Below are positions 1 through 64,000 of a DNA stretch of 64,000 bases, piece after piece (the stretch's first letter is position 1; each line of letters opens with the position of its first letter). Source of the DNA: an uncultured Pelagibacteraceae bacterium (lineage in GTDB: Bacteria; Pseudomonadota; Alphaproteobacteria; Pelagibacterales; Pelagibacteraceae); assembly GCA_902576335.1 (NCBI GenBank), contig CACGVC010000001.1, positions 86,495 through 150,494 of the forward strand, given 5' to 3'. Both the position numbers and the translations under genes were made by a program. The notes under the pieces are model-generated. The model was not told the DNA's origin, made no database searches, and saw only the letters and a list, made by a program, of their open reading frames with translations.

Positions 1-2366
1 TAGCTAAATTCGGTTGGAAAGACACAATACTCTTAGAAAGAGATCAATTAACGTCAGGCACAACTTGGCATGCGGCAGGTTTAGTAAGTCAGTTGGGTCC
101 AACTGCAGCTGTCACAAAAATTAGAAAATATACTTTAGATTTATATAAAGAGCTTGAAAAAAAAGTTGATCATTCTGCAGGTTTAAGATTAAACGGAGCA
201 CTTTCGATCGCTCAAAATAAAGGAAGATGGCAAGAACTTCAAAGACAAGCAACGACCGCACAACTTTACGATGTTGACGTAAGAATTTTAGATAAGGATC
301 AAATCAAAAAAGATTATCCCATAATCAATACAGATGAAGTTATAGGAGGAATTTTAATGCCAGGTGATGGTGCTGCAGATCCTTCAGGTGTTACCCATAT
401 GTTAGCTAAAGCAGCAAGAATGGAGGGTGCACAAATTTTTGAAAAGTCACCGGTTGAAGAAATTTTAACTAAAGATGGAAAAATTTCTGGAGTTAAAGTC
501 AAAGGCCAAAAAATTGAATGTGAATATATTGTTTTAGCCTCAGGTATGTGGTCAAGGCAAATAGGAGAAAAAGCTGGTGTTAGTATTCCATTGTATCCAG
601 CAGAACATTTTTACATTATTACTGAACCAATTAAAAATTTATCTAAAACATTACCAGTTGTTAGAGATTTTGATAATCGAACTTATATAAAAGAAGATGC
701 AGGAAAAATACTAGTTGGAATTTTTGAAGGGAATTCATTTCCTGCCTGGAATAAAACTAATAAAGTTCCAGAAGATTTTTCCTTTGGTGAGTTTCAAGAA
801 AATTTTGAACATTTTGAACCTTATTTAGCTTCAGCAATTAAAAGATTTCCAATTTTAGAAACTGCTGGAATTAGAAAATTTTTTTCAGGACCAGAATCTT
901 TCACGCCTGATACCAACACATTATTAGGAGAAGTACCTGAGATTAAGAATTTTTTTGTATGTTGTGGTTTAAATAGTATCGGAATAGGCAGTGGCGGTGG
1001 TGTTGGTAAGGTTACAGCAGAATGGTTGATGAATGGTCATATTAATGAAGATATTTTTAGTTATGATATAAAAAGATTTCAAAAATTTCATTCAGATTTA
1101 GGTTTTATAAAAAAAAGAATTACAGAGTCATTAGGAGATTTGTATGGAATGCATTGGCCATTTAAACAGCATAAAACTTCCAGAGATATAAAAAAACTTC
1201 CACATCATGATAATTTAAAAAGCTTTGGAGCATGTTTTGGTGTTTCGGGTGGATATGAAAGACCTATGTGGTTTGCACTAGATGGTGAAAAGGCGGAGTA
1301 TGAATATAGTTATAACTATCAAAGTTGGTATCCCTCAGCTGAGTATGAAACTAATAATACTTTAAAAAATGTTGGCTTATTTGATCTAACTCCTTTTTCA
1401 AAGTTCGAAATAAAATCTGATAAAGCCCATCAAGAATTACAAAGAATTTGCACTGCAAATATTAAAAAAGAAGTTGGTAAATGTACCTATACTCATATGT
1501 TAAACTCAGATGGAGGTATTGAGACTGATTTAACTATAGTAACGATAGATGAAAACCATTTTAGAATAATTAGTTCTGCCGCAACAAGAGAAAGAGACAA
1601 GCATCACATCAAAAAACATTTAAATAAAGATATTGAATTGAAAGATGTAACTGATGATTATTGTGTTTTTGGTTTATTTGGACCAAAAAGCAGAAATCTT
1701 TTAAGTTCATTAAGTAAAGATAATTTTGATAATGGAAATTTCAAATTTGGAACAGCAAAATTTATTTCAATCGAGGATATTAAAATTTGGACACAGAGAT
1801 TGTCTTATGTTGGGGAGTTAGGATATGAACTTTACGTTGAAGCCAAAGATGCGAAAAATATTTATGAATTGATTATAGAAAAAGGTAAAAATTTTAATCT
1901 TTCAAATTGTGGTATGCACGCAATGGATATTATGCGAATGGAGAGTGGTTTTCTACATTGGGGACACGATATTTCGCCTGAGGAAAATCAATATCAAGCA
2001 GGCTTATCTTTTACAATCAGTAATAAAAAAAATGTAGATTTTATTGGTAAGTCAGCTCTTGAAAAAATTAATAATAAGAAGATCAAAACAAGATTTGCTA
2101 TGTTTACTTTAAAAGATAGTAAACCTGGAGAACCACTATTACTTCATGATGAGCCTATTTATTTAGAAGATAAGATAATAGGTAGATCAACTTCAGGAAA
2201 TTACTCTTTTAACTTTAAGAAAAATCTGACTTTTGGTTACATCAAAAACGATTTTTCCAATGCAAAATTGAAAGATAGTAAATTATTTATCGAGGTTGAG
2301 AAAAAGAAATACGAAATTGAATTGATTAATAAACCATTAAAACAGACAAATTTTAAGACAAATTAA
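1..2366 (+). CDS. FAD-dependent oxidoreductase with C-terminal GcvT (aminomethyltransferase-like) domains, dimethylglycine/sarcosine dehydrogenase-like; 5' end outside window
   Basis: Frame stays open upstream of the ORF start to the window edge (AKFGWKDTILLERDQLTSGTTWHAAGLVSQLG); DAO-type N-terminus then GCV_T-like region (GELGYELYVE, GMHAMDIMRMESGFLHWGHDISPEENQYQAGL). Confidence 0.88.
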   Translation, partial: AKFGWKDTILLERDQLTSGTTWHAAGLVSQLGPTAAVTKIRKYTLDLYKELEKKVDHSAGLRLNGALSIAQNKGRWQELQRQATTAQLYDVDVRILDKDQIKKDYPIINTDEVIGGILMPGDGAADPSGVTHMLAKAARMEGAQIFEKSPVEEILTKDGKISGVKVKGQKIECEYIVLASGMWSRQIGEKAGVSIPLYPAEHFYIITEPIKNLSKTLPVVRDFDNRTYIKEDAGKILVGIFEGNSFPAWNKTNKVPEDFSFGEFQENFEHFEPYLASAIKRFPILETAGIRKFFSGPESFTPDTNTLLGEVPEIKNFFVCCGLNSIGIGSGGGVGKVTAEWLMNGHINEDIFSYDIKRFQKFHSDLGFIKKRITESLGDLYGMHWPFKQHKTSRDIKKLPHHDNLKSFGACFGVSGGYERPMWFALDGEKAEYEYSYNYQSWYPSAEYETNNTLKNVGLFDLTPFSKFEIKSDKAHQELQRICTANIKKEVGKCTYTHMLNSDGGIETDLTIVTIDENHFRIISSAATRERDKHHIKKHLNKDIELKDVTDDYCVFGLFGPKSRNLLSSLSKDNFDNGNFKFGTAKFISIEDIKIWTQRLSYVGELGYELYVEAKDAKNIYELIIEKGKNFNLSNCGMHAMDIMRMESGFLHWGHDISPEENQYQAGLSFTISNKKNVDFIGKSALEKINNKKIKTRFAMFTLKDSKPGEPLLLHDEPIYLEDKIIGRSTSGNYSFNFKKNLTFGYIKNDFSNAKLKDSKLFIEVEKKKYEIELINKPLKQTNFKTN

Positions 2367-3214
2367 ACTTTATTTTTTAAAAGAAACACAAATATAAAGC
2401 CAGTGATGTACATAATCAAAGCATATGCAGCTGTTGGAGTTATGTAGACTATATCTGTACCGAATATTTGTGTAGAAACAAATATTGCTAAAGTACCATT
2501 TTGTAATCCACATTCTAAAGCAATACATTTTTGTTGCTTTATTCCTGAGGCAAAAGTTTTACCAAGGTAATAGGCCACAATCATCATTGTTATATTCAGA
2601 ATAAAAGTAATAAAGCCTGCTTGTATTAAAAAATCTAAAAAACTTTCTCTTTCTTCGTAAAATGCAGCAATAAAAAAAATAACAAATAATACTATATTAA
2701 GTTTTTCAAATATTTGAATTTTTGAGTTTACAAAATTTTCAGCAAATTTTCTTATAATCATTCCCAAGATAACCGGAATTGTTACAACCAAAAACATTTT
2801 TAGTGCTATACCAGTCATTGAAATGTTTTGAGAAATATCTGTAATTCCAAGTAAATCAGCAGATATAAAAATTATAAGAGGAACAGTAATAATAGAAATT
2901 AAACTGATTATAGCCGTTAAAGTAATAGATAAAGCGACATCTCCATTGGCAAATTTTGTTAATATATTAGATGTAACTCCACCTGGTGCAGCAGCGATAA
3001 TCATAACTCCAATTGCTATTTCAGGTGGTACTTTTAAAATAACAATTAATAAATAAGCAATTAATGGAAGGATGATTAATTGAGAAATAAAACCTACAAA
3101 AAAATCTTTTCGATTTTTTAATACTCTCGTAAAATCTTCAACTTTTAAACCTAAACCTAAACCCAACATTATTAATGCCAGTATGATAGGTGCTATTTTT
3201 GTAACTATCTCCAT
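2363..3214 (-). CDS. bile acid:sodium symporter (BASS) family transporter
   Basis: Multi-TM protein with AAAPGGVTSNILTKFANGDVALS and ECGLQNGTLAIFV motifs typical of BASS family. Confidence 0.85.
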   Translation of the reverse strand: MEIVTKIAPIILALIMLGLGLGLKVEDFTRVLKNRKDFFVGFISQLIILPLIAYLLIVILKVPPEIAIGVMIIAAAPGGVTSNILTKFANGDVALSITLTAIISLISIITVPLIIFISADLLGITDISQNISMTGIALKMFLVVTIPVILGMIIRKFAENFVNSKIQIFEKLNIVLFVIFFIAAFYEERESFLDFLIQAGFITFILNITMMIVAYYLGKTFASGIKQQKCIALECGLQNGTLAIFVSTQIFGTDIVYITPTAAYALIMYITGFIFVFLLKNKV

Positions 3215-3258
3215 AACCCCTCTGTAAAATAGTATTACAAATACAGCTTATTTAAGAT

Positions 3259-4236
3259 TTATGAAATTGCAATTAAATTTAAAATTCTTGTTATAAATTT
3301 TGATTTTTCCTTAAAAAAATCTAATTGGTAATTTAGAATCTCGTCCCTGTTATTTCCTGTTAGAAAATATTGTTTTTTATCATTAACTTTTAAATTTCCT
3401 TTTTTAATCAAAAATTTACATTTTCTTATAACTGTTGCTCTTGGAATATTTGTCATTTCTGAAATAGACATAGCACTTAAACCTGGTTTGGTTAGCTGAA
3501 GAGGATTAGTAAATGTATCATCAACAAAATGTTTGTTATCTCTATTTATAGAAAAGTCTCTTGGAAATGTTTTTGTATTTAATGCTTGATGCATCATAAT
3601 TGTCCCAATGACATGAACGGTCGTCAAGTCGTTAAACATTTTTTGATAACCAACAATCCATGGAATTTGCATTCTGTAATACCATCTCCAACATAATGTA
3701 AAATTTTTTTTGATCAATTTTTCTAAATCGTTTTTGTCAATTTTTTTAAAGAATAATTTTTCTTTATTTAAAAGTTCCCCAACTCTAAAGAGATATTTTG
3801 AAGTCAGTGGTATTTGATTTATAGGTTTAACATAAAAATAAGCAGACCCATCAATTATAACTTGTTTTTTTTTTCTCTTTATAACGCCTAGTTTTTCTAG
3901 TTCTAAAACTTTACGTCTTAAGGTTTCTTTTGGTAAATTAAGTTTTTCACACAATTCTGAGATACTAAACTCATTTATTTGTAAATTATCTTTTGCATAA
4001 AATTGATCGTATGTTTGTGTAATATTAACTTGATGGTAAAAATTTAAAGTTTTTTCGACTAAAGAAATTATTATTAAGAATTTTAAATGATCTTGAAAAG
4101 ACGTGTAGATTCCATTAATCCAATTCCACTGATGTGTTATCCAATCTGTACCAAGAGCTTCATAGTTTTGTAGAATACAATTATAAACTTGATCCTCTGA
4201 AAGTGTTTTTGAAAAATCTATTTGTTTAGCTTCCAT
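3259..4236 (-). CDS. Transcriptional regulator with two winged-HTH-like segments
   Basis: ISELCEKLNLPKETLRRKVLELEKLGVIKR and SISEMTNIPRATVIRKCKFLIKKGNLK both read as wHTH recognition segments. Confidence 0.65.
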   Translation of the reverse strand: MEAKQIDFSKTLSEDQVYNCILQNYEALGTDWITHQWNWINGIYTSFQDHLKFLIIISLVEKTLNFYHQVNITQTYDQFYAKDNLQINEFSISELCEKLNLPKETLRRKVLELEKLGVIKRKKKQVIIDGSAYFYVKPINQIPLTSKYLFRVGELLNKEKLFFKKIDKNDLEKLIKKNFTLCWRWYYRMQIPWIVGYQKMFNDLTTVHVIGTIMMHQALNTKTFPRDFSINRDNKHFVDDTFTNPLQLTKPGLSAMSISEMTNIPRATVIRKCKFLIKKGNLKVNDKKQYFLTGNNRDEILNYQLDFFKEKSKFITRILNLIAIS

Positions 4237-4349
4237 AAATTAAAATTAGATATTAATGACCCAAATTGAACACATGTCAACTAAATACAGACCCATATTG
4301 GACTTTTTTGTAAATTGAAAAAAATTACACTTTATGATTTATAGGCGGA

Positions 4350-4562
4350 ATGAAGAATGAAGGCTCTACAGATTTAAATACTAAAATCGAGATCCCGAAT
4401 GACTTCAATGAAGCTGGAGATCCTTTAAAAAGAAGAGTTGATATCAACATTTTAAAATCAAAACTTCAAGAGAATGAGAGTAGAGAGTTCAAAAAAAATC
4501 TTATCATTTTAATATTTCTATTTACAATGTTGGGAGTTTTAGGGATTAACCTCTCGTTATGA
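4350..4562 (+). CDS. Small tail-anchored membrane protein, unknown function
   Basis: 70 aa; hydrophilic N-terminus, single C-terminal TM helix (NLIILIFLFTMLGVLGINLSL); overlaps next ORF by ATGA. Confidence 0.55.
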   Translation: MKNEGSTDLNTKIEIPNDFNEAGDPLKRRVDINILKSKLQENESREFKKNLIILIFLFTMLGVLGINLSL

Positions 4563-4810
4563 TGAAATTTGCAAATATGAGTTTTTCGTGGTTAAATAAG
4601 ACTATGAAAAGTTCTGGTTTTAATGTCAGAGAAAAGTTGGTTGAAAAGTATCTCGTAAAAGACAATCCAAAAAGTCAATCTAAAAGTACGAATATAAATG
4701 TTTTGCTAAATAGAGTAAGGGCTGAAAAAAAAAGTGAGAGTATGAAAAAAATATATTTTTCTGCTGTAGCTTCTACTGGTTTAGTATTGTTTGGACTTCT
4801 GATTTTCTAA
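4559..4810 (+). CDS. Small tail-anchored membrane protein, unknown function
   Basis: 83 aa; basic N-terminus, C-terminal TM helix (IYFSAVASTGLVLFGLLIF); translationally coupled to preceding ORF. Confidence 0.55.
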   Translation: MMKFANMSFSWLNKTMKSSGFNVREKLVEKYLVKDNPKSQSKSTNINVLLNRVRAEKKSESMKKIYFSAVASTGLVLFGLLIF

Positions 4811-4813
4811 AAT

Positions 4814-5848
4814 TTATTTTGTAAAAGTTTCATTAAACTGATTGCTTACTCTTACAAACGTTGTGCATTTACTCAGTTGTTTTAAAGATGGTGCACCCAC
4901 ATATGTACAGCTGCTTCTAACACCACCAAGAATATTTAAAATGGTCTCATTAATTTTTCCTCGGTAATTTATCTTAACAGATCTGCCTTCGCTACTTCTA
5001 TAATTAGAAAGACCTCCATAATGCTTTTTATTAGCAACCTCCGAACTTGAACCATAAAATTCTATATATTTTGAACCATTTTTTTTTATTATTTTTCCAC
5101 CCCCTTCATCATGGCCTGCCAACATACCACCCAGCATGACAAAATCAGCACCTCCACCAAAACCTTTTGCAACATCACCAGGACAAGTACAACCTCCATC
5201 CGCAATAATATGTGCTCCTAAACCATGCGCAGCATCTGCACATTCAATTACCGCACTTAATTGAGGGTAACCAACTCCTGTTTGTATTCTAGTAGTACAT
5301 ACACTTCCCGGACCAATGCCAACTTTTACAATATCAGCACCACTTAAAACTAACTCTTGTGTCATGTCTGCAGTAACTACGTTTCCTGCAATAATAGTTT
5401 TCGTTGGATATTTGTCTCTAACTGATTTTATGAAATTAGTAAAATGCTCTGTATATCCATTAGCTACATCTATACATATAAATTTAAAAAAACTAAATTC
5501 TTTTAATACTTTATCCAAGTTACGAAAATCCTCTTTTTTGATGCCAACACTTAATGCTATGTTTTGATAAATTTTCTTTATATTTTTATTTTGTTTAATT
5601 TTTTTAACATCATGTTGTTTAGTTAGACATGTAATCATTCCATGCTCATTTAATTTTTCAGCTATACTAAGTTCTCCAACACCATCCATATTTGCAGCGA
5701 TTATTGGAATTCCTGACCATTCATTTTTACTATATTTAAAACGATAAGTTCTTAATAGATTTACATCTTTACGACTTTTTAATGTGCTTCTTTTAGGTCT
5801 AAATAAGACATCAGAGTAGTCTAATTTAAGCTCTTCTTCTATTCTCAT
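4814..5848 (-). CDS. guaC: GMP reductase (IMPDH/GMPR family)
   Basis: [67 protein letters not shown]; no CBS domains. Confidence 0.9.
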
Positions 5849-5941
5849 TAAGTGAAAGATAACTTTGATATTCGAAATATCAATTATATTATTAGTTGAA
5901 AAAAATACTTTTAGTGGATAATTAACACTTATTTTAGGTAA

Positions 5942-8071
5942 ATGATTAGATACGTTTTATTTATATTTTTCTTTTTTGTATTTAGCTCAAATTCATTTGG
6001 TTTTATAACATTTAAACAATCAAAAGATATTTCTTCAGACGCAACAGGCCTTAGACAAATAAATTTTAAACCTGATGGAACAATTATGTATGTAACCAAT
6101 CGTGAAAATGATGATACATCCGTAGTTGATAGTGTAATACAATATTCTTTAAGCACACCATTTGATATTAGTACCGCAACTCTAACCTCTTCAACTACAT
6201 TAACAAATATAGATAAACCTCACGCAATACATTTTAAACCAGATGGAAAGGTTATGTATGTTATAGACAATGGATCTCTTACTGTCGAACAATACAATTT
6301 AACTACTGCTTGGGATACCTCTTCATTGGTTTATGACAATAATTTTACTGTATCAAATGAGAATCAACTTAGATCATTAGCTTTTAAATATGATGGAACC
6401 AAAATGTACGTAACTGGTAATGAAACAGAGGTAATACAACAGTTTACTTTATCTGTTCCTTGGGATGTAACAAGTGCAACAAAAGACTCAACTGAATCTC
6501 CTTCTTTAAGCGCCAAAGAAGACAAGGTAAGAAGTATCCAATTTAATTCAGATGGAACTATATTTTATATAGGTGGCAATGATACAGACTCTATTCATAA
6601 ATACACTCTATCAACTCCTTGGGACGTAAGTACATTAGAATTTTCTCAGTCATATTCATTTAGTGCACAAGTTTCATCAGCTGGCAATTCAATTATGGCA
6701 GGTTTTATTTTTACAGCCAATTTTACAAAATTATATATTACTCAAGATACAGACTCCAGACAAAGTCAGACAGGTGTAAATACTATATATGAATATAGCG
6801 TGGCTTGTGCTGGAACTATAACTTGTCTTGATGCATCAACTAATGGTGATGTAAAAGCTATCATTGAAGCCAATGTAGAGTCAGCTAAGCGTATTATTCA
6901 AAGCAACACCCTTCCAATATTTCATAGAATGGAATGGTTAAGAAGACATAAAAATAAAGATAACCTTTCTAATTTGAATGCTGAAATTGATTTTACAAAT
7001 CAAACAGTTGCAAAATTTGCTAGTGCTCTAAAGTCTTTGAAAAGAGAAAAGGATCGTTCTTACAATAGTGATGATTGGTTTGAATGGAGTGAGGGAAGAA
7101 TTGTCTTGGGAAATAAGCATGCTAGAAATATGTCTTCTAGAGATTTTCATAACCTAGGTGTTTCAATAGGTGCTGATAGAATTAATAAAGAAGATAGAGA
7201 TAAAATGTATGGTTATGTTTTTCAGTATGGAACAGATGTCATTCACATTGGTGGTAATGGCACAAAAGTAAATACTGATGTTTACAGCTTAGCTCTTTAT
7301 GAAACAAAACTTAGAGATAATCAAATTTTCACAGATGGTATTATTGGTATCAGTCATCTTGATATTGGGCATAGAAGAGTAATTAATGGAAATATGTTAA
7401 GAGGCGACAGAGAAGGACAACAAATATTTGGTTCAATTAATTTTGGAAAAAGAATTATAGATGAGAAATTTAATTTAAATCCAGGAATTAAATTAGATCT
7501 TGGATACACTAAACTCAAAATATTGAGGGAACAAACTACAATAGGTAATAGTCTTGCAGACGCATTAATATATAAAGATCAAGAAATTAAAACTGCGATT
7601 GCAACAATTGGAATTCTTTTTGATAGGACAGACGAACAAGGTGATACAATTATAAATCATCATGGAAGATTAGAATATGTTGGAGATCTAAGCTCATCTT
7701 CTGATGCAGAGTTTTATTTTGTGAACAATCCAAGCACATTATATAATTACACATCAAGTAACAAATCAGAACATAACTACAGAGTTGGTTATGGTATTGA
7801 TACAACTTCAGTTTCTGGATGGTCAACAGTGGTAAATTTTGAAAGATTTGGCGCTAGAGGCAAAGGTCATAGCAATGAACTTTATTTATCTGTAGGATAT
7901 GTACCAATTGATGGAATTAAATATGCATTTAAAATAAATGATTTTAAAAATGCTGGATTAGAATTTACTAGAGAAGTGAATGATTTAGATTTAAAGATTG
8001 TTACAAATTATGATTTTTTAAGTGTTACACCTAATTACAATGCAAATATTTCAATAAGCAATAGCTTTTAA
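5942..8071 (+). CDS. Secreted beta-propeller-like protein with C-terminal autotransporter-like beta-barrel
   Basis: Signal peptide; about four N-terminal repeats (FKPDGT.MYV...[11 protein letters not shown]); C-terminal amphipathic strands ending in F (ANISISNSF). Confidence 0.7.
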
Positions 8072-8129
8072 TATTTCTTTAGTGTTTGAAAGAAAAAATA
8101 AAAGTAGTATATATCAAAAATAACTTAAT

Positions 8130-8206
8130 GGCGGGGTAGCTCAGTTGGTTAGAGCGCAGGACTCATAAGCCTGAGGTCAGTGGTTCGATCCCACTTCCCG
8201 CTACCA
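8130..8206 (+). tRNA. tRNA with CAT anticodon, probably elongator tRNA-Met (tRNA-Ile2 not excluded); CCA encoded
   Basis: GGCGGGG/TCCCGCT acceptor, GCTC..GAGC D-stem, CTCATAA anticodon loop (CAT 8164-8166), AGTGG TTCGATC CCACT T-arm, ACCA 3' end. Confidence 0.93.
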
Positions 8207-8211
8207 TTTAA

Positions 8212-9249
8212 ATGAAAAAAATTCTTTCTGTAATTGGTATATGTTTAACATTTGTTTTGTTGACTGACTTATTATTTGGGGCTTATTTATTAAAATTTAC
8301 CCCTAAAAAGATCGATCATACAACTATTCACAATGTTTACGATCATGATTTAAAAAAAAGTTTCAAAGTAAATTTAGAATGGTCCCCCGGAGAAACATAT
8401 CTTTTTTGTTCTAATAAAAATTCATTTAGAACTTTTTGTGATAAGATGGATTTTGATTCAAAAGAATTTGATATAGCATTCATAGGAGATAGTTTTACAG
8501 AAGGTGTTGGGGTTGATTACGAAGATACTTTTGTTGGAAGAATTGAAAATAAATTTGACAATTTAAAGATTGCTAATTTAGGTGTTGTATCTTATTCGCC
8601 ATCAATTTATTTTACTAAGTTAAGATATTTATTAGAAAATGGTTACAAATTCAAAAGAGTAATCATTTATTTTGATATTAGCGATATACATGACGATAAT
8701 AGAAAATACAGATTAATAGATAACAAAATAAGTAGAAAAAAATCAGTAATTTTATCTAATATCCAAAGAACCCTAAAATCATCTTTTCCATTTTTGGCAT
8801 ATTCATCAAAAGTATTGAAGAATGATGTATTTAAAAAAACAGATGTAATAAATAAATGTACTTATCTAGATTTCTGTCATGAAAAAAGTTCGTGGACTTT
8901 TAACAATAAGTTTTTTGGAGATAAAGAAATTAGTAAATCAATAGAATTTATGGAAATGACATATAAACTTTTACAGAAAAATGATATTAAAATGTCAGTT
9001 GGAATTTATCCTTGGCCAGCTCAAATTTTGTACGATAATAGTCAATCGAAGATTGTTAAATTAATGAATAATTTTTGTGTAAACAAATGTGAGTTTTTCT
9101 TTAACAATTTTCCTGATTTCTTTAATGAAATTACTTTTATTGAAAAAAAAAAAATTATTTCTAAGTATTATATTAAAGGCGATGTACATTTTAATTCTTT
9201 AGGTAATGAAAAAATATTTCAAAATTTTGTAAAGACCTTTAAAAATTAA
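8212..9249 (+). CDS. SGNH/GDSL-type hydrolase-like protein
   Basis: N-terminal TM/signal; FIGDSFTEGVGVDYEDTF block I and late GDVHFNSLGNEKIF block V. Confidence 0.65.
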   Translation: MKKILSVIGICLTFVLLTDLLFGAYLLKFTPKKIDHTTIHNVYDHDLKKSFKVNLEWSPGETYLFCSNKNSFRTFCDKMDFDSKEFDIAFIGDSFTEGVGVDYEDTFVGRIENKFDNLKIANLGVVSYSPSIYFTKLRYLLENGYKFKRVIIYFDISDIHDDNRKYRLIDNKISRKKSVILSNIQRTLKSSFPFLAYSSKVLKNDVFKKTDVINKCTYLDFCHEKSSWTFNNKFFGDKEISKSIEFMEMTYKLLQKNDIKMSVGIYPWPAQILYDNSQSKIVKLMNNFCVNKCEFFFNNFPDFFNEITFIEKKKIISKYYIKGDVHFNSLGNEKIFQNFVKTFKN

Positions 9250-9773
9250 TGTCCAGGAAATTCTATTAAATTTTCAACTTTAAAACCTTTATCTTCAAGC
9301 TTTTTGCATCCATCCAAATCAAATAAATTTATAACAAAAATAAATGCTGCAACATTAGCATCTGACATCTTAATTAACTTAGCAGCAGCTTCAGCTGTTC
9401 CCCCAGTAGCAATTAAATCATCAATGATTAAAACATTATCATTTTTTTCAAAAGAGTCCTTGTGGACTTCAATTGTAGCTGTTCCATATTCTAACTCGAA
9501 ATCAACTGAGTGAACTTCTGCAGGAAGTTTATTTTTCTTTCTAAGCATAATAAAAGGTTTTTTTAAAATAAATGAGACTGCTGAAGCAAAAACAAATCCT
9601 CGAGACTCAATTGCAGCGATCTTATCAAAATCATATTTTTTAGACCTTTCAACTATTTGACTAATTGCTTCAGCGAATGCGTCTTTGTCTTTAATTAGTG
9701 TAGTAATATCTCTAAAAAGAATCCCCTTTTTTGGATAGTCTTGAATAGATCTTATAAAATCTTTTAAATTCAT
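9246..9773 (-). CDS. apt: Adenine phosphoribosyltransferase
   Basis: IRSIQDYPKKGILFRDITTLIKD, AAIESRGFVFASAV, VLIIDDLIATGGTAEAA PRPP motif. Confidence 0.95.
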   Translation of the reverse strand: MNLKDFIRSIQDYPKKGILFRDITTLIKDKDAFAEAISQIVERSKKYDFDKIAAIESRGFVFASAVSFILKKPFIMLRKKNKLPAEVHSVDFELEYGTATIEVHKDSFEKNDNVLIIDDLIATGGTAEAAAKLIKMSDANVAAFIFVINLFDLDGCKKLEDKGFKVENLIEFPGH

Positions 9774-9814
9774 AATAAGTAATTATTGAAGTATAAATAA
9801 TTTATATTTTAAAC

Positions 9815-10687
9815 ATGACAAGAAATAAATTAGCAATAATTGGTGGAAGCGGTCTATATGATGTAGAGGAATTCACTGACAGGGAATTAATAGATTTGAA
9901 TACTCCCTGGGGTGAGCCATCTGATCAAATTTTAAAAACTATTTATAAAAATAAAGAAGTTTATTTCTTACCAAGACATGGAAGAGGACATTTCATTTCA
10001 CCTTCAAAAATTAACTTTAGAGCTAATATTGATGCACTGAAACAATTAGGGGTTACAGATATCGTATCTGTTTCAGCTGTCGGTTCATTGAAAGAGGATT
10101 TACCTCCCGGAAAGTTTGTAATAGTAGATCAATTTATAGATAGAACTTTTTCAAGAGTAAAAACATTTTTTGACAATGAAATAGTTGCACATGTTTCTAT
10201 GGCTCACCCAACATCTAGCGGTTTGATGAACGCATGTGAAGAGGCAATTAAAAAAGAAAAAATAGAATATCAAAGAGGTGGAACTTATGTGGTTATGGAG
10301 GGTCCGCAATTTTCAACTTTAGCAGAGTCAAATCTATATAGATCTTGGAAAGCAGATGTAATTGGAATGACTAATATGCCAGAGGCAAAATTAGCAAGAG
10401 AGGCAGAGATAAGATATGCGTCAGTTTCTATGGTTACAGATTATGACTGCTGGCATCCAGATCATGAAAATGTTGATGTTCAACAAGTAATAAAAGTTTT
10501 GTTAGGTAATGCAGCGAAAGCAAAAAATATGATTAAAAACTTAATAGAAAACTTTGAAAATCACATTGATCCTATGGATCCAACCAATAATTGTTTAGAT
10601 GTTGCAATTATTACAGCACCTGAAAAAAGAACAAAAAAAACAATAGAAAAACTTAAAACTGTTGCTGGTAGAGTTTTAAATCAATGA
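9815..10687 (+). CDS. mtnP: S-methyl-5'-thioadenosine phosphorylase
   Basis: IIGGSGLYDVEEF, FLPRHGRGHFISPSKINFRANIDALKQLGV, GGTYVVMEGPQFSTLAES, IGMTNMPEAKLAREAEI. Confidence 0.94.
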   Translation: MTRNKLAIIGGSGLYDVEEFTDRELIDLNTPWGEPSDQILKTIYKNKEVYFLPRHGRGHFISPSKINFRANIDALKQLGVTDIVSVSAVGSLKEDLPPGKFVIVDQFIDRTFSRVKTFFDNEIVAHVSMAHPTSSGLMNACEEAIKKEKIEYQRGGTYVVMEGPQFSTLAESNLYRSWKADVIGMTNMPEAKLAREAEIRYASVSMVTDYDCWHPDHENVDVQQVIKVLLGNAAKAKNMIKNLIENFENHIDPMDPTNNCLDVAIITAPEKRTKKTIEKLKTVAGRVLNQ

Positions 10688-11754
10688 GAATAGAAGGAAA
10701 AGAATATCGTACTATTTGGTTTGAAAATAATGTCGTAAAAATTATTGATCAAACAAAACTTCCACACCAATTTATTATAAAAGACCTTAAAACAGTTAAG
10801 GACTCAATAAATGCGATTAAGGTGATGGAAGTAAGAGGCGCACCTTTAATAGGTGCTACAGCAGCTTATGGAATGGTTTTAGCTATAATTGAAACTAATG
10901 ACCAGTCATTTTTAAAGAAATCTGCAGAAGATTTAATTAGTTCAAGACCAACAGCAATAAATTTAAAGTGGGCTGTTGATAGAATGATGAATAAATTATC
11001 AGGAGTTAATAGCGATAAAATCTTAGAAATAGCCTTGAATGAAGCAAAAGATATATGTGAAGAGGATGTAAAATTTTGTGAAAATATAGGATTAAATGGA
11101 CTAAAAATAATAGAGGAAATTTATAATAAAAAAAAAGATACAGTTAATATATTAACTCATTGTAATGCAGGTTGGCTTGCAACAATAAATTGGGGGACCG
11201 CAACTTCTCCAATCTATCACGCACACAAAAAAGGAATTCCTGTTCATGTATGGGCAGATGAAACCAGACCAAGAAATCAAGGGGCAAATCTTACATCTTA
11301 TGAATTAAATGAAGAAGGAATTGAAAATACTATCATTGCAGATAATACAGGTGGCATATTAATGCAAAGAGGTGAAGTTGATATGTGCATTGTTGGAACA
11401 GACAGAACTCTAGCCAATGGAGATGTTTGTAATAAAGTCGGAACTTATCTTAAAGCTTTAGCAGCTCATGACAATAAGATTCCTTTTTATGTTGCATTAC
11501 CAAGTTCAACAATTGACTGGAATATAAAAGACCACAAAGATATCCCGATAGAAGAGAGAAATTCGGATGAATTATCTCATATTGAAGGTTTAGATGAAAA
11601 AGGAGATATAAAAAAAATACAAATTTATCCAACAAAAAGTAAAGCTATGAATTTAGCTTTTGATGTAACCCCAGCAAAATATGTAACAGGCTTAATCACT
11701 GAAAAAGGAGTATGTGAAGCATCTGAAAAAGGACTTAAAGAATTGTTTAAATGA
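10684..11754 (+). CDS. mtnA: S-methyl-5-thioribose-1-phosphate isomerase
   Basis: MEVRGAPLIGATAAYGM, LTHCNAGWLATINWGTA, VWADETRPRNQGANLTSYEL, VGTDRTLANGDVCNKVGTY. Confidence 0.94.
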   Translation: MRIEGKEYRTIWFENNVVKIIDQTKLPHQFIIKDLKTVKDSINAIKVMEVRGAPLIGATAAYGMVLAIIETNDQSFLKKSAEDLISSRPTAINLKWAVDRMMNKLSGVNSDKILEIALNEAKDICEEDVKFCENIGLNGLKIIEEIYNKKKDTVNILTHCNAGWLATINWGTATSPIYHAHKKGIPVHVWADETRPRNQGANLTSYELNEEGIENTIIADNTGGILMQRGEVDMCIVGTDRTLANGDVCNKVGTYLKALAAHDNKIPFYVALPSSTIDWNIKDHKDIPIEERNSDELSHIEGLDEKGDIKKIQIYPTKSKAMNLAFDVTPAKYVTGLITEKGVCEASEKGLKELFK

Positions 11755-12407
11755 AAAATTTAGATCAAAGAAATCAGGTTATTGAATATTCGTTAAAATT
11801 AAATTCTACAAATCTTTCACCTCTTAGATCAGGTAATATATCATTGAGAGGAATAGAGAATGATAAAGATGGATATTTAATTACTCCATCAGGAAAAAAA
11901 TATGAAACACTTAAAGCTGAAGATATTGTTTTTATGGGTTTAAATGAAGAAGAAGAAAAAAACAATTCAACTAACAAACCATCATCTGAATGGAGATTTC
12001 ATAGAGATATTTATAAAAATAAAAAAGAGGCACAGGCAATTGTTCATGCTCATTCTCCACACGCAACAGCTGTATCTTCACATGGAAAACCTATTCCACC
12101 ATTTCATTATATGATCGCTCTAGCTGGCGGAGATAACATTAAATGTGCTGAATACGCTACTTTTGGAACAGAGGAATTATCCAAAAATGTTATCAAAGCT
12201 TTAGAAAATAGATATGCCTGTTTAATGTCTAATCACGGCCAGGTTGCTTTTGGAAAAAATTTAGAGGATGCATTTGAACTTGCACAAGAGATAGAAAATA
12301 TTTGTCATCAATACACTATTGCTTTAAAACTAGGACAACCTAAGATACTTTCATTTGAAGAAATGAAAAAAGTTTTAGATAAGGCTAAAAACTATAAAAA
12401 AGGGTAA
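11751..12407 (+). CDS. Class II aldolase/adducin family protein (MtnB-like or methylthioribulose-1-P aldolase-like)
   Basis: GNISLR, KPSSEWRFHRDIYKNKKEAQAIVHAHSPHATAVS, NHGQVAFGKNLEDAFELAQEIE; overlaps mtnA by ATGA. Confidence 0.85.
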   Translation: MKNLDQRNQVIEYSLKLNSTNLSPLRSGNISLRGIENDKDGYLITPSGKKYETLKAEDIVFMGLNEEEEKNNSTNKPSSEWRFHRDIYKNKKEAQAIVHAHSPHATAVSSHGKPIPPFHYMIALAGGDNIKCAEYATFGTEELSKNVIKALENRYACLMSNHGQVAFGKNLEDAFELAQEIENICHQYTIALKLGQPKILSFEEMKKVLDKAKNYKKG

Positions 12408-12408
12408 G

Positions 12409-13449
12409 ATGATTAAAGTTGGGGAGCATATTACTTTAGATATTATAGGTACTACAAAAGAGTACGATCCTTCAGTTTATGAGAAAGTTATACATAAAAT
12501 AGCTAAAGCAGCCAATGTAACTATTTTGAATATTTCAAAATATAAATTTGAACCTCAGGGTTTTACTATTTTAGCTTTATTGGCTGAAAGTCATATTAGT
12601 TTTCATACATTTCCAGAAAATGGAATAATTAGTTTTGATTTTTTCACCTGTGGGAAAATAAGTCCATCAGTAGCAATTGATATTGTCAAAAAAGAATTTG
12701 AACATAAACGTATTGTTAAAAAAGAATTTAATAGAGATACTAGATCTCTTTACCACGATATTTATAGTTCATCAGGATTACAAAAATCATATGTTGTAAA
12801 TGAAGTTTTAGAAGACTTTAAATCAAAAGTTGGTCAACACATTGAAATTTTAGAATTAGAGCAATTTGGAAAATCTTTATTTATTGATGGTGAAATACAA
12901 GTGGCGGCATCAGATGAACATTTCTATAGTTCAACTTTTGTTGGAGCAGGTCTGAAGTTGAATAAAAAAAATGAAAGAGCAGCAATAATTGGTGGTGGTG
13001 ATGGTGGTGTTGCAAGAGAATGTATTTCAAAAAAATTTAACTTTATAGATTGGTATGAATTAGATCCAGAAGTTGTAGAAGTTTGTAATAAACATCTTGG
13101 TGATATTGGAAAAAAAACTACAGAAAAAAATTCTGTAAAATGTGTTTGGGGAGATGCCTTTGAAAGTATAAAGACAGTGAACGAAGATACATATGATCAT
13201 ATTTTTGTTGATTTAAATGATGACCAGTTTTGCATAGATCTAGCCGCTAAAAATATGGACTCTTTAGTAAGAATACTCAAGCCTAAAGGTGTTATTAGTG
13301 CACAAGTTGGAAGTCAGGATAAAAAACCTCTGCAAGTTGAAAATTGGCTGAATGTATTCAACCATCATTTTGGAAATACTAATTTATCTAGAGTTTACAT
13401 ACCTAGTTTTGATTGTTCTTGGAATTTTTCTTCATCAATAAATCATTAA
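12409..13449 (+). CDS. Bifunctional S-adenosylmethionine decarboxylase (SpeD) - spermidine synthase (SpeE) fusion
   Basis: N-terminal LLAESHISFHTFPENG pyruvoyl-site motif; C-terminal IIGGGDGGVARECIS and YDHIFVDLND aminopropyltransferase motifs. Confidence 0.88.
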   Translation: MIKVGEHITLDIIGTTKEYDPSVYEKVIHKIAKAANVTILNISKYKFEPQGFTILALLAESHISFHTFPENGIISFDFFTCGKISPSVAIDIVKKEFEHKRIVKKEFNRDTRSLYHDIYSSSGLQKSYVVNEVLEDFKSKVGQHIEILELEQFGKSLFIDGEIQVAASDEHFYSSTFVGAGLKLNKKNERAAIIGGGDGGVARECISKKFNFIDWYELDPEVVEVCNKHLGDIGKKTTEKNSVKCVWGDAFESIKTVNEDTYDHIFVDLNDDQFCIDLAAKNMDSLVRILKPKGVISAQVGSQDKKPLQVENWLNVFNHHFGNTNLSRVYIPSFDCSWNFSSSINH

Positions 13450-13508
13450 TTTTTCTTTTTAATATCCATAATCTGTGAAATAATATTTTTTTACTAAAGG
13501 AGATAATA

Positions 13509-14336
13509 ATGAATATATTTAAAAAAACTATTTTTTCAGTTTTACTTTCTTTATTGGTAATAGGAAATGTTAATGCTGATAAAATAAGGATTGGAACAGA
13601 GGGTGCCTATCCTCCATGGAACTCAAAAAATGAAGCAGGTAAGTTAATAGGTTTCGAAGTTGAATTAGCTTACACGCTATGTAGATACATCGGACAACAG
13701 TGTGTGATAGTTGAGCAAGATTGGGATGGAATGATTCCAGCTTTAATCATGAGAAAGTTTGATGCAATAATGGCAGGTATGTCAATTACTGCAGAAAGAC
13801 AAAAAGCTATTAGCTTTTCTCAAGGATATGCAGATGAAGTTGCATCTTTAGCAGTCATGAAAGGATCTAACCTAGAAGGTCTAGATACATCTGCTGGGAT
13901 AAATCTTACTAAACCAAATGCTGCAGCTAAAAAAGATCTTAAAACACTTACTGCTGCATTAGCAGGTAAAACTGTTTGTGTACAAACTGCTACAATTCAC
14001 CAAAACTTTTTAGACTCTGGTGATGTAGGAAAAGTAAATGTGAGAACTTATAAGACACAAGATGAAGTTAACTTAGACTTAGCATCTGGAAGATGTGATG
14101 CTGCATTAGCTGCAGCAGTAGCATTTAGTGACTATGTAGAAAAATCTGGTAAGCCAGTTGTTTTAACTGGACCAACTTTTTCAGGCGGTGCTTTTGGAAA
14201 TGGTGTTGGGGTAGGTATTAGAAAAGATGATACTGAACTTTTAAAAAAGTTTAATGCTGCAATTAATAAAGCAAGAAAGAACGGAGATATTAGTAGAATA
14301 GCCACTAAATGGTTCGGTTTTGACGCTTCTATGTAA
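13509..14336 (+). CDS. ABC transporter substrate-binding protein, polar amino acid type
   Basis: Signal peptide; IRIGTEGAYPPWNSKNEAGKLIGFEVELAYTLC, DWDGMIPALIMRKFDAIMAGMSITAERQKAI. Confidence 0.92.
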   Translation: MNIFKKTIFSVLLSLLVIGNVNADKIRIGTEGAYPPWNSKNEAGKLIGFEVELAYTLCRYIGQQCVIVEQDWDGMIPALIMRKFDAIMAGMSITAERQKAISFSQGYADEVASLAVMKGSNLEGLDTSAGINLTKPNAAAKKDLKTLTAALAGKTVCVQTATIHQNFLDSGDVGKVNVRTYKTQDEVNLDLASGRCDAALAAAVAFSDYVEKSGKPVVLTGPTFSGGAFGNGVGVGIRKDDTELLKKFNAAINKARKNGDISRIATKWFGFDASM

Positions 14337-14349
14337 TTAAATTTTAGGT

Positions 14350-14376
14350 TTGGCGACTATCATGTATAGTCGCCAA
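14350..14376 (+). other. Strong intergenic stem-loop between ABC SBP and permease genes
   Basis: Perfect 11-bp inverted repeat TTGGCGACTAT-catgt-ATAGTCGCCAA; no U-tract. Confidence 0.75.
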
Positions 14377-14381
14377 TCTAT

Positions 14382-15074
14382 ATGGAACTTCTAGCTTTTG
14401 GAGATACTGGTTGGGGCGATGAGTTATTTCGTGCAACTGTAATGACCATAGCTGTTTCAATAACAGCAATGTTAATCGGTTTTAGTTTCGCTGCAATTTT
14501 CACTCCTTTAAAATTATCAAAATTTAAGTCTCTAAATTTAATTGCTAATATTTATACAACAGTTATTAGAGGTGTCCCTGAATTATTAGTTATTTATCTT
14601 TTCTTTTTTGGTGGAAGCGGAGCGATAATGTTTGTTGCTTCAATGTTTGGATACAATGAATACATTGAGATTAATGCGTTTGTTACAGGCTCATTTGCTA
14701 TTGGTATAATATCTGGTGCTTATTCGACTGAAATTTTTAGAGGGGCAATTCAATCGATTGATAAAGGTCAATTTGAGGCTGCAAAAGTTTTGGGATTTAG
14801 TAAATTTAAACAGTTTTATAAAATTATTATTCCTCAAATGTTAAGACTCGCCATACCAAATTTAAGTAATGTTTGGCAAATTACACTAAAAGATACATCT
14901 TTAATCTCTGTAACAGGTTTAGTTGAAATAATGAGACAATCTTACATTGCTGCTGGCTCTACAAGAGATCCATTATTCTTTTATTCATTCGCTGCCGTTT
15001 TATATTTATTGCTTACTTTTATAAGTATGAAGTTAATTAATAAATTAGAAGTTAAGTACAGTAGAGGGTATTGA
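14382..15074 (+). CDS. Amino acid ABC transporter permease (HisQ-like)
   Basis: RGVPELLVIYLFFFGGS; EIFRGAIQSIDKGQFEAAKVLGFSKFKQFYKIIIPQMLR. Confidence 0.9.
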   Translation: MELLAFGDTGWGDELFRATVMTIAVSITAMLIGFSFAAIFTPLKLSKFKSLNLIANIYTTVIRGVPELLVIYLFFFGGSGAIMFVASMFGYNEYIEINAFVTGSFAIGIISGAYSTEIFRGAIQSIDKGQFEAAKVLGFSKFKQFYKIIIPQMLRLAIPNLSNVWQITLKDTSLISVTGLVEIMRQSYIAAGSTRDPLFFYSFAAVLYLLLTFISMKLINKLEVKYSRGY

Positions 15075-15745
15075 TGGATTTTGAATTAATGATCAATAGT
15101 TTTCCGAAGCTACTAAATGCTGCAGTAGTAACTTTGAAACTTTTGTCAGTTTCTTTAATCGTTGGGTTATTTATTGGATTATTATTTGCAATTTTAAGAT
15201 TAAATAAAAATATTTTTATCAATAAATTCGCATATGGATATTCATATGTATTTAGAGGAACTCCATTATTGGTTCAAATATTTATTATATATTTCGGCTT
15301 AGGTCAGATAGAGTCTTTAAGATCTTCTTTTTTGTGGGTAATACTCAAAGAACCTTACTGGTGTGCAATTATTGCTTTTGCGTTAAATACTGGCGCTTAT
15401 ACTTCTGAAATTTTAAGGTCTGCTTTTCAAACAATTAAGCCAGGCATAATTGAAGCTGGAAAAAGTTTAGGTATATCTAATAAAATTATATTCTATAAAG
15501 TTCAAATTCCTATAGCTATTAGACAATCTCTTCCCGCATATGGGAATGAAATAATACTAATGCTTAAAGGTACCTCGTTAGCAAGCACAGTTACATTGAT
15601 GGATTTAACGGGCGTAGCAAAATATATAATTTCTACTACCTTTAAACCAATTGAGGTCTTTATAGTTGCAGGCGGAATTTACTTATTTATGACTTTTATA
15701 ATTCATAATTTAATAAAGTTTTTGGAAAAAAAATATAGCTACTAA
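15071..15745 (+). CDS. Amino acid ABC transporter permease (HisM-like)
   Basis: [57 protein letters not shown]. Confidence 0.9.
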   Translation: MMDFELMINSFPKLLNAAVVTLKLLSVSLIVGLFIGLLFAILRLNKNIFINKFAYGYSYVFRGTPLLVQIFIIYFGLGQIESLRSSFLWVILKEPYWCAIIAFALNTGAYTSEILRSAFQTIKPGIIEAGKSLGISNKIIFYKVQIPIAIRQSLPAYGNEIILMLKGTSLASTVTLMDLTGVAKYIISTTFKPIEVFIVAGGIYLFMTFIIHNLIKFLEKKYSY

Positions 15746-16131
15746 TATTTTGTATATTCTTTAATTTCTTTGATTTTTGAGCCAGTATGATTATTAATTT
15801 CTAATTTAATTTTTGCACGATCATCATTTAAGAAGTGAACATTTCTTGAAAGTTTAATAAATTTTTCTCCAAAATCCTTTTCTTTTTCACATAATCTTTT
15901 TTCATCTTCAATTAACCAAAGTTTTGAATTTATTTCTTTTAGTGATTGATAAAGTTTCTCAAGTTTTTCATCAGACTTTACATTTTTTTCTAATTGATCT
16001 TTTAAAACAGAATGTTCGTTGTTTATAAATTTTAGCTTTTCAGTGTCTTTGATTTTTTCTTGCTTAATCTCTAAAATTGAAACTTTGTCTAAAAGTTCTC
16101 CAATTGAAACCTCGACTATAATTTTATTCAT
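15742..16131 (-). CDS. Small conserved hypothetical coiled protein (DUF6165-like)
   Basis: VEVSIGELLDKVSILEIKQEKIKD followed by helical region; family assignment from memory. Confidence 0.55.
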   Translation of the reverse strand: MNKIIVEVSIGELLDKVSILEIKQEKIKDTEKLKFINNEHSVLKDQLEKNVKSDEKLEKLYQSLKEINSKLWLIEDEKRLCEKEKDFGEKFIKLSRNVHFLNDDRAKIKLEINNHTGSKIKEIKEYTKY

Positions 16132-16163
16132 AAAATTTAATACTGTGCTATCTTGTTATAAAT

Positions 16164-17102
16164 ATGTCTAATATTTTAATTATTAAACACGGATCATTAG
16201 GAGATATAGCTCAAGCTAGCGGTGCTATTCAAGACATATCTGAAAATCATAAAAATGACCAAATATATCTTCTGACAACAAAACCCTATTTTGAATTATT
16301 TAAGAAAAACCCTTTTGTAAACGGGGTGATCTTAGACAAGAGATTACCAAAATATAATTTAATTTATTTATATTTTCTAATGAGAGAGCTTAAGAAGTAT
16401 AATTTTTCAAGGGTGTTTGATCTTCAAAATTCATCAAGAACTTCTTTTTATAAGAGTATACTTTTTCCAAAAGCTAATAAAGATACTTGGTCCAGTACTA
16501 AAACAACTTTACCAGCAGAAACAAATAAGGAAAATTTTGATAAGTATTCAGTATTAGATAGGTTTGATTATCAATTAAAAGAGTCTGGATTGAATACTAT
16601 TAATACACTTGAACCTAATTTTAGTTGGGCTTGTTCTGAAATTAATAAAATAAAAAGTAAATATGATTTGCAAAAATATATTTTATTATTTCCTTTTTGT
16701 TCTCCACATCTATCTGTAAAAAAATGGCCTTATTACAATGAATTAATTAAATTGATAAAAGATAAGTTTGGCACAGAGTACAAAGTTGTTACTGCGCCTG
16801 GCCCTGATGAAATTGATGATGCTAGAAAATTTGATGCCGTAAGTGTTCTTGATAATGATAAAGCATTAAATTTATCTCAGTTAACATCCCTCATCAAAGA
16901 GAGCTCTTTTATTATTGCTAACGATACTGGTCCAGCTCATATAGCTGCTCATATTGCAGCAAAAGGTTTAACTTTGTTTGGTGGACATACTACTGCTTAT
17001 AAAGTTAGTATTGAAAGAGAAAATTTTAGAGCAATACAGGTAACAGATTTGAGTAATCTTAGTGCCAATAAAGTTTTTGAGAGAATGTTAAACTTATTAT
17101 AA
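16164..17102 (+). CDS. Glycosyltransferase family 9 (heptosyltransferase-like)
   Basis: ILIIKHGSLGDIAQA; FIIANDTGPAHIAAHIAAKGLTLFG. Confidence 0.85.
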   Translation: MSNILIIKHGSLGDIAQASGAIQDISENHKNDQIYLLTTKPYFELFKKNPFVNGVILDKRLPKYNLIYLYFLMRELKKYNFSRVFDLQNSSRTSFYKSILFPKANKDTWSSTKTTLPAETNKENFDKYSVLDRFDYQLKESGLNTINTLEPNFSWACSEINKIKSKYDLQKYILLFPFCSPHLSVKKWPYYNELIKLIKDKFGTEYKVVTAPGPDEIDDARKFDAVSVLDNDKALNLSQLTSLIKESSFIIANDTGPAHIAAHIAAKGLTLFGGHTTAYKVSIERENFRAIQVTDLSNLSANKVFERMLNLL

Positions 17103-18176
17103 TATTTTTTTATACTCTTCTATTGTGTTAGACCAATCAAATTTAGAGGAATATTCTTTTGCATTTTTACCAAGCTCAGAATATTTTTTGTTCTCTAACA
17201 TTGTATTTAAGGACGAATAAATATCTTCTAGCTCATTTCCATCACAAATTAATCCTGTTGTATCATGCTTGATAGCATCCGAGGCACCTCCATCTTTACC
17301 ACCCAAGGAAGCAACACCATACTGAGCGGCCTCTACGTATGCCATTCCAAATCCTTCAACAGACTTTTTGTGAATAATTGATGGCATTACAAAGATATTT
17401 GATTTTGCTATTAAAGCATTTTTTAAATCATCACTAATTTCTTTGAAAAACATTACTTGTGAACTTAAATTAAGCTCTTTTACTAAATCTTTAATATTTT
17501 TTTCCTCATCACCATAACCTATACAAATATAGACTATATCTGGATAAATTTGTTTTAAGTTTCTTAAAGCCATTAATACTTTTTCATGATTTTTCCTTTT
17601 ATCAAATCTTGAGACAGTAATTAAGCGTGGTGTTTTTATTTTGAGTAAACTTTCAACTTTATCTAAAGATTTTTTATTTAGGACTTTAGGAGGATTTACT
17701 CCAGGATTTATAACAATAATTTTTTCAGGATTTAAGCCAATATTAATAGCTAGGTTCTTAGTATATTCAGAGTTAGCAATTATTTTTTCGACTTTATCAA
17801 ACACTCTTATAATTCTTTTATTTTGGTAGCTATCTTTTGGATGATTAATTTCTTTACCGTGTATCAGACAATATTTTTTTTTATTAGATTTAATTAATTC
17901 TAAGCTTTTCCAATGGTCAGCTATAATTCCTTGAACTTTATTATCTTTGAGAAACTCATTAATTAATTGGGCTTTTCTAATTTTTCTTAAAAATTTAAGA
18001 CCACCGACTCTTTCAATAGAAAAATTTACGTCTTCATCAAATTCTTTGTGATTTTCATAATAATCAGCAAAAACTTTAATCATAAAGTTTTTTGACATCT
18101 CTCGTGCGAGACCCCACATTAAACTTTGCATTCCGCCAATTTCTGGTGGAAAAGATCTTGTAGCGATTAAATACAT
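17097..18176 (-). CDS. Glycosyltransferase family 4
   Basis: RSFPPEIGGMQSLMWGLAREMSKNF, LITVSRFDKRKNHEKVLMAL, VEGFGMAYVEAAQYGVASLGGKDGGASDA. Confidence 0.88.
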   Translation of the reverse strand: MYLIATRSFPPEIGGMQSLMWGLAREMSKNFMIKVFADYYENHKEFDEDVNFSIERVGGLKFLRKIRKAQLINEFLKDNKVQGIIADHWKSLELIKSNKKKYCLIHGKEINHPKDSYQNKRIIRVFDKVEKIIANSEYTKNLAINIGLNPEKIIVINPGVNPPKVLNKKSLDKVESLLKIKTPRLITVSRFDKRKNHEKVLMALRNLKQIYPDIVYICIGYGDEEKNIKDLVKELNLSSQVMFFKEISDDLKNALIAKSNIFVMPSIIHKKSVEGFGMAYVEAAQYGVASLGGKDGGASDAIKHDTTGLICDGNELEDIYSSLNTMLENKKYSELGKNAKEYSSKFDWSNTIEEYKKIL

Positions 18177-18730
18177 TAATTAGTTTTCCACTTAATACCA
18201 CAGCCAGCACTCGGGACTTGACTCTCTGGCCCTTTGCCAGTTTCAGCTATTAGTCTCATAGCTTTCAGGAGGTCACTATCCCCATCTCTTACAGGAATTA
18301 AGTTTTTTAATTCTCTTAGTCTGCCTCTATATTGAAGCTCCAAGTTTTTATTATAGCCAAAAAAGTCAGGCGTGCACACCGCATCATAAGTTTTAGCGAC
18401 TTCTTGTGAGTCATCACTTAAATAAGGAAAGCTAAATTGATTTTTTTTGGCAAATTCGATCATATTATCAAAAGAATCCTCCGGATAATTTTCTGCATCA
18501 TTTGCACATATAGCTACTGAATTAATACCTATATCTTTTAAGTTATTACAATCATCAACGATATCTTTAGTCACTGCTTTCACGTATGGGCAGTGGTTGC
18601 AAATGAACATTATTAAAGTTCCGTTTTCTCCTTTAATGTCATTTAGAGTAATAATTTTATTTTCTGTAGATTTTAACCTAAAGTCGTAAGCCTTTTGGCC
18701 GAAATCACATATTGGAGTTTGTATTGGCAT
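18176..18730 (-). CDS. Thioredoxin-fold AhpC/TSA-type redoxin
   Basis: LIMFICNHCPYVKAVTKDIV, YDAVCTPDFFGYNKNLELQYRGR. Confidence 0.85.
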   Translation of the reverse strand: MPIQTPICDFGQKAYDFRLKSTENKIITLNDIKGENGTLIMFICNHCPYVKAVTKDIVDDCNNLKDIGINSVAICANDAENYPEDSFDNMIEFAKKNQFSFPYLSDDSQEVAKTYDAVCTPDFFGYNKNLELQYRGRLRELKNLIPVRDGDSDLLKAMRLIAETGKGPESQVPSAGCGIKWKTN

Positions 18731-18750
18731 AATGTAATAATATATAAATT

Positions 18751-19263
18751 ATGTTTTACGATTTAAAAGATAAAAAACCAAAAAACTCTGGCGAAAATTG
18801 GGTAGCTCCAAATGCTGTAGTCATCGGTGATGTTACTTTAGAAAAAAATACTAGTGTCTGGTTTAATGCAACCTTAAGAGGCGATATTGAAAATATTCAT
18901 ATAGGTGAGGGATCAAACGTTCAAGATGGATGTGTTCTGCATACAGACCCAGGCTGTCCTTTAAAAGTTGGAAAAGATGTAACTGTTGGTCATTTAGTTA
19001 TGCTTCATGGATGTACAGTAGGAGATAATAGTTTGATAGGCATCGGTGCGGTGATTCTAAATAATGCTAAGATCGGTAAAAATTGTATTATAGGTGCAAA
19101 AGCTTTGATCACAGAAAACAAAGTAATTCCTGATAATTCATTAGTCGTTGGTTCACCAGGTAAGGTTGTAAGAGAAGTGACAGAAGAAGAAAAAAAAGCA
19201 GTATTTGAAAATACAAAGCACTATCAAGACAATTGGAAAAAATATTCTCGATCAATTTTCTAA
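18751..19263 (+). CDS. Gamma-class carbonic anhydrase family protein
   Basis: Left-handed beta-helix repeats; [51 protein letters not shown]. Confidence 0.9.
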
Positions 19264-19271
19264 TTATTTAC

Positions 19272-20669
19272 ATGAGTTTTTTTAAGAAATTTTTTTTTAC
19301 AGTAATATTATCTATATTTTTTATTGCAGAGTCTTTTGCTGAGATAACTTACTTACAAATCTTAAAAGATCCAACAGATTTAAGATTAAATCTTCAGTAT
19401 GCAAAAGAGCAAGAGTCTAAGGGCCGGTTTAAAGCTGTAATAGCGACTTTAGAAAGACTGAACGCTTTGTATCCAAACAATATAGATTTAAAACTCTATT
19501 TATTATCGATTTCAATTAAAACTGATAGCACAGAAAAAACCTTGAACTTGATTAGCAAAATTCAATCTAGTGATCAAATATCTGATGAAATCAAAAAGAA
19601 AGTTGAACAAATTTTTGATGATATGAATAAGAAAAAAATAGATAAAGAAATAATCGAAAAGAAAAAAGAAAGAAAAAAAGCTCAACTAGCCTCCAAAAAA
19701 AAACAACCTGAGCAAACAAGTCCTTGGACTTGGTACGCTGAGTTGAGCTATACTAACATGCTTAATTCAAATATTTCTAGTATCTCAGACTCTAAAACAC
19801 AATTTTCAGGTGGAAGTATTATTGCGATGACAGGTGTTGAGGGTGACAATTTAACAACGTTAAAAAATGGGTGGGGGGCAATCTATCAAATAAATTCCTC
19901 ATCTAATCTGTCTTTATATTCCAGTCATTCAACCTCAGAACAGAATAGAGCAACATCAGATGAAAATGATACTCAAACATTTTCAGCTACATATAGCAAA
20001 TTTTTAGCAAATAATACCGTAACATCAACTTTCTCGTTCACTGATTTAAATACAAGAAGAGCTGCAGATACACTTACTAGAAATATTTCACTAGATAATA
20101 GATATTTTTTTAATGATAAAATAAAATTTTTAACTGGTATAAATCTTGGAACTTCAGAAGGAAATCAAAACCCCTCAAACTTAACTAAAAGAAACAGTAA
20201 TACTAGAAAAAAAGGTTTGGTATTTGGACCAGAATATTATTTTACCCCACAACATAATTTTAAATTGAAATATGCGTTAACTGGTACAGATGCTATAGCT
20301 GATTATAATTCATTGGAAGATGAAACGATTTCTGCATCTTACGCAAAAAACTTTAAATTTGGAAATTTAGGATTAACATATTCACTTTCAGATAAAAAAT
20401 ACAAGGAGCCAGATACAGTATTAATTCATCCTTATATAAGTAGAAAAGACGATAGCAAAACAATGACTATCAGTTTCAGTGGTAACCTAAACCAATTGTT
20501 TTCATCACAAAATTTTTTCCCAGTTTCAGAAAAACTTGGAAACTTCTTAAATACAATAAGTTATAGTACTTCATGGTCAGAAACTCGATCAGAAAGCAGC
20601 CTTTTACAATACAATTATAAAAAAGAATCTTTTACATTTGGATTAACAAAAAGAACTTATTTTCAATGA
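19272..20669 (+). CDS. TPR + outer-membrane beta-barrel protein
   Basis: Start chosen at internal ATG with signal peptide (MSFFKKFFFTVILSIFFIAESFA) just after the upstream stop; TPR-like segment then amphipathic strands to C-terminus. Confidence 0.6.
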   Translation: MSFFKKFFFTVILSIFFIAESFAEITYLQILKDPTDLRLNLQYAKEQESKGRFKAVIATLERLNALYPNNIDLKLYLLSISIKTDSTEKTLNLISKIQSSDQISDEIKKKVEQIFDDMNKKKIDKEIIEKKKERKKAQLASKKKQPEQTSPWTWYAELSYTNMLNSNISSISDSKTQFSGGSIIAMTGVEGDNLTTLKNGWGAIYQINSSSNLSLYSSHSTSEQNRATSDENDTQTFSATYSKFLANNTVTSTFSFTDLNTRRAADTLTRNISLDNRYFFNDKIKFLTGINLGTSEGNQNPSNLTKRNSNTRKKGLVFGPEYYFTPQHNFKLKYALTGTDAIADYNSLEDETISASYAKNFKFGNLGLTYSLSDKKYKEPDTVLIHPYISRKDDSKTMTISFSGNLNQLFSSQNFFPVSEKLGNFLNTISYSTSWSETRSESSLLQYNYKKESFTFGLTKRTYFQ

Positions 20670-20697
20670 TTTATATTATGTTAAAGTATTACTTTTA

Positions 20698-23685
20698 ATG
20701 AAATTCTTTTTTAAAACACTAATAATTTTTATATTTGCCACACAATCATTTGCGTCCTCTGAACAGATAGGAGTGATTGGCTTTGTGATCGGTAACGTTT
20801 TTAATCAAAAAGGAGAGGAGTTAAAAGTAGGTGACCCAATATATTTTGGTGACACCATTAGTGCCAGTGATGGAGCAAAATCACAACTTTTATTTATAGA
20901 CGAAACAGTAATGACAATTGGCTCAGATACTAAATTAAAAATTGATGATTTTATTTTCGATCCCTCAGCAAATGATGGTAAACTTTTAGCTTCAATTATA
21001 GCCGGAAGTGTAAAAATTCTTTCAGGAAAAATTAGTGAAATAAATCCAGCCAATTTAGAGGTAAAAACTCCTTCGGGTACAATTGGTTCTAGAGGAACTG
21101 AATTTAAAGCTTCAGTTGATCCATTGACCACTCAAAGTAAAATTTTACTTGTAGGCCCTGGACCAAATAATTCATTAAATTTAAGAGCAGGAGCTGTTGA
21201 GGTATCAAATGAATTGGGAACAGTTACTTTGGACCAACCATATTTATTCACTGAGTTAACAGAAAACAGAGCTCCGACAGATGCAGTGGTTATTCCTCAA
21301 GCTGAATTAAAAATTTTTCAAAAATTAGAGGTTGAGCCTGAAAAATCAGTTGCTCAATTATCTGTTGATGAACCGAATACTGATGAAGAAAATTCTGAAA
21401 CAGCTGAAGATAATACTGAGGAAGAAAATATTACAATAGTTGAGAATGATAATTTACAAGAGGATGCAACAGAGGAATTAATTTTAACTGATGAGGCTGA
21501 AATAAATTCAATAATTAAAGATGAAATTTTTACTGATGACCAAAGTGAGGGTGACTTAGTTGTTGAAACACTAGTTGCAGCATTAGCAAAAGATGATGGT
21601 GGCATTACTGCTCAAATGTTAGGAAAATCTTTCTTAAGTAGTGGAAATGATATTAGACCAGATTTAGATTTACCTGAAGGTATGAGTTTAAACTCAGAGG
21701 AAGCCAACACTTTTATAGAAGAAAAAGCAATGCAGGAAATAGAAAAAGTAATGTTAGTGAGTGCGAGAGTGAAGAATGTAGAATATGTCCCCACTAAATT
21801 TAATCAGTTAAGTGGTTTTGATGACATTAGAGTTCCAATTTTAAATGATGAAACAGGTGATGTTGTTTTTCTTGATATGGGTAATATAGATTTTAAACCC
21901 CAAGTTTTACCAGCCAATTTTAATGAAGATCAACCTCAATTACTACCTAGAATACCAGAACAGTTATTTCTTAAAGGTGGTGATGAAAACGTATTTATAG
22001 ACTTTGATGAAGGTCAATTTGTTGAAACAGTATTTGACCCTGAAATCGAAATACTGGATCAAAAATATCAAGCAGCCGTTAATGCAGGTGCTACTCAAGA
22101 TGAAATAGAGGAAATATTTATTGAAATGGATGAAATCATGCAAAAAGCTGATGAGTCTATGGTTACTATAAATATGGAGAGTATGGAAAATCAAATTATA
22201 CCTGCAGGTTTAAATATGGATTTTTTAACTGCAGAAGAGTTTGTAAAGGAACAAGATAGTTTTTTATTTAGTACAGATGTTTATACTGAGTCTTGGGAAC
22301 AGGCAGAAGAGGGAAAAGTAGCTATTTTTAAAATAGATGGTTCAGTTGATTATGTAGATCAAGAAGATGCAAATACTGCATGGGAAGAAGCTGATAAAGC
22401 TTATGAACAAGAGTTTGCCGAAGCTTTTCCTGAGATTTATCAAGCAGAAAAAAAAGCAGAAGCTTTAATGGCAAAAGCAGATGCTCAGGCAGAAGAACTA
22501 TTTTTAAATATTGATCAATTAATTCAATCAGGGGCTTCAGATGAAGAAATAGAGGAAGCGTTTATAAAAGTTGATGCTGAATTAAGTCAAGCTTATTTCG
22601 AGGTTGATGCAGCATTTGAGGAAGTAATGCTAGTTGAAATGAAAACCGATGTATTAATGATGGCAGAAGAAGCTGCAAGTTTAAAGTTCGAAGTAAATAA
22701 TGCTAAAAAGACTGGTATGCTCAACGGTAAGGAATTGTCAGAAGCAGAGATAAAAGAGTTTGAAGAAGAAGTGAAATTTTTAGAATTGGAGGTTGAGAAT
22801 ACTAAAGAAAACTATCTAGAAGAGGTAAAATTTGTAAATCAAGTTTTAGACATTAGACAAGCTGATATGCAAATGGAATTTGAAACTCCAGAAATAGATT
22901 TTCAATTAGCTTCATTAGATATTGAACAAAATTTACAGATACAAGAAGCACAAATTCAAGAAGAACAAGGATTGCAACAAGAATTTCAAGCAATAGAAAT
23001 GTTTTATATTGAGCCAGTTCAGCCTCTAGGTTTCTTTGAAGAGCCAGAACGTCAGATTGATGCTGTACAACAACAAAATACAATAAGTGCTGGTACCACT
23101 ACATATGCAGATTTAAACACACAATCAAGTGGAGTAGCTACTTATTTGGGGAATGCAACAAATTTAACTGTTACTTCAGCTGCAAGTAATGCAGTCGTAG
23201 CATCAACAGTTGGTTCAGTTGTTGGAAATTTTGCGCCAATTCATCAAATAAATTATTCAACAAGAACATTAAGTCAGGGTGCAATAATTACTGTCAATGC
23301 TTTAGGTCGGAACACAACATTAAGACTTTCCAATTTAAATAAAACACATAGTTATTCTTCTAGTGATACCGGAAGCGTTAAACCTAGCGTTGCTTATACA
23401 GTAAATGCTGCAGGCGCAGGTACCGAAGTTAATTCTAGTTTGACATCAACCGTTACAAATGATGTTACAACAGGAAATACATATTTAGAACCTTTATTAA
23501 ATCCAGCTAATACTAATTATTTAGTTACAGTTTCATCAGAGGCAACAAACACAGCTGGAACTGCTGCAAAATCAATACAAACGACAGTTACAGTCGAGTC
23601 TGATGGTGGTGTGGGAGGTGATACTAATAGAGCTTCAGGAACCGATAATGGTGTTGATGCAGTTATTCTTATTCCTGGAGGATAA
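20698..23685 (+). CDS. Large secreted acidic FecR-domain protein
   Basis: Signal peptide; FecR-like block (IGVIGFVIGNVFNQKGEELKVGDPIYFGDTISASDGAKSQLLFIDETVMTIGSDTKLKI ... VKTPSGTIGSRGTEFKASVD); long Glu/Asp-rich helical middle; Thr/Ser/Ala-rich C-terminus. Confidence 0.8.
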   Translation: MKFFFKTLIIFIFATQSFASSEQIGVIGFVIGNVFNQKGEELKVGDPIYFGDTISASDGAKSQLLFIDETVMTIGSDTKLKIDDFIFDPSANDGKLLASIIAGSVKILSGKISEINPANLEVKTPSGTIGSRGTEFKASVDPLTTQSKILLVGPGPNNSLNLRAGAVEVSNELGTVTLDQPYLFTELTENRAPTDAVVIPQAELKIFQKLEVEPEKSVAQLSVDEPNTDEENSETAEDNTEEENITIVENDNLQEDATEELILTDEAEINSIIKDEIFTDDQSEGDLVVETLVAALAKDDGGITAQMLGKSFLSSGNDIRPDLDLPEGMSLNSEEANTFIEEKAMQEIEKVMLVSARVKNVEYVPTKFNQLSGFDDIRVPILNDETGDVVFLDMGNIDFKPQVLPANFNEDQPQLLPRIPEQLFLKGGDENVFIDFDEGQFVETVFDPEIEILDQKYQAAVNAGATQDEIEEIFIEMDEIMQKADESMVTINMESMENQIIPAGLNMDFLTAEEFVKEQDSFLFSTDVYTESWEQAEEGKVAIFKIDGSVDYVDQEDANTAWEEADKAYEQEFAEAFPEIYQAEKKAEALMAKADAQAEELFLNIDQLIQSGASDEEIEEAFIKVDAELSQAYFEVDAAFEEVMLVEMKTDVLMMAEEAASLKFEVNNAKKTGMLNGKELSEAEIKEFEEEVKFLELEVENTKENYLEEVKFVNQVLDIRQADMQMEFETPEIDFQLASLDIEQNLQIQEAQIQEEQGLQQEFQAIEMFYIEPVQPLGFFEEPERQIDAVQQQNTISAGTTTYADLNTQSSGVATYLGNATNLTVTSAASNAVVASTVGSVVGNFAPIHQINYSTRTLSQGAIITVNALGRNTTLRLSNLNKTHSYSSSDTGSVKPSVAYTVNAAGAGTEVNSSLTSTVTNDVTTGNTYLEPLLNPANTNYLVTVSSEATNTAGTAAKSIQTTVTVESDGGVGGDTNRASGTDNGVDAVILIPGG

Positions 23686-23720
23686 GTTAATTATTTATTG
23701 AAAGAAGGATTTAATTTTTT

Positions 23721-24161
23721 ATGCCAACTTACACAGTAACAAACTCAAACTTTAATTTATCTTCAAAACAACAGAAGAATTTAGCAGAAGGAATAACCAA
23801 AGTTCATAATGTTGTAACTGGAGCCAATACTTATTTCGCTCAAGTAATTTTTAATAAAACTAAAAAAGACAATCATTTTATGGGAGGAAAGAAAGTTAAG
23901 GAGCCCTCATTATTTCTACTTGGTCAAATTAGAGCTGGAAGATCAAAAGAGGTAAAAGATAAGTTAATTTCAGACCTAAAAGATATTTTGGTTAAATATT
24001 CAAAATTAGATGAAACACAAGTTTGGGTTTATATAGTTGATTTACCACCATCACAAATGATTGAATATGGTGCAGTTTTACCAGAGTCAGGTAAAGAGAA
24101 AGAATGGTTTGCAAGTTTACCAGGCAAATTAAAGAAAAAATTATCAGCTATTGAGAGTTAA
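23721..24161 (+). CDS. Tautomerase superfamily protein, cis-3-chloroacrylic acid dehalogenase-like
   Basis: Pro1 after Met; H28, R70, R73, Y103, E114 by direct residue count; WVYIVDLPPSQMIEYG. Confidence 0.82.
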   Translation: MPTYTVTNSNFNLSSKQQKNLAEGITKVHNVVTGANTYFAQVIFNKTKKDNHFMGGKKVKEPSLFLLGQIRAGRSKEVKDKLISDLKDILVKYSKLDETQVWVYIVDLPPSQMIEYGAVLPESGKEKEWFASLPGKLKKKLSAIES

Positions 24162-24162
24162 T

Positions 24163-24762
24163 TTAGGGAACTAACCAGTCCATTTTATTAGTTTCTAAAT
24201 CAAACTTAGCTCTTCGATGTCCTTTTGCTGCAAGATAAAGCCATTCAATAGATTTAATTTTACATTTAATTACAGTGAAATTTTTATAACCTTCCTCACT
24301 TTGTTCCATTGTGTAATCAAAATCTTCTAATTTAGATATCATTCCAGAAGTTGGGTTTTCTGAGGTAGTTCCAGGGGGGCTATCAGTTAAATAACAACGT
24401 CTACTTATATGCTGAGTTTTCTTCCATGACTCTTCAGTTGTAGAATTTTGATTATTAACTTCACATTCTACTTTTACTCTTAATTGTATCTTTTCTTCTT
24501 TATCGTAGAAAACTAGAGAGGCATTCTTATTTTTTTTTAGAATATCGACTTTAGGAGATCTTAAGTCTGTATGAAATTGTAATAGATTGCTTGCTCTATC
24601 TGATTTACGTAAAACAACAATTCTTCCATCTACTTCATCTTGATGAGCACAAATAAAGACAGGAATTCTAAATGGCGAAGCTCTATTAGTCACTGCATCA
24701 TCTAACATTGACCAATACTTATTTTGAATTTCAGCTAAATCTTCATAGTATGCTGGTTGCAT
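24163..24762 (-). CDS. Pyridoxamine 5'-phosphate oxidase family / FMN-binding protein
   Basis: DGRIVVLRKSDRASNLLQFHTDLRSPKVDILKKNKNASLVFYDKEEKIQLRVK split-barrel pattern. Confidence 0.7.
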   Translation of the reverse strand: MQPAYYEDLAEIQNKYWSMLDDAVTNRASPFRIPVFICAHQDEVDGRIVVLRKSDRASNLLQFHTDLRSPKVDILKKNKNASLVFYDKEEKIQLRVKVECEVNNQNSTTEESWKKTQHISRRCYLTDSPPGTTSENPTSGMISKLEDFDYTMEQSEEGYKNFTVIKCKIKSIEWLYLAAKGHRRAKFDLETNKMDWLVP

Positions 24763-24765
24763 ACA

Positions 24766-25635
24766 TTACTTTCTAAATCTTTTAATTAAACTTGATGTAT
24801 CCCAACGATTACCCCCCATGGCTTGAACTTCTCCATAGTACTTATCAACAAGTTCAGTAACAGGTAATAGTGAGCCATTATTTTTTGCTTCATCCATTGC
24901 AATTTTTAAATCTTTTCTCATCCAATCGACTGCAAAACCAAAATCAAACTTATCATCTATCATTGTCTTGTATCTATTTTCCATTTGCCAGGATTGAGCT
25001 GCACCTTTTGAAATAACTTCAATTACATCTTCCATATTCAGTCTAGCTTTCATACCAAAGTTAATTGCTTCAGATAAACCTTGAACTAAACCAGCAATAC
25101 AAATTTGATTAACCATTTTGGCAAGTTGTCCATTGCCAGCACTACCCAGTAGTTTCATCTTTTTACTGTAGCAATCAATTTTATCTTTTGCTTTATCAAA
25201 ATCAGCTTGATCACCACCGATCATTACTGTTAGTGCGCCATTCTCTGCACCAGCTTGCCCTCCAGATACAGGTGCATCTAATGCGCCAAAACCATTTTTT
25301 TTTGCGTAATCGTAAATCTCTCTTGCAATAGTTGCAGAGGCAGTTGTGTTATCAATGTAAACAGCGCCTTTTTTAATTGTTTTGAAAGCACCGCTGTCAC
25401 CAAAAGTTACTTCTCTTAAATCATTATCATTTCCAACGCAGGTAAAAATATATTCTGCATCTTTAGCTGCGTCAGCTGGAGTTTCTGCCATTTTACCTTT
25501 GTATTCACTAATCCATTTTTCTGCTTTTGATTTTGTTCGATTAAAAACAGTTACATTGTGTCCACCTTTTGATATATAACCAGCCATTGGATATCCCATG
25601 ACACCGAGACCTATGAAAGCAACATTACAACTCAT
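24766..25635 (-). CDS. NAD(P)-dependent beta-hydroxyacid dehydrogenase (3-hydroxyisobutyrate dehydrogenase / tartronate semialdehyde reductase type)
   Basis: FIGLGVMGYPMAGYISKGGHNVTVFNRT; DAPVSGGQAGAENGALTVMIGG; GSAGNGQLAKMVNQI. Confidence 0.9.
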   Translation of the reverse strand: MSCNVAFIGLGVMGYPMAGYISKGGHNVTVFNRTKSKAEKWISEYKGKMAETPADAAKDAEYIFTCVGNDNDLREVTFGDSGAFKTIKKGAVYIDNTTASATIAREIYDYAKKNGFGALDAPVSGGQAGAENGALTVMIGGDQADFDKAKDKIDCYSKKMKLLGSAGNGQLAKMVNQICIAGLVQGLSEAINFGMKARLNMEDVIEVISKGAAQSWQMENRYKTMIDDKFDFGFAVDWMRKDLKIAMDEAKNNGSLLPVTELVDKYYGEVQAMGGNRWDTSSLIKRFRK

Positions 25636-25643
25636 AATTTTTT

Positions 25644-26852
25644 ATGTTTAATAGTTTAAGTTTAAAAGTAATTATATTTGGATTTATTTTTACATTTTTT
25701 TCTAGTTTTGGACAGAGTTTTTTTTTAGGTTTGTTTAATTCCAGTATTAGAGAAACACTTTCTATCACTCACGGACAATTTGGCTCAATATATGCATCAG
25801 CTACTTTATTAAGCAGTTTTCTTTTAATTTGGGTTGGAAAAAAAATTGATGATATCAATATTTTTCGATTTGCATTTTATGTTACTCTACTCTTAGCATT
25901 TTCATGTTTCTTTTTTTCAAAAATATCTTCAATAATTTTTTTATTCATAGCTGTTTTTTTGATGAGATTTTCTGGACAAGGATTAATGTCTCACACTGCA
26001 ACCACAACAATTACAAGGTATTTTACAAAATCTAGGGGGAAAGCCTTAAGTTTAGGTTGGTTTGGTCTTTCAACAGCTGAATTTATTCTACCTGTATTAA
26101 TTGTTTATTTACTTTCAATTACAGCCTGGCAGAATATTTGGATATCTATTTCAATTTTAGTTTTGATTTTTTTACCTTTGGTATCATTTTTTTTAATTAA
26201 AAAATTGGATTTTGATACGAGAGAACAAGTAGACCCAACTGACTCTGAAATAAAAGAAATTAAACAATGGAAAAGAATTGAGGTTATAAAAGATTACAGA
26301 TTTTATATTGTATGTTTAAATATGTTAGCAATGCCGTGGATTGCGACTGGTGTATTTGTTTATCAGTCTTTCATTACTGAAGCTAAGGAGTGGGGTTCTT
26401 TTGTTATTGCCCAATCATTTATGGTGTATTCAATATTATCTGTACTCACTTTATTAGGATCTGGATTTCTAATCGATAAATTTACTAGCAGAAAACTTTT
26501 AATCTTTATGAATATACCTTTGTTAATTTCTACTTTAGTTTTATTTTATTTTAATAATCCAATAACATCTTTTATTTTTCTTGGATTAATAGGTATTTCT
26601 AATGGTTTAGCCAATGTTCTAGGTTCATCAACATGGGCTGAAATTTATGGTGTAAAATTTATTGGCTCAATTAAAGCTCTAACTACAGCTTTAATGGTTT
26701 TTTCCACTGCTTTTGGAACAGCTTTATTCGGTTTTTTGATAGATAGAGGCTTTTCTATTGAGCAAATTGCTATGGTTTCATTTGTTTATATTTTAATCTC
26801 CTTGATCTTATTATTTTTTATAAGAAATAAGCTAAATCCACAATATACATAA
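25644..26852 (+). CDS. MFS transporter
   Basis: About 12 hydrophobic segments; GQGLMSHTATTTITRYFTKSRGKALSLGWFGLS. Confidence 0.82.
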   Translation: MFNSLSLKVIIFGFIFTFFSSFGQSFFLGLFNSSIRETLSITHGQFGSIYASATLLSSFLLIWVGKKIDDINIFRFAFYVTLLLAFSCFFFSKISSIIFLFIAVFLMRFSGQGLMSHTATTTITRYFTKSRGKALSLGWFGLSTAEFILPVLIVYLLSITAWQNIWISISILVLIFLPLVSFFLIKKLDFDTREQVDPTDSEIKEIKQWKRIEVIKDYRFYIVCLNMLAMPWIATGVFVYQSFITEAKEWGSFVIAQSFMVYSILSVLTLLGSGFLIDKFTSRKLLIFMNIPLLISTLVLFYFNNPITSFIFLGLIGISNGLANVLGSSTWAEIYGVKFIGSIKALTTALMVFSTAFGTALFGFLIDRGFSIEQIAMVSFVYILISLILLFFIRNKLNPQYT

Positions 26853-26861
26853 AAAATCCCC

Positions 26862-26890
26862 TTGATTTTTTTTTAGCCACTGTATAGATA
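26862..26890 (+). promoter_or_regulatory. Putative sigma70 promoter of rpoZ
   Basis: TTGATT (26862-26867) - 17 bp - TAGATA (26885-26890); ATG at 26897. Confidence 0.45.
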
Positions 26891-26896
26891 CTGCGC

Positions 26897-27430
26897 ATGG
26901 CTAGAGTTACCGTTGAAGATTGTATCGATAAAGTTGAAAGTCCCTATGAGCTTGTATTAGTTGCAAAAGAAAGAGCAACTCAATTAAACTCTGGTATTGA
27001 GCCAACTTTAGATAGAGATAATGATAAAAATACAGTTATTTCACTCAGAGAAATAGCTGAAGAAAATATTAAAGTTTCAGATTTAAGTGAGAGTGCAATC
27101 TATAAATTGAGAAAACATGTAGAGCAAGTCGATGATGGAACGGAAGATGATGAAGAAGTGGGTGATGATTTTGAAAGTTTATACAAAGGTGAAATTTCAA
27201 AAAGTGGTGCTCCCATATTACCATCAAAGAGAGCTAGAAAAGCTCCAGAAAAAATTCAAGTTTCAAAAGATGATTTAGCCGAACTTTCTCAAACAGCTAG
27301 TCCCGATGTAGACTCTCAACCATCAGAGGAAACAGAAAGCGATTCTGATGATGTTTCTCTTGATGAAGTTTCAGAAGTTGAAGAGCAGGTAAGTCAGCAA
27401 GATACTGAGTCTTCTGAAGAAAATAGTTAA
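26897..27430 (+). CDS. rpoZ: DNA-directed RNA polymerase omega subunit with long acidic C-terminal extension
   Basis: [33 protein letters not shown]...[12 protein letters not shown]; acidic low-complexity tail. Confidence 0.9.
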
Positions 27431-28572
27431 TTATTAAATTCTTCTAAAATTTTTTGTCGATGCTCATCCAAATCAGGAATATCACCTCTAGTCTTTTCAT
27501 CCTTATATGATGACATTTTGATTGGGTTTCCAGCTAATTTGAAATCCCCCACAACTTTATGAAAAGCTTTTACGATCATGTTTCTTGACTCTATCTGAGG
27601 ATTTTCAACAGCCTCTTTTATATTAAAAATTGGACCACATGGAATTTTATCTTTTTCCATTTCTTTAACCCACTCATCAGTTTTTTTGGCAGATAATTTA
27701 TCTTCCAAAATTTTTTTAAGCTCATCCATATTTTTAGCTCTAGATGAATTATTTGAAAATTTTGGATTTTGATTTACTTCACTTATTTTTAAGACATTGC
27801 ATAGTTTTTCAAATAATTTATCATTGCCTGCTGCAATTATTATATAACTATCTTTTGTCTTGAAGGCTTCAAATGGAGCAATTGATGGATGACGTGATCC
27901 CATCGGTTTTGGAATTTCATTCTTTGAGAGATATCGTGCGATAGCATTTTCTAGAATAGCTATTTGACAATCAAGCATCGATACATCTATGTACATTCCT
28001 TTGCCAGTTTTTTGTCTATCATAAAGAGCAGCGTTAATTCCAATAGTAGTAAAAAGTCCTGCAGTTATATCTCCTATAGATGTTCCAACTCTTGTAGGTT
28101 CAGAATTTGGTTGACCAGTTACACTCATCAATCCTCCCATACCTTGTACTACCATGTCGTAAGCTGGTAACTCTTTAAGTGGACCTGTTTGACCAAATCC
28201 TGAAGCTGAAGCATAAATTAGTTTGGGATATTTTTTGGACACATCCTTCCAGCCATAACCCCATTTTTCTAAAGTTCCTGGTTTAAAATTTTCGACTAAA
28301 ATATCTGCTTTAGATAAAATTTTATCAAAAATTTTTTTATCCTCTGCATTTTTTAAATTGAGAGCAATACTTTCTTTACCCCTATTTAAAGACATAAAAT
28401 AAGCAGAGTAATCTTTTATAAATGGTCCAAAATTTCTTGAGTCATCTCCGATTTCTGGAGCTTCAACTTTTATCACCCTTGCACCTAAATCTGATAATAT
28501 CATTGTACAATAAGGCCCAACTAATACTCTCGTTAAATCAACAACTAAAAGGTTTTTTAAAGGTCCATCCAT
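27427..28572 (-). CDS. CaiB/BaiF family CoA-transferase (family III)
   Basis: [68 protein letters not shown]. Confidence 0.92.
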
Positions 28573-28668
28573 AAATATAGTTTTATATTAAGTGCTTTTA
28601 CTGACTTGACTCTTATTAATAAGTTCACTTTAATTGAATTATTAAAAATAACAATAGAGGGAAAAATA

Positions 28669-29679
28669 ATGTTAAAAAAAATATCTTTATACTTAACTTC
28701 ATTAGTTTTCGTTTTCACAACTATTGGTTCTGCTTTTGCTGTAACTTTAAAAGCAAGTCACCAATGGCCAGGAACACCGAGAGCTGATGGATCTTTTGAC
28801 CCACGTCATGAAATGGTGCAAATCATTGCTGACGAAGTCAAAAAAGCAAATGTTGGAATAGATATAAGAATTTATCCAGCTAAATCATTATACAAACCAA
28901 AAGAACAGTGGAAACCAATGACAACAGGTCAGTTGGATATTTCTGCTTTTCCATTAGCATATGCATCTAAATTCCACCCAGAATTTGACGCAACTCTAAT
29001 GCCAGGAACAGTTAAAAATCATGACCATGCATTGAGATTTAATAAAGGTCCAATGATGACTGAGATTAAAAAAATTATTAATGACGCTGGTGTTGTAGTT
29101 TTGTCTGATGCTTGGTTAGGTGGCGGTTTTGCATCAAAAACAAAATGTATCAAAAACCCTAGCGATGCAAAAGGTCAAGTTATGAGAGCTGCAGGTAAAG
29201 CATTTAACCAAATGTTAGAGGCAGCAGGAGCAGGTATACAAAGTATGCCATCATCTGAGATTTACACAGGTCTACAAACTGGTGTACTAACAGGTGCTAA
29301 CACGAGTTCAGGAAGTTTTGTAAGTTACAAAATTTATGAACAAGTTTCATGTGCAACTCCTCCAGGAAAATTTGGTTTATGGTTCATGTACGAACCGATC
29401 TTAATGTCGAAAAAGTCTTATGATGCTTTAAATTCTAAGCAACAAAAAGCTTTAATGAAAGCTGGTAAAGTTGCCGAGAAATACATGACAGCTCAAGTAG
29501 AAAACTTAGATAAAAAGTTTGAAGATGCTTATAAAGCTGCTGGTGTAAAATTGGTATACATGGATGCAAAAGACCATGCTGCATGGGTAGAGATTGCTAA
29601 AAAATCTTCTCATAAAGCATTTGCTGATAAAGTTCCAGGTGGCGATAAACTGATGGAAATGGCTTTAGCAGTTAAATAA
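28669..29679 (+). CDS. TRAP transporter substrate-binding protein (DctP family)
   Basis: Start at internal ATG preceded by GAGGG with signal peptide MLKKISLYLTSLVFVFTTIGSAFA; VTLKASHQWPGTPRADGSFDPRHEMVQIIADEVKK. Confidence 0.9.
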   Translation: MLKKISLYLTSLVFVFTTIGSAFAVTLKASHQWPGTPRADGSFDPRHEMVQIIADEVKKANVGIDIRIYPAKSLYKPKEQWKPMTTGQLDISAFPLAYASKFHPEFDATLMPGTVKNHDHALRFNKGPMMTEIKKIINDAGVVVLSDAWLGGGFASKTKCIKNPSDAKGQVMRAAGKAFNQMLEAAGAGIQSMPSSEIYTGLQTGVLTGANTSSGSFVSYKIYEQVSCATPPGKFGLWFMYEPILMSKKSYDALNSKQQKALMKAGKVAEKYMTAQVENLDKKFEDAYKAAGVKLVYMDAKDHAAWVEIAKKSSHKAFADKVPGGDKLMEMALAVK

Positions 29680-29693
29680 AATAATATATAAAG

Positions 29694-29729
29694 AACCCCT
29701 ATTTACTCTTATTAAATAGGGGTTTTTTT
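29694..29729 (+). terminator. Intrinsic-terminator-like hairpin / attenuator between dctP-like and dctQ-like genes
   Basis: Perfect 12-bp stem AACCCCTATTTA (29694-29705) / TAAATAGGGGTT (29713-29724), 7-nt loop, T run 29723-29729 abutting ATG at 29730. Confidence 0.88.
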
Positions 29730-30224
29730 ATGAAAAAAAAATATCTACAACTTTGTGACTATATAGCTAAAGCATGTGGTGCATTCGCTGTATTGGCATT
29801 GCTTTTATCAATTTTGGTAATTGTTGAGCTTGTTTTTGAAAGATATTTTTTTCAAAGAGCAATTACATGGCAGACAGAACTCGTTACCATGTTATTGGTT
29901 GCCTCAACTTTTATAGGAAGTGTATACGTTTTAAGTGAAAAAGCTCATGTTAGTATGGAATGGATTTATGACTTTTTATCAAAAAAAAATATAATTAGAT
30001 TAAAAATTTTTACATCATCAATAAGTTTACTTTTTTTCTTAATTTTATTTTATTTTGGATTTTTAATGTTTGAGGAAGCATTTACTAAAAATTATTCAAC
30101 AGGAACTGTTTGGGATCCACCACTTTGGATACCATATTCGTCAATGATGTTGGGAGCTTTGTTAATGATATTACAATATATAGCAGAAATTATAAAATTA
30201 ACTGATGACAAGGATTTTAAATAA
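29730..30224 (+). CDS. TRAP transporter small permease (DctQ family)
   Basis: 4-TM protein: ITWQTELVTMLLVASTFIGSVYVLSEKAHVSMEWI; position between dctP- and dctM-like genes. Confidence 0.88.
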   Translation: MKKKYLQLCDYIAKACGAFAVLALLLSILVIVELVFERYFFQRAITWQTELVTMLLVASTFIGSVYVLSEKAHVSMEWIYDFLSKKNIIRLKIFTSSISLLFFLILFYFGFLMFEEAFTKNYSTGTVWDPPLWIPYSSMMLGALLMILQYIAEIIKLTDDKDFK

Positions 30225-31556
30225 ATGGATCCACTGATTATAGCATTAATTGTTGCAGTATTTACTTTATTGGTACTTTTTTCTGGAATTCCAATTGCTT
30301 TTGGTTTGAGTTTTGTTTCGATTGCTTTGTTAGTAACATTTGAGGGAGTTCAAATGCTTGACGTATTTGCTGAAACATTTTTTGCAGGATTAAATTCTTT
30401 TGTTTTACTTTCCATACCAATGTTTATTTTAATGGGAATGGCTGTTGCCAATTCTCCTGCAGGAAAAGATTTATATACAGGTTTGGATAGATGGCTTTGG
30501 AGAGTACCAGGTGGATTAGTAATTTCTAATATTGGTGCTTGTTCAATTTTTGCAGCTTTAAGTGGATCTAGCCCTGCAACTTGTGCAGCAATTGGAACAA
30601 TGGGAATACCTGAAATGAGGAAAAGAGGGTACTCTGACCAAATCGCAACTGGAACTATTGCAGCTGGAGGAACCCTAGGAGTTTTAATTCCTCCTAGTAT
30701 TGTTTTAATTGTTTATGGAATTGCAACAGGTACATCAATAGGTAGATTATTTTTATGCGGTCTTGTACCTGGTTTCATGTTAGCAGGTATGTTTGCAATT
30801 TGGGCTCTTATTCATAGTTATTTCATTGATAAAGATGCTGCAAAAGCTCTGAGAAATAGAGTGAGACCAACTTTAAAGGAAAAACTTGAAGTATTACCAA
30901 GAATTCTTCCTTTCTTAGCTATCATTGCCGGTGTTTTGTATGTTCTTTATGGAGGGGTTGCAACACCATCTGAGGCATCTGGAGTAGGAGCATTTTTAGT
31001 TTTTGTATTGATTGCAGTAGTTTACAAAATTTATCAACCTAGCAAAATATGGAACATTGTTAAAGTTTCAATGAAAGAAAGTGTCATGATAATGTTTATC
31101 ATTGCTGCATCATATCTTTTTGCTTTTACTCTCTCACAACTCTATGTAACTCAATCTTTAGCACAGAGCATGGTTGAATTAAGTTCAAACAAATGGGTTG
31201 TGTTCATTTTAATAAACATATTTCTTTTAATAGCTGGTTTCTTTTTACCACCAGTCGCAGTTATCGTAATGACTTCAGCTATATTATTACCAGTAATTAC
31301 TACTTTAGGGTTTGATCCATATTGGTTTGCAATAGTGTTTACAATCAATATGGAGATTGGCTTAATTACACCGCCAGTTGGATTAAATCTTTATATTATA
31401 AAAGGAATTACCCCAGACGTTAGTTTGTCAGAAATTTTAAAAGGGTCTATACCATTCATGATAATTATGGCTTTAGCTATAGTAATTTTATGTATTTTTC
31501 CTGAGATTGTTACATGGTTACCTGATAAAATAATGGGTAAGGACCTTGGATTCTAA
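30225..31556 (+). CDS. TRAP transporter large permease (DctM family)
   Basis: LSIPMFILMGMAVANSPAGKDLYTGLDRWLWRVPGGL, ALSGSSPATCAAIGTMGIPEMRKRGYS, GGTLGVLIPPSIVLIVYG. Confidence 0.93.
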   Translation: MDPLIIALIVAVFTLLVLFSGIPIAFGLSFVSIALLVTFEGVQMLDVFAETFFAGLNSFVLLSIPMFILMGMAVANSPAGKDLYTGLDRWLWRVPGGLVISNIGACSIFAALSGSSPATCAAIGTMGIPEMRKRGYSDQIATGTIAAGGTLGVLIPPSIVLIVYGIATGTSIGRLFLCGLVPGFMLAGMFAIWALIHSYFIDKDAAKALRNRVRPTLKEKLEVLPRILPFLAIIAGVLYVLYGGVATPSEASGVGAFLVFVLIAVVYKIYQPSKIWNIVKVSMKESVMIMFIIAASYLFAFTLSQLYVTQSLAQSMVELSSNKWVVFILINIFLLIAGFFLPPVAVIVMTSAILLPVITTLGFDPYWFAIVFTINMEIGLITPPVGLNLYIIKGITPDVSLSEILKGSIPFMIIMALAIVILCIFPEIVTWLPDKIMGKDLGF

Positions 31557-32550
31557 AAAAGAAATAAATAGAAAAATATCAGTTGCTCCAATGATGGATT
31601 GCACTGATAGACACGATCGTTTCTTCTTAAGACTGATGAGTAAAAATGTAATGCTCTATACTGAAATGGTAGCTACAAAATCAGCAATTCATGGTGATAG
31701 AAAAAAAATCTTGTCTTTCAGTCCTGAGGAAAAACCTCTGGCTTTACAAGTTGGTGGTTCCAATAAGGATGAACTAGCAGAAGTTGCTAAAATCGGAGAA
31801 GACATGGGGTATGACGAAATAAATATTAACCTTGGATGTCCTAGCAAAAAAGTTCAAAAAAACAAATTTGGCGCATGTTTAATGAAAGAACCAGAGTTAG
31901 TAGCTGAGTGTATACACGCAATGGTAAGTGCTTGTAAAATTCCAGTAACTGCCAAAACTCGTATTGGTTTTGATGATGTAGAAGATTTTGATTATCTGAA
32001 TAATTTTATTAGACAAATGAGAGATGCAGGAGCAAAAACATTTATTTTGCATGCAAGAAAAGCAATGCTAAGTGGATTATCTCCAAAACAAAATTTGAAT
32101 ATTCCAAAGTTAAACTACGATATGGTTTACAAAATTAAAAAAGAAAATACAAATTTAGAAATTATAATTAATGGAGGCATAACCAAAGTAAGTGAAATAA
32201 AAGATCATTTAAATTATTGCGATGGTGTCATGATTGGCAGATCTATTTATCAAAACCCATATTCTCTCGTTGAAATAGAAAAAGAAATTTTTAATGTCGA
32301 CAATAGCCCTACAAGAGAAGAAGTTGTTCAAAAACTTTTGGAGTATTTAGATAAAGAAGTTAAAGAGGGTACCAAAGTTAATCACATAATGAGACACACA
32401 GTTGGACTATATCATGGTCAAGTTGGATCTAAAGAATGGAAAAGGTATTTAAGTGATAATATGATGGCAAGAGACTCTGATTTTCAAAAAGCAAAACATA
32501 TTATGACTATTGTTCAAAATAATGAAAAAGCAAATCAAACAAGTCGGTAA
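31546..32550 (+). CDS. dusA: tRNA-dihydrouridine synthase (DusA type)
   Basis: ISVAPMMDCTDRHDRFFLRLMSKNVMLYTEMV; NLGCPSKKVQKNKFGACLMKEPELVAEC; FILHARKAMLSGLSPKQN. Confidence 0.92.
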   Translation: MDSKKEINRKISVAPMMDCTDRHDRFFLRLMSKNVMLYTEMVATKSAIHGDRKKILSFSPEEKPLALQVGGSNKDELAEVAKIGEDMGYDEININLGCPSKKVQKNKFGACLMKEPELVAECIHAMVSACKIPVTAKTRIGFDDVEDFDYLNNFIRQMRDAGAKTFILHARKAMLSGLSPKQNLNIPKLNYDMVYKIKKENTNLEIIINGGITKVSEIKDHLNYCDGVMIGRSIYQNPYSLVEIEKEIFNVDNSPTREEVVQKLLEYLDKEVKEGTKVNHIMRHTVGLYHGQVGSKEWKRYLSDNMMARDSDFQKAKHIMTIVQNNEKANQTSR

Positions 32551-33386
32551 TGGAAATAATAGATTTAAGTGAATTAATAAATTTATTATTAGTCTTGGGT
32601 GTTGCAGCAGCAGTCGCAGGTTTTTTAGCTGGCTTACTAGGTGTTGGTGGAGGAATTATTATGGTTCCTGCTTTATACTATGCTTTCACGGTTTTAGATT
32701 TTGATATTATAACAAGAATGCATTTATCAGTTGGTACCTCTTTAGCAATAATAATTCCAACATCTATTATTTCTACAAAAACACATATGGAATATGATGC
32801 AGTGGATTTTAAAATGGTAAAATCATTTGGTATTTTTATTTTATTTGGAGTAATTGCTGGAACTTTTTTAGCTGTGAACTTGAAAACTGCAGCGTTAGTT
32901 TTATTCTTTTCTATATTTGCTTTTATTGTAGGTTTATTTTTTATTTTTTTGAGAGAAAAACTTCTCGAAAATCCAAAAGAGATTTCTGATTTAGTAAAAA
33001 ATATTTCTGGTATTGTGATAGGTTTTATCTCAGTGCCTCTTGGAATTGGTGGTGGTTCATTAATGGTGCCTTTTATGAGAACATTTGGTTATGATATCAG
33101 AAAATCCATTGGAACAGCCGCTGCAGTAGGTTTTTTGATCGCTGTGAGCGGTAGCATAACAATGATTTTAGGGGGTAAAATAATCAATAATGTAAGCACT
33201 CCTTTTAGTATTGGTTACATAAACTTATTAGGTTTTCTGGTTTTTGTACCAGTAACAACTGTCATGGCTCGTTTAGGCGCAAAAGCAGTTTATAGAATTG
33301 ATAAAAAATTATTAAGTAAAATTTTTGGAACTTTTTTAATTATAGTGTCTATTAGATCGTTTATTGAGTATCTAAATATTAGTTAA
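32550..33386 (+). CDS. Sulfite exporter TauE/SafE family membrane protein
   Basis: GFLAGLLGVGGGIIMVPALYY; SVPLGIGGGSLMVPFMRTFGYDIRKSIGTAAAVG. Confidence 0.88.
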   Translation: MEIIDLSELINLLLVLGVAAAVAGFLAGLLGVGGGIIMVPALYYAFTVLDFDIITRMHLSVGTSLAIIIPTSIISTKTHMEYDAVDFKMVKSFGIFILFGVIAGTFLAVNLKTAALVLFFSIFAFIVGLFFIFLREKLLENPKEISDLVKNISGIVIGFISVPLGIGGGSLMVPFMRTFGYDIRKSIGTAAAVGFLIAVSGSITMILGGKIINNVSTPFSIGYINLLGFLVFVPVTTVMARLGAKAVYRIDKKLLSKIFGTFLIIVSIRSFIEYLNIS

Positions 33387-33388
33387 AA

Positions 33389-33595
33389 TTAATTTTGATC
33401 AGTGCCCCATTTAATTTTATTCCAAATTCTCTCGTGAAAATAGTAGAAAAAAAGTGGTACTATCGATCCAACTCCTAATATTCCTGCGACTTTAAAAGAA
33501 CCAGTAAAAATATATCCAAACAACATCCAGTATACAAATATAAGAAATCTCCAAGAAAAAGTTTTTGCAACTGATCTTATCTTTTTGTCTGCCAT
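33389..33595 (-). CDS. DUF2061 family membrane protein
   Basis: KTFSWRFLIFVYWMLFGYIFTGSFKVAGILG...FYYFHERIWNKIKWG. Confidence 0.75.
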   Translation of the reverse strand: MADKKIRSVAKTFSWRFLIFVYWMLFGYIFTGSFKVAGILGVGSIVPLFFYYFHERIWNKIKWGTDQN

Positions 33596-33629
33596 TTAAC
33601 TGTATTAAATTCTTATTTAAAGATGGGGC

Positions 33630-33661
33630 AGGGGTGGTTTCAGTCTCCCTCTACCACCCTT
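33630..33661. other. G+C-rich intergenic stem-loop, candidate structured RNA
   Basis: AGGGGTGGT - 14 nt - ACCACCCTT (9 pairs including one G-T) in an otherwise very AT-rich 150-bp spacer. Confidence 0.45.
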
Positions 33662-33746
33662 AATAAAACTTTATTTGATTCTTAAAAAAACACAAAACTC
33701 GTAATAATTGAATTTATTAGTTGTTGATAAATAGATTAAAGAAAGA

Positions 33747-35201
33747 TTATAATTTTTGGTCGTATTCACCAATTTTACCAGTTTTTTGTAATAATTGATC
33801 AATAAATTCAAATATTTTTTTCTTTCTTTCATCAGAAGTTGGGCTCTCAGTAACAACCACTAGCGAAGGTTTATTTGATGAAGCTCTAATTAAGCCCCAG
33901 GATCCATCATTAAATGAAAATCTTACTCCATTTACAGTAATAATTTCTGTTATTTCTTGTTGGTCAATTTTAGTTTTATTATTTTTTATATTTTCGATTT
34001 CCTTTACAAGTTGATTTACTACCTCATACTTTTCATTATCTTTGCAAAACGGAGCCATTGTAGGTGATTGAAATGTTTTTGGTAACTCATCCATTATTTC
34101 ACTAATTTTTCTATTATCGTTATCAAGTAAGTGACACACTTGGATGGCTGAATTGATACCATCATCATATCCATACCCTAGAGGTTGATTAAAAAAGAAA
34201 TGCCCACTTTTCTCAAAACCGGCTAGCGCTTTCTCATTATGAACTTTTCTTTTAATATGGGAATGACCTGTCTTCCAATAAATCGTTTGGCATTGATTAT
34301 CTTTTAATATTTTGTCGTTAGAATATAAGCCTGTTGATTTGACATCTACAATGAATTTAGAATTTTTATGAGTGTTAGAAAGATTTCTTGCAATTAAAAG
34401 ACCAATTTTATCTGAAAATATTTCATTTCCTTTATCATCTATCACTCCTAATCTATCACCATCCCCATCAAAACCAAAACCAATATCGGCATTATTTTCT
34501 TTTACAAATTTTGATATTTCGTGAAGCATTTCTAGATCTTCTGGATTTGGATTATATTTTGGAAATGTCCAATCTAATTTACAGTCTAATTCAATTACAT
34601 CACAACCTATTCCCCTTAAAATATCAGGTGCAAAAATACCTGCAGTACCGTTTCCACATGCAACAACAGCCTTTATTTTTTTTTTAATTTTATTTTTTTT
34701 TATTAAATCGTTTTTATATATTTGTTGAAAATTGCATATTTGCTTTTCACTTCCACTACCTGTCGAAAAGCTTTGATTCAACGTAATTTCTTTTAATTCT
34801 TTCATCTCATCTGGTGCGTGAGTTAATCCCTTTTTGATACCCATTTTTACACCAGTCCAACCATTTTCGTTATGGCTGGCAGTTATCATTGCAACTGCAT
34901 CTGAGTTTAAATTAAATTGAGCAAAATAGACCATTGGAGATAATGATAATCCTACATCTTCGACATTACACCCTGTTGAAATAAGGCCCTTCTTAAATGC
35001 TTTCTTAATATCTTCACTGTAAGATCTATAATCATGACCCACTATTACTCTCGGATTATTTTTTTTTGTGTGTTCAATAATTTGTGACCCGAATCCTTTC
35101 CCTAGATTCGTCATTCCATCCAAATTTATGTCTTTCTCATACAACCATCTGGCATCATATTCTCTAAATCCATAAGGACTTATTTTTAAATTTTCAGACA
35201 T
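33747..35201 (-). CDS. Phosphomannomutase/phosphoglucomutase family
   Basis: FREYDARWLYEKDINLDGMTNLGKGFG, MITASHNENGWTGVKMG, GFGFDGDGDRLGVID. Confidence 0.9.
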   Translation of the reverse strand: MSENLKISPYGFREYDARWLYEKDINLDGMTNLGKGFGSQIIEHTKKNNPRVIVGHDYRSYSEDIKKAFKKGLISTGCNVEDVGLSLSPMVYFAQFNLNSDAVAMITASHNENGWTGVKMGIKKGLTHAPDEMKELKEITLNQSFSTGSGSEKQICNFQQIYKNDLIKKNKIKKKIKAVVACGNGTAGIFAPDILRGIGCDVIELDCKLDWTFPKYNPNPEDLEMLHEISKFVKENNADIGFGFDGDGDRLGVIDDKGNEIFSDKIGLLIARNLSNTHKNSKFIVDVKSTGLYSNDKILKDNQCQTIYWKTGHSHIKRKVHNEKALAGFEKSGHFFFNQPLGYGYDDGINSAIQVCHLLDNDNRKISEIMDELPKTFQSPTMAPFCKDNEKYEVVNQLVKEIENIKNNKTKIDQQEITEIITVNGVRFSFNDGSWGLIRASSNKPSLVVVTESPTSDERKKKIFEFIDQLLQKTGKIGEYDQKL

Positions 35202-35282
35202 AATTGTTAATTACTTACATTTTTTTGGATTTTTTTATTGATATTTTTTTTACCACGTTCTATAAATGTTCTATTGATTTGT

Positions 35283-35328
35283 TGTTTATATAGTATATTA
35301 ACACCAAGCGCACACAACATATAGTTGT
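35283..35328 (+). promoter_or_regulatory. Tandem NrdR-box-like sites upstream of nrdA
   Basis: TGTTTATATAGTATA (35283-35297) and ACAACATATAGTTGT (35314-35328), shared ATATAGT cores exactly 31 bp apart; TATAAT at 35347-35352. Confidence 0.65.
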
Positions 35329-35362
35329 TTTCGTTAAAATAACAAATATAATACTTTAATTT

Positions 35363-37303
35363 ATGAATAAAATAGTATCGCTAGCAATTAAGAAAGCTGT
35401 CTCTGAATATAACCCCAAGGTTGAAAAAGTTGAAAGTGATAACAGGCCTGATTTATTCTCGCTTAACTATGAAACTGAGCTTTTTCAAAATGATAGAGGC
35501 ATCATAATCAAAATTGACAGATCCAGAGATGTAAATCTTACTGATTTTGGAAAAGCAACTTTAAAAGATAGATATCTTGGCCATAACGAGTCTTTTCAAG
35601 ATTTGTTTGCGAGAGTTGCTAGCACTTATGCTGATGATAATTTGCATGCTCAAAGAATTTACAACTACATAAGTAAATTATGGTTTATGCCAGCAACACC
35701 TGTTTTATCGAATGGCGGTACAAAAAGAGGTTTGCCTATTTCATGTTTTCTTAATGAGGCTTCTGATAGTCTTGGAGGTATACTTGACCTTTGGAGCGAA
35801 AATGTTTGGTTAGCTGCAAAAGGTGGTGGTATTGGTAGTTACTGGGGAAATTTAAGATCTATCGGAGAAAAAATTGGTAAAGTAGGAAAAACTTCCGGAA
35901 TTATTCCTTTCATAAAAGTTATGGACTCTTTAACTATGGCAATAAGTCAAGGTTCATTAAGAAGAGGGTCCGCAGCCTGCTATCTCCCGATTGATCATCC
36001 TGAGATTGAGGAATTTATGGAAATGAGAAGACCAACTGGTGGTGATCCAAATAGAAAAGCTCTTAATTTACATCATGGTGTTTTGGTTACAGATGCATTT
36101 ATGAGAGCAGTTGAAAATGATGAAGAATGGGCATTGAAAAGTCCAGCCGATGGATCCATTCAACAAACAATTTCTGCAAGAAATTTATGGATAAGATTAT
36201 TAACAGCTCGGATTGAAACTGGAGAACCTTATATTATCTACATTGATACTGTTAATAGACAAATTCCACAACATCATAAGCTTGCAAACTTAACAGTTAA
36301 AACATCCAACCTTTGCAGCGAAATAACTTTACCAACAGGTATAGACAAAGATGGAAGAGACAGAACAGCTGTTTGTTGTTTGTCTTCTTTAAATTTAGAA
36401 AAATATGATGAGTGGAAAGACGATCCAAACATGATTGCAGATGTAATGAGATTTTTAGATAATGTTTTATCTGATTTTATTAATAAAGCTCCAGATCAAT
36501 TCAAAGATGCTAAATATTCTGCAGAAAGAGAAAGAAGTGTTGGTCTTGGTGTAATGGGTTTTCACTCTTTCTTACAGAAGAAAAGAATTCCACTTGAATC
36601 AGTAATGGCAAAATCTTGGAATAAAAAAATATTCAAACAAATTGATGAACAAGTCAATCAAGCCTCAAAAGATTTGGCGGAGGAAAGAGGTGCTTGTCCA
36701 GATGCAGCTGAGTATGGTTACATGGAAAGATTTTCAAATAAAACTGCGATAGCTCCAACTGCATCAATTTCAATTATTTGTGGAGGTGCCTCACCTGGGG
36801 TTGAACCAATTGCAGCCAATAGTTATACGCATAAAACTTTGTCGGGTTCTTTTAATGTAAGAAATAGATATCTTGAAGAAATACTTGAAAGTCACGGTAA
36901 AAATGATGATGAAACTTGGTCGACAATTACTACAAATCAAGGTTCAGTTTCTCACCTAGACTTTTTAACTGATCTTGAAAAAGATGTTTTCAAAACTGCA
37001 TTTGAGTTAAATCAAAAATGGATTATTGAATTAAGTGGAGATCGAACTCCATATATTTCTCAAGCACAATCAGTTAATTTATTTTTGCCAGCAGATGTTC
37101 ATAAAAAAGAATTACATAGAATTCATTTTGATGCATGGAAAAAAGGTCTTAAAAGCCTTTATTATTGCAGATCGAAATCAATTCAAAGAGCTGAAAATAT
37201 CAATAATGCTAACTCAACTGATATTACAGCCAATGTATATAAATCAATAAAACAACAATCTAACGATCAACCAGAATACGAGGAGTGTTTATCATGTCAG
37301 TAG
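35363..37303 (+). CDS. nrdA: Ribonucleoside-diphosphate reductase alpha subunit
   Basis: PATPVLSNGGTKRGLPISCFLNE, GGGIGSYWGNLRSIGE, SNLCSEITLP, ending in Cys motif EECLSCQ. Confidence 0.93.
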   Translation: MNKIVSLAIKKAVSEYNPKVEKVESDNRPDLFSLNYETELFQNDRGIIIKIDRSRDVNLTDFGKATLKDRYLGHNESFQDLFARVASTYADDNLHAQRIYNYISKLWFMPATPVLSNGGTKRGLPISCFLNEASDSLGGILDLWSENVWLAAKGGGIGSYWGNLRSIGEKIGKVGKTSGIIPFIKVMDSLTMAISQGSLRRGSAACYLPIDHPEIEEFMEMRRPTGGDPNRKALNLHHGVLVTDAFMRAVENDEEWALKSPADGSIQQTISARNLWIRLLTARIETGEPYIIYIDTVNRQIPQHHKLANLTVKTSNLCSEITLPTGIDKDGRDRTAVCCLSSLNLEKYDEWKDDPNMIADVMRFLDNVLSDFINKAPDQFKDAKYSAERERSVGLGVMGFHSFLQKKRIPLESVMAKSWNKKIFKQIDEQVNQASKDLAEERGACPDAAEYGYMERFSNKTAIAPTASISIICGGASPGVEPIAANSYTHKTLSGSFNVRNRYLEEILESHGKNDDETWSTITTNQGSVSHLDFLTDLEKDVFKTAFELNQKWIIELSGDRTPYISQAQSVNLFLPADVHKKELHRIHFDAWKKGLKSLYYCRSKSIQRAENINNANSTDITANVYKSIKQQSNDQPEYEECLSCQ

Positions 37304-38310
37304 CAGAAAAAACTAAGACGGAAAAAAAAGAAATTTTACAACCAAAAAAGATGGGTTTATTAGTAGAAAATCCCGTATACAAACCATTTAGATATCCATG
37401 GTGTTATGATGCATGGTTAACTCAGCAAAGAATTCACTGGTTACCAGAAGAGGTGCCACTAGGTGACGATGTACGAGATTGGCAAAAAAATTTATCACAA
37501 CCTGAAAAAAATTTGGTCACTCAAATATTTAGATTTTTCACTCAAGCAGATGTTGAGGTTAACAACTGTTATTTAAGACACTACACAACAGTATTTAAAC
37601 CAACAGAAGTATTAATGATGATGACAGCTTTTGCAGCGATGGAAACAGTTCACGTAGCTGCGTACTCACACTTATTAGATACAATCGGAATGCCTGAGTC
37701 AGAATATTCAGCTTTTATGAAGTACAAGGAGATGAAAGATAAATATGATTACATGCAAGGTTTTAATGTAAATTCGAAAGAAGATATTGCAAAGACTGTT
37801 GCAGTTTTTAGTGCTTTTACAGAAGGTTTACAATTATTTGCTAGTTTCGCAATTCTTTTAAATTTTCCAAGACATAACAAATTAAAAGGAATGGGACAGA
37901 TAGTAACCTGGTCTGTTAGAGATGAAACTCTTCATTGCAACTCGATGATTAGAATTTTTAAAGAGTTTATTAAAGAAAACCCAGAAATTTGGACACCAAA
38001 ATTAAAAAAAGAACTTTATGAAGCTTGCAGAACAATCGTTGAGCATGAAGATGCTTTTATAGATTTAGCTTTTGAAATGGGTCCAATGGAAGGTTTAACT
38101 GCACAAGAAGTTAAGGACTATATTAGATTTATAGGTAATAGAAGATTGGTCCAATTAGGATTAGAGCCAATTTATGATGTAGAAAAAAATCCACTTGGAT
38201 GGCTTGACACAATGCTTAACGCTGTTGAGCACATGAACTTCTTTGAAGGTCGTGCTACAGAGTATTCTAAAGCATCAACTCAAGGGACTTGGGTTGAAGC
38301 TTTTAGTTAA
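37294..38310 (+). CDS. nrdB: Ribonucleoside-diphosphate reductase beta subunit
   Basis: PWCYDAWLTQQRIHWLPEEVPLGDDVRDW; FAAMETVHVAAYSHLLDTIGMPESEY; VRDETLHCNSMIRIFKEF. Confidence 0.94.
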   Translation: MSVAEKTKTEKKEILQPKKMGLLVENPVYKPFRYPWCYDAWLTQQRIHWLPEEVPLGDDVRDWQKNLSQPEKNLVTQIFRFFTQADVEVNNCYLRHYTTVFKPTEVLMMMTAFAAMETVHVAAYSHLLDTIGMPESEYSAFMKYKEMKDKYDYMQGFNVNSKEDIAKTVAVFSAFTEGLQLFASFAILLNFPRHNKLKGMGQIVTWSVRDETLHCNSMIRIFKEFIKENPEIWTPKLKKELYEACRTIVEHEDAFIDLAFEMGPMEGLTAQEVKDYIRFIGNRRLVQLGLEPIYDVEKNPLGWLDTMLNAVEHMNFFEGRATEYSKASTQGTWVEAFS

Positions 38311-38361
38311 TTTTTAAATAAATTACTAGATAGATCGCCATAATTTATCTAATATGGCTAG

Positions 38362-38610
38362 ATGATTGTGTCGCCTTGCATAAGTATTTGCAAAACAGAT
38401 CCTGTAACAGGTTTTTGTTATGGGTGTGGAAGGACCAATAAAGAAAAAAAAAATTGGAAACTCAGTGAAACCACTGATGAATGGAAGAAAAAAAATCTTA
38501 TAGAAATTAAAAGTAGACTTAATGGTTGGCAATTAAATAGCTTTGAGGATTCATATAAAAATAAAGTTGAAAACGGTATTTCTCTTTTTAAAAAAGAAAT
38601 ACTTAAATAA
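38362..38610 (+). CDS. DUF1289 family small cysteine-rich protein
   Basis: SPCISICKTDPVTGFCYGCGRTNKEKKNW. Confidence 0.82.
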   Translation: MIVSPCISICKTDPVTGFCYGCGRTNKEKKNWKLSETTDEWKKKNLIEIKSRLNGWQLNSFEDSYKNKVENGISLFKKEILK

Positions 38611-38637
38611 ATCATTATTAACTTAATTAAATAATTA

Positions 38638-39264
38638 ATGAAATATAAGAAATATTTTAGGAAAACAAGCCTTAAACAAAAAGGCCATGGAGATTTCCTT
38701 TTAGACGAAGTTAGAAAAGAACAACCTAAAATTTTTTTAGAGATAGGAGTTTTTCATGGAGTTACTGCGCGAAATATTTGTGAATTACTTTATCAAACTC
38801 ATAAAAATGATTTTAAATATATAGGGCTGGATTTATTTGCAGAAAATGAAGAAAATAAAAATGAGGTTATACCTAATAATACATTTAACAACCCTTTAAA
38901 AAAAATTTATTTTAAATATATTAAAAAACAAAATCCATATAGTCTTGAAGCCGTAAAAGATTTATTAAAAAAATTTGAAAATAATGTTCATTTAATTCAA
39001 GGAAATTCAAACAAAGTTTTGGAAAAAATTGACATGAGTAAAATAGATTATGTTTTTTTAGATGGGGGTCATGAATATAATACTGTTAAGAACGATTTGG
39101 ATAACTGCATTGAAGTTATAAAAAAAGGTGGAACTGTTTTATGCGATGACTATAATTTAGGCTCAGCACCAGGTGTTAAAAGAGCAATTGATGAATTTGT
39201 AAAAAAAAATCAATTAAATGTTGAGATACTTTGTGAAAATCGATTTGCTAAAATTCAAAAATAA
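38638..39264 (+). CDS. Class I SAM-dependent methyltransferase
   Basis: FLEIGVFHGVTARNICE; DYVFLDGGHEYNTVKNDLDNCIEVIKKGGTVLCDDYN. Confidence 0.82.
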   Translation: MKYKKYFRKTSLKQKGHGDFLLDEVRKEQPKIFLEIGVFHGVTARNICELLYQTHKNDFKYIGLDLFAENEENKNEVIPNNTFNNPLKKIYFKYIKKQNPYSLEAVKDLLKKFENNVHLIQGNSNKVLEKIDMSKIDYVFLDGGHEYNTVKNDLDNCIEVIKKGGTVLCDDYNLGSAPGVKRAIDEFVKKNQLNVEILCENRFAKIQK

Positions 39265-39268
39265 AAAA

Positions 39269-40393
39269 TTATCTTTGATTTAATTGTAGAACTTTTCTGT
39301 GTTTATTACCTTTATAGCTCGCCAATGGTCTAATTAGTTTATTTGCTGCATGCTGTTCCATTATATGTGCCGACCATCCTGTAATTCTAGAAATTACAAA
39401 TATTGGTGTAAAAAAATCTGTATCAAAACCCATTAAATGATACGTTGGTCCAGTGGGATAATCTACATTAGGGTGTATGTTTTTTTTATCAATCATAACT
39501 CTTTCAACAATGTCGTAAATTTTTTCAAATTTTTTATCTTTTTTGATCTTTGCTACTTTAGCAAAATATTTTCTCATGGTAGGGACTCTCGAGTCACCAG
39601 ATTTATAAACTCTATGACCAAAACCCATTACAACTTCTTTTTTAGCGAGTGCATTGTTTATCCAATTTAATGCATTTTTAGGACTTTTTATTTTATTCAT
39701 CATATGCATGACTTCTTCATTTGCTCCACCATGAAGAGGACCTTTTAAACTTGCTATTGCACCAGTTATAGCTCCGTGAATATCAGACAAACTACTTGTT
39801 ATAGTTCTTGCTGTAAATGTTGAAACATTGAAACTGTGTTCAGCATATAAAATTAAAGACACATCAAATGCTTTAACAATTTCTTTTTGAGGAACTTTTC
39901 CAAAGCACATATAAAAAAAATTTTCAGACATATTTAAATTTTTTTTTGGTTTGATTATACTTTTACCTTTTCTTATTCTATAAAACGCAGCTAAAGCAGT
40001 TGGTGTCTTCGCCAAAATTCTAACTGCTTTTCTCATGTTTGCTTCAGGTGAAGAGTCTGTTGTCTCTTTATCCTCTAAACCCATGATGCTGACCGCAGTT
40101 CTAGCTACATCCATAGGATGAGATTTTTTTGGCATTTTTTTAATAAATGAGTAAAGATCTTTAGAGAGATCTCTATTATTTCTCTCCTCTTTTTCAAATT
40201 TTCTTAATTCTATAGAATTTGGTAAATCTTTATTCAAAATTAAATAGGCGACTTCTTCAAATTTACAATATTCACACAGATCTTGTGCTGCATAACCTCT
40301 ATAGGTAAGAGAATTTATCTCTGGCATTACTTTTGAAACTTCTGTTTCATCAACAACTATTCCGAGTAAGCCTTTTTTTATGTCATCACCCAT
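39269..40393 (-). CDS. prpC: 2-methylcitrate synthase (citrate synthase family)
   Basis: LTYRGYAAQDLCEYCKFEEVAYLIL, LYAEHSFNVSTFTARTI, GPLHGGANEEVM, GFGHRVYKSGDSR; adjacent to prpB and prpD. Confidence 0.9.
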   Translation of the reverse strand: MGDDIKKGLLGIVVDETEVSKVMPEINSLTYRGYAAQDLCEYCKFEEVAYLILNKDLPNSIELRKFEKEERNNRDLSKDLYSFIKKMPKKSHPMDVARTAVSIMGLEDKETTDSSPEANMRKAVRILAKTPTALAAFYRIRKGKSIIKPKKNLNMSENFFYMCFGKVPQKEIVKAFDVSLILYAEHSFNVSTFTARTITSSLSDIHGAITGAIASLKGPLHGGANEEVMHMMNKIKSPKNALNWINNALAKKEVVMGFGHRVYKSGDSRVPTMRKYFAKVAKIKKDKKFEKIYDIVERVMIDKKNIHPNVDYPTGPTYHLMGFDTDFFTPIFVISRITGWSAHIMEQHAANKLIRPLASYKGNKHRKVLQLNQR

Positions 40394-41289
40394 TATTCAT
40401 GTCCATCGGTATTAAAATTATAAATAGTCTCGTCTAAACTATTATATTTTTCATAATCCACAAGCTCATATAACCTTTTTCTTGTTTGCATCTTATCTAT
40501 AATATTGTTTTGGTGTCCATTTGCATAAATGTCTCTCAATCCATCTTCAACGTTTTTCATTGCTAATCTTTGAGTGGTGACTGGATAAATAACTATATTA
40601 TAACCAAATTGTTCCAATTCTTTATAATTGAACAATTTAGTTTTTCCAAATTCTGTCATATTCGCTAGCAAATAACATGAAAGCTCTTTTCTTACTTTTT
40701 CAAAATCTTTTTCATCATGTAAAGCTTCTGGAAAAACAATTTCAGCTCCAGCATCGATATAAGCTTTGCATCTATCAATCATCTTATCTATTCCTTCTAC
40801 ACTTTTTGCATCTGACCTAGCTATAATTTTTAAATTCTTGTCTTTTCTAGCTGAAACACATTCTTTGATTTTTTTAACCATAGCATCAGTAGAAATTAGC
40901 TCTTTATTATCTAGATGACCGCATCTTTTCCTTTCAATCTGATCTTCTATATGTACAGCTGAAATTCCAAATTCCTCAAAAGTTTGAATTGTTTCTTTAC
41001 AAGATTTAAAACCTGTATCTATATCAACAATAGTTGGAAGATTTGTAACTCTAGATATTAAATATGATCTTGTACTTACATCTTGCAATGTTGTTAATCC
41101 AATATCAGGAAAACCAAGATCATTGGCCATAACACCACCTGAAACATAAACTGCATCATACCCAATCTCCTCGATAAGTTTTGCTGTCAAAGGATTATAA
41201 GCACCAGGAACCCTTAAAATTCTATTTGATTTTAATTTCTTATCGAAATCCTCTCTTTTTTGATTTGGTTTTTTCTCAACAAAATGCAT
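40393..41289 (-). CDS. prpB: 2-methylisocitrate lyase (PEP mutase/ICL family)
   Basis: VPGAYNPLTAKLIEEIGYDAVYVSGGVMANDLGFPDIGLTTL; IVDIDTGF; EDQIERKRCGHLDNKEL. Confidence 0.93.
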   Translation of the reverse strand: MHFVEKKPNQKREDFDKKLKSNRILRVPGAYNPLTAKLIEEIGYDAVYVSGGVMANDLGFPDIGLTTLQDVSTRSYLISRVTNLPTIVDIDTGFKSCKETIQTFEEFGISAVHIEDQIERKRCGHLDNKELISTDAMVKKIKECVSARKDKNLKIIARSDAKSVEGIDKMIDRCKAYIDAGAEIVFPEALHDEKDFEKVRKELSCYLLANMTEFGKTKLFNYKELEQFGYNIVIYPVTTQRLAMKNVEDGLRDIYANGHQNNIIDKMQTRKRLYELVDYEKYNSLDETIYNFNTDGHE

Positions 41290-42791
41290 TAAAAAATTCC
41301 TTTTTTTAAGTTTCTTTTAAGCTTATTTTTTTTCACTTCTATGTTCAATTTATCTAATTGACCTGATTTTAATCTTTTTAAATTCTGTACTACTTTTAAA
41401 AATCTATCACTTTCTTTTTTAGTCAATAAATTTTCGGTTAAAGTTAAAAATTTATTTATATAATTCTTTCTCTTAAAGGGTCGTGATCCATAAGGATGGG
41501 CATCAGCTATATCTTGTTGTTCTGAAATTTTTTTACCATTTTTCAGAGTAATTACTACCCTTGCACCAAAAGCTTTCTTTCTGGGATCTGGATTATGGTA
41601 CTTTTTAGTCCATTTTTTATCTTCATGGGTCTTTATAGATTTCCAAATTTTTATCGTGCTTTTTTTCTTAGCCCTGGATTTAGTGTAAGATTTTATGTGG
41701 TGCCAGTTTCCATCTTCTAAAGCAACAGCAAAAATATACATTATTGAGTGATCTAAAGTTTCTCTACTTGCATTGGGGTCCATTTTTTGAGGATCATTTG
41801 CACCGGTCCCAATTACATAATGAGTATGATGACTTGTATAAATATCGATTTTTCTTATTTGATTTAAATTTTGCACTTTCTTTTTTAACTTTTTTGCTAA
41901 ATCAATTAATGCTTGTGACTGATATTCAGCTGAATATTCTTTTGTGTAAGTTTCAAGTATTGCTTTTTTAGCCTCACCTTTTTTTGGAAGTGGAACTTTA
42001 TATAATGCTTTTTTGCCATCTAGGATTCTGGCGATTACACTATCTTCGCCTTCATATATTGGACTTGGAGCACCTTCTCCTCGCATAACTCTATCAACAG
42101 CTTCTATTGCCAGTTTACCAGCATGAGCTGGTGCGTACGCTTTCCAACTGGATATCTCACCTTTTCTAGATTGCCTTGTAGAAATAGTTGTATGTAAAGC
42201 TTGTTGAACAGCCTGATAAATTGTTTCAGTATTTAACTTGAGCATCGATCCTATTCCTGCAGCAACACTAGGTCCCAAATGTGCAATATGATCAACTTTG
42301 TGTTTATGTAAACATATTCCCTTAACTAAATTAACTTGTACCTCATAAGCTGTAATAATCCCTCTTAGAAGATCTAATCCATTTTTTTTATTTTGTTGAG
42401 CTACACTTATCAATGGAGGAATATTATCTCCAGGATGACTGTAATCAGCTGCTAAAAAAGTGTCGTGGAAATCAAGTTCTCTAACAGCTGTTCCATTAGA
42501 CCACGCAGCCCACTCACAATCAAATTTTAATTTTTTGTTAACACCAAAGAGCGTGGCACCATTTTTTCTTGAGTGTTTAAGAGCCATTTCTCTAGATGAA
42601 ATAACAGGTTTTCTGTTTAGTGATGCGATTGCAACAGATGCATTATCAATAATTCTGTTAATCACCATTTCTATTGCATCTTTATTCAATTTTGCATTAT
42701 CACTAGCTATTTCAGCAATTTTCCAAGCAAGTTGTTTTTTTTTAGGTAAATAAATTTTAGACGGATAAACTTTTACTTTATGTATTATCAA
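41289..42791 (-). CDS. prpD: 2-methylcitrate dehydratase (MmgE/PrpD family), TTG start
   Basis: [82 protein letters not shown] upstream of TTG. Confidence 0.92.
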
Positions 42792-42845
42792 AATAACTCC
42801 TAAATATTGGAATCGTTTTTAATAGTTAAAAAAAAATAATCAATA

Positions 42846-43529
42846 TTAAAGATATTTTGCTACTATTTTTTCTATACCTACAAAGTCTTTTATTAGGTGA
42901 TTGTGGTAAATTTCAGTTGTATTTTTTTCAGTATATCCGTCTTCGAGCAAGATGATTGGTATGTCTGCACTTTTGGCAGCATTAGCATCTGTCTCGCTAT
43001 CTCCTATCATTAATGATTTTTTTAAATTTCCATTCAGTATTTCAATTACTGAAGTTAAATGTCGAGGATCAGGTTTACAATAATCAAAAGTATTATGCCC
43101 AGCAACATATTCAAAAAAATCATAAATCCCAATTTTTTTTAAAAGATCAATGGCTAAATGCTCTTGTTTATTTGTACAAACTGCCATGGATATATCGTTA
43201 TCTTTTGACCATTTTAAAAAATCTTTAACACCATTTATTAATGTGCTCTCATTAACAATATTTTTTCCATAGAAATCAATGAAATCTTTTACCATCTCTT
43301 TTTTTATTTTTTCATCTTGGACTTTTCCGAATTCTTTTTTAGCTTGCCCCCAAATTGATCGTCCAAGCATCGCGCCAGCACCTTGTCCAACAAGATTTCT
43401 AATTTCCTCAGTCGATTTGGTTGGGTATCCAAATTTATTCATAACATGATTGTGTGCTCGCATTAAATCTGGCGCTGTATCAACTAAAGTGCCATCCAAA
43501 TCAAATAGAATTGTAAATTTTTCTTTCAT
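42846..43529 (-). CDS. gph: HAD-superfamily phosphoglycolate phosphatase-like hydrolase
   Basis: ILFDLDGTLVDTAPDLMRAHN; VCTNKQEHLAIDLLKKIGI; CKPDPRHL; MIGDSETDANAAKSA. Confidence 0.88.
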   Translation of the reverse strand: MKEKFTILFDLDGTLVDTAPDLMRAHNHVMNKFGYPTKSTEEIRNLVGQGAGAMLGRSIWGQAKKEFGKVQDEKIKKEMVKDFIDFYGKNIVNESTLINGVKDFLKWSKDNDISMAVCTNKQEHLAIDLLKKIGIYDFFEYVAGHNTFDYCKPDPRHLTSVIEILNGNLKKSLMIGDSETDANAAKSADIPIILLEDGYTEKNTTEIYHNHLIKDFVGIEKIVAKYL

Positions 43530-43600
43530 AATTAAAAGTATTTTTAAGAAACATTTTGTGAATTAAGAAACATATATACATATTATAAAGATTTTCATAG

Positions 43601-44218
43601 ATGAAAGAGTCAAATTTACAAAAGATACAAAATAATCTTAGAAATAAATTTTCTAAATTAGGTGTCAAAATGTTAGGCCCAGAAACAATTTATTTTTCAA
43701 AAGATACCAAGATTGGAAAAAATGTTACCATTGAACCTTATGTAGTTTTTGGTGCTAAAGTTAGAGTAGGAAACAATGTGATCATAAGATCTTTTTCACA
43801 TTTGGAAAATTGTAGATTGGAAAACAAGGTTGAAGTTGGACCATATGCTCGAATTAGACCCGGTACACTTTTAAAAGAAAATTCTAAAATTGGTAATTTT
43901 GTGGAAATAAAAAAAAGCACGGTTGGTAAAAAATCAAAAATAAATCATCTAACATATATTGGAGATAGTGAAATAGGTAAATTTGTAAATGTGGGAGCTG
44001 GAACAATTACATGTAATTATGATGGAAAAAAAAAAAATAAAACCAAAATAAAAGATAAAGTATTTGTTGGATCCAATTCATCCCTAGTAGCTCCATTAAC
44101 AATTGGTGAAAGAAGTGTAATTGGAGCTGGCTCAGTTATTACAAAAAATGTGGGCAAGAAATCTTTATCATTATCAAGAAGTTTACAAACTGAAATAAAA
44201 AATTATAAAAAGAAATAA
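43601..44218 (+). CDS. Stand-alone GlmU C-terminal acetyltransferase (LbetaH) domain
   Basis: GPETIYFSKDTKIGKNVTIEPYVVFG; VGPYARIRPGTLL; KINHLTYIGDSEIGKFVNVGAGTITCNYDGKKKNKT; no N-terminal uridylyltransferase domain. Confidence 0.88.
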   Translation: MKESNLQKIQNNLRNKFSKLGVKMLGPETIYFSKDTKIGKNVTIEPYVVFGAKVRVGNNVIIRSFSHLENCRLENKVEVGPYARIRPGTLLKENSKIGNFVEIKKSTVGKKSKINHLTYIGDSEIGKFVNVGAGTITCNYDGKKKNKTKIKDKVFVGSNSSLVAPLTIGERSVIGAGSVITKNVGKKSLSLSRSLQTEIKNYKKK

Positions 44219-44220
44219 TC

Positions 44221-46041
44221 ATGTGTGGAATTATAGGTATTAATAGTAACAAATCTGTTTCAGCTACAATTATTAATTCATTAAAAAAATTAGAGTACAG
44301 AGGCTATGACTCAGCTGGTATTGCAACGCTTTCAAACGGTTTGATAAATGAGGTAAAGTCAGAGGGAAGAGTTGATAATTTAGAAAAAAATTCTATAGTT
44401 CAAAATATGGAGGGAAATATTGGCATTGGTCATGTCAGATGGGCCACCCATGGTTTACCAAATAGTATCAATGCTCACCCACATTCTTCTCAGAATGTAT
44501 CAGTTGTTCATAACGGTATAATAGAAAATTCAACTTTATTAAAAAAATTTTTATTAGCTAGAGGTCATAAATTCAAATCTCAAACAGATACAGAAGTCAT
44601 TGTTCATTTAATTACCGAGAATTTAAAAACAGAAAATATTATTGATTCAATTAAAAAAACCTTAAAAGCTCTTCATGGAAGTTTTGCCTTAGGTATAATA
44701 TTTAAGGATCAACCAGATTTAATTGTTGGCGCAAGAAGAGGTTCACCCTTAGCTGTTGGTTATGGACCAAATGAAAATTATTTAGGATCAGACTCTTATG
44801 CGCTTAAATCAATGACTAATAAAATTACTTATTTAAATGATGGTGAGTTTTGTATTGTTAAAAAAAACCATGTGGAATTTTTCAATGATGATGGAGTTAA
44901 AATAAATAAAAAAGTCTTAGAGTTATCAAGTGAGGAAGAAAAATACGACAAAGGTGAATATAAACATTTTATGGCTAAAGAAATTGAGGAACAGCCTCTA
45001 ACAATAAAAAATGGTATTGATGAATATATAGACACAGCTAATAATGATATAAATATTTATAATATTCCTTGGAAAAGAGATGAAATTTCATCTATTACTT
45101 TGGTTGGTTGTGGAACTGCTTATCACTCTTGTTTAATGGCCAAATATTGGTTTGAGGAATTAACTTCACTTGATGTCAATGTTGATATAGCTTCAGAATT
45201 TAGATATAAAAAAAATAGGTTTAAGAAAGATAATTTATATGTTTTTGTTTCACAATCAGGCGAAACAGCAGATACTTATGCTGCGCTTGATTTATGTAAT
45301 AAAAATAACATGAAAACATGCGCAGTTGTTAATGTTATTGAAAGTTCAATAGCAAGAGACTCTGAATTTGTTCTACCTATTCATTGTGGTATTGAAATAG
45401 GTGTAGCTTCTACAAAAGCATTTTTAGGCCAGATCTTGATACTATATATACTTGCATTAAAATTGGGCCTACTAAGAGGTGATTTAGAAAAAAAAGAGTT
45501 TTCTAAAAAATTAAGTGACCTAAAAAATTTACCAAAGTTAATAGAAGAAACTTTATTAATTGACAACAAAATACAAAATATTTCTTATACTTTTAATGAA
45601 GCAAAAGGGTCAATGTTCTTAGGTAGAGGTTTTTCTTATCCAATTGCATTAGAGGGTGCCCTAAAATTAAAAGAATTATCTTACATTCATGCGGAAGGAT
45701 ATCCAGCTGGTGAAATGAAACATGGACCATTGGCATTAATTGAGGAAGGTATGCCAGTTGTTGTGTTGGCACCTAGAGATAATTATTACAAAAAAACAAT
45801 ATCAAACATGCAAGAGGTGATTGCGAGAGGTGCTAAGGTTCTATTAATCACAAATAAAAGTAAAGACGAAATCGTTTCAGAAAATATTTGGGAAACTATT
45901 GAAGTTGAGAGCACTAATGAAGATCTCTTACCATTCTTATTAACAATACCATTACAAAAACTAGCTTACTATTCTGCATTAAAAAAAGGTTTTGATATAG
46001 ATAAACCCAGAAACTTAGCGAAATCAGTTACAGTTGAGTAA
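44221..46041 (+). CDS. glmS: Glutamine-fructose-6-phosphate aminotransferase
   Basis: MCGIIGI N-terminus; LEYRGYDSAGIA; GIGHVRWATHG; SQSGETADTYAAL; terminal KPRNLAKSVTVE. Confidence 0.97.
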   Translation: MCGIIGINSNKSVSATIINSLKKLEYRGYDSAGIATLSNGLINEVKSEGRVDNLEKNSIVQNMEGNIGIGHVRWATHGLPNSINAHPHSSQNVSVVHNGIIENSTLLKKFLLARGHKFKSQTDTEVIVHLITENLKTENIIDSIKKTLKALHGSFALGIIFKDQPDLIVGARRGSPLAVGYGPNENYLGSDSYALKSMTNKITYLNDGEFCIVKKNHVEFFNDDGVKINKKVLELSSEEEKYDKGEYKHFMAKEIEEQPLTIKNGIDEYIDTANNDINIYNIPWKRDEISSITLVGCGTAYHSCLMAKYWFEELTSLDVNVDIASEFRYKKNRFKKDNLYVFVSQSGETADTYAALDLCNKNNMKTCAVVNVIESSIARDSEFVLPIHCGIEIGVASTKAFLGQILILYILALKLGLLRGDLEKKEFSKKLSDLKNLPKLIEETLLIDNKIQNISYTFNEAKGSMFLGRGFSYPIALEGALKLKELSYIHAEGYPAGEMKHGPLALIEEGMPVVVLAPRDNYYKKTISNMQEVIARGAKVLLITNKSKDEIVSENIWETIEVESTNEDLLPFLLTIPLQKLAYYSALKKGFDIDKPRNLAKSVTVE

Positions 46042-46044
46042 GTT

Positions 46045-46872
46045 GTGTCAAAAATTACGTTTAAAACTAATGTTAATTTTTGGCAAATTGCCAGCTTTGC
46101 TAATGCAAGAAAAATTAATGATTTTATTTTGCTCGAACAAGCTTTTAATCAAAATGTATTAAAAGAAAAAAATAAAAGATTTCTTAAAAAATTTATTAGT
46201 TATTTTAAAGGGTATAAAAATATAAAATCCCAATTATACCAAGATGTTTTTGCCTCATTCATAATCAGCAATAATTTTGATAAAACATTTTTAGAATTTG
46301 GAGCAACAGATGGCCTGGAATTATCAAATTCATACATGTTAGAAAACTTATTAGGTTGGAAAGGAGTTTTATCTGAACCAAGTTCTCAATGGCATAACTT
46401 ATTAAAAAAAAATAGAGCAAACACAAAGATTATTACCAAATGTATTTGGTCTGAGACTGGAAAAACTTTAGATTTTTTTATGTCAGATGAGGGTATTTAT
46501 TCTACTTTAAATGATTTTGTGGACAGTGATAAGAATTCTATGCCAGGAAACACTAAAGCAAGAAAGAAAGCTGGTAAAGTAATAGCAGTAGAAACAATTT
46601 CCCTTAATGATGTAATTAAAGAATATTTTGATAATAAATCTCCCTCATATATTTCAATTGATACTGAGGGCTCTGAATTTAAAATTTTAGAAACTTTTAA
46701 TTTTAAGATCTATAGGCCAAAAGTATTTACAATAGAGCATAATTTTACTGAATTACAAAATAAGATAGATGAATTAATGAGTTCTAATGGTTATGAGAGG
46801 GTTTTTAGAGAGCTAACAAGTTTTGATGCATGGTATGTATCTAGTGAAACATTAAAAGAATTAGATTTTTAA
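46045..46872 (+). CDS. FkbM family methyltransferase (GTG start)
   Basis: FLEFGATDGLELSNSYMLENLLGWKGVLSEPS; YISIDTEGSEFKILETFNF. Confidence 0.85.
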   Translation: MSKITFKTNVNFWQIASFANARKINDFILLEQAFNQNVLKEKNKRFLKKFISYFKGYKNIKSQLYQDVFASFIISNNFDKTFLEFGATDGLELSNSYMLENLLGWKGVLSEPSSQWHNLLKKNRANTKIITKCIWSETGKTLDFFMSDEGIYSTLNDFVDSDKNSMPGNTKARKKAGKVIAVETISLNDVIKEYFDNKSPSYISIDTEGSEFKILETFNFKIYRPKVFTIEHNFTELQNKIDELMSSNGYERVFRELTSFDAWYVSSETLKELDF

Positions 46873-46942
46873 TAACATTTTATGAGCTTTAATTCTGAGT
46901 TGATTACTGATTAAACTCTGATACAACAATCGCAGGTTGAAC

Positions 46943-48322
46943 ATGAAAAATTGGAAAATAAATAGTTGGAGAAAGTTTCCGGTAAAACACATTCCTGAAT
47001 ACCCAGACAAAAAGGAATTGGAACAAGTGTTAGGTAAAATTAAAAACTTTCCACCACTCGTTTTTGCTGGGGAGACAAGACACTTAAAGCAACAACTTGC
47101 TGAAGTTGTAGATGGTAAAGCTTTTTTACTTCAGGGGGGAGACTGTGCAGAGAGTTTTGCAGAATTTAATCCAGATAATATTAGAGATACATTTAAACTA
47201 ATTTTGCAAATGTCATTAGTTTTAACCTATTCAGCATCACTTCCAGTAATCAAACTCGGAAGAATTGCGGGTCAGTTTGCTAAACCAAGGAGTGCACCAA
47301 CCGAAAAACAAAGGAATTTAGAACTTCCAAGTTATTTAGGTGATAATGTTAATGGTATTGAGTTTAATAAAAAAGCAAGAGAGCATGATCCAAAAAGACT
47401 TTTTAGAGCATACTCACAATCTGCATCAACTTTGAACTTATTAAGGGCTTTTTCAAAAGGAGGTTTTGCAGATTTGAATAAAGTTCACTTGTGGAATTTA
47501 GACTATATAAAAAAAAGTCCTCAAGCTAAGAAATTTAAGGATTTAGAAGATAAGATTGCTGATGCATTAGCTTTTATGTCAGCTTGTGGAATTACTTCAG
47601 ATTTTAACAACAGATTATATACAGTTAATTTTTGGACATCACATGAGGCTTTACATTTACCTTTTGAGGAAAGTATGACAAGAATAGACTCTACAACTGG
47701 AGAATATCATGACACATCTGCTCACTTTGTGTGGATTGGTGATAGAACGCGACAGTTAGATGGAGGTCATGTTGAATTTTGCAGAGGAATTGAAAATCCA
47801 ATAGGAATAAAATGTGGACCCACTAGCAAACCAGATGAAATAGTAAAAATTTGCAATTTGATAAATCCGAAAAATCAAAAAGGTAAGATCACTTTAATTT
47901 CTAGATTTGGACACGACTCAGTTGAAAAATTTTTACCAAAACTTGTAAGAACGATTAAAAAAGAGGGTTTAAACGTAATTTGGTCTTGCGATCCAATGCA
48001 TGGAAACACAATCAAATCTACAACTGGATTTAAAACTAGACCATTCAATAGGGTTTTAAAAGAAGTAAGAGATGTATTTGCAGTTCACCAAAGTGAGGGT
48101 TCTTACGCAGGAGGCTTACATATTGAAATGACTGGTCAAAATGTGACAGAATGTACTGGTGGTGCAAGAAAAATTTCTGATGCTGATTTGTCAAGTAGAT
48201 ATCACACTCATTGTGATCCTAGACTTAATGCAGATCAAGCCTTAGAATTAGCATTCTTAATATCAGATGAGATTAAAAAGAATAGCAGCTATTCGAAAAA
48301 CTCTATTCAAGTGGCATCTTGA
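46943..48322 (+). CDS. 3-deoxy-7-phosphoheptulonate synthase class II
   Basis: FAGETRHLKQQLAEV, FLLQGGDCAESFAEF, RIAGQFAKPRSAPTE, WSCDPMHGNTIK, GGLHIEMTGQNVTECTGG; ORF TTG at 46937 is less likely than ATG 46943. Confidence 0.95.
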   Translation: MKNWKINSWRKFPVKHIPEYPDKKELEQVLGKIKNFPPLVFAGETRHLKQQLAEVVDGKAFLLQGGDCAESFAEFNPDNIRDTFKLILQMSLVLTYSASLPVIKLGRIAGQFAKPRSAPTEKQRNLELPSYLGDNVNGIEFNKKAREHDPKRLFRAYSQSASTLNLLRAFSKGGFADLNKVHLWNLDYIKKSPQAKKFKDLEDKIADALAFMSACGITSDFNNRLYTVNFWTSHEALHLPFEESMTRIDSTTGEYHDTSAHFVWIGDRTRQLDGGHVEFCRGIENPIGIKCGPTSKPDEIVKICNLINPKNQKGKITLISRFGHDSVEKFLPKLVRTIKKEGLNVIWSCDPMHGNTIKSTTGFKTRPFNRVLKEVRDVFAVHQSEGSYAGGLHIEMTGQNVTECTGGARKISDADLSSRYHTHCDPRLNADQALELAFLISDEIKKNSSYSKNSIQVAS

Positions 48323-48361
48323 TCTATTGCTTTAAATTGTAAGATTGTTAAGTATTATTCT

Positions 48362-49099
48362 ATGAATCCCAAAGAAAAAGTAAAATATATATCAAATTGG
48401 ATAAAATCATATGTTGATCAAATGCCATCTAAAGCTCAAGCTTTGGTAATTGGTATATCAGGAGGAGTCGACTCATCTGTATCAAGTACATTAAGCGCGA
48501 TGACAGGCTTAAAAACTATTGTTTTAACCATGCCTATAAAGCAAATAGAAAACCAACATGATTTAAGTTTAAAACATCAACAATGGTTAGTAAAAAATTT
48601 TAAAAATGTTGAGGCACACACTATAAGTTTGGATAAATTATTTGAGACATTTTCATCAACATTAAATAAATTTGACAACGAACATGGATTTGCAAATTCA
48701 AGAGCAAGATTGAGAATGACAACTCTTTATCAAGTAGCGGCTGCCAATAAAGGGATAGTTGTTGGAACAGGTAATAAAGTAGAGGATTTTGGAGTTGGAT
48801 TTTATACAAAATATGGAGATGGTGGTGTTGATATTTCACCAATAGCAGATTGTAACAAAACTGAAGTTTGGGAAATTGGAAAAGAACTTGGAATATTACA
48901 AGAGATTATCGATGCTGCTCCAACAGATGGTCTTTGGGATGATGGAAGAACTGATGAGGGTCAGTTAGGTTTTGACTATCAAGCTCTAGAGGATGCAATG
49001 AAGAATCCTAATTCTCCACATAAAACAGAATACGAAAAAATTAGAAAACAAAATATGCATAAAATGGAGCCTATTCCAGTATGCAAAATTCCTAGTTAA
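48362..49099 (+). CDS. nadE: NH3-dependent NAD+ synthetase
   Basis: LVIGISGGVDSSVSSTL; VGTGNKVEDFGVGFYTKYGDGGVDISPIADCNKTEVW. Confidence 0.95.
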   Translation: MNPKEKVKYISNWIKSYVDQMPSKAQALVIGISGGVDSSVSSTLSAMTGLKTIVLTMPIKQIENQHDLSLKHQQWLVKNFKNVEAHTISLDKLFETFSSTLNKFDNEHGFANSRARLRMTTLYQVAAANKGIVVGTGNKVEDFGVGFYTKYGDGGVDISPIADCNKTEVWEIGKELGILQEIIDAAPTDGLWDDGRTDEGQLGFDYQALEDAMKNPNSPHKTEYEKIRKQNMHKMEPIPVCKIPS

Positions 49100-49150
49100 T
49101 CAATTAGATTAACAAATCATCAAATAAGGTATATTTCTTAATCAAGTGAA

Positions 49151-50494
49151 ATGGATATTTTTTTAACAAATAATTTAACAAATAAAAAAGAGCAATTCAT
49201 CCCGATAAAAAAAGAAAATATTGGCATGTATGTTTGTGGACCAACAGTCTATGACGATCCACATATAGGAAATGCAAGACCATTAGTTATTTTTGATATT
49301 TTATTCAAGATTTTAAAAAATAATTTTTCAAAAGTCACATATGTGAGGAACATCACAGATATTGATGATAAAATTATTTTATCTTCACAAAAACTTAAAA
49401 TATCTACAAAAGAGTTAACTGAAAAAATAACTAAAAGTTTTTTTGAAGACTGTAAATTTTTAAATTGTGAAGAACCCACTTACCAGCCAAAAGCTACAGA
49501 GCATATAGATTTAATGATTCAAATGATTAATGATTTGATTAAAAAAGGTTACGCATATGAAAACAATAAACATGTATATTTTGAAGTAAAAAAATTTTCT
49601 GAATATGGAAAATTATCAAATAAAAAGTTAGAGGATTTAATTGCAGGATCGAGAGTTGAAATAAGTGATAATAAAAGAAACTCTGAGGATTTTGTGTTAT
49701 GGAAGCCATCAATTAAGGGTGAACCTTCTTGGGATTCTCCCTGGGGATCAGGTAGACCAGGATGGCATTTAGAATGTTCTGCAATGTCAAAAAAACTTCT
49801 AGGTAATGAATTCGACATTCATGGTGGTGGTATTGATTTAATTTTTCCTCACCACGAAAATGAAATTGCTCAATCTAGATGTGCTAATGACACAGAGGTT
49901 TTTGCTAATTTTTGGATTCATAATGCCTTTATAACAATGTCAAATGAAAAAATGGCTAAGTCTCAAGGTAATATTTTAAAGATAAAAGACTTTAGAAAAA
50001 AAATGAGTGGTCAAATAATCAGGTTAGCATTGATGAGTGCACATTACAGACAACCTTTAGATTGGAACGATAAATTATTAATTGATTGTGAAAATACTTT
50101 AGATAAGTGGTACCGAATAAAATTAGACAATTTCAAACCTGTAAAAGTTCCTGATGAAATATTGAAACCTCTATACGAAGATTTAAATTCCCCAGGTTAT
50201 ATTGCTAATCTCCATGGCTTGTATGAAAAAGCAATTAAAGGCGATAACAAAGATTTATTTATATCAGCATGCAGATTTATTGGTTTATTAAATGAAACGA
50301 GTGAGCAATGGCATAATTTTAAAAAAAATAGAGTTTCATTAAGTGAGCCTGAAATCGAAAAAATGATTAACTTAAGAGATAAAGCTAGAGAAAATAAGGA
50401 TTATAAAGAGGCTGATCGAATTAGAGATGAACTTTCAGACAAAGGTGTTTTAATAGAGGACAAAGATGGTAAAACACTGTGGAAATTTAAATGA
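49151..50494 (+). CDS. cysS: Cysteinyl-tRNA synthetase
   Basis: MYVCGPTVYDDPHIGNARPLVIFD; GWHLECSAMSKKLLG; FDIHGGGIDLIFPHHENEIAQS; KMAKSQGN. Confidence 0.97.
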   Translation: MDIFLTNNLTNKKEQFIPIKKENIGMYVCGPTVYDDPHIGNARPLVIFDILFKILKNNFSKVTYVRNITDIDDKIILSSQKLKISTKELTEKITKSFFEDCKFLNCEEPTYQPKATEHIDLMIQMINDLIKKGYAYENNKHVYFEVKKFSEYGKLSNKKLEDLIAGSRVEISDNKRNSEDFVLWKPSIKGEPSWDSPWGSGRPGWHLECSAMSKKLLGNEFDIHGGGIDLIFPHHENEIAQSRCANDTEVFANFWIHNAFITMSNEKMAKSQGNILKIKDFRKKMSGQIIRLALMSAHYRQPLDWNDKLLIDCENTLDKWYRIKLDNFKPVKVPDEILKPLYEDLNSPGYIANLHGLYEKAIKGDNKDLFISACRFIGLLNETSEQWHNFKKNRVSLSEPEIEKMINLRDKARENKDYKEADRIRDELSDKGVLIEDKDGKTLWKFK

Positions 50495-52092
50495 GTAAAG
50501 AAAGATTATACATATTTGATACAACTCTTCGAGATGGAGCTCAAACCCAAGGTGTACATTTTTCAATTGATGAAAAAACAAAAATTGCACATGCTTTAGA
50601 TGATCTTGGTGTAGATTATATCGAAGGAGGTTGGCCGGGTGCTAATCCTTCTGATACAGAATTTTTTCAGAAAGGTTTGGAACTAAAAAACTCTACCTTT
50701 ACCGCTTTTGGAATGACAAAAAAAGCAGGACGAAGCGCTGAAAATGATCCAGGTTTGTCAGCAATTTTAAATTCTAATACGAAATCTGTTTGTTTAGTAG
50801 GAAAGTCTTGGGATTTCCATGTTGATGTTGCTTTGGGAATATCTAAAGATGAAAATTTAGATAACATTAAAGAAACTACAAAGCATTTTGTAAAAAATAA
50901 TAAAGAGTTCATGTTTGATGCAGAACATTTCTTTGATGGCTACAAAGCAAACCCTGAATATGCTTTAGCTTGTATCAAAGCTGCTTATGATAATGGAGCT
51001 AAATGGATAGTTCTATGTGATACTAATGGCGGTACACTTCCTCATGAAGTGACTAAGATAGTAAAAGAAGTTTCAGAACACATACCTGGTGAAAATTTAG
51101 GTATTCATGCACATAATGACACTGGTAATGCTGTTGCAAATTCAATAGCAGCCGTTTTATCAGGAGTAAGACAAATTCAAGGCACTATAAATGGTTTAGG
51201 TGAAAGATGTGGTAATGCCAATTTAATGTCAATTATTCCAACTTTCCATCTTAAGAAAGAGCTATCAGATAAATTTGAAATAAGTGTAAAAGAAAAAAAT
51301 ATCAAACATATTACACAATGTTCAAGGTTGCTTGATGAAATATTAAATAGAAAACCAAATAAACATTTACCATATGTTGGTGCTGCAGCATTTTCACACA
51401 AGGGTGGTTTACATGTATCCGCTGTTCAAAGAGATCCTAAAACTTATGAGCATATAAATCCTGAAGATGTTGGTAATAATAGAAATATAGTTGTCTCTGA
51501 TCAGTCAGGTAAATCAAATATCCTGTCTAGACTTAAAACAATTGGAATTGATATTAAGGAAAATGATCCCAAGGTTAAAAAACTATTAGAAGAAGTCAAA
51601 GATAGAGAGTTTATTGGTTATAGTTATGATGGAGCTGATGCATCTTTTGAGTTATTAGCTAGAAGAGTGATGGGAGAAATTCCAAGATATATCTCAATTA
51701 AAGAATATGACGTTTCAGTCTCAAAAAACAATCAAGATAAGATAGTTTCTAGAGCAAAAGCAAAATTGGAAGTTGATGGTGAACACATAGTCTGCGAAGG
51801 TGAGGGTAATGGACCTGTTCATGCTTTAGACAACGCTATAAGAAAAAATGTTACTAAGTTAGAAAAATATTCTGAATATTTAAAAGATTTAAAACTAGTT
51901 GACTATAAGGTAAGAATTTTAAATACAGGAACTGAAGCTACCACTAGAGTATCTATTGAAAGTACAGATTCCCAAGGAAAAAATTGGTTTACAATCGGCG
52001 TATCACCAAACATTATTGATGCATCATTTAAAGCTCTTATTGATAGTTTAGATTTCAAATTGTTTAAGGATAAAGCTCCTGCAAGTAAATAA
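50491..52092 (+). CDS. cimA: Citramalate synthase
   Basis: FDTTLRDGAQTQGVHFSIDEKTKIA; VDYIEGGWPGANPSDTEFF; IHAHNDTGNAVANSIAAV; C-terminal LeuA regulatory domain. Confidence 0.93.
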   Translation: MSKERLYIFDTTLRDGAQTQGVHFSIDEKTKIAHALDDLGVDYIEGGWPGANPSDTEFFQKGLELKNSTFTAFGMTKKAGRSAENDPGLSAILNSNTKSVCLVGKSWDFHVDVALGISKDENLDNIKETTKHFVKNNKEFMFDAEHFFDGYKANPEYALACIKAAYDNGAKWIVLCDTNGGTLPHEVTKIVKEVSEHIPGENLGIHAHNDTGNAVANSIAAVLSGVRQIQGTINGLGERCGNANLMSIIPTFHLKKELSDKFEISVKEKNIKHITQCSRLLDEILNRKPNKHLPYVGAAAFSHKGGLHVSAVQRDPKTYEHINPEDVGNNRNIVVSDQSGKSNILSRLKTIGIDIKENDPKVKKLLEEVKDREFIGYSYDGADASFELLARRVMGEIPRYISIKEYDVSVSKNNQDKIVSRAKAKLEVDGEHIVCEGEGNGPVHALDNAIRKNVTKLEKYSEYLKDLKLVDYKVRILNTGTEATTRVSIESTDSQGKNWFTIGVSPNIIDASFKALIDSLDFKLFKDKAPASK

Positions 52093-52956
52093 ATGAAAAT
52101 TAAAAAGTTCTCGATGAAACCTGCTGATATTGAAAGCAGGGTTGGAGCAGAACCTGTTATTTGTTACCCAAATGATAGCATAAATGATAATCTTGAAATA
52201 TTACATGAAGCGAGAAAACATATTAAACAAGTTGATGAAGTCATAGTTCCACCTAGAGATGCTAGAACTTTTAATGTTAAATCAGGTAATTTTTTTAGAA
52301 TAGAAAGTATTGAAGGTCCACAAGTAGGAGATTTAAATATATTTCAAGCTGATAATCTGAATGAAAAGTTTTATTCTGGTAAAACTAGAGCTCTATACGG
52401 AACACATATTTCAGTCGGAGACAAAATGTTTAGTAGTTTCCCATATTTAAGATCATTAGCAACAATTACTTGGGATACATTAGATTGGTACGATTATGAT
52501 AAAGACGGGGGCTCGGTTCATGATGTTATTGGTACTAGATGTGATCCTTATACTTACAAGCTAACATCAAACAACGATTACCATTATTGTTGTCATTCAA
52601 ATTTAACGAGAGCTTTAGTTAAGGAAAAGAATATCAAAGTGGATGAGGCAGAAAAAATTGTGCACGATGTATTAAATGTATTTATGCTTACTGGTTTTAC
52701 CAATGATACAAAGCAATATTTTATGAAATCAAGCCCGGTTAGACCAGGCGATTATTTAGAATTTTTTGCTGAGACTGATCTGCTAGGAGCCTTATCTGCA
52801 TGTCCCGGTGGTGATTGCGGTTCTGAACATTCATCTGATGTAGCAAAATGCTATCCATTAAAAGTTTCTATTTGGGATGTAGATAAAAAATTTTTGGAAG
52901 GTATAAAAAATTCTAAGATATCATCTTACAATAGAGACCATGGTTTGACTGATTAA
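52093..52956 (+). CDS. DUF1989 / urea carboxylase-associated family protein
   Basis: GNFFRIESIEGPQVGDLNIF; RCDPYTYKL; CCHSNLTRAL; SACPGGDCGSEH. Confidence 0.8.
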   Translation: MKIKKFSMKPADIESRVGAEPVICYPNDSINDNLEILHEARKHIKQVDEVIVPPRDARTFNVKSGNFFRIESIEGPQVGDLNIFQADNLNEKFYSGKTRALYGTHISVGDKMFSSFPYLRSLATITWDTLDWYDYDKDGGSVHDVIGTRCDPYTYKLTSNNDYHYCCHSNLTRALVKEKNIKVDEAEKIVHDVLNVFMLTGFTNDTKQYFMKSSPVRPGDYLEFFAETDLLGALSACPGGDCGSEHSSDVAKCYPLKVSIWDVDKKFLEGIKNSKISSYNRDHGLTD

Positions 52957-52957
52957 C

Positions 52958-53671
52958 ATGTTAAAAAATAATATTTCATTTATTTTACACAGGCCACAAT
53001 TGTCAGAAAATATTGGTGCATGTGCAAGAGCAATAAAAAATTTTAGCTTTAAAAAGTTAATTTTGATAAATCCTAAGCCTATTTTTCCAAATGACAAAAT
53101 TTTTGCTACATCAGTAGGTGCAAAAAATATTATTAATCAAAGTAAAGTGTATGAGAATATTGAAAAAGCACTCAAAGATATTGATATTGTAATTGCTACT
53201 TCAGCGCGATTTAGAAATAAAAATATAAAACATATAAATTTAGATGATTTGAAGAAAATAGATTTTAAAAAAAAAGTTGGTTTTTTATTTGGATCCGAAG
53301 CCTCAGGTCTTTCAAATGAAGAGGTGAGTTATGCTAATTATACTTTACAAATTCCAACCAATCCAGAATTTAATTCATTAAATCTTTCTCATAGTTTAAT
53401 TATTATAGCTCAAGTAGTCTCTAGTATAATTAAAGTTAGAGTAAAACCATTTCAAAAATCAAAAAAAGTTAAATCAGCATCAAAAAAAGAAATTCAATCA
53501 ATGATAAACTTGTGTTTAAGTAATTTAGAAGACATCAATTTTTTTAAACCAAATGAAAAGAAGCCTGTAATGTTACAGAATTTAAGAAACATTTTTTATA
53601 AAATGGAATTATCCGATAAAGAAACACGTATTTTATCAAGCGTATTCGCAAGTTTAGGTAAAAAACGTTGA
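52958..53671 (+). CDS. tRNA/rRNA methyltransferase, TrmJ/SpoU-type
   Basis: LHRPQLSENIGACARAIKNFSFKKLILINPK; LFGSEASGLSNEEVSYANYTLQIPTNPEFNSLNLSHSLIII. Confidence 0.88.
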   Translation: MLKNNISFILHRPQLSENIGACARAIKNFSFKKLILINPKPIFPNDKIFATSVGAKNIINQSKVYENIEKALKDIDIVIATSARFRNKNIKHINLDDLKKIDFKKKVGFLFGSEASGLSNEEVSYANYTLQIPTNPEFNSLNLSHSLIIIAQVVSSIIKVRVKPFQKSKKVKSASKKEIQSMINLCLSNLEDINFFKPNEKKPVMLQNLRNIFYKMELSDKETRILSSVFASLGKKR

Positions 53672-53699
53672 TTGACAAAATAATGTGTAAGTTTATAAG
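53672..53699 (+). promoter_or_regulatory. Putative sigma70 promoter of rpsD
   Basis: TTGACA (53672-53677) - 16 bp - TATAAG (53694-53699), starting right after trmJ stop. Confidence 0.6.
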
Positions 53700-53711
53700 A
53701 CCCAGTATTAA

Positions 53712-54329
53712 ATGACAAAAAGATTAAACTCTAAACACAAAGTTGATAGACGATTAAAAGTAAACCTTTGGGGAAGACCTAAAAGTCCTTTTAATACTAG
53801 AGCTTACGGACCAGGACAGCACGGTCAAAGCAAAACATCTAAACCCTCAGACTATGGTATTCAACTTCAAGCAAAACAAAAATTAAAAGCTTATTATGGT
53901 AATATCAACGAAAGACAATTTAGAAATATTTATAAAAAAGCCAGCATGTTAAAAGGGGATACAAGTGAAAACCTAATTGGTTTATTAGAAAGAAGATTAG
54001 ATGCGGTTATATATAGAGCGAAATTCGCAACAACGATCTTTTCTGCACGTCAACTTATTAATCATGGTCATATAAGAGTAAATGGAAAAAAAGTCAATAT
54101 TTCAAGTTATCCAGTTAAGGAAGAGGATACGATTGAGATTAGAGATAAGTCTAAGCAATTAGCAATAGTTGATATAGCTTTAGCAAATAAAGAGAGAGAA
54201 ACTCCAGAATACATTCAAATGGATGAAAAGAATAAAAAATTTAAATTCATAAGAGTACCAAAGTTTGAGGAAGTTCCTTATCCAATTGTTATGGAACCAA
54301 ATTTAGTTATCGAATATTACTCTAGATAA
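53712..54329 (+). CDS. rpsD: 30S ribosomal protein S4
   Basis: [58 protein letters not shown]. Confidence 0.97.
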
Positions 54330-54331
54330 AA

Positions 54332-54664
54332 TTACTTTTTATAATTCACACCTTTATCATCAAAGACTTTTTTTAATTCACCATTTTCATACATTTCTTT
54401 AACGATATCACAACCACCAACGAATTCTTTTTTAACATATAATTGTGGTATTGTTGGCCAGTCACTGAAAGTCTTTATACCCTCTCTTAAAGATTGATCT
54501 TCTAAAACATTAACTCCTTTATAATTTACTTCTAAAATTTTAAGTAAATTTGCTACTGCCATCGAAAATCCACATTGTGGAGCATCAGGTGTTCCCTTCA
54601 TGAATAAACACACATCATTATTATCGATATGATTTTGAATTAAATTTTTAATTTGATCGTCCAT
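54332..54664 (-). CDS. grxD: Monothiol glutaredoxin
   Basis: CLFMKGTPDAPQCGFSMAV; WPTIPQLYVKKEFVGGCDIV. Confidence 0.95.
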   Translation of the reverse strand: MDDQIKNLIQNHIDNNDVCLFMKGTPDAPQCGFSMAVANLLKILEVNYKGVNVLEDQSLREGIKTFSDWPTIPQLYVKKEFVGGCDIVKEMYENGELKKVFDDKGVNYKK

Positions 54665-54894
54665 TATTGCTCCTTTGTTTTTATCGCTAAGGCGTGAAGT
54701 TCATTTCCCATTTTACCTTTTAAAGAATTATATACCATTTTATGCTGTTCAATTTTGCTTTTACCATTAAATTTAGAAGAAGTAATGGTTGCAGAGTAAT
54801 GGTTTCCGTCACCAGCTAAATCTTGGATCTCAACCAATGCATCGGGCAATGCTTCTTTAATATGTTTTTCAATTTCTTTTAAATCCATTGCCAT
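54664..54894 (-). CDS. BolA/IbaG family protein
   Basis: IEKHIKEALPDALVEIQDLAGDGNHYSATITSSKFNGKSKIEQHKMVYNSLKGKMGNELHALAIKT. Confidence 0.92.
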   Translation of the reverse strand: MAMDLKEIEKHIKEALPDALVEIQDLAGDGNHYSATITSSKFNGKSKIEQHKMVYNSLKGKMGNELHALAIKTKEQ

Positions 54895-54896
54895 AA

Positions 54897-57086
54897 TTAA
54901 TTCATGTAGTTAGTTAACCAATTAGTATTATATGATTTTAATTCGTCAATTGTAACTTTTGTCTTCGCATTTATAATCATATTTTTATCAGTAATTTTAC
55001 CCAATTCATCAAAATGAACAGAGTTTTTATCTAATATACTAATAACCTTTTTTAAATTTTTAGACTCGATTTCTATAACATATCTACCTTGATCTTCAGA
55101 AAATAAATATTCAATTTCACTCATGAAATATTTAGGTTTATTAAATTCTATTCCTTTATTTCCTTTTATACACATTTTACTTACAGCTGTAATAATTCCT
55201 CCAATAGATACATCATGAGCGCTTCTAACAAGATTATTTTTTATAAGTTGGAGAACTGTTTCACCATTATTTTTTTCATTAAAGAGATTTATTTCAGGTG
55301 GTGGTCCATTCTTTTCATTTAAGATATTTCTAGCAAAAAGACTTTGATCAATGTGACCTTCAGTTTTACCGATTATTAAAACGAGGTTATCAATTTCTTT
55401 AAAGTTCATAGTAACCATTTGTTTATAATCTTTTATCAGACCCACACCACCAATTGAAGGTGTTGGTTTAATTCCAATTTCTTTTGTTTGGTTATAAAAT
55501 GATACATTTCCCGAGACGACTGGAAATTTTAAATATTCACAAGCTTCACCTATTCCCTGGACACATTCAACAAACTCCCCCATGTTTTCTTCTTTCTCTG
55601 GACTTCCAAAGTTTAAACAATTTGTTATAGCAATTGGAGTTGCCCCAACTGAAATAAGATTTCTCCAACTTTCACAAACAACTTGTTTTCCACCTGTTAG
55701 GGGGTGAGCCCAACAATAAATAGCTGAAGAGTCAACAGTTGCAGCCACTGCTTTATCGGTTCCGTGAACCCTTACAACACCAGAGTCACCACCGGGTTTT
55801 TGTATTGTATCTCCCATTACTGTGTGATCATATTGTTGCCAAATCCATTCTTTACTACAAACATTAGGATTTGATAAAATTTTATTTAAAACTTCTTTGA
55901 TTTTAAACTTTTTAAATTCTTCCTTTTTGATTAAATTTTTTTTTGGTAATTTTGTTTTTTTCCACTTTCGATCATACATTGGAGAATTTTCAACTAAAGT
56001 ATTAATCGGAATACTAGCTACTTGTTTTTCATTATAATATAATTCAATGTTTTTTGTATTAGTTGTTTTACCAATTACAGCAAAATCTAAATCCCATTTA
56101 TCAAATATTTTTTTTGCTAAATCTTCTTTTCCATTTTCTAAAACAATCAACATTCTTTCTTGGCTTTCAGAAAGCATAATTTCATAAGGTGTCATTTTAC
56201 TTTCTCTGCATGGAACCTTATTTAGATTTAATTCAATTCCTAAATTACCTTTTGAGGCCATTTCGATACTTGATGATGTAAGACCTGCTGCACCCATGTC
56301 TTGTATTGCAATAATTGAGTCTCCGGCCATTAATTCTAGACAAGCTTCAAGTAAAAGTTTTTCTGTAAAAGGATCTCCAACTTGAACGGTTGGTTTTTTT
56401 TCCTCTATTTTTTCATCAAAACTAGCTGATGCCATACTTGCTCCATGAATACCATCCCGTCCTGTCTTTGAACCAACGTAAATCACAGGTTTGTTAAGAC
56501 CAGCTGCTTTTGAATAAAAAATTTTATTTTTCTTAACTAATCCAAGTGTCATCGCATTGACTAAAATGTTGCCATTGTAAGAACTATCAAAAGACGTTTG
56601 CCCTGCAATAGTTGGAACACCCATGCAATTTCCATAACCCCCAATTCCATGAACCACTCCTCTTAAAAGATTTTTTGTTTTTTTGTGCTGTGAAGATCCA
56701 AAATGAATCGAGTTTAAATTTGCAATTGGTCTTGCACCCATTGTAAAAACATCTCTCATAATACCACCAACACCAGTGGCTGCCCCTTGATAAGGTTCAA
56801 TAAAAGATGGATGATTATGACTTTCAATTTTGAAAACGATTGCATCTCCATCCTCAATATCAATTACACCTGCATTTTCTCCTGGTCCTTGAATTACTTT
56901 TTTTCCAGAAGTTGGTAGTTTTTTTAAATGAAGTCTTGATGATTTATAGGAACAGTGTTCATTCCACATTGCAGAGAAAATTCCAAGTTCAGTGAGATTG
57001 GGAATTCTTTTTAGCAGATCACAAATTTTTTTATATTCCTCTTTTTTTAAACCGTGATCTATAGCTATCTGTTCGTTAACTTCCAT
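54897..57086 (-). CDS. purL: Phosphoribosylformylglycinamidine synthase subunit PurL
   Basis: [59 protein letters not shown]. Confidence 0.97.
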
Positions 57087-57769
57087 TATTTAATATTATT
57101 TAAAAGATTTTTAAAAAAGATTGATCCATCCTCCCCAGATAAACTTTCATCTATCATTCTCTCAGGATGAGGCATCATACCTAAAACGTTTTTTTCTTTG
57201 TTAAAAATACCTGCAATATTATTTAATGAACCATTTGGATTAAATTTTTCCTCTGTTTTTCCATTATCATTGCAATAATAAATTGCTATCTGATTATTAT
57301 CCTCTATTTCTTTAAGTTGATCATTGGTGCAAAAATAGTTTCCCTCATTGTGGGCAACATGAAGCTCAAAAACCTCTTTATCTAAATTTTTAAAATATGG
57401 GTTATCTTTATTATCAATTTTTACAAAAACATTTTTACAAATAAATTCTAAATATTTATTTCTCAACAAAATTCCTGGAACCAATCCACTTTCAACCAGT
57501 ATCTGAAAACCATTACAAATTCCCATCACTAAACCACCTGATTTTGCAAAATTGATTACTGATTGCATTATCTTTGATTTAGAAGCCATGCTCCCACACC
57601 TCAAATAATCTCCATATGAAAATCCTCCTGGAAGTACTACCAAATCAGATTTAGGTAATTCATTATCGTTATGCCAGACCATTTTATTTTTAAAACCAAA
57701 CTTACTCAGTGCGACGTGCATATCTCTGTCACAATTTGAACCTGGAAAAGTAATTACTGCTGATTTCAT
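57086..57769 (-). CDS. purQ: Phosphoribosylformylglycinamidine synthase subunit PurQ
   Basis: [44 protein letters not shown]. Confidence 0.97.
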
Positions 57770-57772
57770 TAA

Positions 57773-58015
57773 TTATTGTATCTCAATAATCTTATAATTC
57801 TCTATTACAAGATTCGCTAAGAGCTTGTTACACATATCTTCAACAATTTTTTGAGCTTTCTTGGGATCATTTTCTTTAACATCAATTTCAAAATATTTTC
57901 CTTGTCTAACCTCATTAACATCTTTAAATCCCATTCCATCTAAGGTCTGCTGAATAACTTTTCCTTGCGGATCCAGAACATCTTTTTTTAAAGTGATAAT
58001 TGCAGAAACCTTCAT
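57773..58015 (-). CDS. purS: Phosphoribosylformylglycinamidine synthase subunit PurS
   Basis: 80 aa; [38 protein letters not shown]. Confidence 0.95.
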
Positions 58016-58797
58016 TTACTCTTTTTTTTAACTGAAGATAATTTTGTAACATTTACTGCAGTAACATTAGATTGTTCATGTAAAATTCCCAGTCTTTTTG
58101 CGACTTCAGTATATGCTGGTATTAAATCTCCTAAATCTTTTCTGAATCTATCTTTATCTAGTTTCTTTTCAGTAACAGAGTCCCATAATCGACAAGTATC
58201 TGGACTAATTTCATCAGCTAAAATAACCTCATTCTTACCGTTTATTTTTATTCTTCCAAACTCAAGTTTAAAGTCTATCAACTTGATCCCAACGCCTCTA
58301 AACATACCAATCATGAAATCGTTAATTCTTAAGATCATTTTTTTTACTTTTTCAATTTCTTTTTTTGAGGCCCACTCAAAAGCATAGATATGGTCCTCAG
58401 CTATTAAGGGGTCTCCAAGTTCATCGTCTTTCAGACAGTATTCAATCAGGGGTTCTTTAAGAACCGTTCCATCTTCAATTCCAAGTCTTTTCGTTAATGA
58501 ACCGGTAGCAACATTTCTCACAACAAACTCAATTGGAATAATTTCTACTAATTTTATTAATTGTTCTCTCATATTTAATCTTTTTACTAAATGATTTTTA
58601 ATTCCTATTTGAGACAGATTAGAAAGTATGTGCTCTGAAATACGATTATTCAATACACCTTTTCCCTCTATGGTACTTTTTTTCTGATTATTAAAAGCAG
58701 TAGCGTCGTCTTTAAAATATTGGATAACTAAATTTTTATCAGAAGAAGCATAAATAATTTTTGCTTTACCCTCATATAATTTTTTACCTTTTTTCAT
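58012..58797 (-). CDS. purC: Phosphoribosylaminoimidazole-succinocarboxamide synthase
   Basis: [44 protein letters not shown]. Confidence 0.97.
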
Positions 58798-60089
58798 TAT
58801 CTGAATACTCTTTTAAATATTAAATTCACATTTTTAAAATGTTTAGCGTAATTAAAAATGGATTGTAATTTTTTTGGTGAAATCTTACTCATTATATATC
58901 TGTCGGTCTGAATGACGCTATATAAGTCCAAATCTTTCGCAAAACATTTTTTTGCATAATTTTGAATCATTCTATAAGATTTTTCTCTACTTAATCCAGT
59001 TTTAGTTAATTCTAACATTAATTCTTGAGAAAAAATTAATCCTTTTGTTAGATTTAAATTTTGTAACATCTTTTTTGGATAAACAATCATATTATTCAAT
59101 ATATTAGCTAGTCTTACTAAAGCGAAATCAAGAGTGATGTTTGCGTCTGGTCCTATATTTCTCTCTACACTTGAATGTGAAATGTCTCTTTCATGCCATA
59201 AAGCAATATTTTCTAAAGCAGGCGCAACAGCACTTCTTACCATTCTTGATAAGCCTGTAAGATTTTCACTTAAGATAGGATTTTTTTTATGTGGCATCGC
59301 TGAGGATCCCTTTTGATTTTTTGAGAAGTATTCTTGTAACTCATAAACTTCAGTTCTTTGAAGATGTCTTATTTCTGTCACAACTCTCTCTATTGATCCC
59401 GCAATAATACCCAAGACTGAAAAATAAAAAGCATGACGATCACGAGGAATTATTTGAGTTGAAATTGGCTCAACTTTTAATCCAAGTTTTTTAGCAACAT
59501 GTTGTTCGACCTTTGGAGAAATATTTGCAAAAGTCCCAACAGCACCTGATATCGCACATGTAGAGACCTCATCAACTGCATCGATTAATCTCTTTTTATT
59601 TCTTTTAAACTCCTCATAAAAAGATGCTAACTTAAGACCAAATGTAATTGGTTCAGCATGTATACCGTGACTTCTTCCCATACAAGGAGTAAATTTATAT
59701 TTACGTGCTTGTTTTTTTAGTACTTTTAAAATTTGATCTAAATCTTTGATAAGAATTTTTCCTGATTGGACTAATTGAATATTAAAACTTGTATCTAAAA
59801 CATCAGACGATGTCATCCCTTGATGGAGATACCTTGCTTTAAGACCTGCTTTTTCAGTTACAGACGTTAAAAAAGCAATCACATCATGTTTAACTTGACT
59901 TTCTATTTGATGAATTCTTTTGACATTAATTCTTGCTTTTTTTCTAACCGTTGAGGAAACTCCTTTTGGAATTTGGTTTAATTTTTCCATTGCTTGAGCT
60001 GCAGCAATTTCTACATCAAGCCAAATCTTATACTTATTTTCTTCAGACCATATGTCTGTTAATTCTTTACGAGAGTATCTTTTTATCAT
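58797..60089 (-). CDS. purB: Adenylosuccinate lyase
   Basis: [54 protein letters not shown]. Confidence 0.96.
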
Positions 60090-60862
60090 TAATTGTATGG
60101 TGGTTTAGAATATCCTTTAGCAGATTCTGTAAAGATTTCATAACCATTTTCAGTTATTCCTATTGTATGCTCGAATTGTGCTGATAAAGATTTATCTTTT
60201 GTAACAGCAGTCCAACCATCGTTCAAAACTTTAGTATCAAATTTTCCAGCATTTATCATTGGCTCTATTGTAAAAGTCATACCCGGTCTTAATTCCATAC
60301 CAGTATTTTTATTACCATAGTGTAAAATATTAGGTTCTTCATGAAACACTGTTCCAATTCCATGACCACAAAAATCTCTTACGACTGAAAAACCTCTTTC
60401 TTCGACATAGGATTGAATTTCGTGTCCAATATCACCAAGTTTAATACCTGGTTTAAGGATTTTAATTGCTTTCATCATTCCTTCATAAGTAGCATCAATT
60501 AAATTATTTAATTTTACTGATGTTTTGCCAACACAAAACATTCTACTAGTATCCCCATAATGATTATCAATGATTGCAGTAACATCTACATTTAAAGCAT
60601 CACCATCTTGTAAAATTTTATCTTTCGAAGGTATACCATGACAGACAACATGATTCAAAGACGTACAAAGTGATTTTTCAAAACCTCTGTAAAAAAGTGG
60701 AGCAGAGTGACCTCCGTTATCTCTTATAAACTCATAGCCAAGCTTATCTATGTAGCTTGTTGTAACACCTTCTTTAATATTTTCAGTGAGCATATCTAAA
60801 GTTTTTGCAGCAAGATTTCCTGCAATTCTCATTTTTTCAAACTTTTCTGAGTAATTATTCAT
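60089..60862 (-). CDS. map: Type I methionine aminopeptidase
   Basis: CTSLNHVVCHGIPSKDKILQDGDALNVDVTAIIDNHYGDTSRMF; DFCGHGIGTVFHEEPNILHYG; FTIEPMINAG. Confidence 0.96.
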   Translation of the reverse strand: MNNYSEKFEKMRIAGNLAAKTLDMLTENIKEGVTTSYIDKLGYEFIRDNGGHSAPLFYRGFEKSLCTSLNHVVCHGIPSKDKILQDGDALNVDVTAIIDNHYGDTSRMFCVGKTSVKLNNLIDATYEGMMKAIKILKPGIKLGDIGHEIQSYVEERGFSVVRDFCGHGIGTVFHEEPNILHYGNKNTGMELRPGMTFTIEPMINAGKFDTKVLNDGWTAVTKDKSLSAQFEHTIGITENGYEIFTESAKGYSKPPYN

Positions 60863-61568
60863 CTATAATTTTTAATTTTTTTTCGATCAAAATTTTTTTT
60901 GAACTAATTTCACATCTATATGCTAAAAAATTTACCCCTGCTTTTTTAGCAACCTGATAATTATTATAATATTCTGGGTCGATGTCTTTTGCTATTTTAA
61001 AGTTTTCCATATTTTGTATTTGCACTAGAAAAATTAAGTATGTTTTATAACCTTTTTTTATGGCATCAATAAGGGTGAGTAGATGTTTTGATCCTCTTGA
61101 GGTAATTGCATCAGGAAATTCAGCAGTTTTTTTATCACGAAAAAGCGTTACGTTTTTTACCTCAATAAAGATTTTTTTATTATTTTTCTCAGCAAGGAAG
61201 TCAAATCTTGTCTCTTTATTGAAAAAAACCTCTGGTTTGATTTTTTCATTATTTCTCAACTCACTAATAAGATTTTCCATTAGACCATTATGAACAATTT
61301 TGTTGGCTAAATGGGTATTTACACCAACAAGATTTCCCTTAGCTTTTAAAATTTGCAGAGTGTATTTCAACTTCCTCTTTGGGTCATCATTCTTTAAAAG
61401 ATAGGCCTCATTTCCCTCATCTAATAAACCTTTCATTGATCCTGTATTAGGACAATGTGCCGTAACTACTTGTTTATCTAATTTAACATCAACAAAAAAA
61501 CGTTTGTATCTTTTGATTAATTTGCCTTTTATTAAAGACTTGGTAAATTCCATTTTCAAATTATACAT
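60855..61568 (-). CDS. sfsA: SfsA family (sugar fermentation stimulation) protein
   Basis: LIKRYKRFFVDVKLD; AHCPNTGSMKGLLDEG; VGVNTHLANKIV; FPDAITSRGSKHL; true start may be ATG at 61553 (MEFTKSL). Confidence 0.92.
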   Translation of the reverse strand: MYNLKMEFTKSLIKGKLIKRYKRFFVDVKLDKQVVTAHCPNTGSMKGLLDEGNEAYLLKNDDPKRKLKYTLQILKAKGNLVGVNTHLANKIVHNGLMENLISELRNNEKIKPEVFFNKETRFDFLAEKNNKKIFIEVKNVTLFRDKKTAEFPDAITSRGSKHLLTLIDAIKKGYKTYLIFLVQIQNMENFKIAKDIDPEYYNNYQVAKKAGVNFLAYRCEISSKKILIEKKLKIIDE

Positions 61569-61574
61569 ATAATA

Positions 61575-62324
61575 ATGAGTAAAAACAAAAAAGTTAATGC
61601 TGCAATTTTAATAATTGGTAATGAAATTTTATCAGGAAGAACTCAGGACACAAATACTACCACATTAGCTCTTTGGCTTAATTCAATCGGTATAAAAGTA
61701 AACGAGGTAAGAGTTATTCCTGATGTAGAAACAACAATTGTTGACACTCTTAATGTTTTAAGAGAATCTAATGATTATGTTTTTACAACTGGCGGAATCG
61801 GTCCTACGCATGATGATATTACTGCACAATCCGTTTCAAAAGCTTTCAATCGAAAATATGAAATACATAAAGAAGCTTTTAGGATTTTAGATACTTATTA
61901 TAAAAAAGGGGAATTCAACGAGGGCAGACAAAGAATGGCATGGATGCCTGAAAATGCAGAATTAATTTTAAATCCAACAAGTGGCGCTCCAGGATTTAGT
62001 GTTGAAAATGTATTTTGTTTACCAGGTGTACCATCAATAATGAAGTCTATGTTAGGAGGATTGAAAAATAAATTAGCTGGTGGTGAACCTATTTTAAGTC
62101 ATACAATTAATTTAAGAACAGTTGAAAGTGAAATTGCTAATTCTTTGATGAAAGTTCAAGATCAAAACAAAGATGTTGAAATTGGAAGTTATCCTTTTTT
62201 TCATGCTGGTAAGTTAGGAGTATCAATCGTTTTGAGATCTGAAAATCAGTCTAAAATTGACTACTGCAACACTCAAATTCTAAAATTTATAAAAGAAAAA
62301 GATATCGAAATTGTAGAGAGATAA
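61575..62324 (+). CDS. Molybdopterin-binding / CinA N-terminal domain protein
   Basis: ILIIGNEILSGRTQDTNTTTLALWLNSIG; FTTGGIGPTHDDITAQSVSKAF. Confidence 0.9.
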   Translation: MSKNKKVNAAILIIGNEILSGRTQDTNTTTLALWLNSIGIKVNEVRVIPDVETTIVDTLNVLRESNDYVFTTGGIGPTHDDITAQSVSKAFNRKYEIHKEAFRILDTYYKKGEFNEGRQRMAWMPENAELILNPTSGAPGFSVENVFCLPGVPSIMKSMLGGLKNKLAGGEPILSHTINLRTVESEIANSLMKVQDQNKDVEIGSYPFFHAGKLGVSIVLRSENQSKIDYCNTQILKFIKEKDIEIVER

Positions 62325-62726
62325 ATGCTTTACTTTGCCTACGGTAGTAATCTTCATCACATTCAAATGAAAAGAAGATGTAAGGATAGCATTTTTCTTA
62401 AAAAGATAGATTTAAAAGATTTCAGATTAACTTTTCGAAGTAAATATAGAGCAGCTGATATTGAACCTAAAAAAAATTCAATGGTTCCAGGTGGTTTATT
62501 TGAAATATCAAAGAGTGATGAAAAAAAACTAGATATTTATGAAGACTTTCCAATTTTATATAAAAAATATTATTTTTTATATGAGGGAAAAAAAATAATG
62601 ACTTACAGCATGACAAAAAAAACACCTTTTAGATTTCCAACAGAAAGATATTTAAACGTAGTTAAGCGTGGGTACAAAGATTGTAAACTTGACCTAAAAT
62701 TTTTAGAAAAAGCTCTTGTAGAATAA
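62325..62726 (+). CDS. Gamma-glutamylcyclotransferase family protein
   Basis: MLYFAYGSNLHHIQMKRRCKD; GGLFEISKSDEKKLDIYEDFP. Confidence 0.82.
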   Translation: MLYFAYGSNLHHIQMKRRCKDSIFLKKIDLKDFRLTFRSKYRAADIEPKKNSMVPGGLFEISKSDEKKLDIYEDFPILYKKYYFLYEGKKIMTYSMTKKTPFRFPTERYLNVVKRGYKDCKLDLKFLEKALVE

Positions 62727-62732
62727 AAAGAT

Positions 62733-64000
62733 TTAACCAACAATTAAAGTGTCTTTAGATCCACCACCTTGTGAACTATTTACAATAGTACTTCCTTTTC
62801 TTAAAGCTACTCTTGTTAGCCCACCTGAGGTTACATAATTTGATTTTCCTGTTAAAATAAATGGTCTTAAATCAACATGTCTTGGTTCGATATTATTATT
62901 AGTTATGGTTGGACCAGTTGATAACACCTCTAATGGTTGAGCAATATATTCTCTAGGATTTTTTAAAATTTTTTGTCTTACCTCTTCAATTTCTTTTTTG
63001 GGCGCTTTGGGTCCTATCATCAATCCATATCCTCCTGAAGCATTTGCTGGTTTTACAACTAACTTAGATAGATTTTCTAAGACATATTTTTTTTGTTGCT
63101 TGTCGTGACATAAATATGTTTCAACTTGATTTAATATAGGTTGTTCCCCTAGATAATAGATAATCATTTTATTCACAAACGAATAGACAACTTTGTCATC
63201 TGCAACACCTGTTCCTATTGCATTTAAAATACCAACATTTTTTTTTAACCAACACTTAAATAAGCCTGGAACTCCAATCAAAGAATCTTTATTAAATACT
63301 TTAGGATCCAAAAAACTATCATCAAGTCTTCTATAAATACAGTCAACTTTCAAAGGCCCTTTAACAGTTTTCATATAAACATTATCATCTTCAACGAAGA
63401 GATCTTTACCCTCTACTAGAGCGATCCCCATTTGCTCAGCTAAAAATGAGTGTTCAAAGTAAGCCGAGTTATAAATTCCTGGAGTTAAAACAACCATGTG
63501 AGGGTTAGCTGTTTTTTTTGGAATACACTCAACCATACAATTGTATAATTTATTTGTGTACTGGTGAATTGATGAAACTTTATATCTAGTAAATAGCTCA
63601 GGAAAAACATCTCTCATAACCATTCTGTTCTCCAACATATAAGAGACACCAGATGGTACTCTTAAATTATCTTCAAGAACTAAATATTCTCCGTTTTTAT
63701 TTCTTATCAAATCTATCCCAGATATATTAGACCAAGCTTTAAACTTTGGAGAAAAACCTTCACACTGTTTTACATAATAAGGAGATTTTAAAATTATGTC
63801 TTCGGGAACTACTTTATCTTTAAAAATTTTTTTTTGGTTATAAATATCGTCAATAAAAAGATTAAGAGCCCTCGCTCTTTGTATCAAACCTTTTGAAATT
63901 TTATTCCAAGCAACTTTAGGAATTATTCTGGGTATAATATCTAAAGGCCATTTTTTTTCTTCAGCTCTATTATTTGCAGCGTAAACTCTAAAATTTATTC
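62733..64000 (-). CDS. Circularly permuted ATP-grasp family protein; 5' end outside window
   Basis: LVLEDNLRVPSGVSYMLENR; VVLTPGIYNSAYFEHSFLA; VKPANASGGYGLMIG; SSQGGGSKDTLIV; frame open to window edge upstream (INFRVYAANNRAEEKKWPLDIIPRIIPKVAWNKISKG). Confidence 0.9.
   Translation of the reverse strand, partial: INFRVYAANNRAEEKKWPLDIIPRIIPKVAWNKISKGLIQRARALNLFIDDIYNQKKIFKDKVVPEDIILKSPYYVKQCEGFSPKFKAWSNISGIDLIRNKNGEYLVLEDNLRVPSGVSYMLENRMVMRDVFPELFTRYKVSSIHQYTNKLYNCMVECIPKKTANPHMVVLTPGIYNSAYFEHSFLAEQMGIALVEGKDLFVEDDNVYMKTVKGPLKVDCIYRRLDDSFLDPKVFNKDSLIGVPGLFKCWLKKNVGILNAIGTGVADDKVVYSFVNKMIIYYLGEQPILNQVETYLCHDKQQKKYVLENLSKLVVKPANASGGYGLMIGPKAPKKEIEEVRQKILKNPREYIAQPLEVLSTGPTITNNNIEPRHVDLRPFILTGKSNYVTSGGLTRVALRKGSTIVNSSQGGGSKDTLIVG

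Follow-up and report, generated by a model that had tools for sequence, protein, structure and literature searches.

cis-3-Chloroacrylic acid dehalogenase (cis-CaaD) and Cg10062 are the described enzymes that come closest to the protein considered here. In cis-CaaD, Pro1 is the general acid, with a pKa of about 9.3, Arg70 and Arg73 bind the substrate and the product is malonate semialdehyde; Thr34, located in the α1/β2 loop, has been linked to motion of an active-site loop, but is not proven to be defining (PMC11641302). Cg10062 (CgX) from Corynebacterium glutamicum carries the full residue set, yet as a cis-CaaD it is inefficient and not absolutely isomer-specific (PMC5818174). According to their entry titles, several PDB entries of Cg10062 and cis-CaaD hold covalent intermediates of acetylenecarboxylic acid hydration. 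Related proteins include malonate semialdehyde decarboxylase (MSAD), with the residues Asp37, Arg73 and Arg75 (PMC11641302), and Linker 1, in which position 103 is Ala (PMC5818174). Among papers that mention both SAR11 and tautomerases, none concerns the present protein, as judged by titles and abstracts.

In this study, a tautomerase gene in a stretch of 64,000 nucleotides from an uncultured Pelagibacteraceae (SAR11) bacterium, hereafter the window, was compared with these enzymes, and its distribution and gene neighbourhoods were analyzed across SAR11 and beyond.

Reading frame, active site and fold

The gene and the gap in front of it are as follows.

23686..23720, + strand: intergenic gap before the tautomerase gene, with an AGAAGGA-like ribosome-binding sequence, read directly
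23721..24161, + strand: tautomerase-superfamily gene of the cis-CaaD/Cg10062 type, 146 aa, with Pro1, His28, Arg70, Arg73, Tyr103 and Glu114

The reading frame extends exactly from the ATG at 23721 to the stop codon ending at 24161, and its translation starts MPTYTV; the upstream neighbour, also on the + strand, has its last base at 23685, and the reverse strand across 23721–24161 contains many stop codons. Pro1 directly follows the start Met, as in the cis-CaaD/Cg10062 subgroup (TSF Level 1 cis-CaaD), and, numbered from it, His28, Arg70, Arg73, Tyr103 and Glu114 occupy the positions equivalent to those of the subgroup, together with the motif VWVYIVDLPPSQMIEYG. The alignment with Cg10062 and cis-CaaD (the reference sequence of the latter was verified against PDB entries) is free of gaps up to residue ∼139, and the active-site numbering is therefore equivalent; the six-residue match is not a matter of chance. 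Pfam assigns the protein to Tautomerase_3 (48.4 bits; cut-off 25.7), and phmmer against the PDB gave 3n4g (Cg10062; E 3.5e-27), 7m58 (N1, a structurally solved member of the cis-CaaD family, matched over its full length; E 2.1e-23) and 2flt (cis-CaaD; E 3.1e-22). The initial annotation had described a cis-CaaD-like tautomerase with all six catalytic residues at identical numbering, and these data bear out both points.

The length of 146 aa and the predicted secondary structure (helices 15–33 and 76–94, strands 40–45, 63–71 and 101–108; pLDDT 65) are consistent with the two fused β–α–β units, of about 145–150 residues, of the subgroup. Since the AlphaFold model, built from close relatives only, was mediocre (mean pLDDT 65), it was used for the ranking of fold matches only; the best PDB matches were all Cg10062 or cis-CaaD, with a TM of about 0.6.

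Comparison with characterized enzymes

The best PDB match by both sequence and fold is Cg10062 (3n4g, 7ms0), with which the SAR11 protein shares 35% identity over the full length, the six residues, Ala34 and the motif. However, the SAR11 proteins have Thr32, Gly33, Phe38, Gly54 and Gly55 against Ala, His, Leu, Ala and Ala, respectively, in Cg10062, and they form a separate clade. With cis-CaaD (2flt, 2flz), the identity is 34%, and the six residues as well as Thr32, Gly33, Gly54 and Gly55 are shared, whereas Ala34 and Phe38 stand in place of Thr34 and Leu38; Ala34 was found in all 115 SAR11 copies. The SAR11 combination is therefore composed of cis-CaaD-like Thr32/Gly33/Gly54/Gly55, Cg10062-like Ala34 and Phe38, which occurs in neither enzyme.

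The Linker 1/Ps01740 (5uif) group has the same fold, His28, the Arg pair and Glu, but differs at position 103, where Tyr is invariant in SAR11. Identity as MSAD was rejected: plain numbering gives Tyr37, Arg73 and Lys75, and the Pfam family is Tautomerase_3.

Phylogenetic placement

A tree of 48 proteins split the clade of all six-residue proteins, which also holds Cg10062 and cis-CaaD, from the Linker-1-like proteins with a support of 99/100, and the SAR11 proteins formed one group (100/95) inside this clade. Cg10062 paired with a Methylobacterium plasmid protein (99/91), and cis-CaaD clustered among Burkholderiaceae plasmid proteins (96/96) on a long branch. The nearest sequences outside the SAR11 group were those of Microvirga and a proteobacterium. 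The sequences from two related proteobacterial genomes of ∼2 Mb (L133 and L135), which have a family code in common with a Burkholderiaceae-like genome, were drawn into the SAR11 group on a long branch, and their position is doubtful.

A tree had been proposed with the initial annotation as a check, and in it the SAR11 protein fell inside the Cg10062/cis-CaaD clade (99/100) rather than away from it. The SAR11 proteins make up a clade of their own within the cis-CaaD/Cg10062 subgroup of tautomerases, and the gene adds a new member to an already known family.

Distribution and selection

Near-identical loci (up to 97%) were found in single-cell genomes and MAGs of Pelagibacteraceae. Among 398 Pelagibacteraceae genomes that were at least 80% complete, 96 gave a match; one match is weak and partial and another covers just 46 residues, so that about 95 carry the gene. 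In g281, the second genus with many carriers, the gene was present in 38 of 66 genomes and absent from 28, and the complete genomes in one contig that were sampled from the genus of the window (g1) did not have it either. None of the 24 genomes of the sister family had it. Carriage by part of the genomes in both genera indicates that the tautomerase gene is accessory but common in SAR11. Searches of annotated phages and viral contigs gave no match, and phage or virus carriage was therefore not adopted as an explanation. The view in the initial annotation that an activity of this kind would be unexpected in such an organism needs revision in this respect: the gene is not a one-off.

All six catalytic residues are invariant in the 115 SAR11 copies. 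The median dN/dS is 0.074 (quartiles 0.057–0.094), with a median dS of about 1.1, which is near saturation, and the gene is under purifying selection in SAR11. Elsewhere, six-residue homologues are sparse across the phylum and include proteins of Caballeronia, Paraburkholderia, Cupriavidus, Microvirga and Methylobacterium plasmids. In the 17 non-SAR11 homologues, His28, Arg70, Arg73, Tyr103 and Glu114 are invariant, and Ala1 replaces Pro1 in two.

Two observations concern individual homologues. A natural Pro1-to-Ala variant with the other active-site residues intact occurs in L133 and L135 (also L167:6187-6627 and L174:6100-6540), where it adjoins a gene resembling a low-molecular-weight phosphatase (arsenate-reductase type, by eye) and a gene of 476 aa. 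In another genome (G962; L130/L175), an in-frame TAG interrupts the homologue, and a second partial copy lies ∼25 kb away.

Genomic context

Most Pelagibacter copies of the tautomerase lie in a variable slot that extends from a γ-carbonic-anhydrase-like gene to a pair of PPOX and HIBADH genes. In the window, the borders are as follows.

18751..19263, + strand: γ-carbonic-anhydrase-like gene, the constant left flank of the slot
24163..24762, − strand: PPOX-type flavoprotein gene, the constant right flank of the slot
24766..25635, − strand: 3-hydroxyisobutyrate-dehydrogenase-family (HIBADH) gene, a core neighbour adjoining the PPOX gene

Whether a genome carries the tautomerase or not, it nearly always has the PPOX gene (55 of 57), and where the tautomerase is lacking other DNA fills the slot. 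As the PPOX gene is kept regardless and the cargo is variable, the slot neighbours are not informative on function, and the PPOX, HIBADH and MFS neighbours were rejected as partners. The slot of the window (18751–24762) also carries genes for a FecR-domain protein of 995 aa and a putative outer-membrane protein of 478 aa. As a further recurrent neighbour, a DUF1330 protein directly adjoins the tautomerase in genus g286 (L159:7460-7747, by Pfam) and in a Pelagibacter locus (L053:5445-5753, by eye).

A different placement was found in g281, where the tautomerase lies between mtnP and mtnA in 17 of the 23 loci examined, followed after mtnA by a class II aldolase gene and then a fused AdoMet-decarboxylase/spermidine-synthase gene; in one such locus (L157), the tautomerase and mtnA overlap by four bases. 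The corresponding set in the window (9815–12407) has no tautomerase inside it.

9815..10687, + strand: mtnP, S-methyl-5′-thioadenosine (MTA) phosphorylase; its g281 orthologue directly precedes the tautomerase
10684..11754, + strand: mtnA, S-methyl-5-thioribose-1-phosphate isomerase; in g281 directly after the tautomerase
11751..12407, + strand: class II aldolase (FucA/Ald2-like), forming a DHAP-shunt-type set with MtnP and MtnA

At the end of this set, positions 12409–13449 of the window encode S-adenosylmethionine decarboxylase and spermidine synthase fused in one gene. Acireductone dioxygenase (ARD) was found in none of the 25 SAR11 genomes tested, and owing to this absence the MtnP–MtnA–aldolase set resembles the DHAP shunt, which converts 5′-deoxyadenosine to acetaldehyde and MTA to 2-methylthioacetaldehyde (PMC10986504).

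Genes for acetaldehyde consumption form a third context. In 13 of 80 loci from the SAR11 genome collection, genes for an ExaC-like acetaldehyde dehydrogenase and DUF779 come after the tautomerase. A tautomerase homologue of a Cupriavidus plasmid likewise adjoins DUF779 and an ExaC-type dehydrogenase, 67% identical to that of SAR11. The genome of the window has the ExaC–DUF779 pair on another contig (contig 9; L177), 92.5% identical to the L084 copy; its ExaC copy scores 864 bits, just under the model cut-off of 900, against 954 for the Cupriavidus copy. This genome also encodes MmsA, on contig 8 (654 bits; cut-off 448.5). DUF779 accompanies the tautomerase in 26 of 29 genomes and occurs in 15 of 28 that lack it (Fisher p = 0.003; p = 0.002 within g1), in a test that ignores kinship and the choice of genomes. 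The SAR11 ExaC-type frame of L084 (5555-7288; relatives elsewhere, including L177) opens with ∼65 very lysine-rich residues, which may reflect a wrong start or a real extension.

Most Pelagibacter copies, including that of the window, are not adjacent to aldehyde genes, and many contexts outside SAR11 are without them. A threonine-aldolase-like GntG gene lies directly upstream of the homologue on two Caballeronia plasmids and nearby on the Cupriavidus plasmid, and the Methylobacterium homologue is located after a molybdenum hydroxylase-type set. Mapped on the SAR11 tree, the positions of the gene require six changes or more, each site being mostly inherited, and the ExaC neighbourhood requires two. 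Any one placement in SAR11 seems to go back to one or two origins. Few events thus underlie the linkages, and the recurrent linkage to acetaldehyde-producing and acetaldehyde-consuming genes amounts to a handful of concordant events, not proof.

Possible functions

At about even odds (a probability of roughly 0.5), the protein would be a hydratase like Cg10062 that acts on a short unsaturated acid and is linked to C2/C3 aldehyde metabolism. The residue set and the known chemistry of Cg10062 and cis-CaaD support hydration of such an acid, and not specifically dehalogenation. In the mechanism proposed by analogy, Arg70, Arg73 and His28 would bind a short α,β-unsaturated acid, either acetylenic or 3-substituted acrylic, by its carboxylate; a water molecule activated by Glu114 and Tyr103 would attack C3, with Pro1 as the general acid. 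A 3-oxo acid would result, for example malonate semialdehyde, from which loss of CO2 could give acetaldehyde; the ExaC-type acetaldehyde dehydrogenase and MmsA, both encoded in the genome of the window, could consume these products. What we infer from this comparison is the reaction and the direction in which it runs, and also that the substrate is a carboxylate; in the best-supported reading of the neighbourhoods, ExaC, MmsA or the DHAP shunt may deal with an aldehyde product or supply an aldehyde from which the substrate derives. The accessory nature of the gene argues against this reading: the sampled complete genomes of g1 lack it, as do 28 of the 66 from g281, which indicates that the aldehyde pathways run without it.

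A dedicated step in 5′-deoxynucleoside (MTA/5′-deoxyadenosine) salvage, acting on a methylthioacetaldehyde- or acetaldehyde-derived compound from the MtnP–MtnA–aldolase set, is suggested by the position of the gene inside the operon at 17 of 23 g281 loci, with the four-base overlap with mtnA, by the occurrence of the Pelagibacter tautomerase in the same syntenic block as mtnP–mtnA–aldolase and by the absence of ARD. Such a role is nevertheless unlikely, as the tautomerase is missing from most Pelagibacter genomes and from 28 of the 66 in g281, its position in the operon seems to have arisen once and the pathway offers no obvious substrate with a carboxylate for Arg70 and Arg73.

It is less probable again that the protein is a generic keto–enol tautomerase or a detoxifying enzyme without a hydratase role. 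The gene is accessory and mobile, and characterized members of the linker set, including Cg10062 and cis-CaaD, keep some phenylenolpyruvate tautomerase activity (PMC5818174). However, this activity declines along the path to cis-CaaD (PMC5818174), and Tyr103, which is lost in Linker 1, is invariant in SAR11, as is Glu114.

The initial annotation had raised a hydrolytic dehalogenase- or hydratase-type activity. Its group placement is upheld by scores, tree and fold, and a C3 hydratase is plausible, whereas natural dehalogenation finds no genomic support. A chloroallyl alcohol route is known for cis-CaaD, and an aldehyde dehydrogenase neighbour would also fit this route; furthermore, the six catalytic residues of cis-CaaD and the motif are all present. 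The inference of a dehalogenase is weakened by Cg10062, which has identical residues and is a poor, non-specific cis-CaaD (PMC5818174). In addition, residue 34 is Ala and not Thr, cis-CaaD itself clusters with Burkholderiaceae proteins and not with SAR11, and neither a further dehalogenation gene adjoining the tautomerase nor a catabolic haloalkene cluster near it was seen. Dehalogenation may be possible in vitro, but is not supported as the physiological role, and a true hydrolytic dehalogenase of marine 3-haloacrylates is improbable.

Replacement of DmdD in DMSP demethylation, in which a 3-methylthioacrylic compound would be hydrated to give methanethiol plus malonate semialdehyde or acetaldehyde, is attractive because Ca. 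P. ubique is without DmdD (PMC5069961), a gap that it would fill, and because the chemistry parallels vinyl-halide hydrolysis with acetaldehyde as a product, but it is scarcely credible given that DmdA is missing from eight of ten tautomerase-bearing g281 genomes and present in all 20 sampled Pelagibacter genomes without the tautomerase, and that the known substrate is a CoA thioester. A GcvT-like protein near the tautomerase in three loci (L184, L187 and L189) was rejected as DmdA (233 bits; cut-off 410).

Implications

The gene context is unusually informative for a known family. A native, non-xenobiotic role of the cis-CaaD/Cg10062 family can be put forward only tentatively, with the odds against it: the SAR11 protein might provide an accessory step in 5′-deoxynucleoside (MTA/5′-deoxyadenosine) salvage or C2/C3 aldehyde metabolism, together with the DHAP shunt and ExaC, on a substrate not yet described. 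The aldehyde-gene neighbours are the first testable hint of a role of the family outside polluted soil and, with the gene carried by an abundant ocean branch, SAR11, the natural role of Cg10062-type enzymes becomes directly testable.
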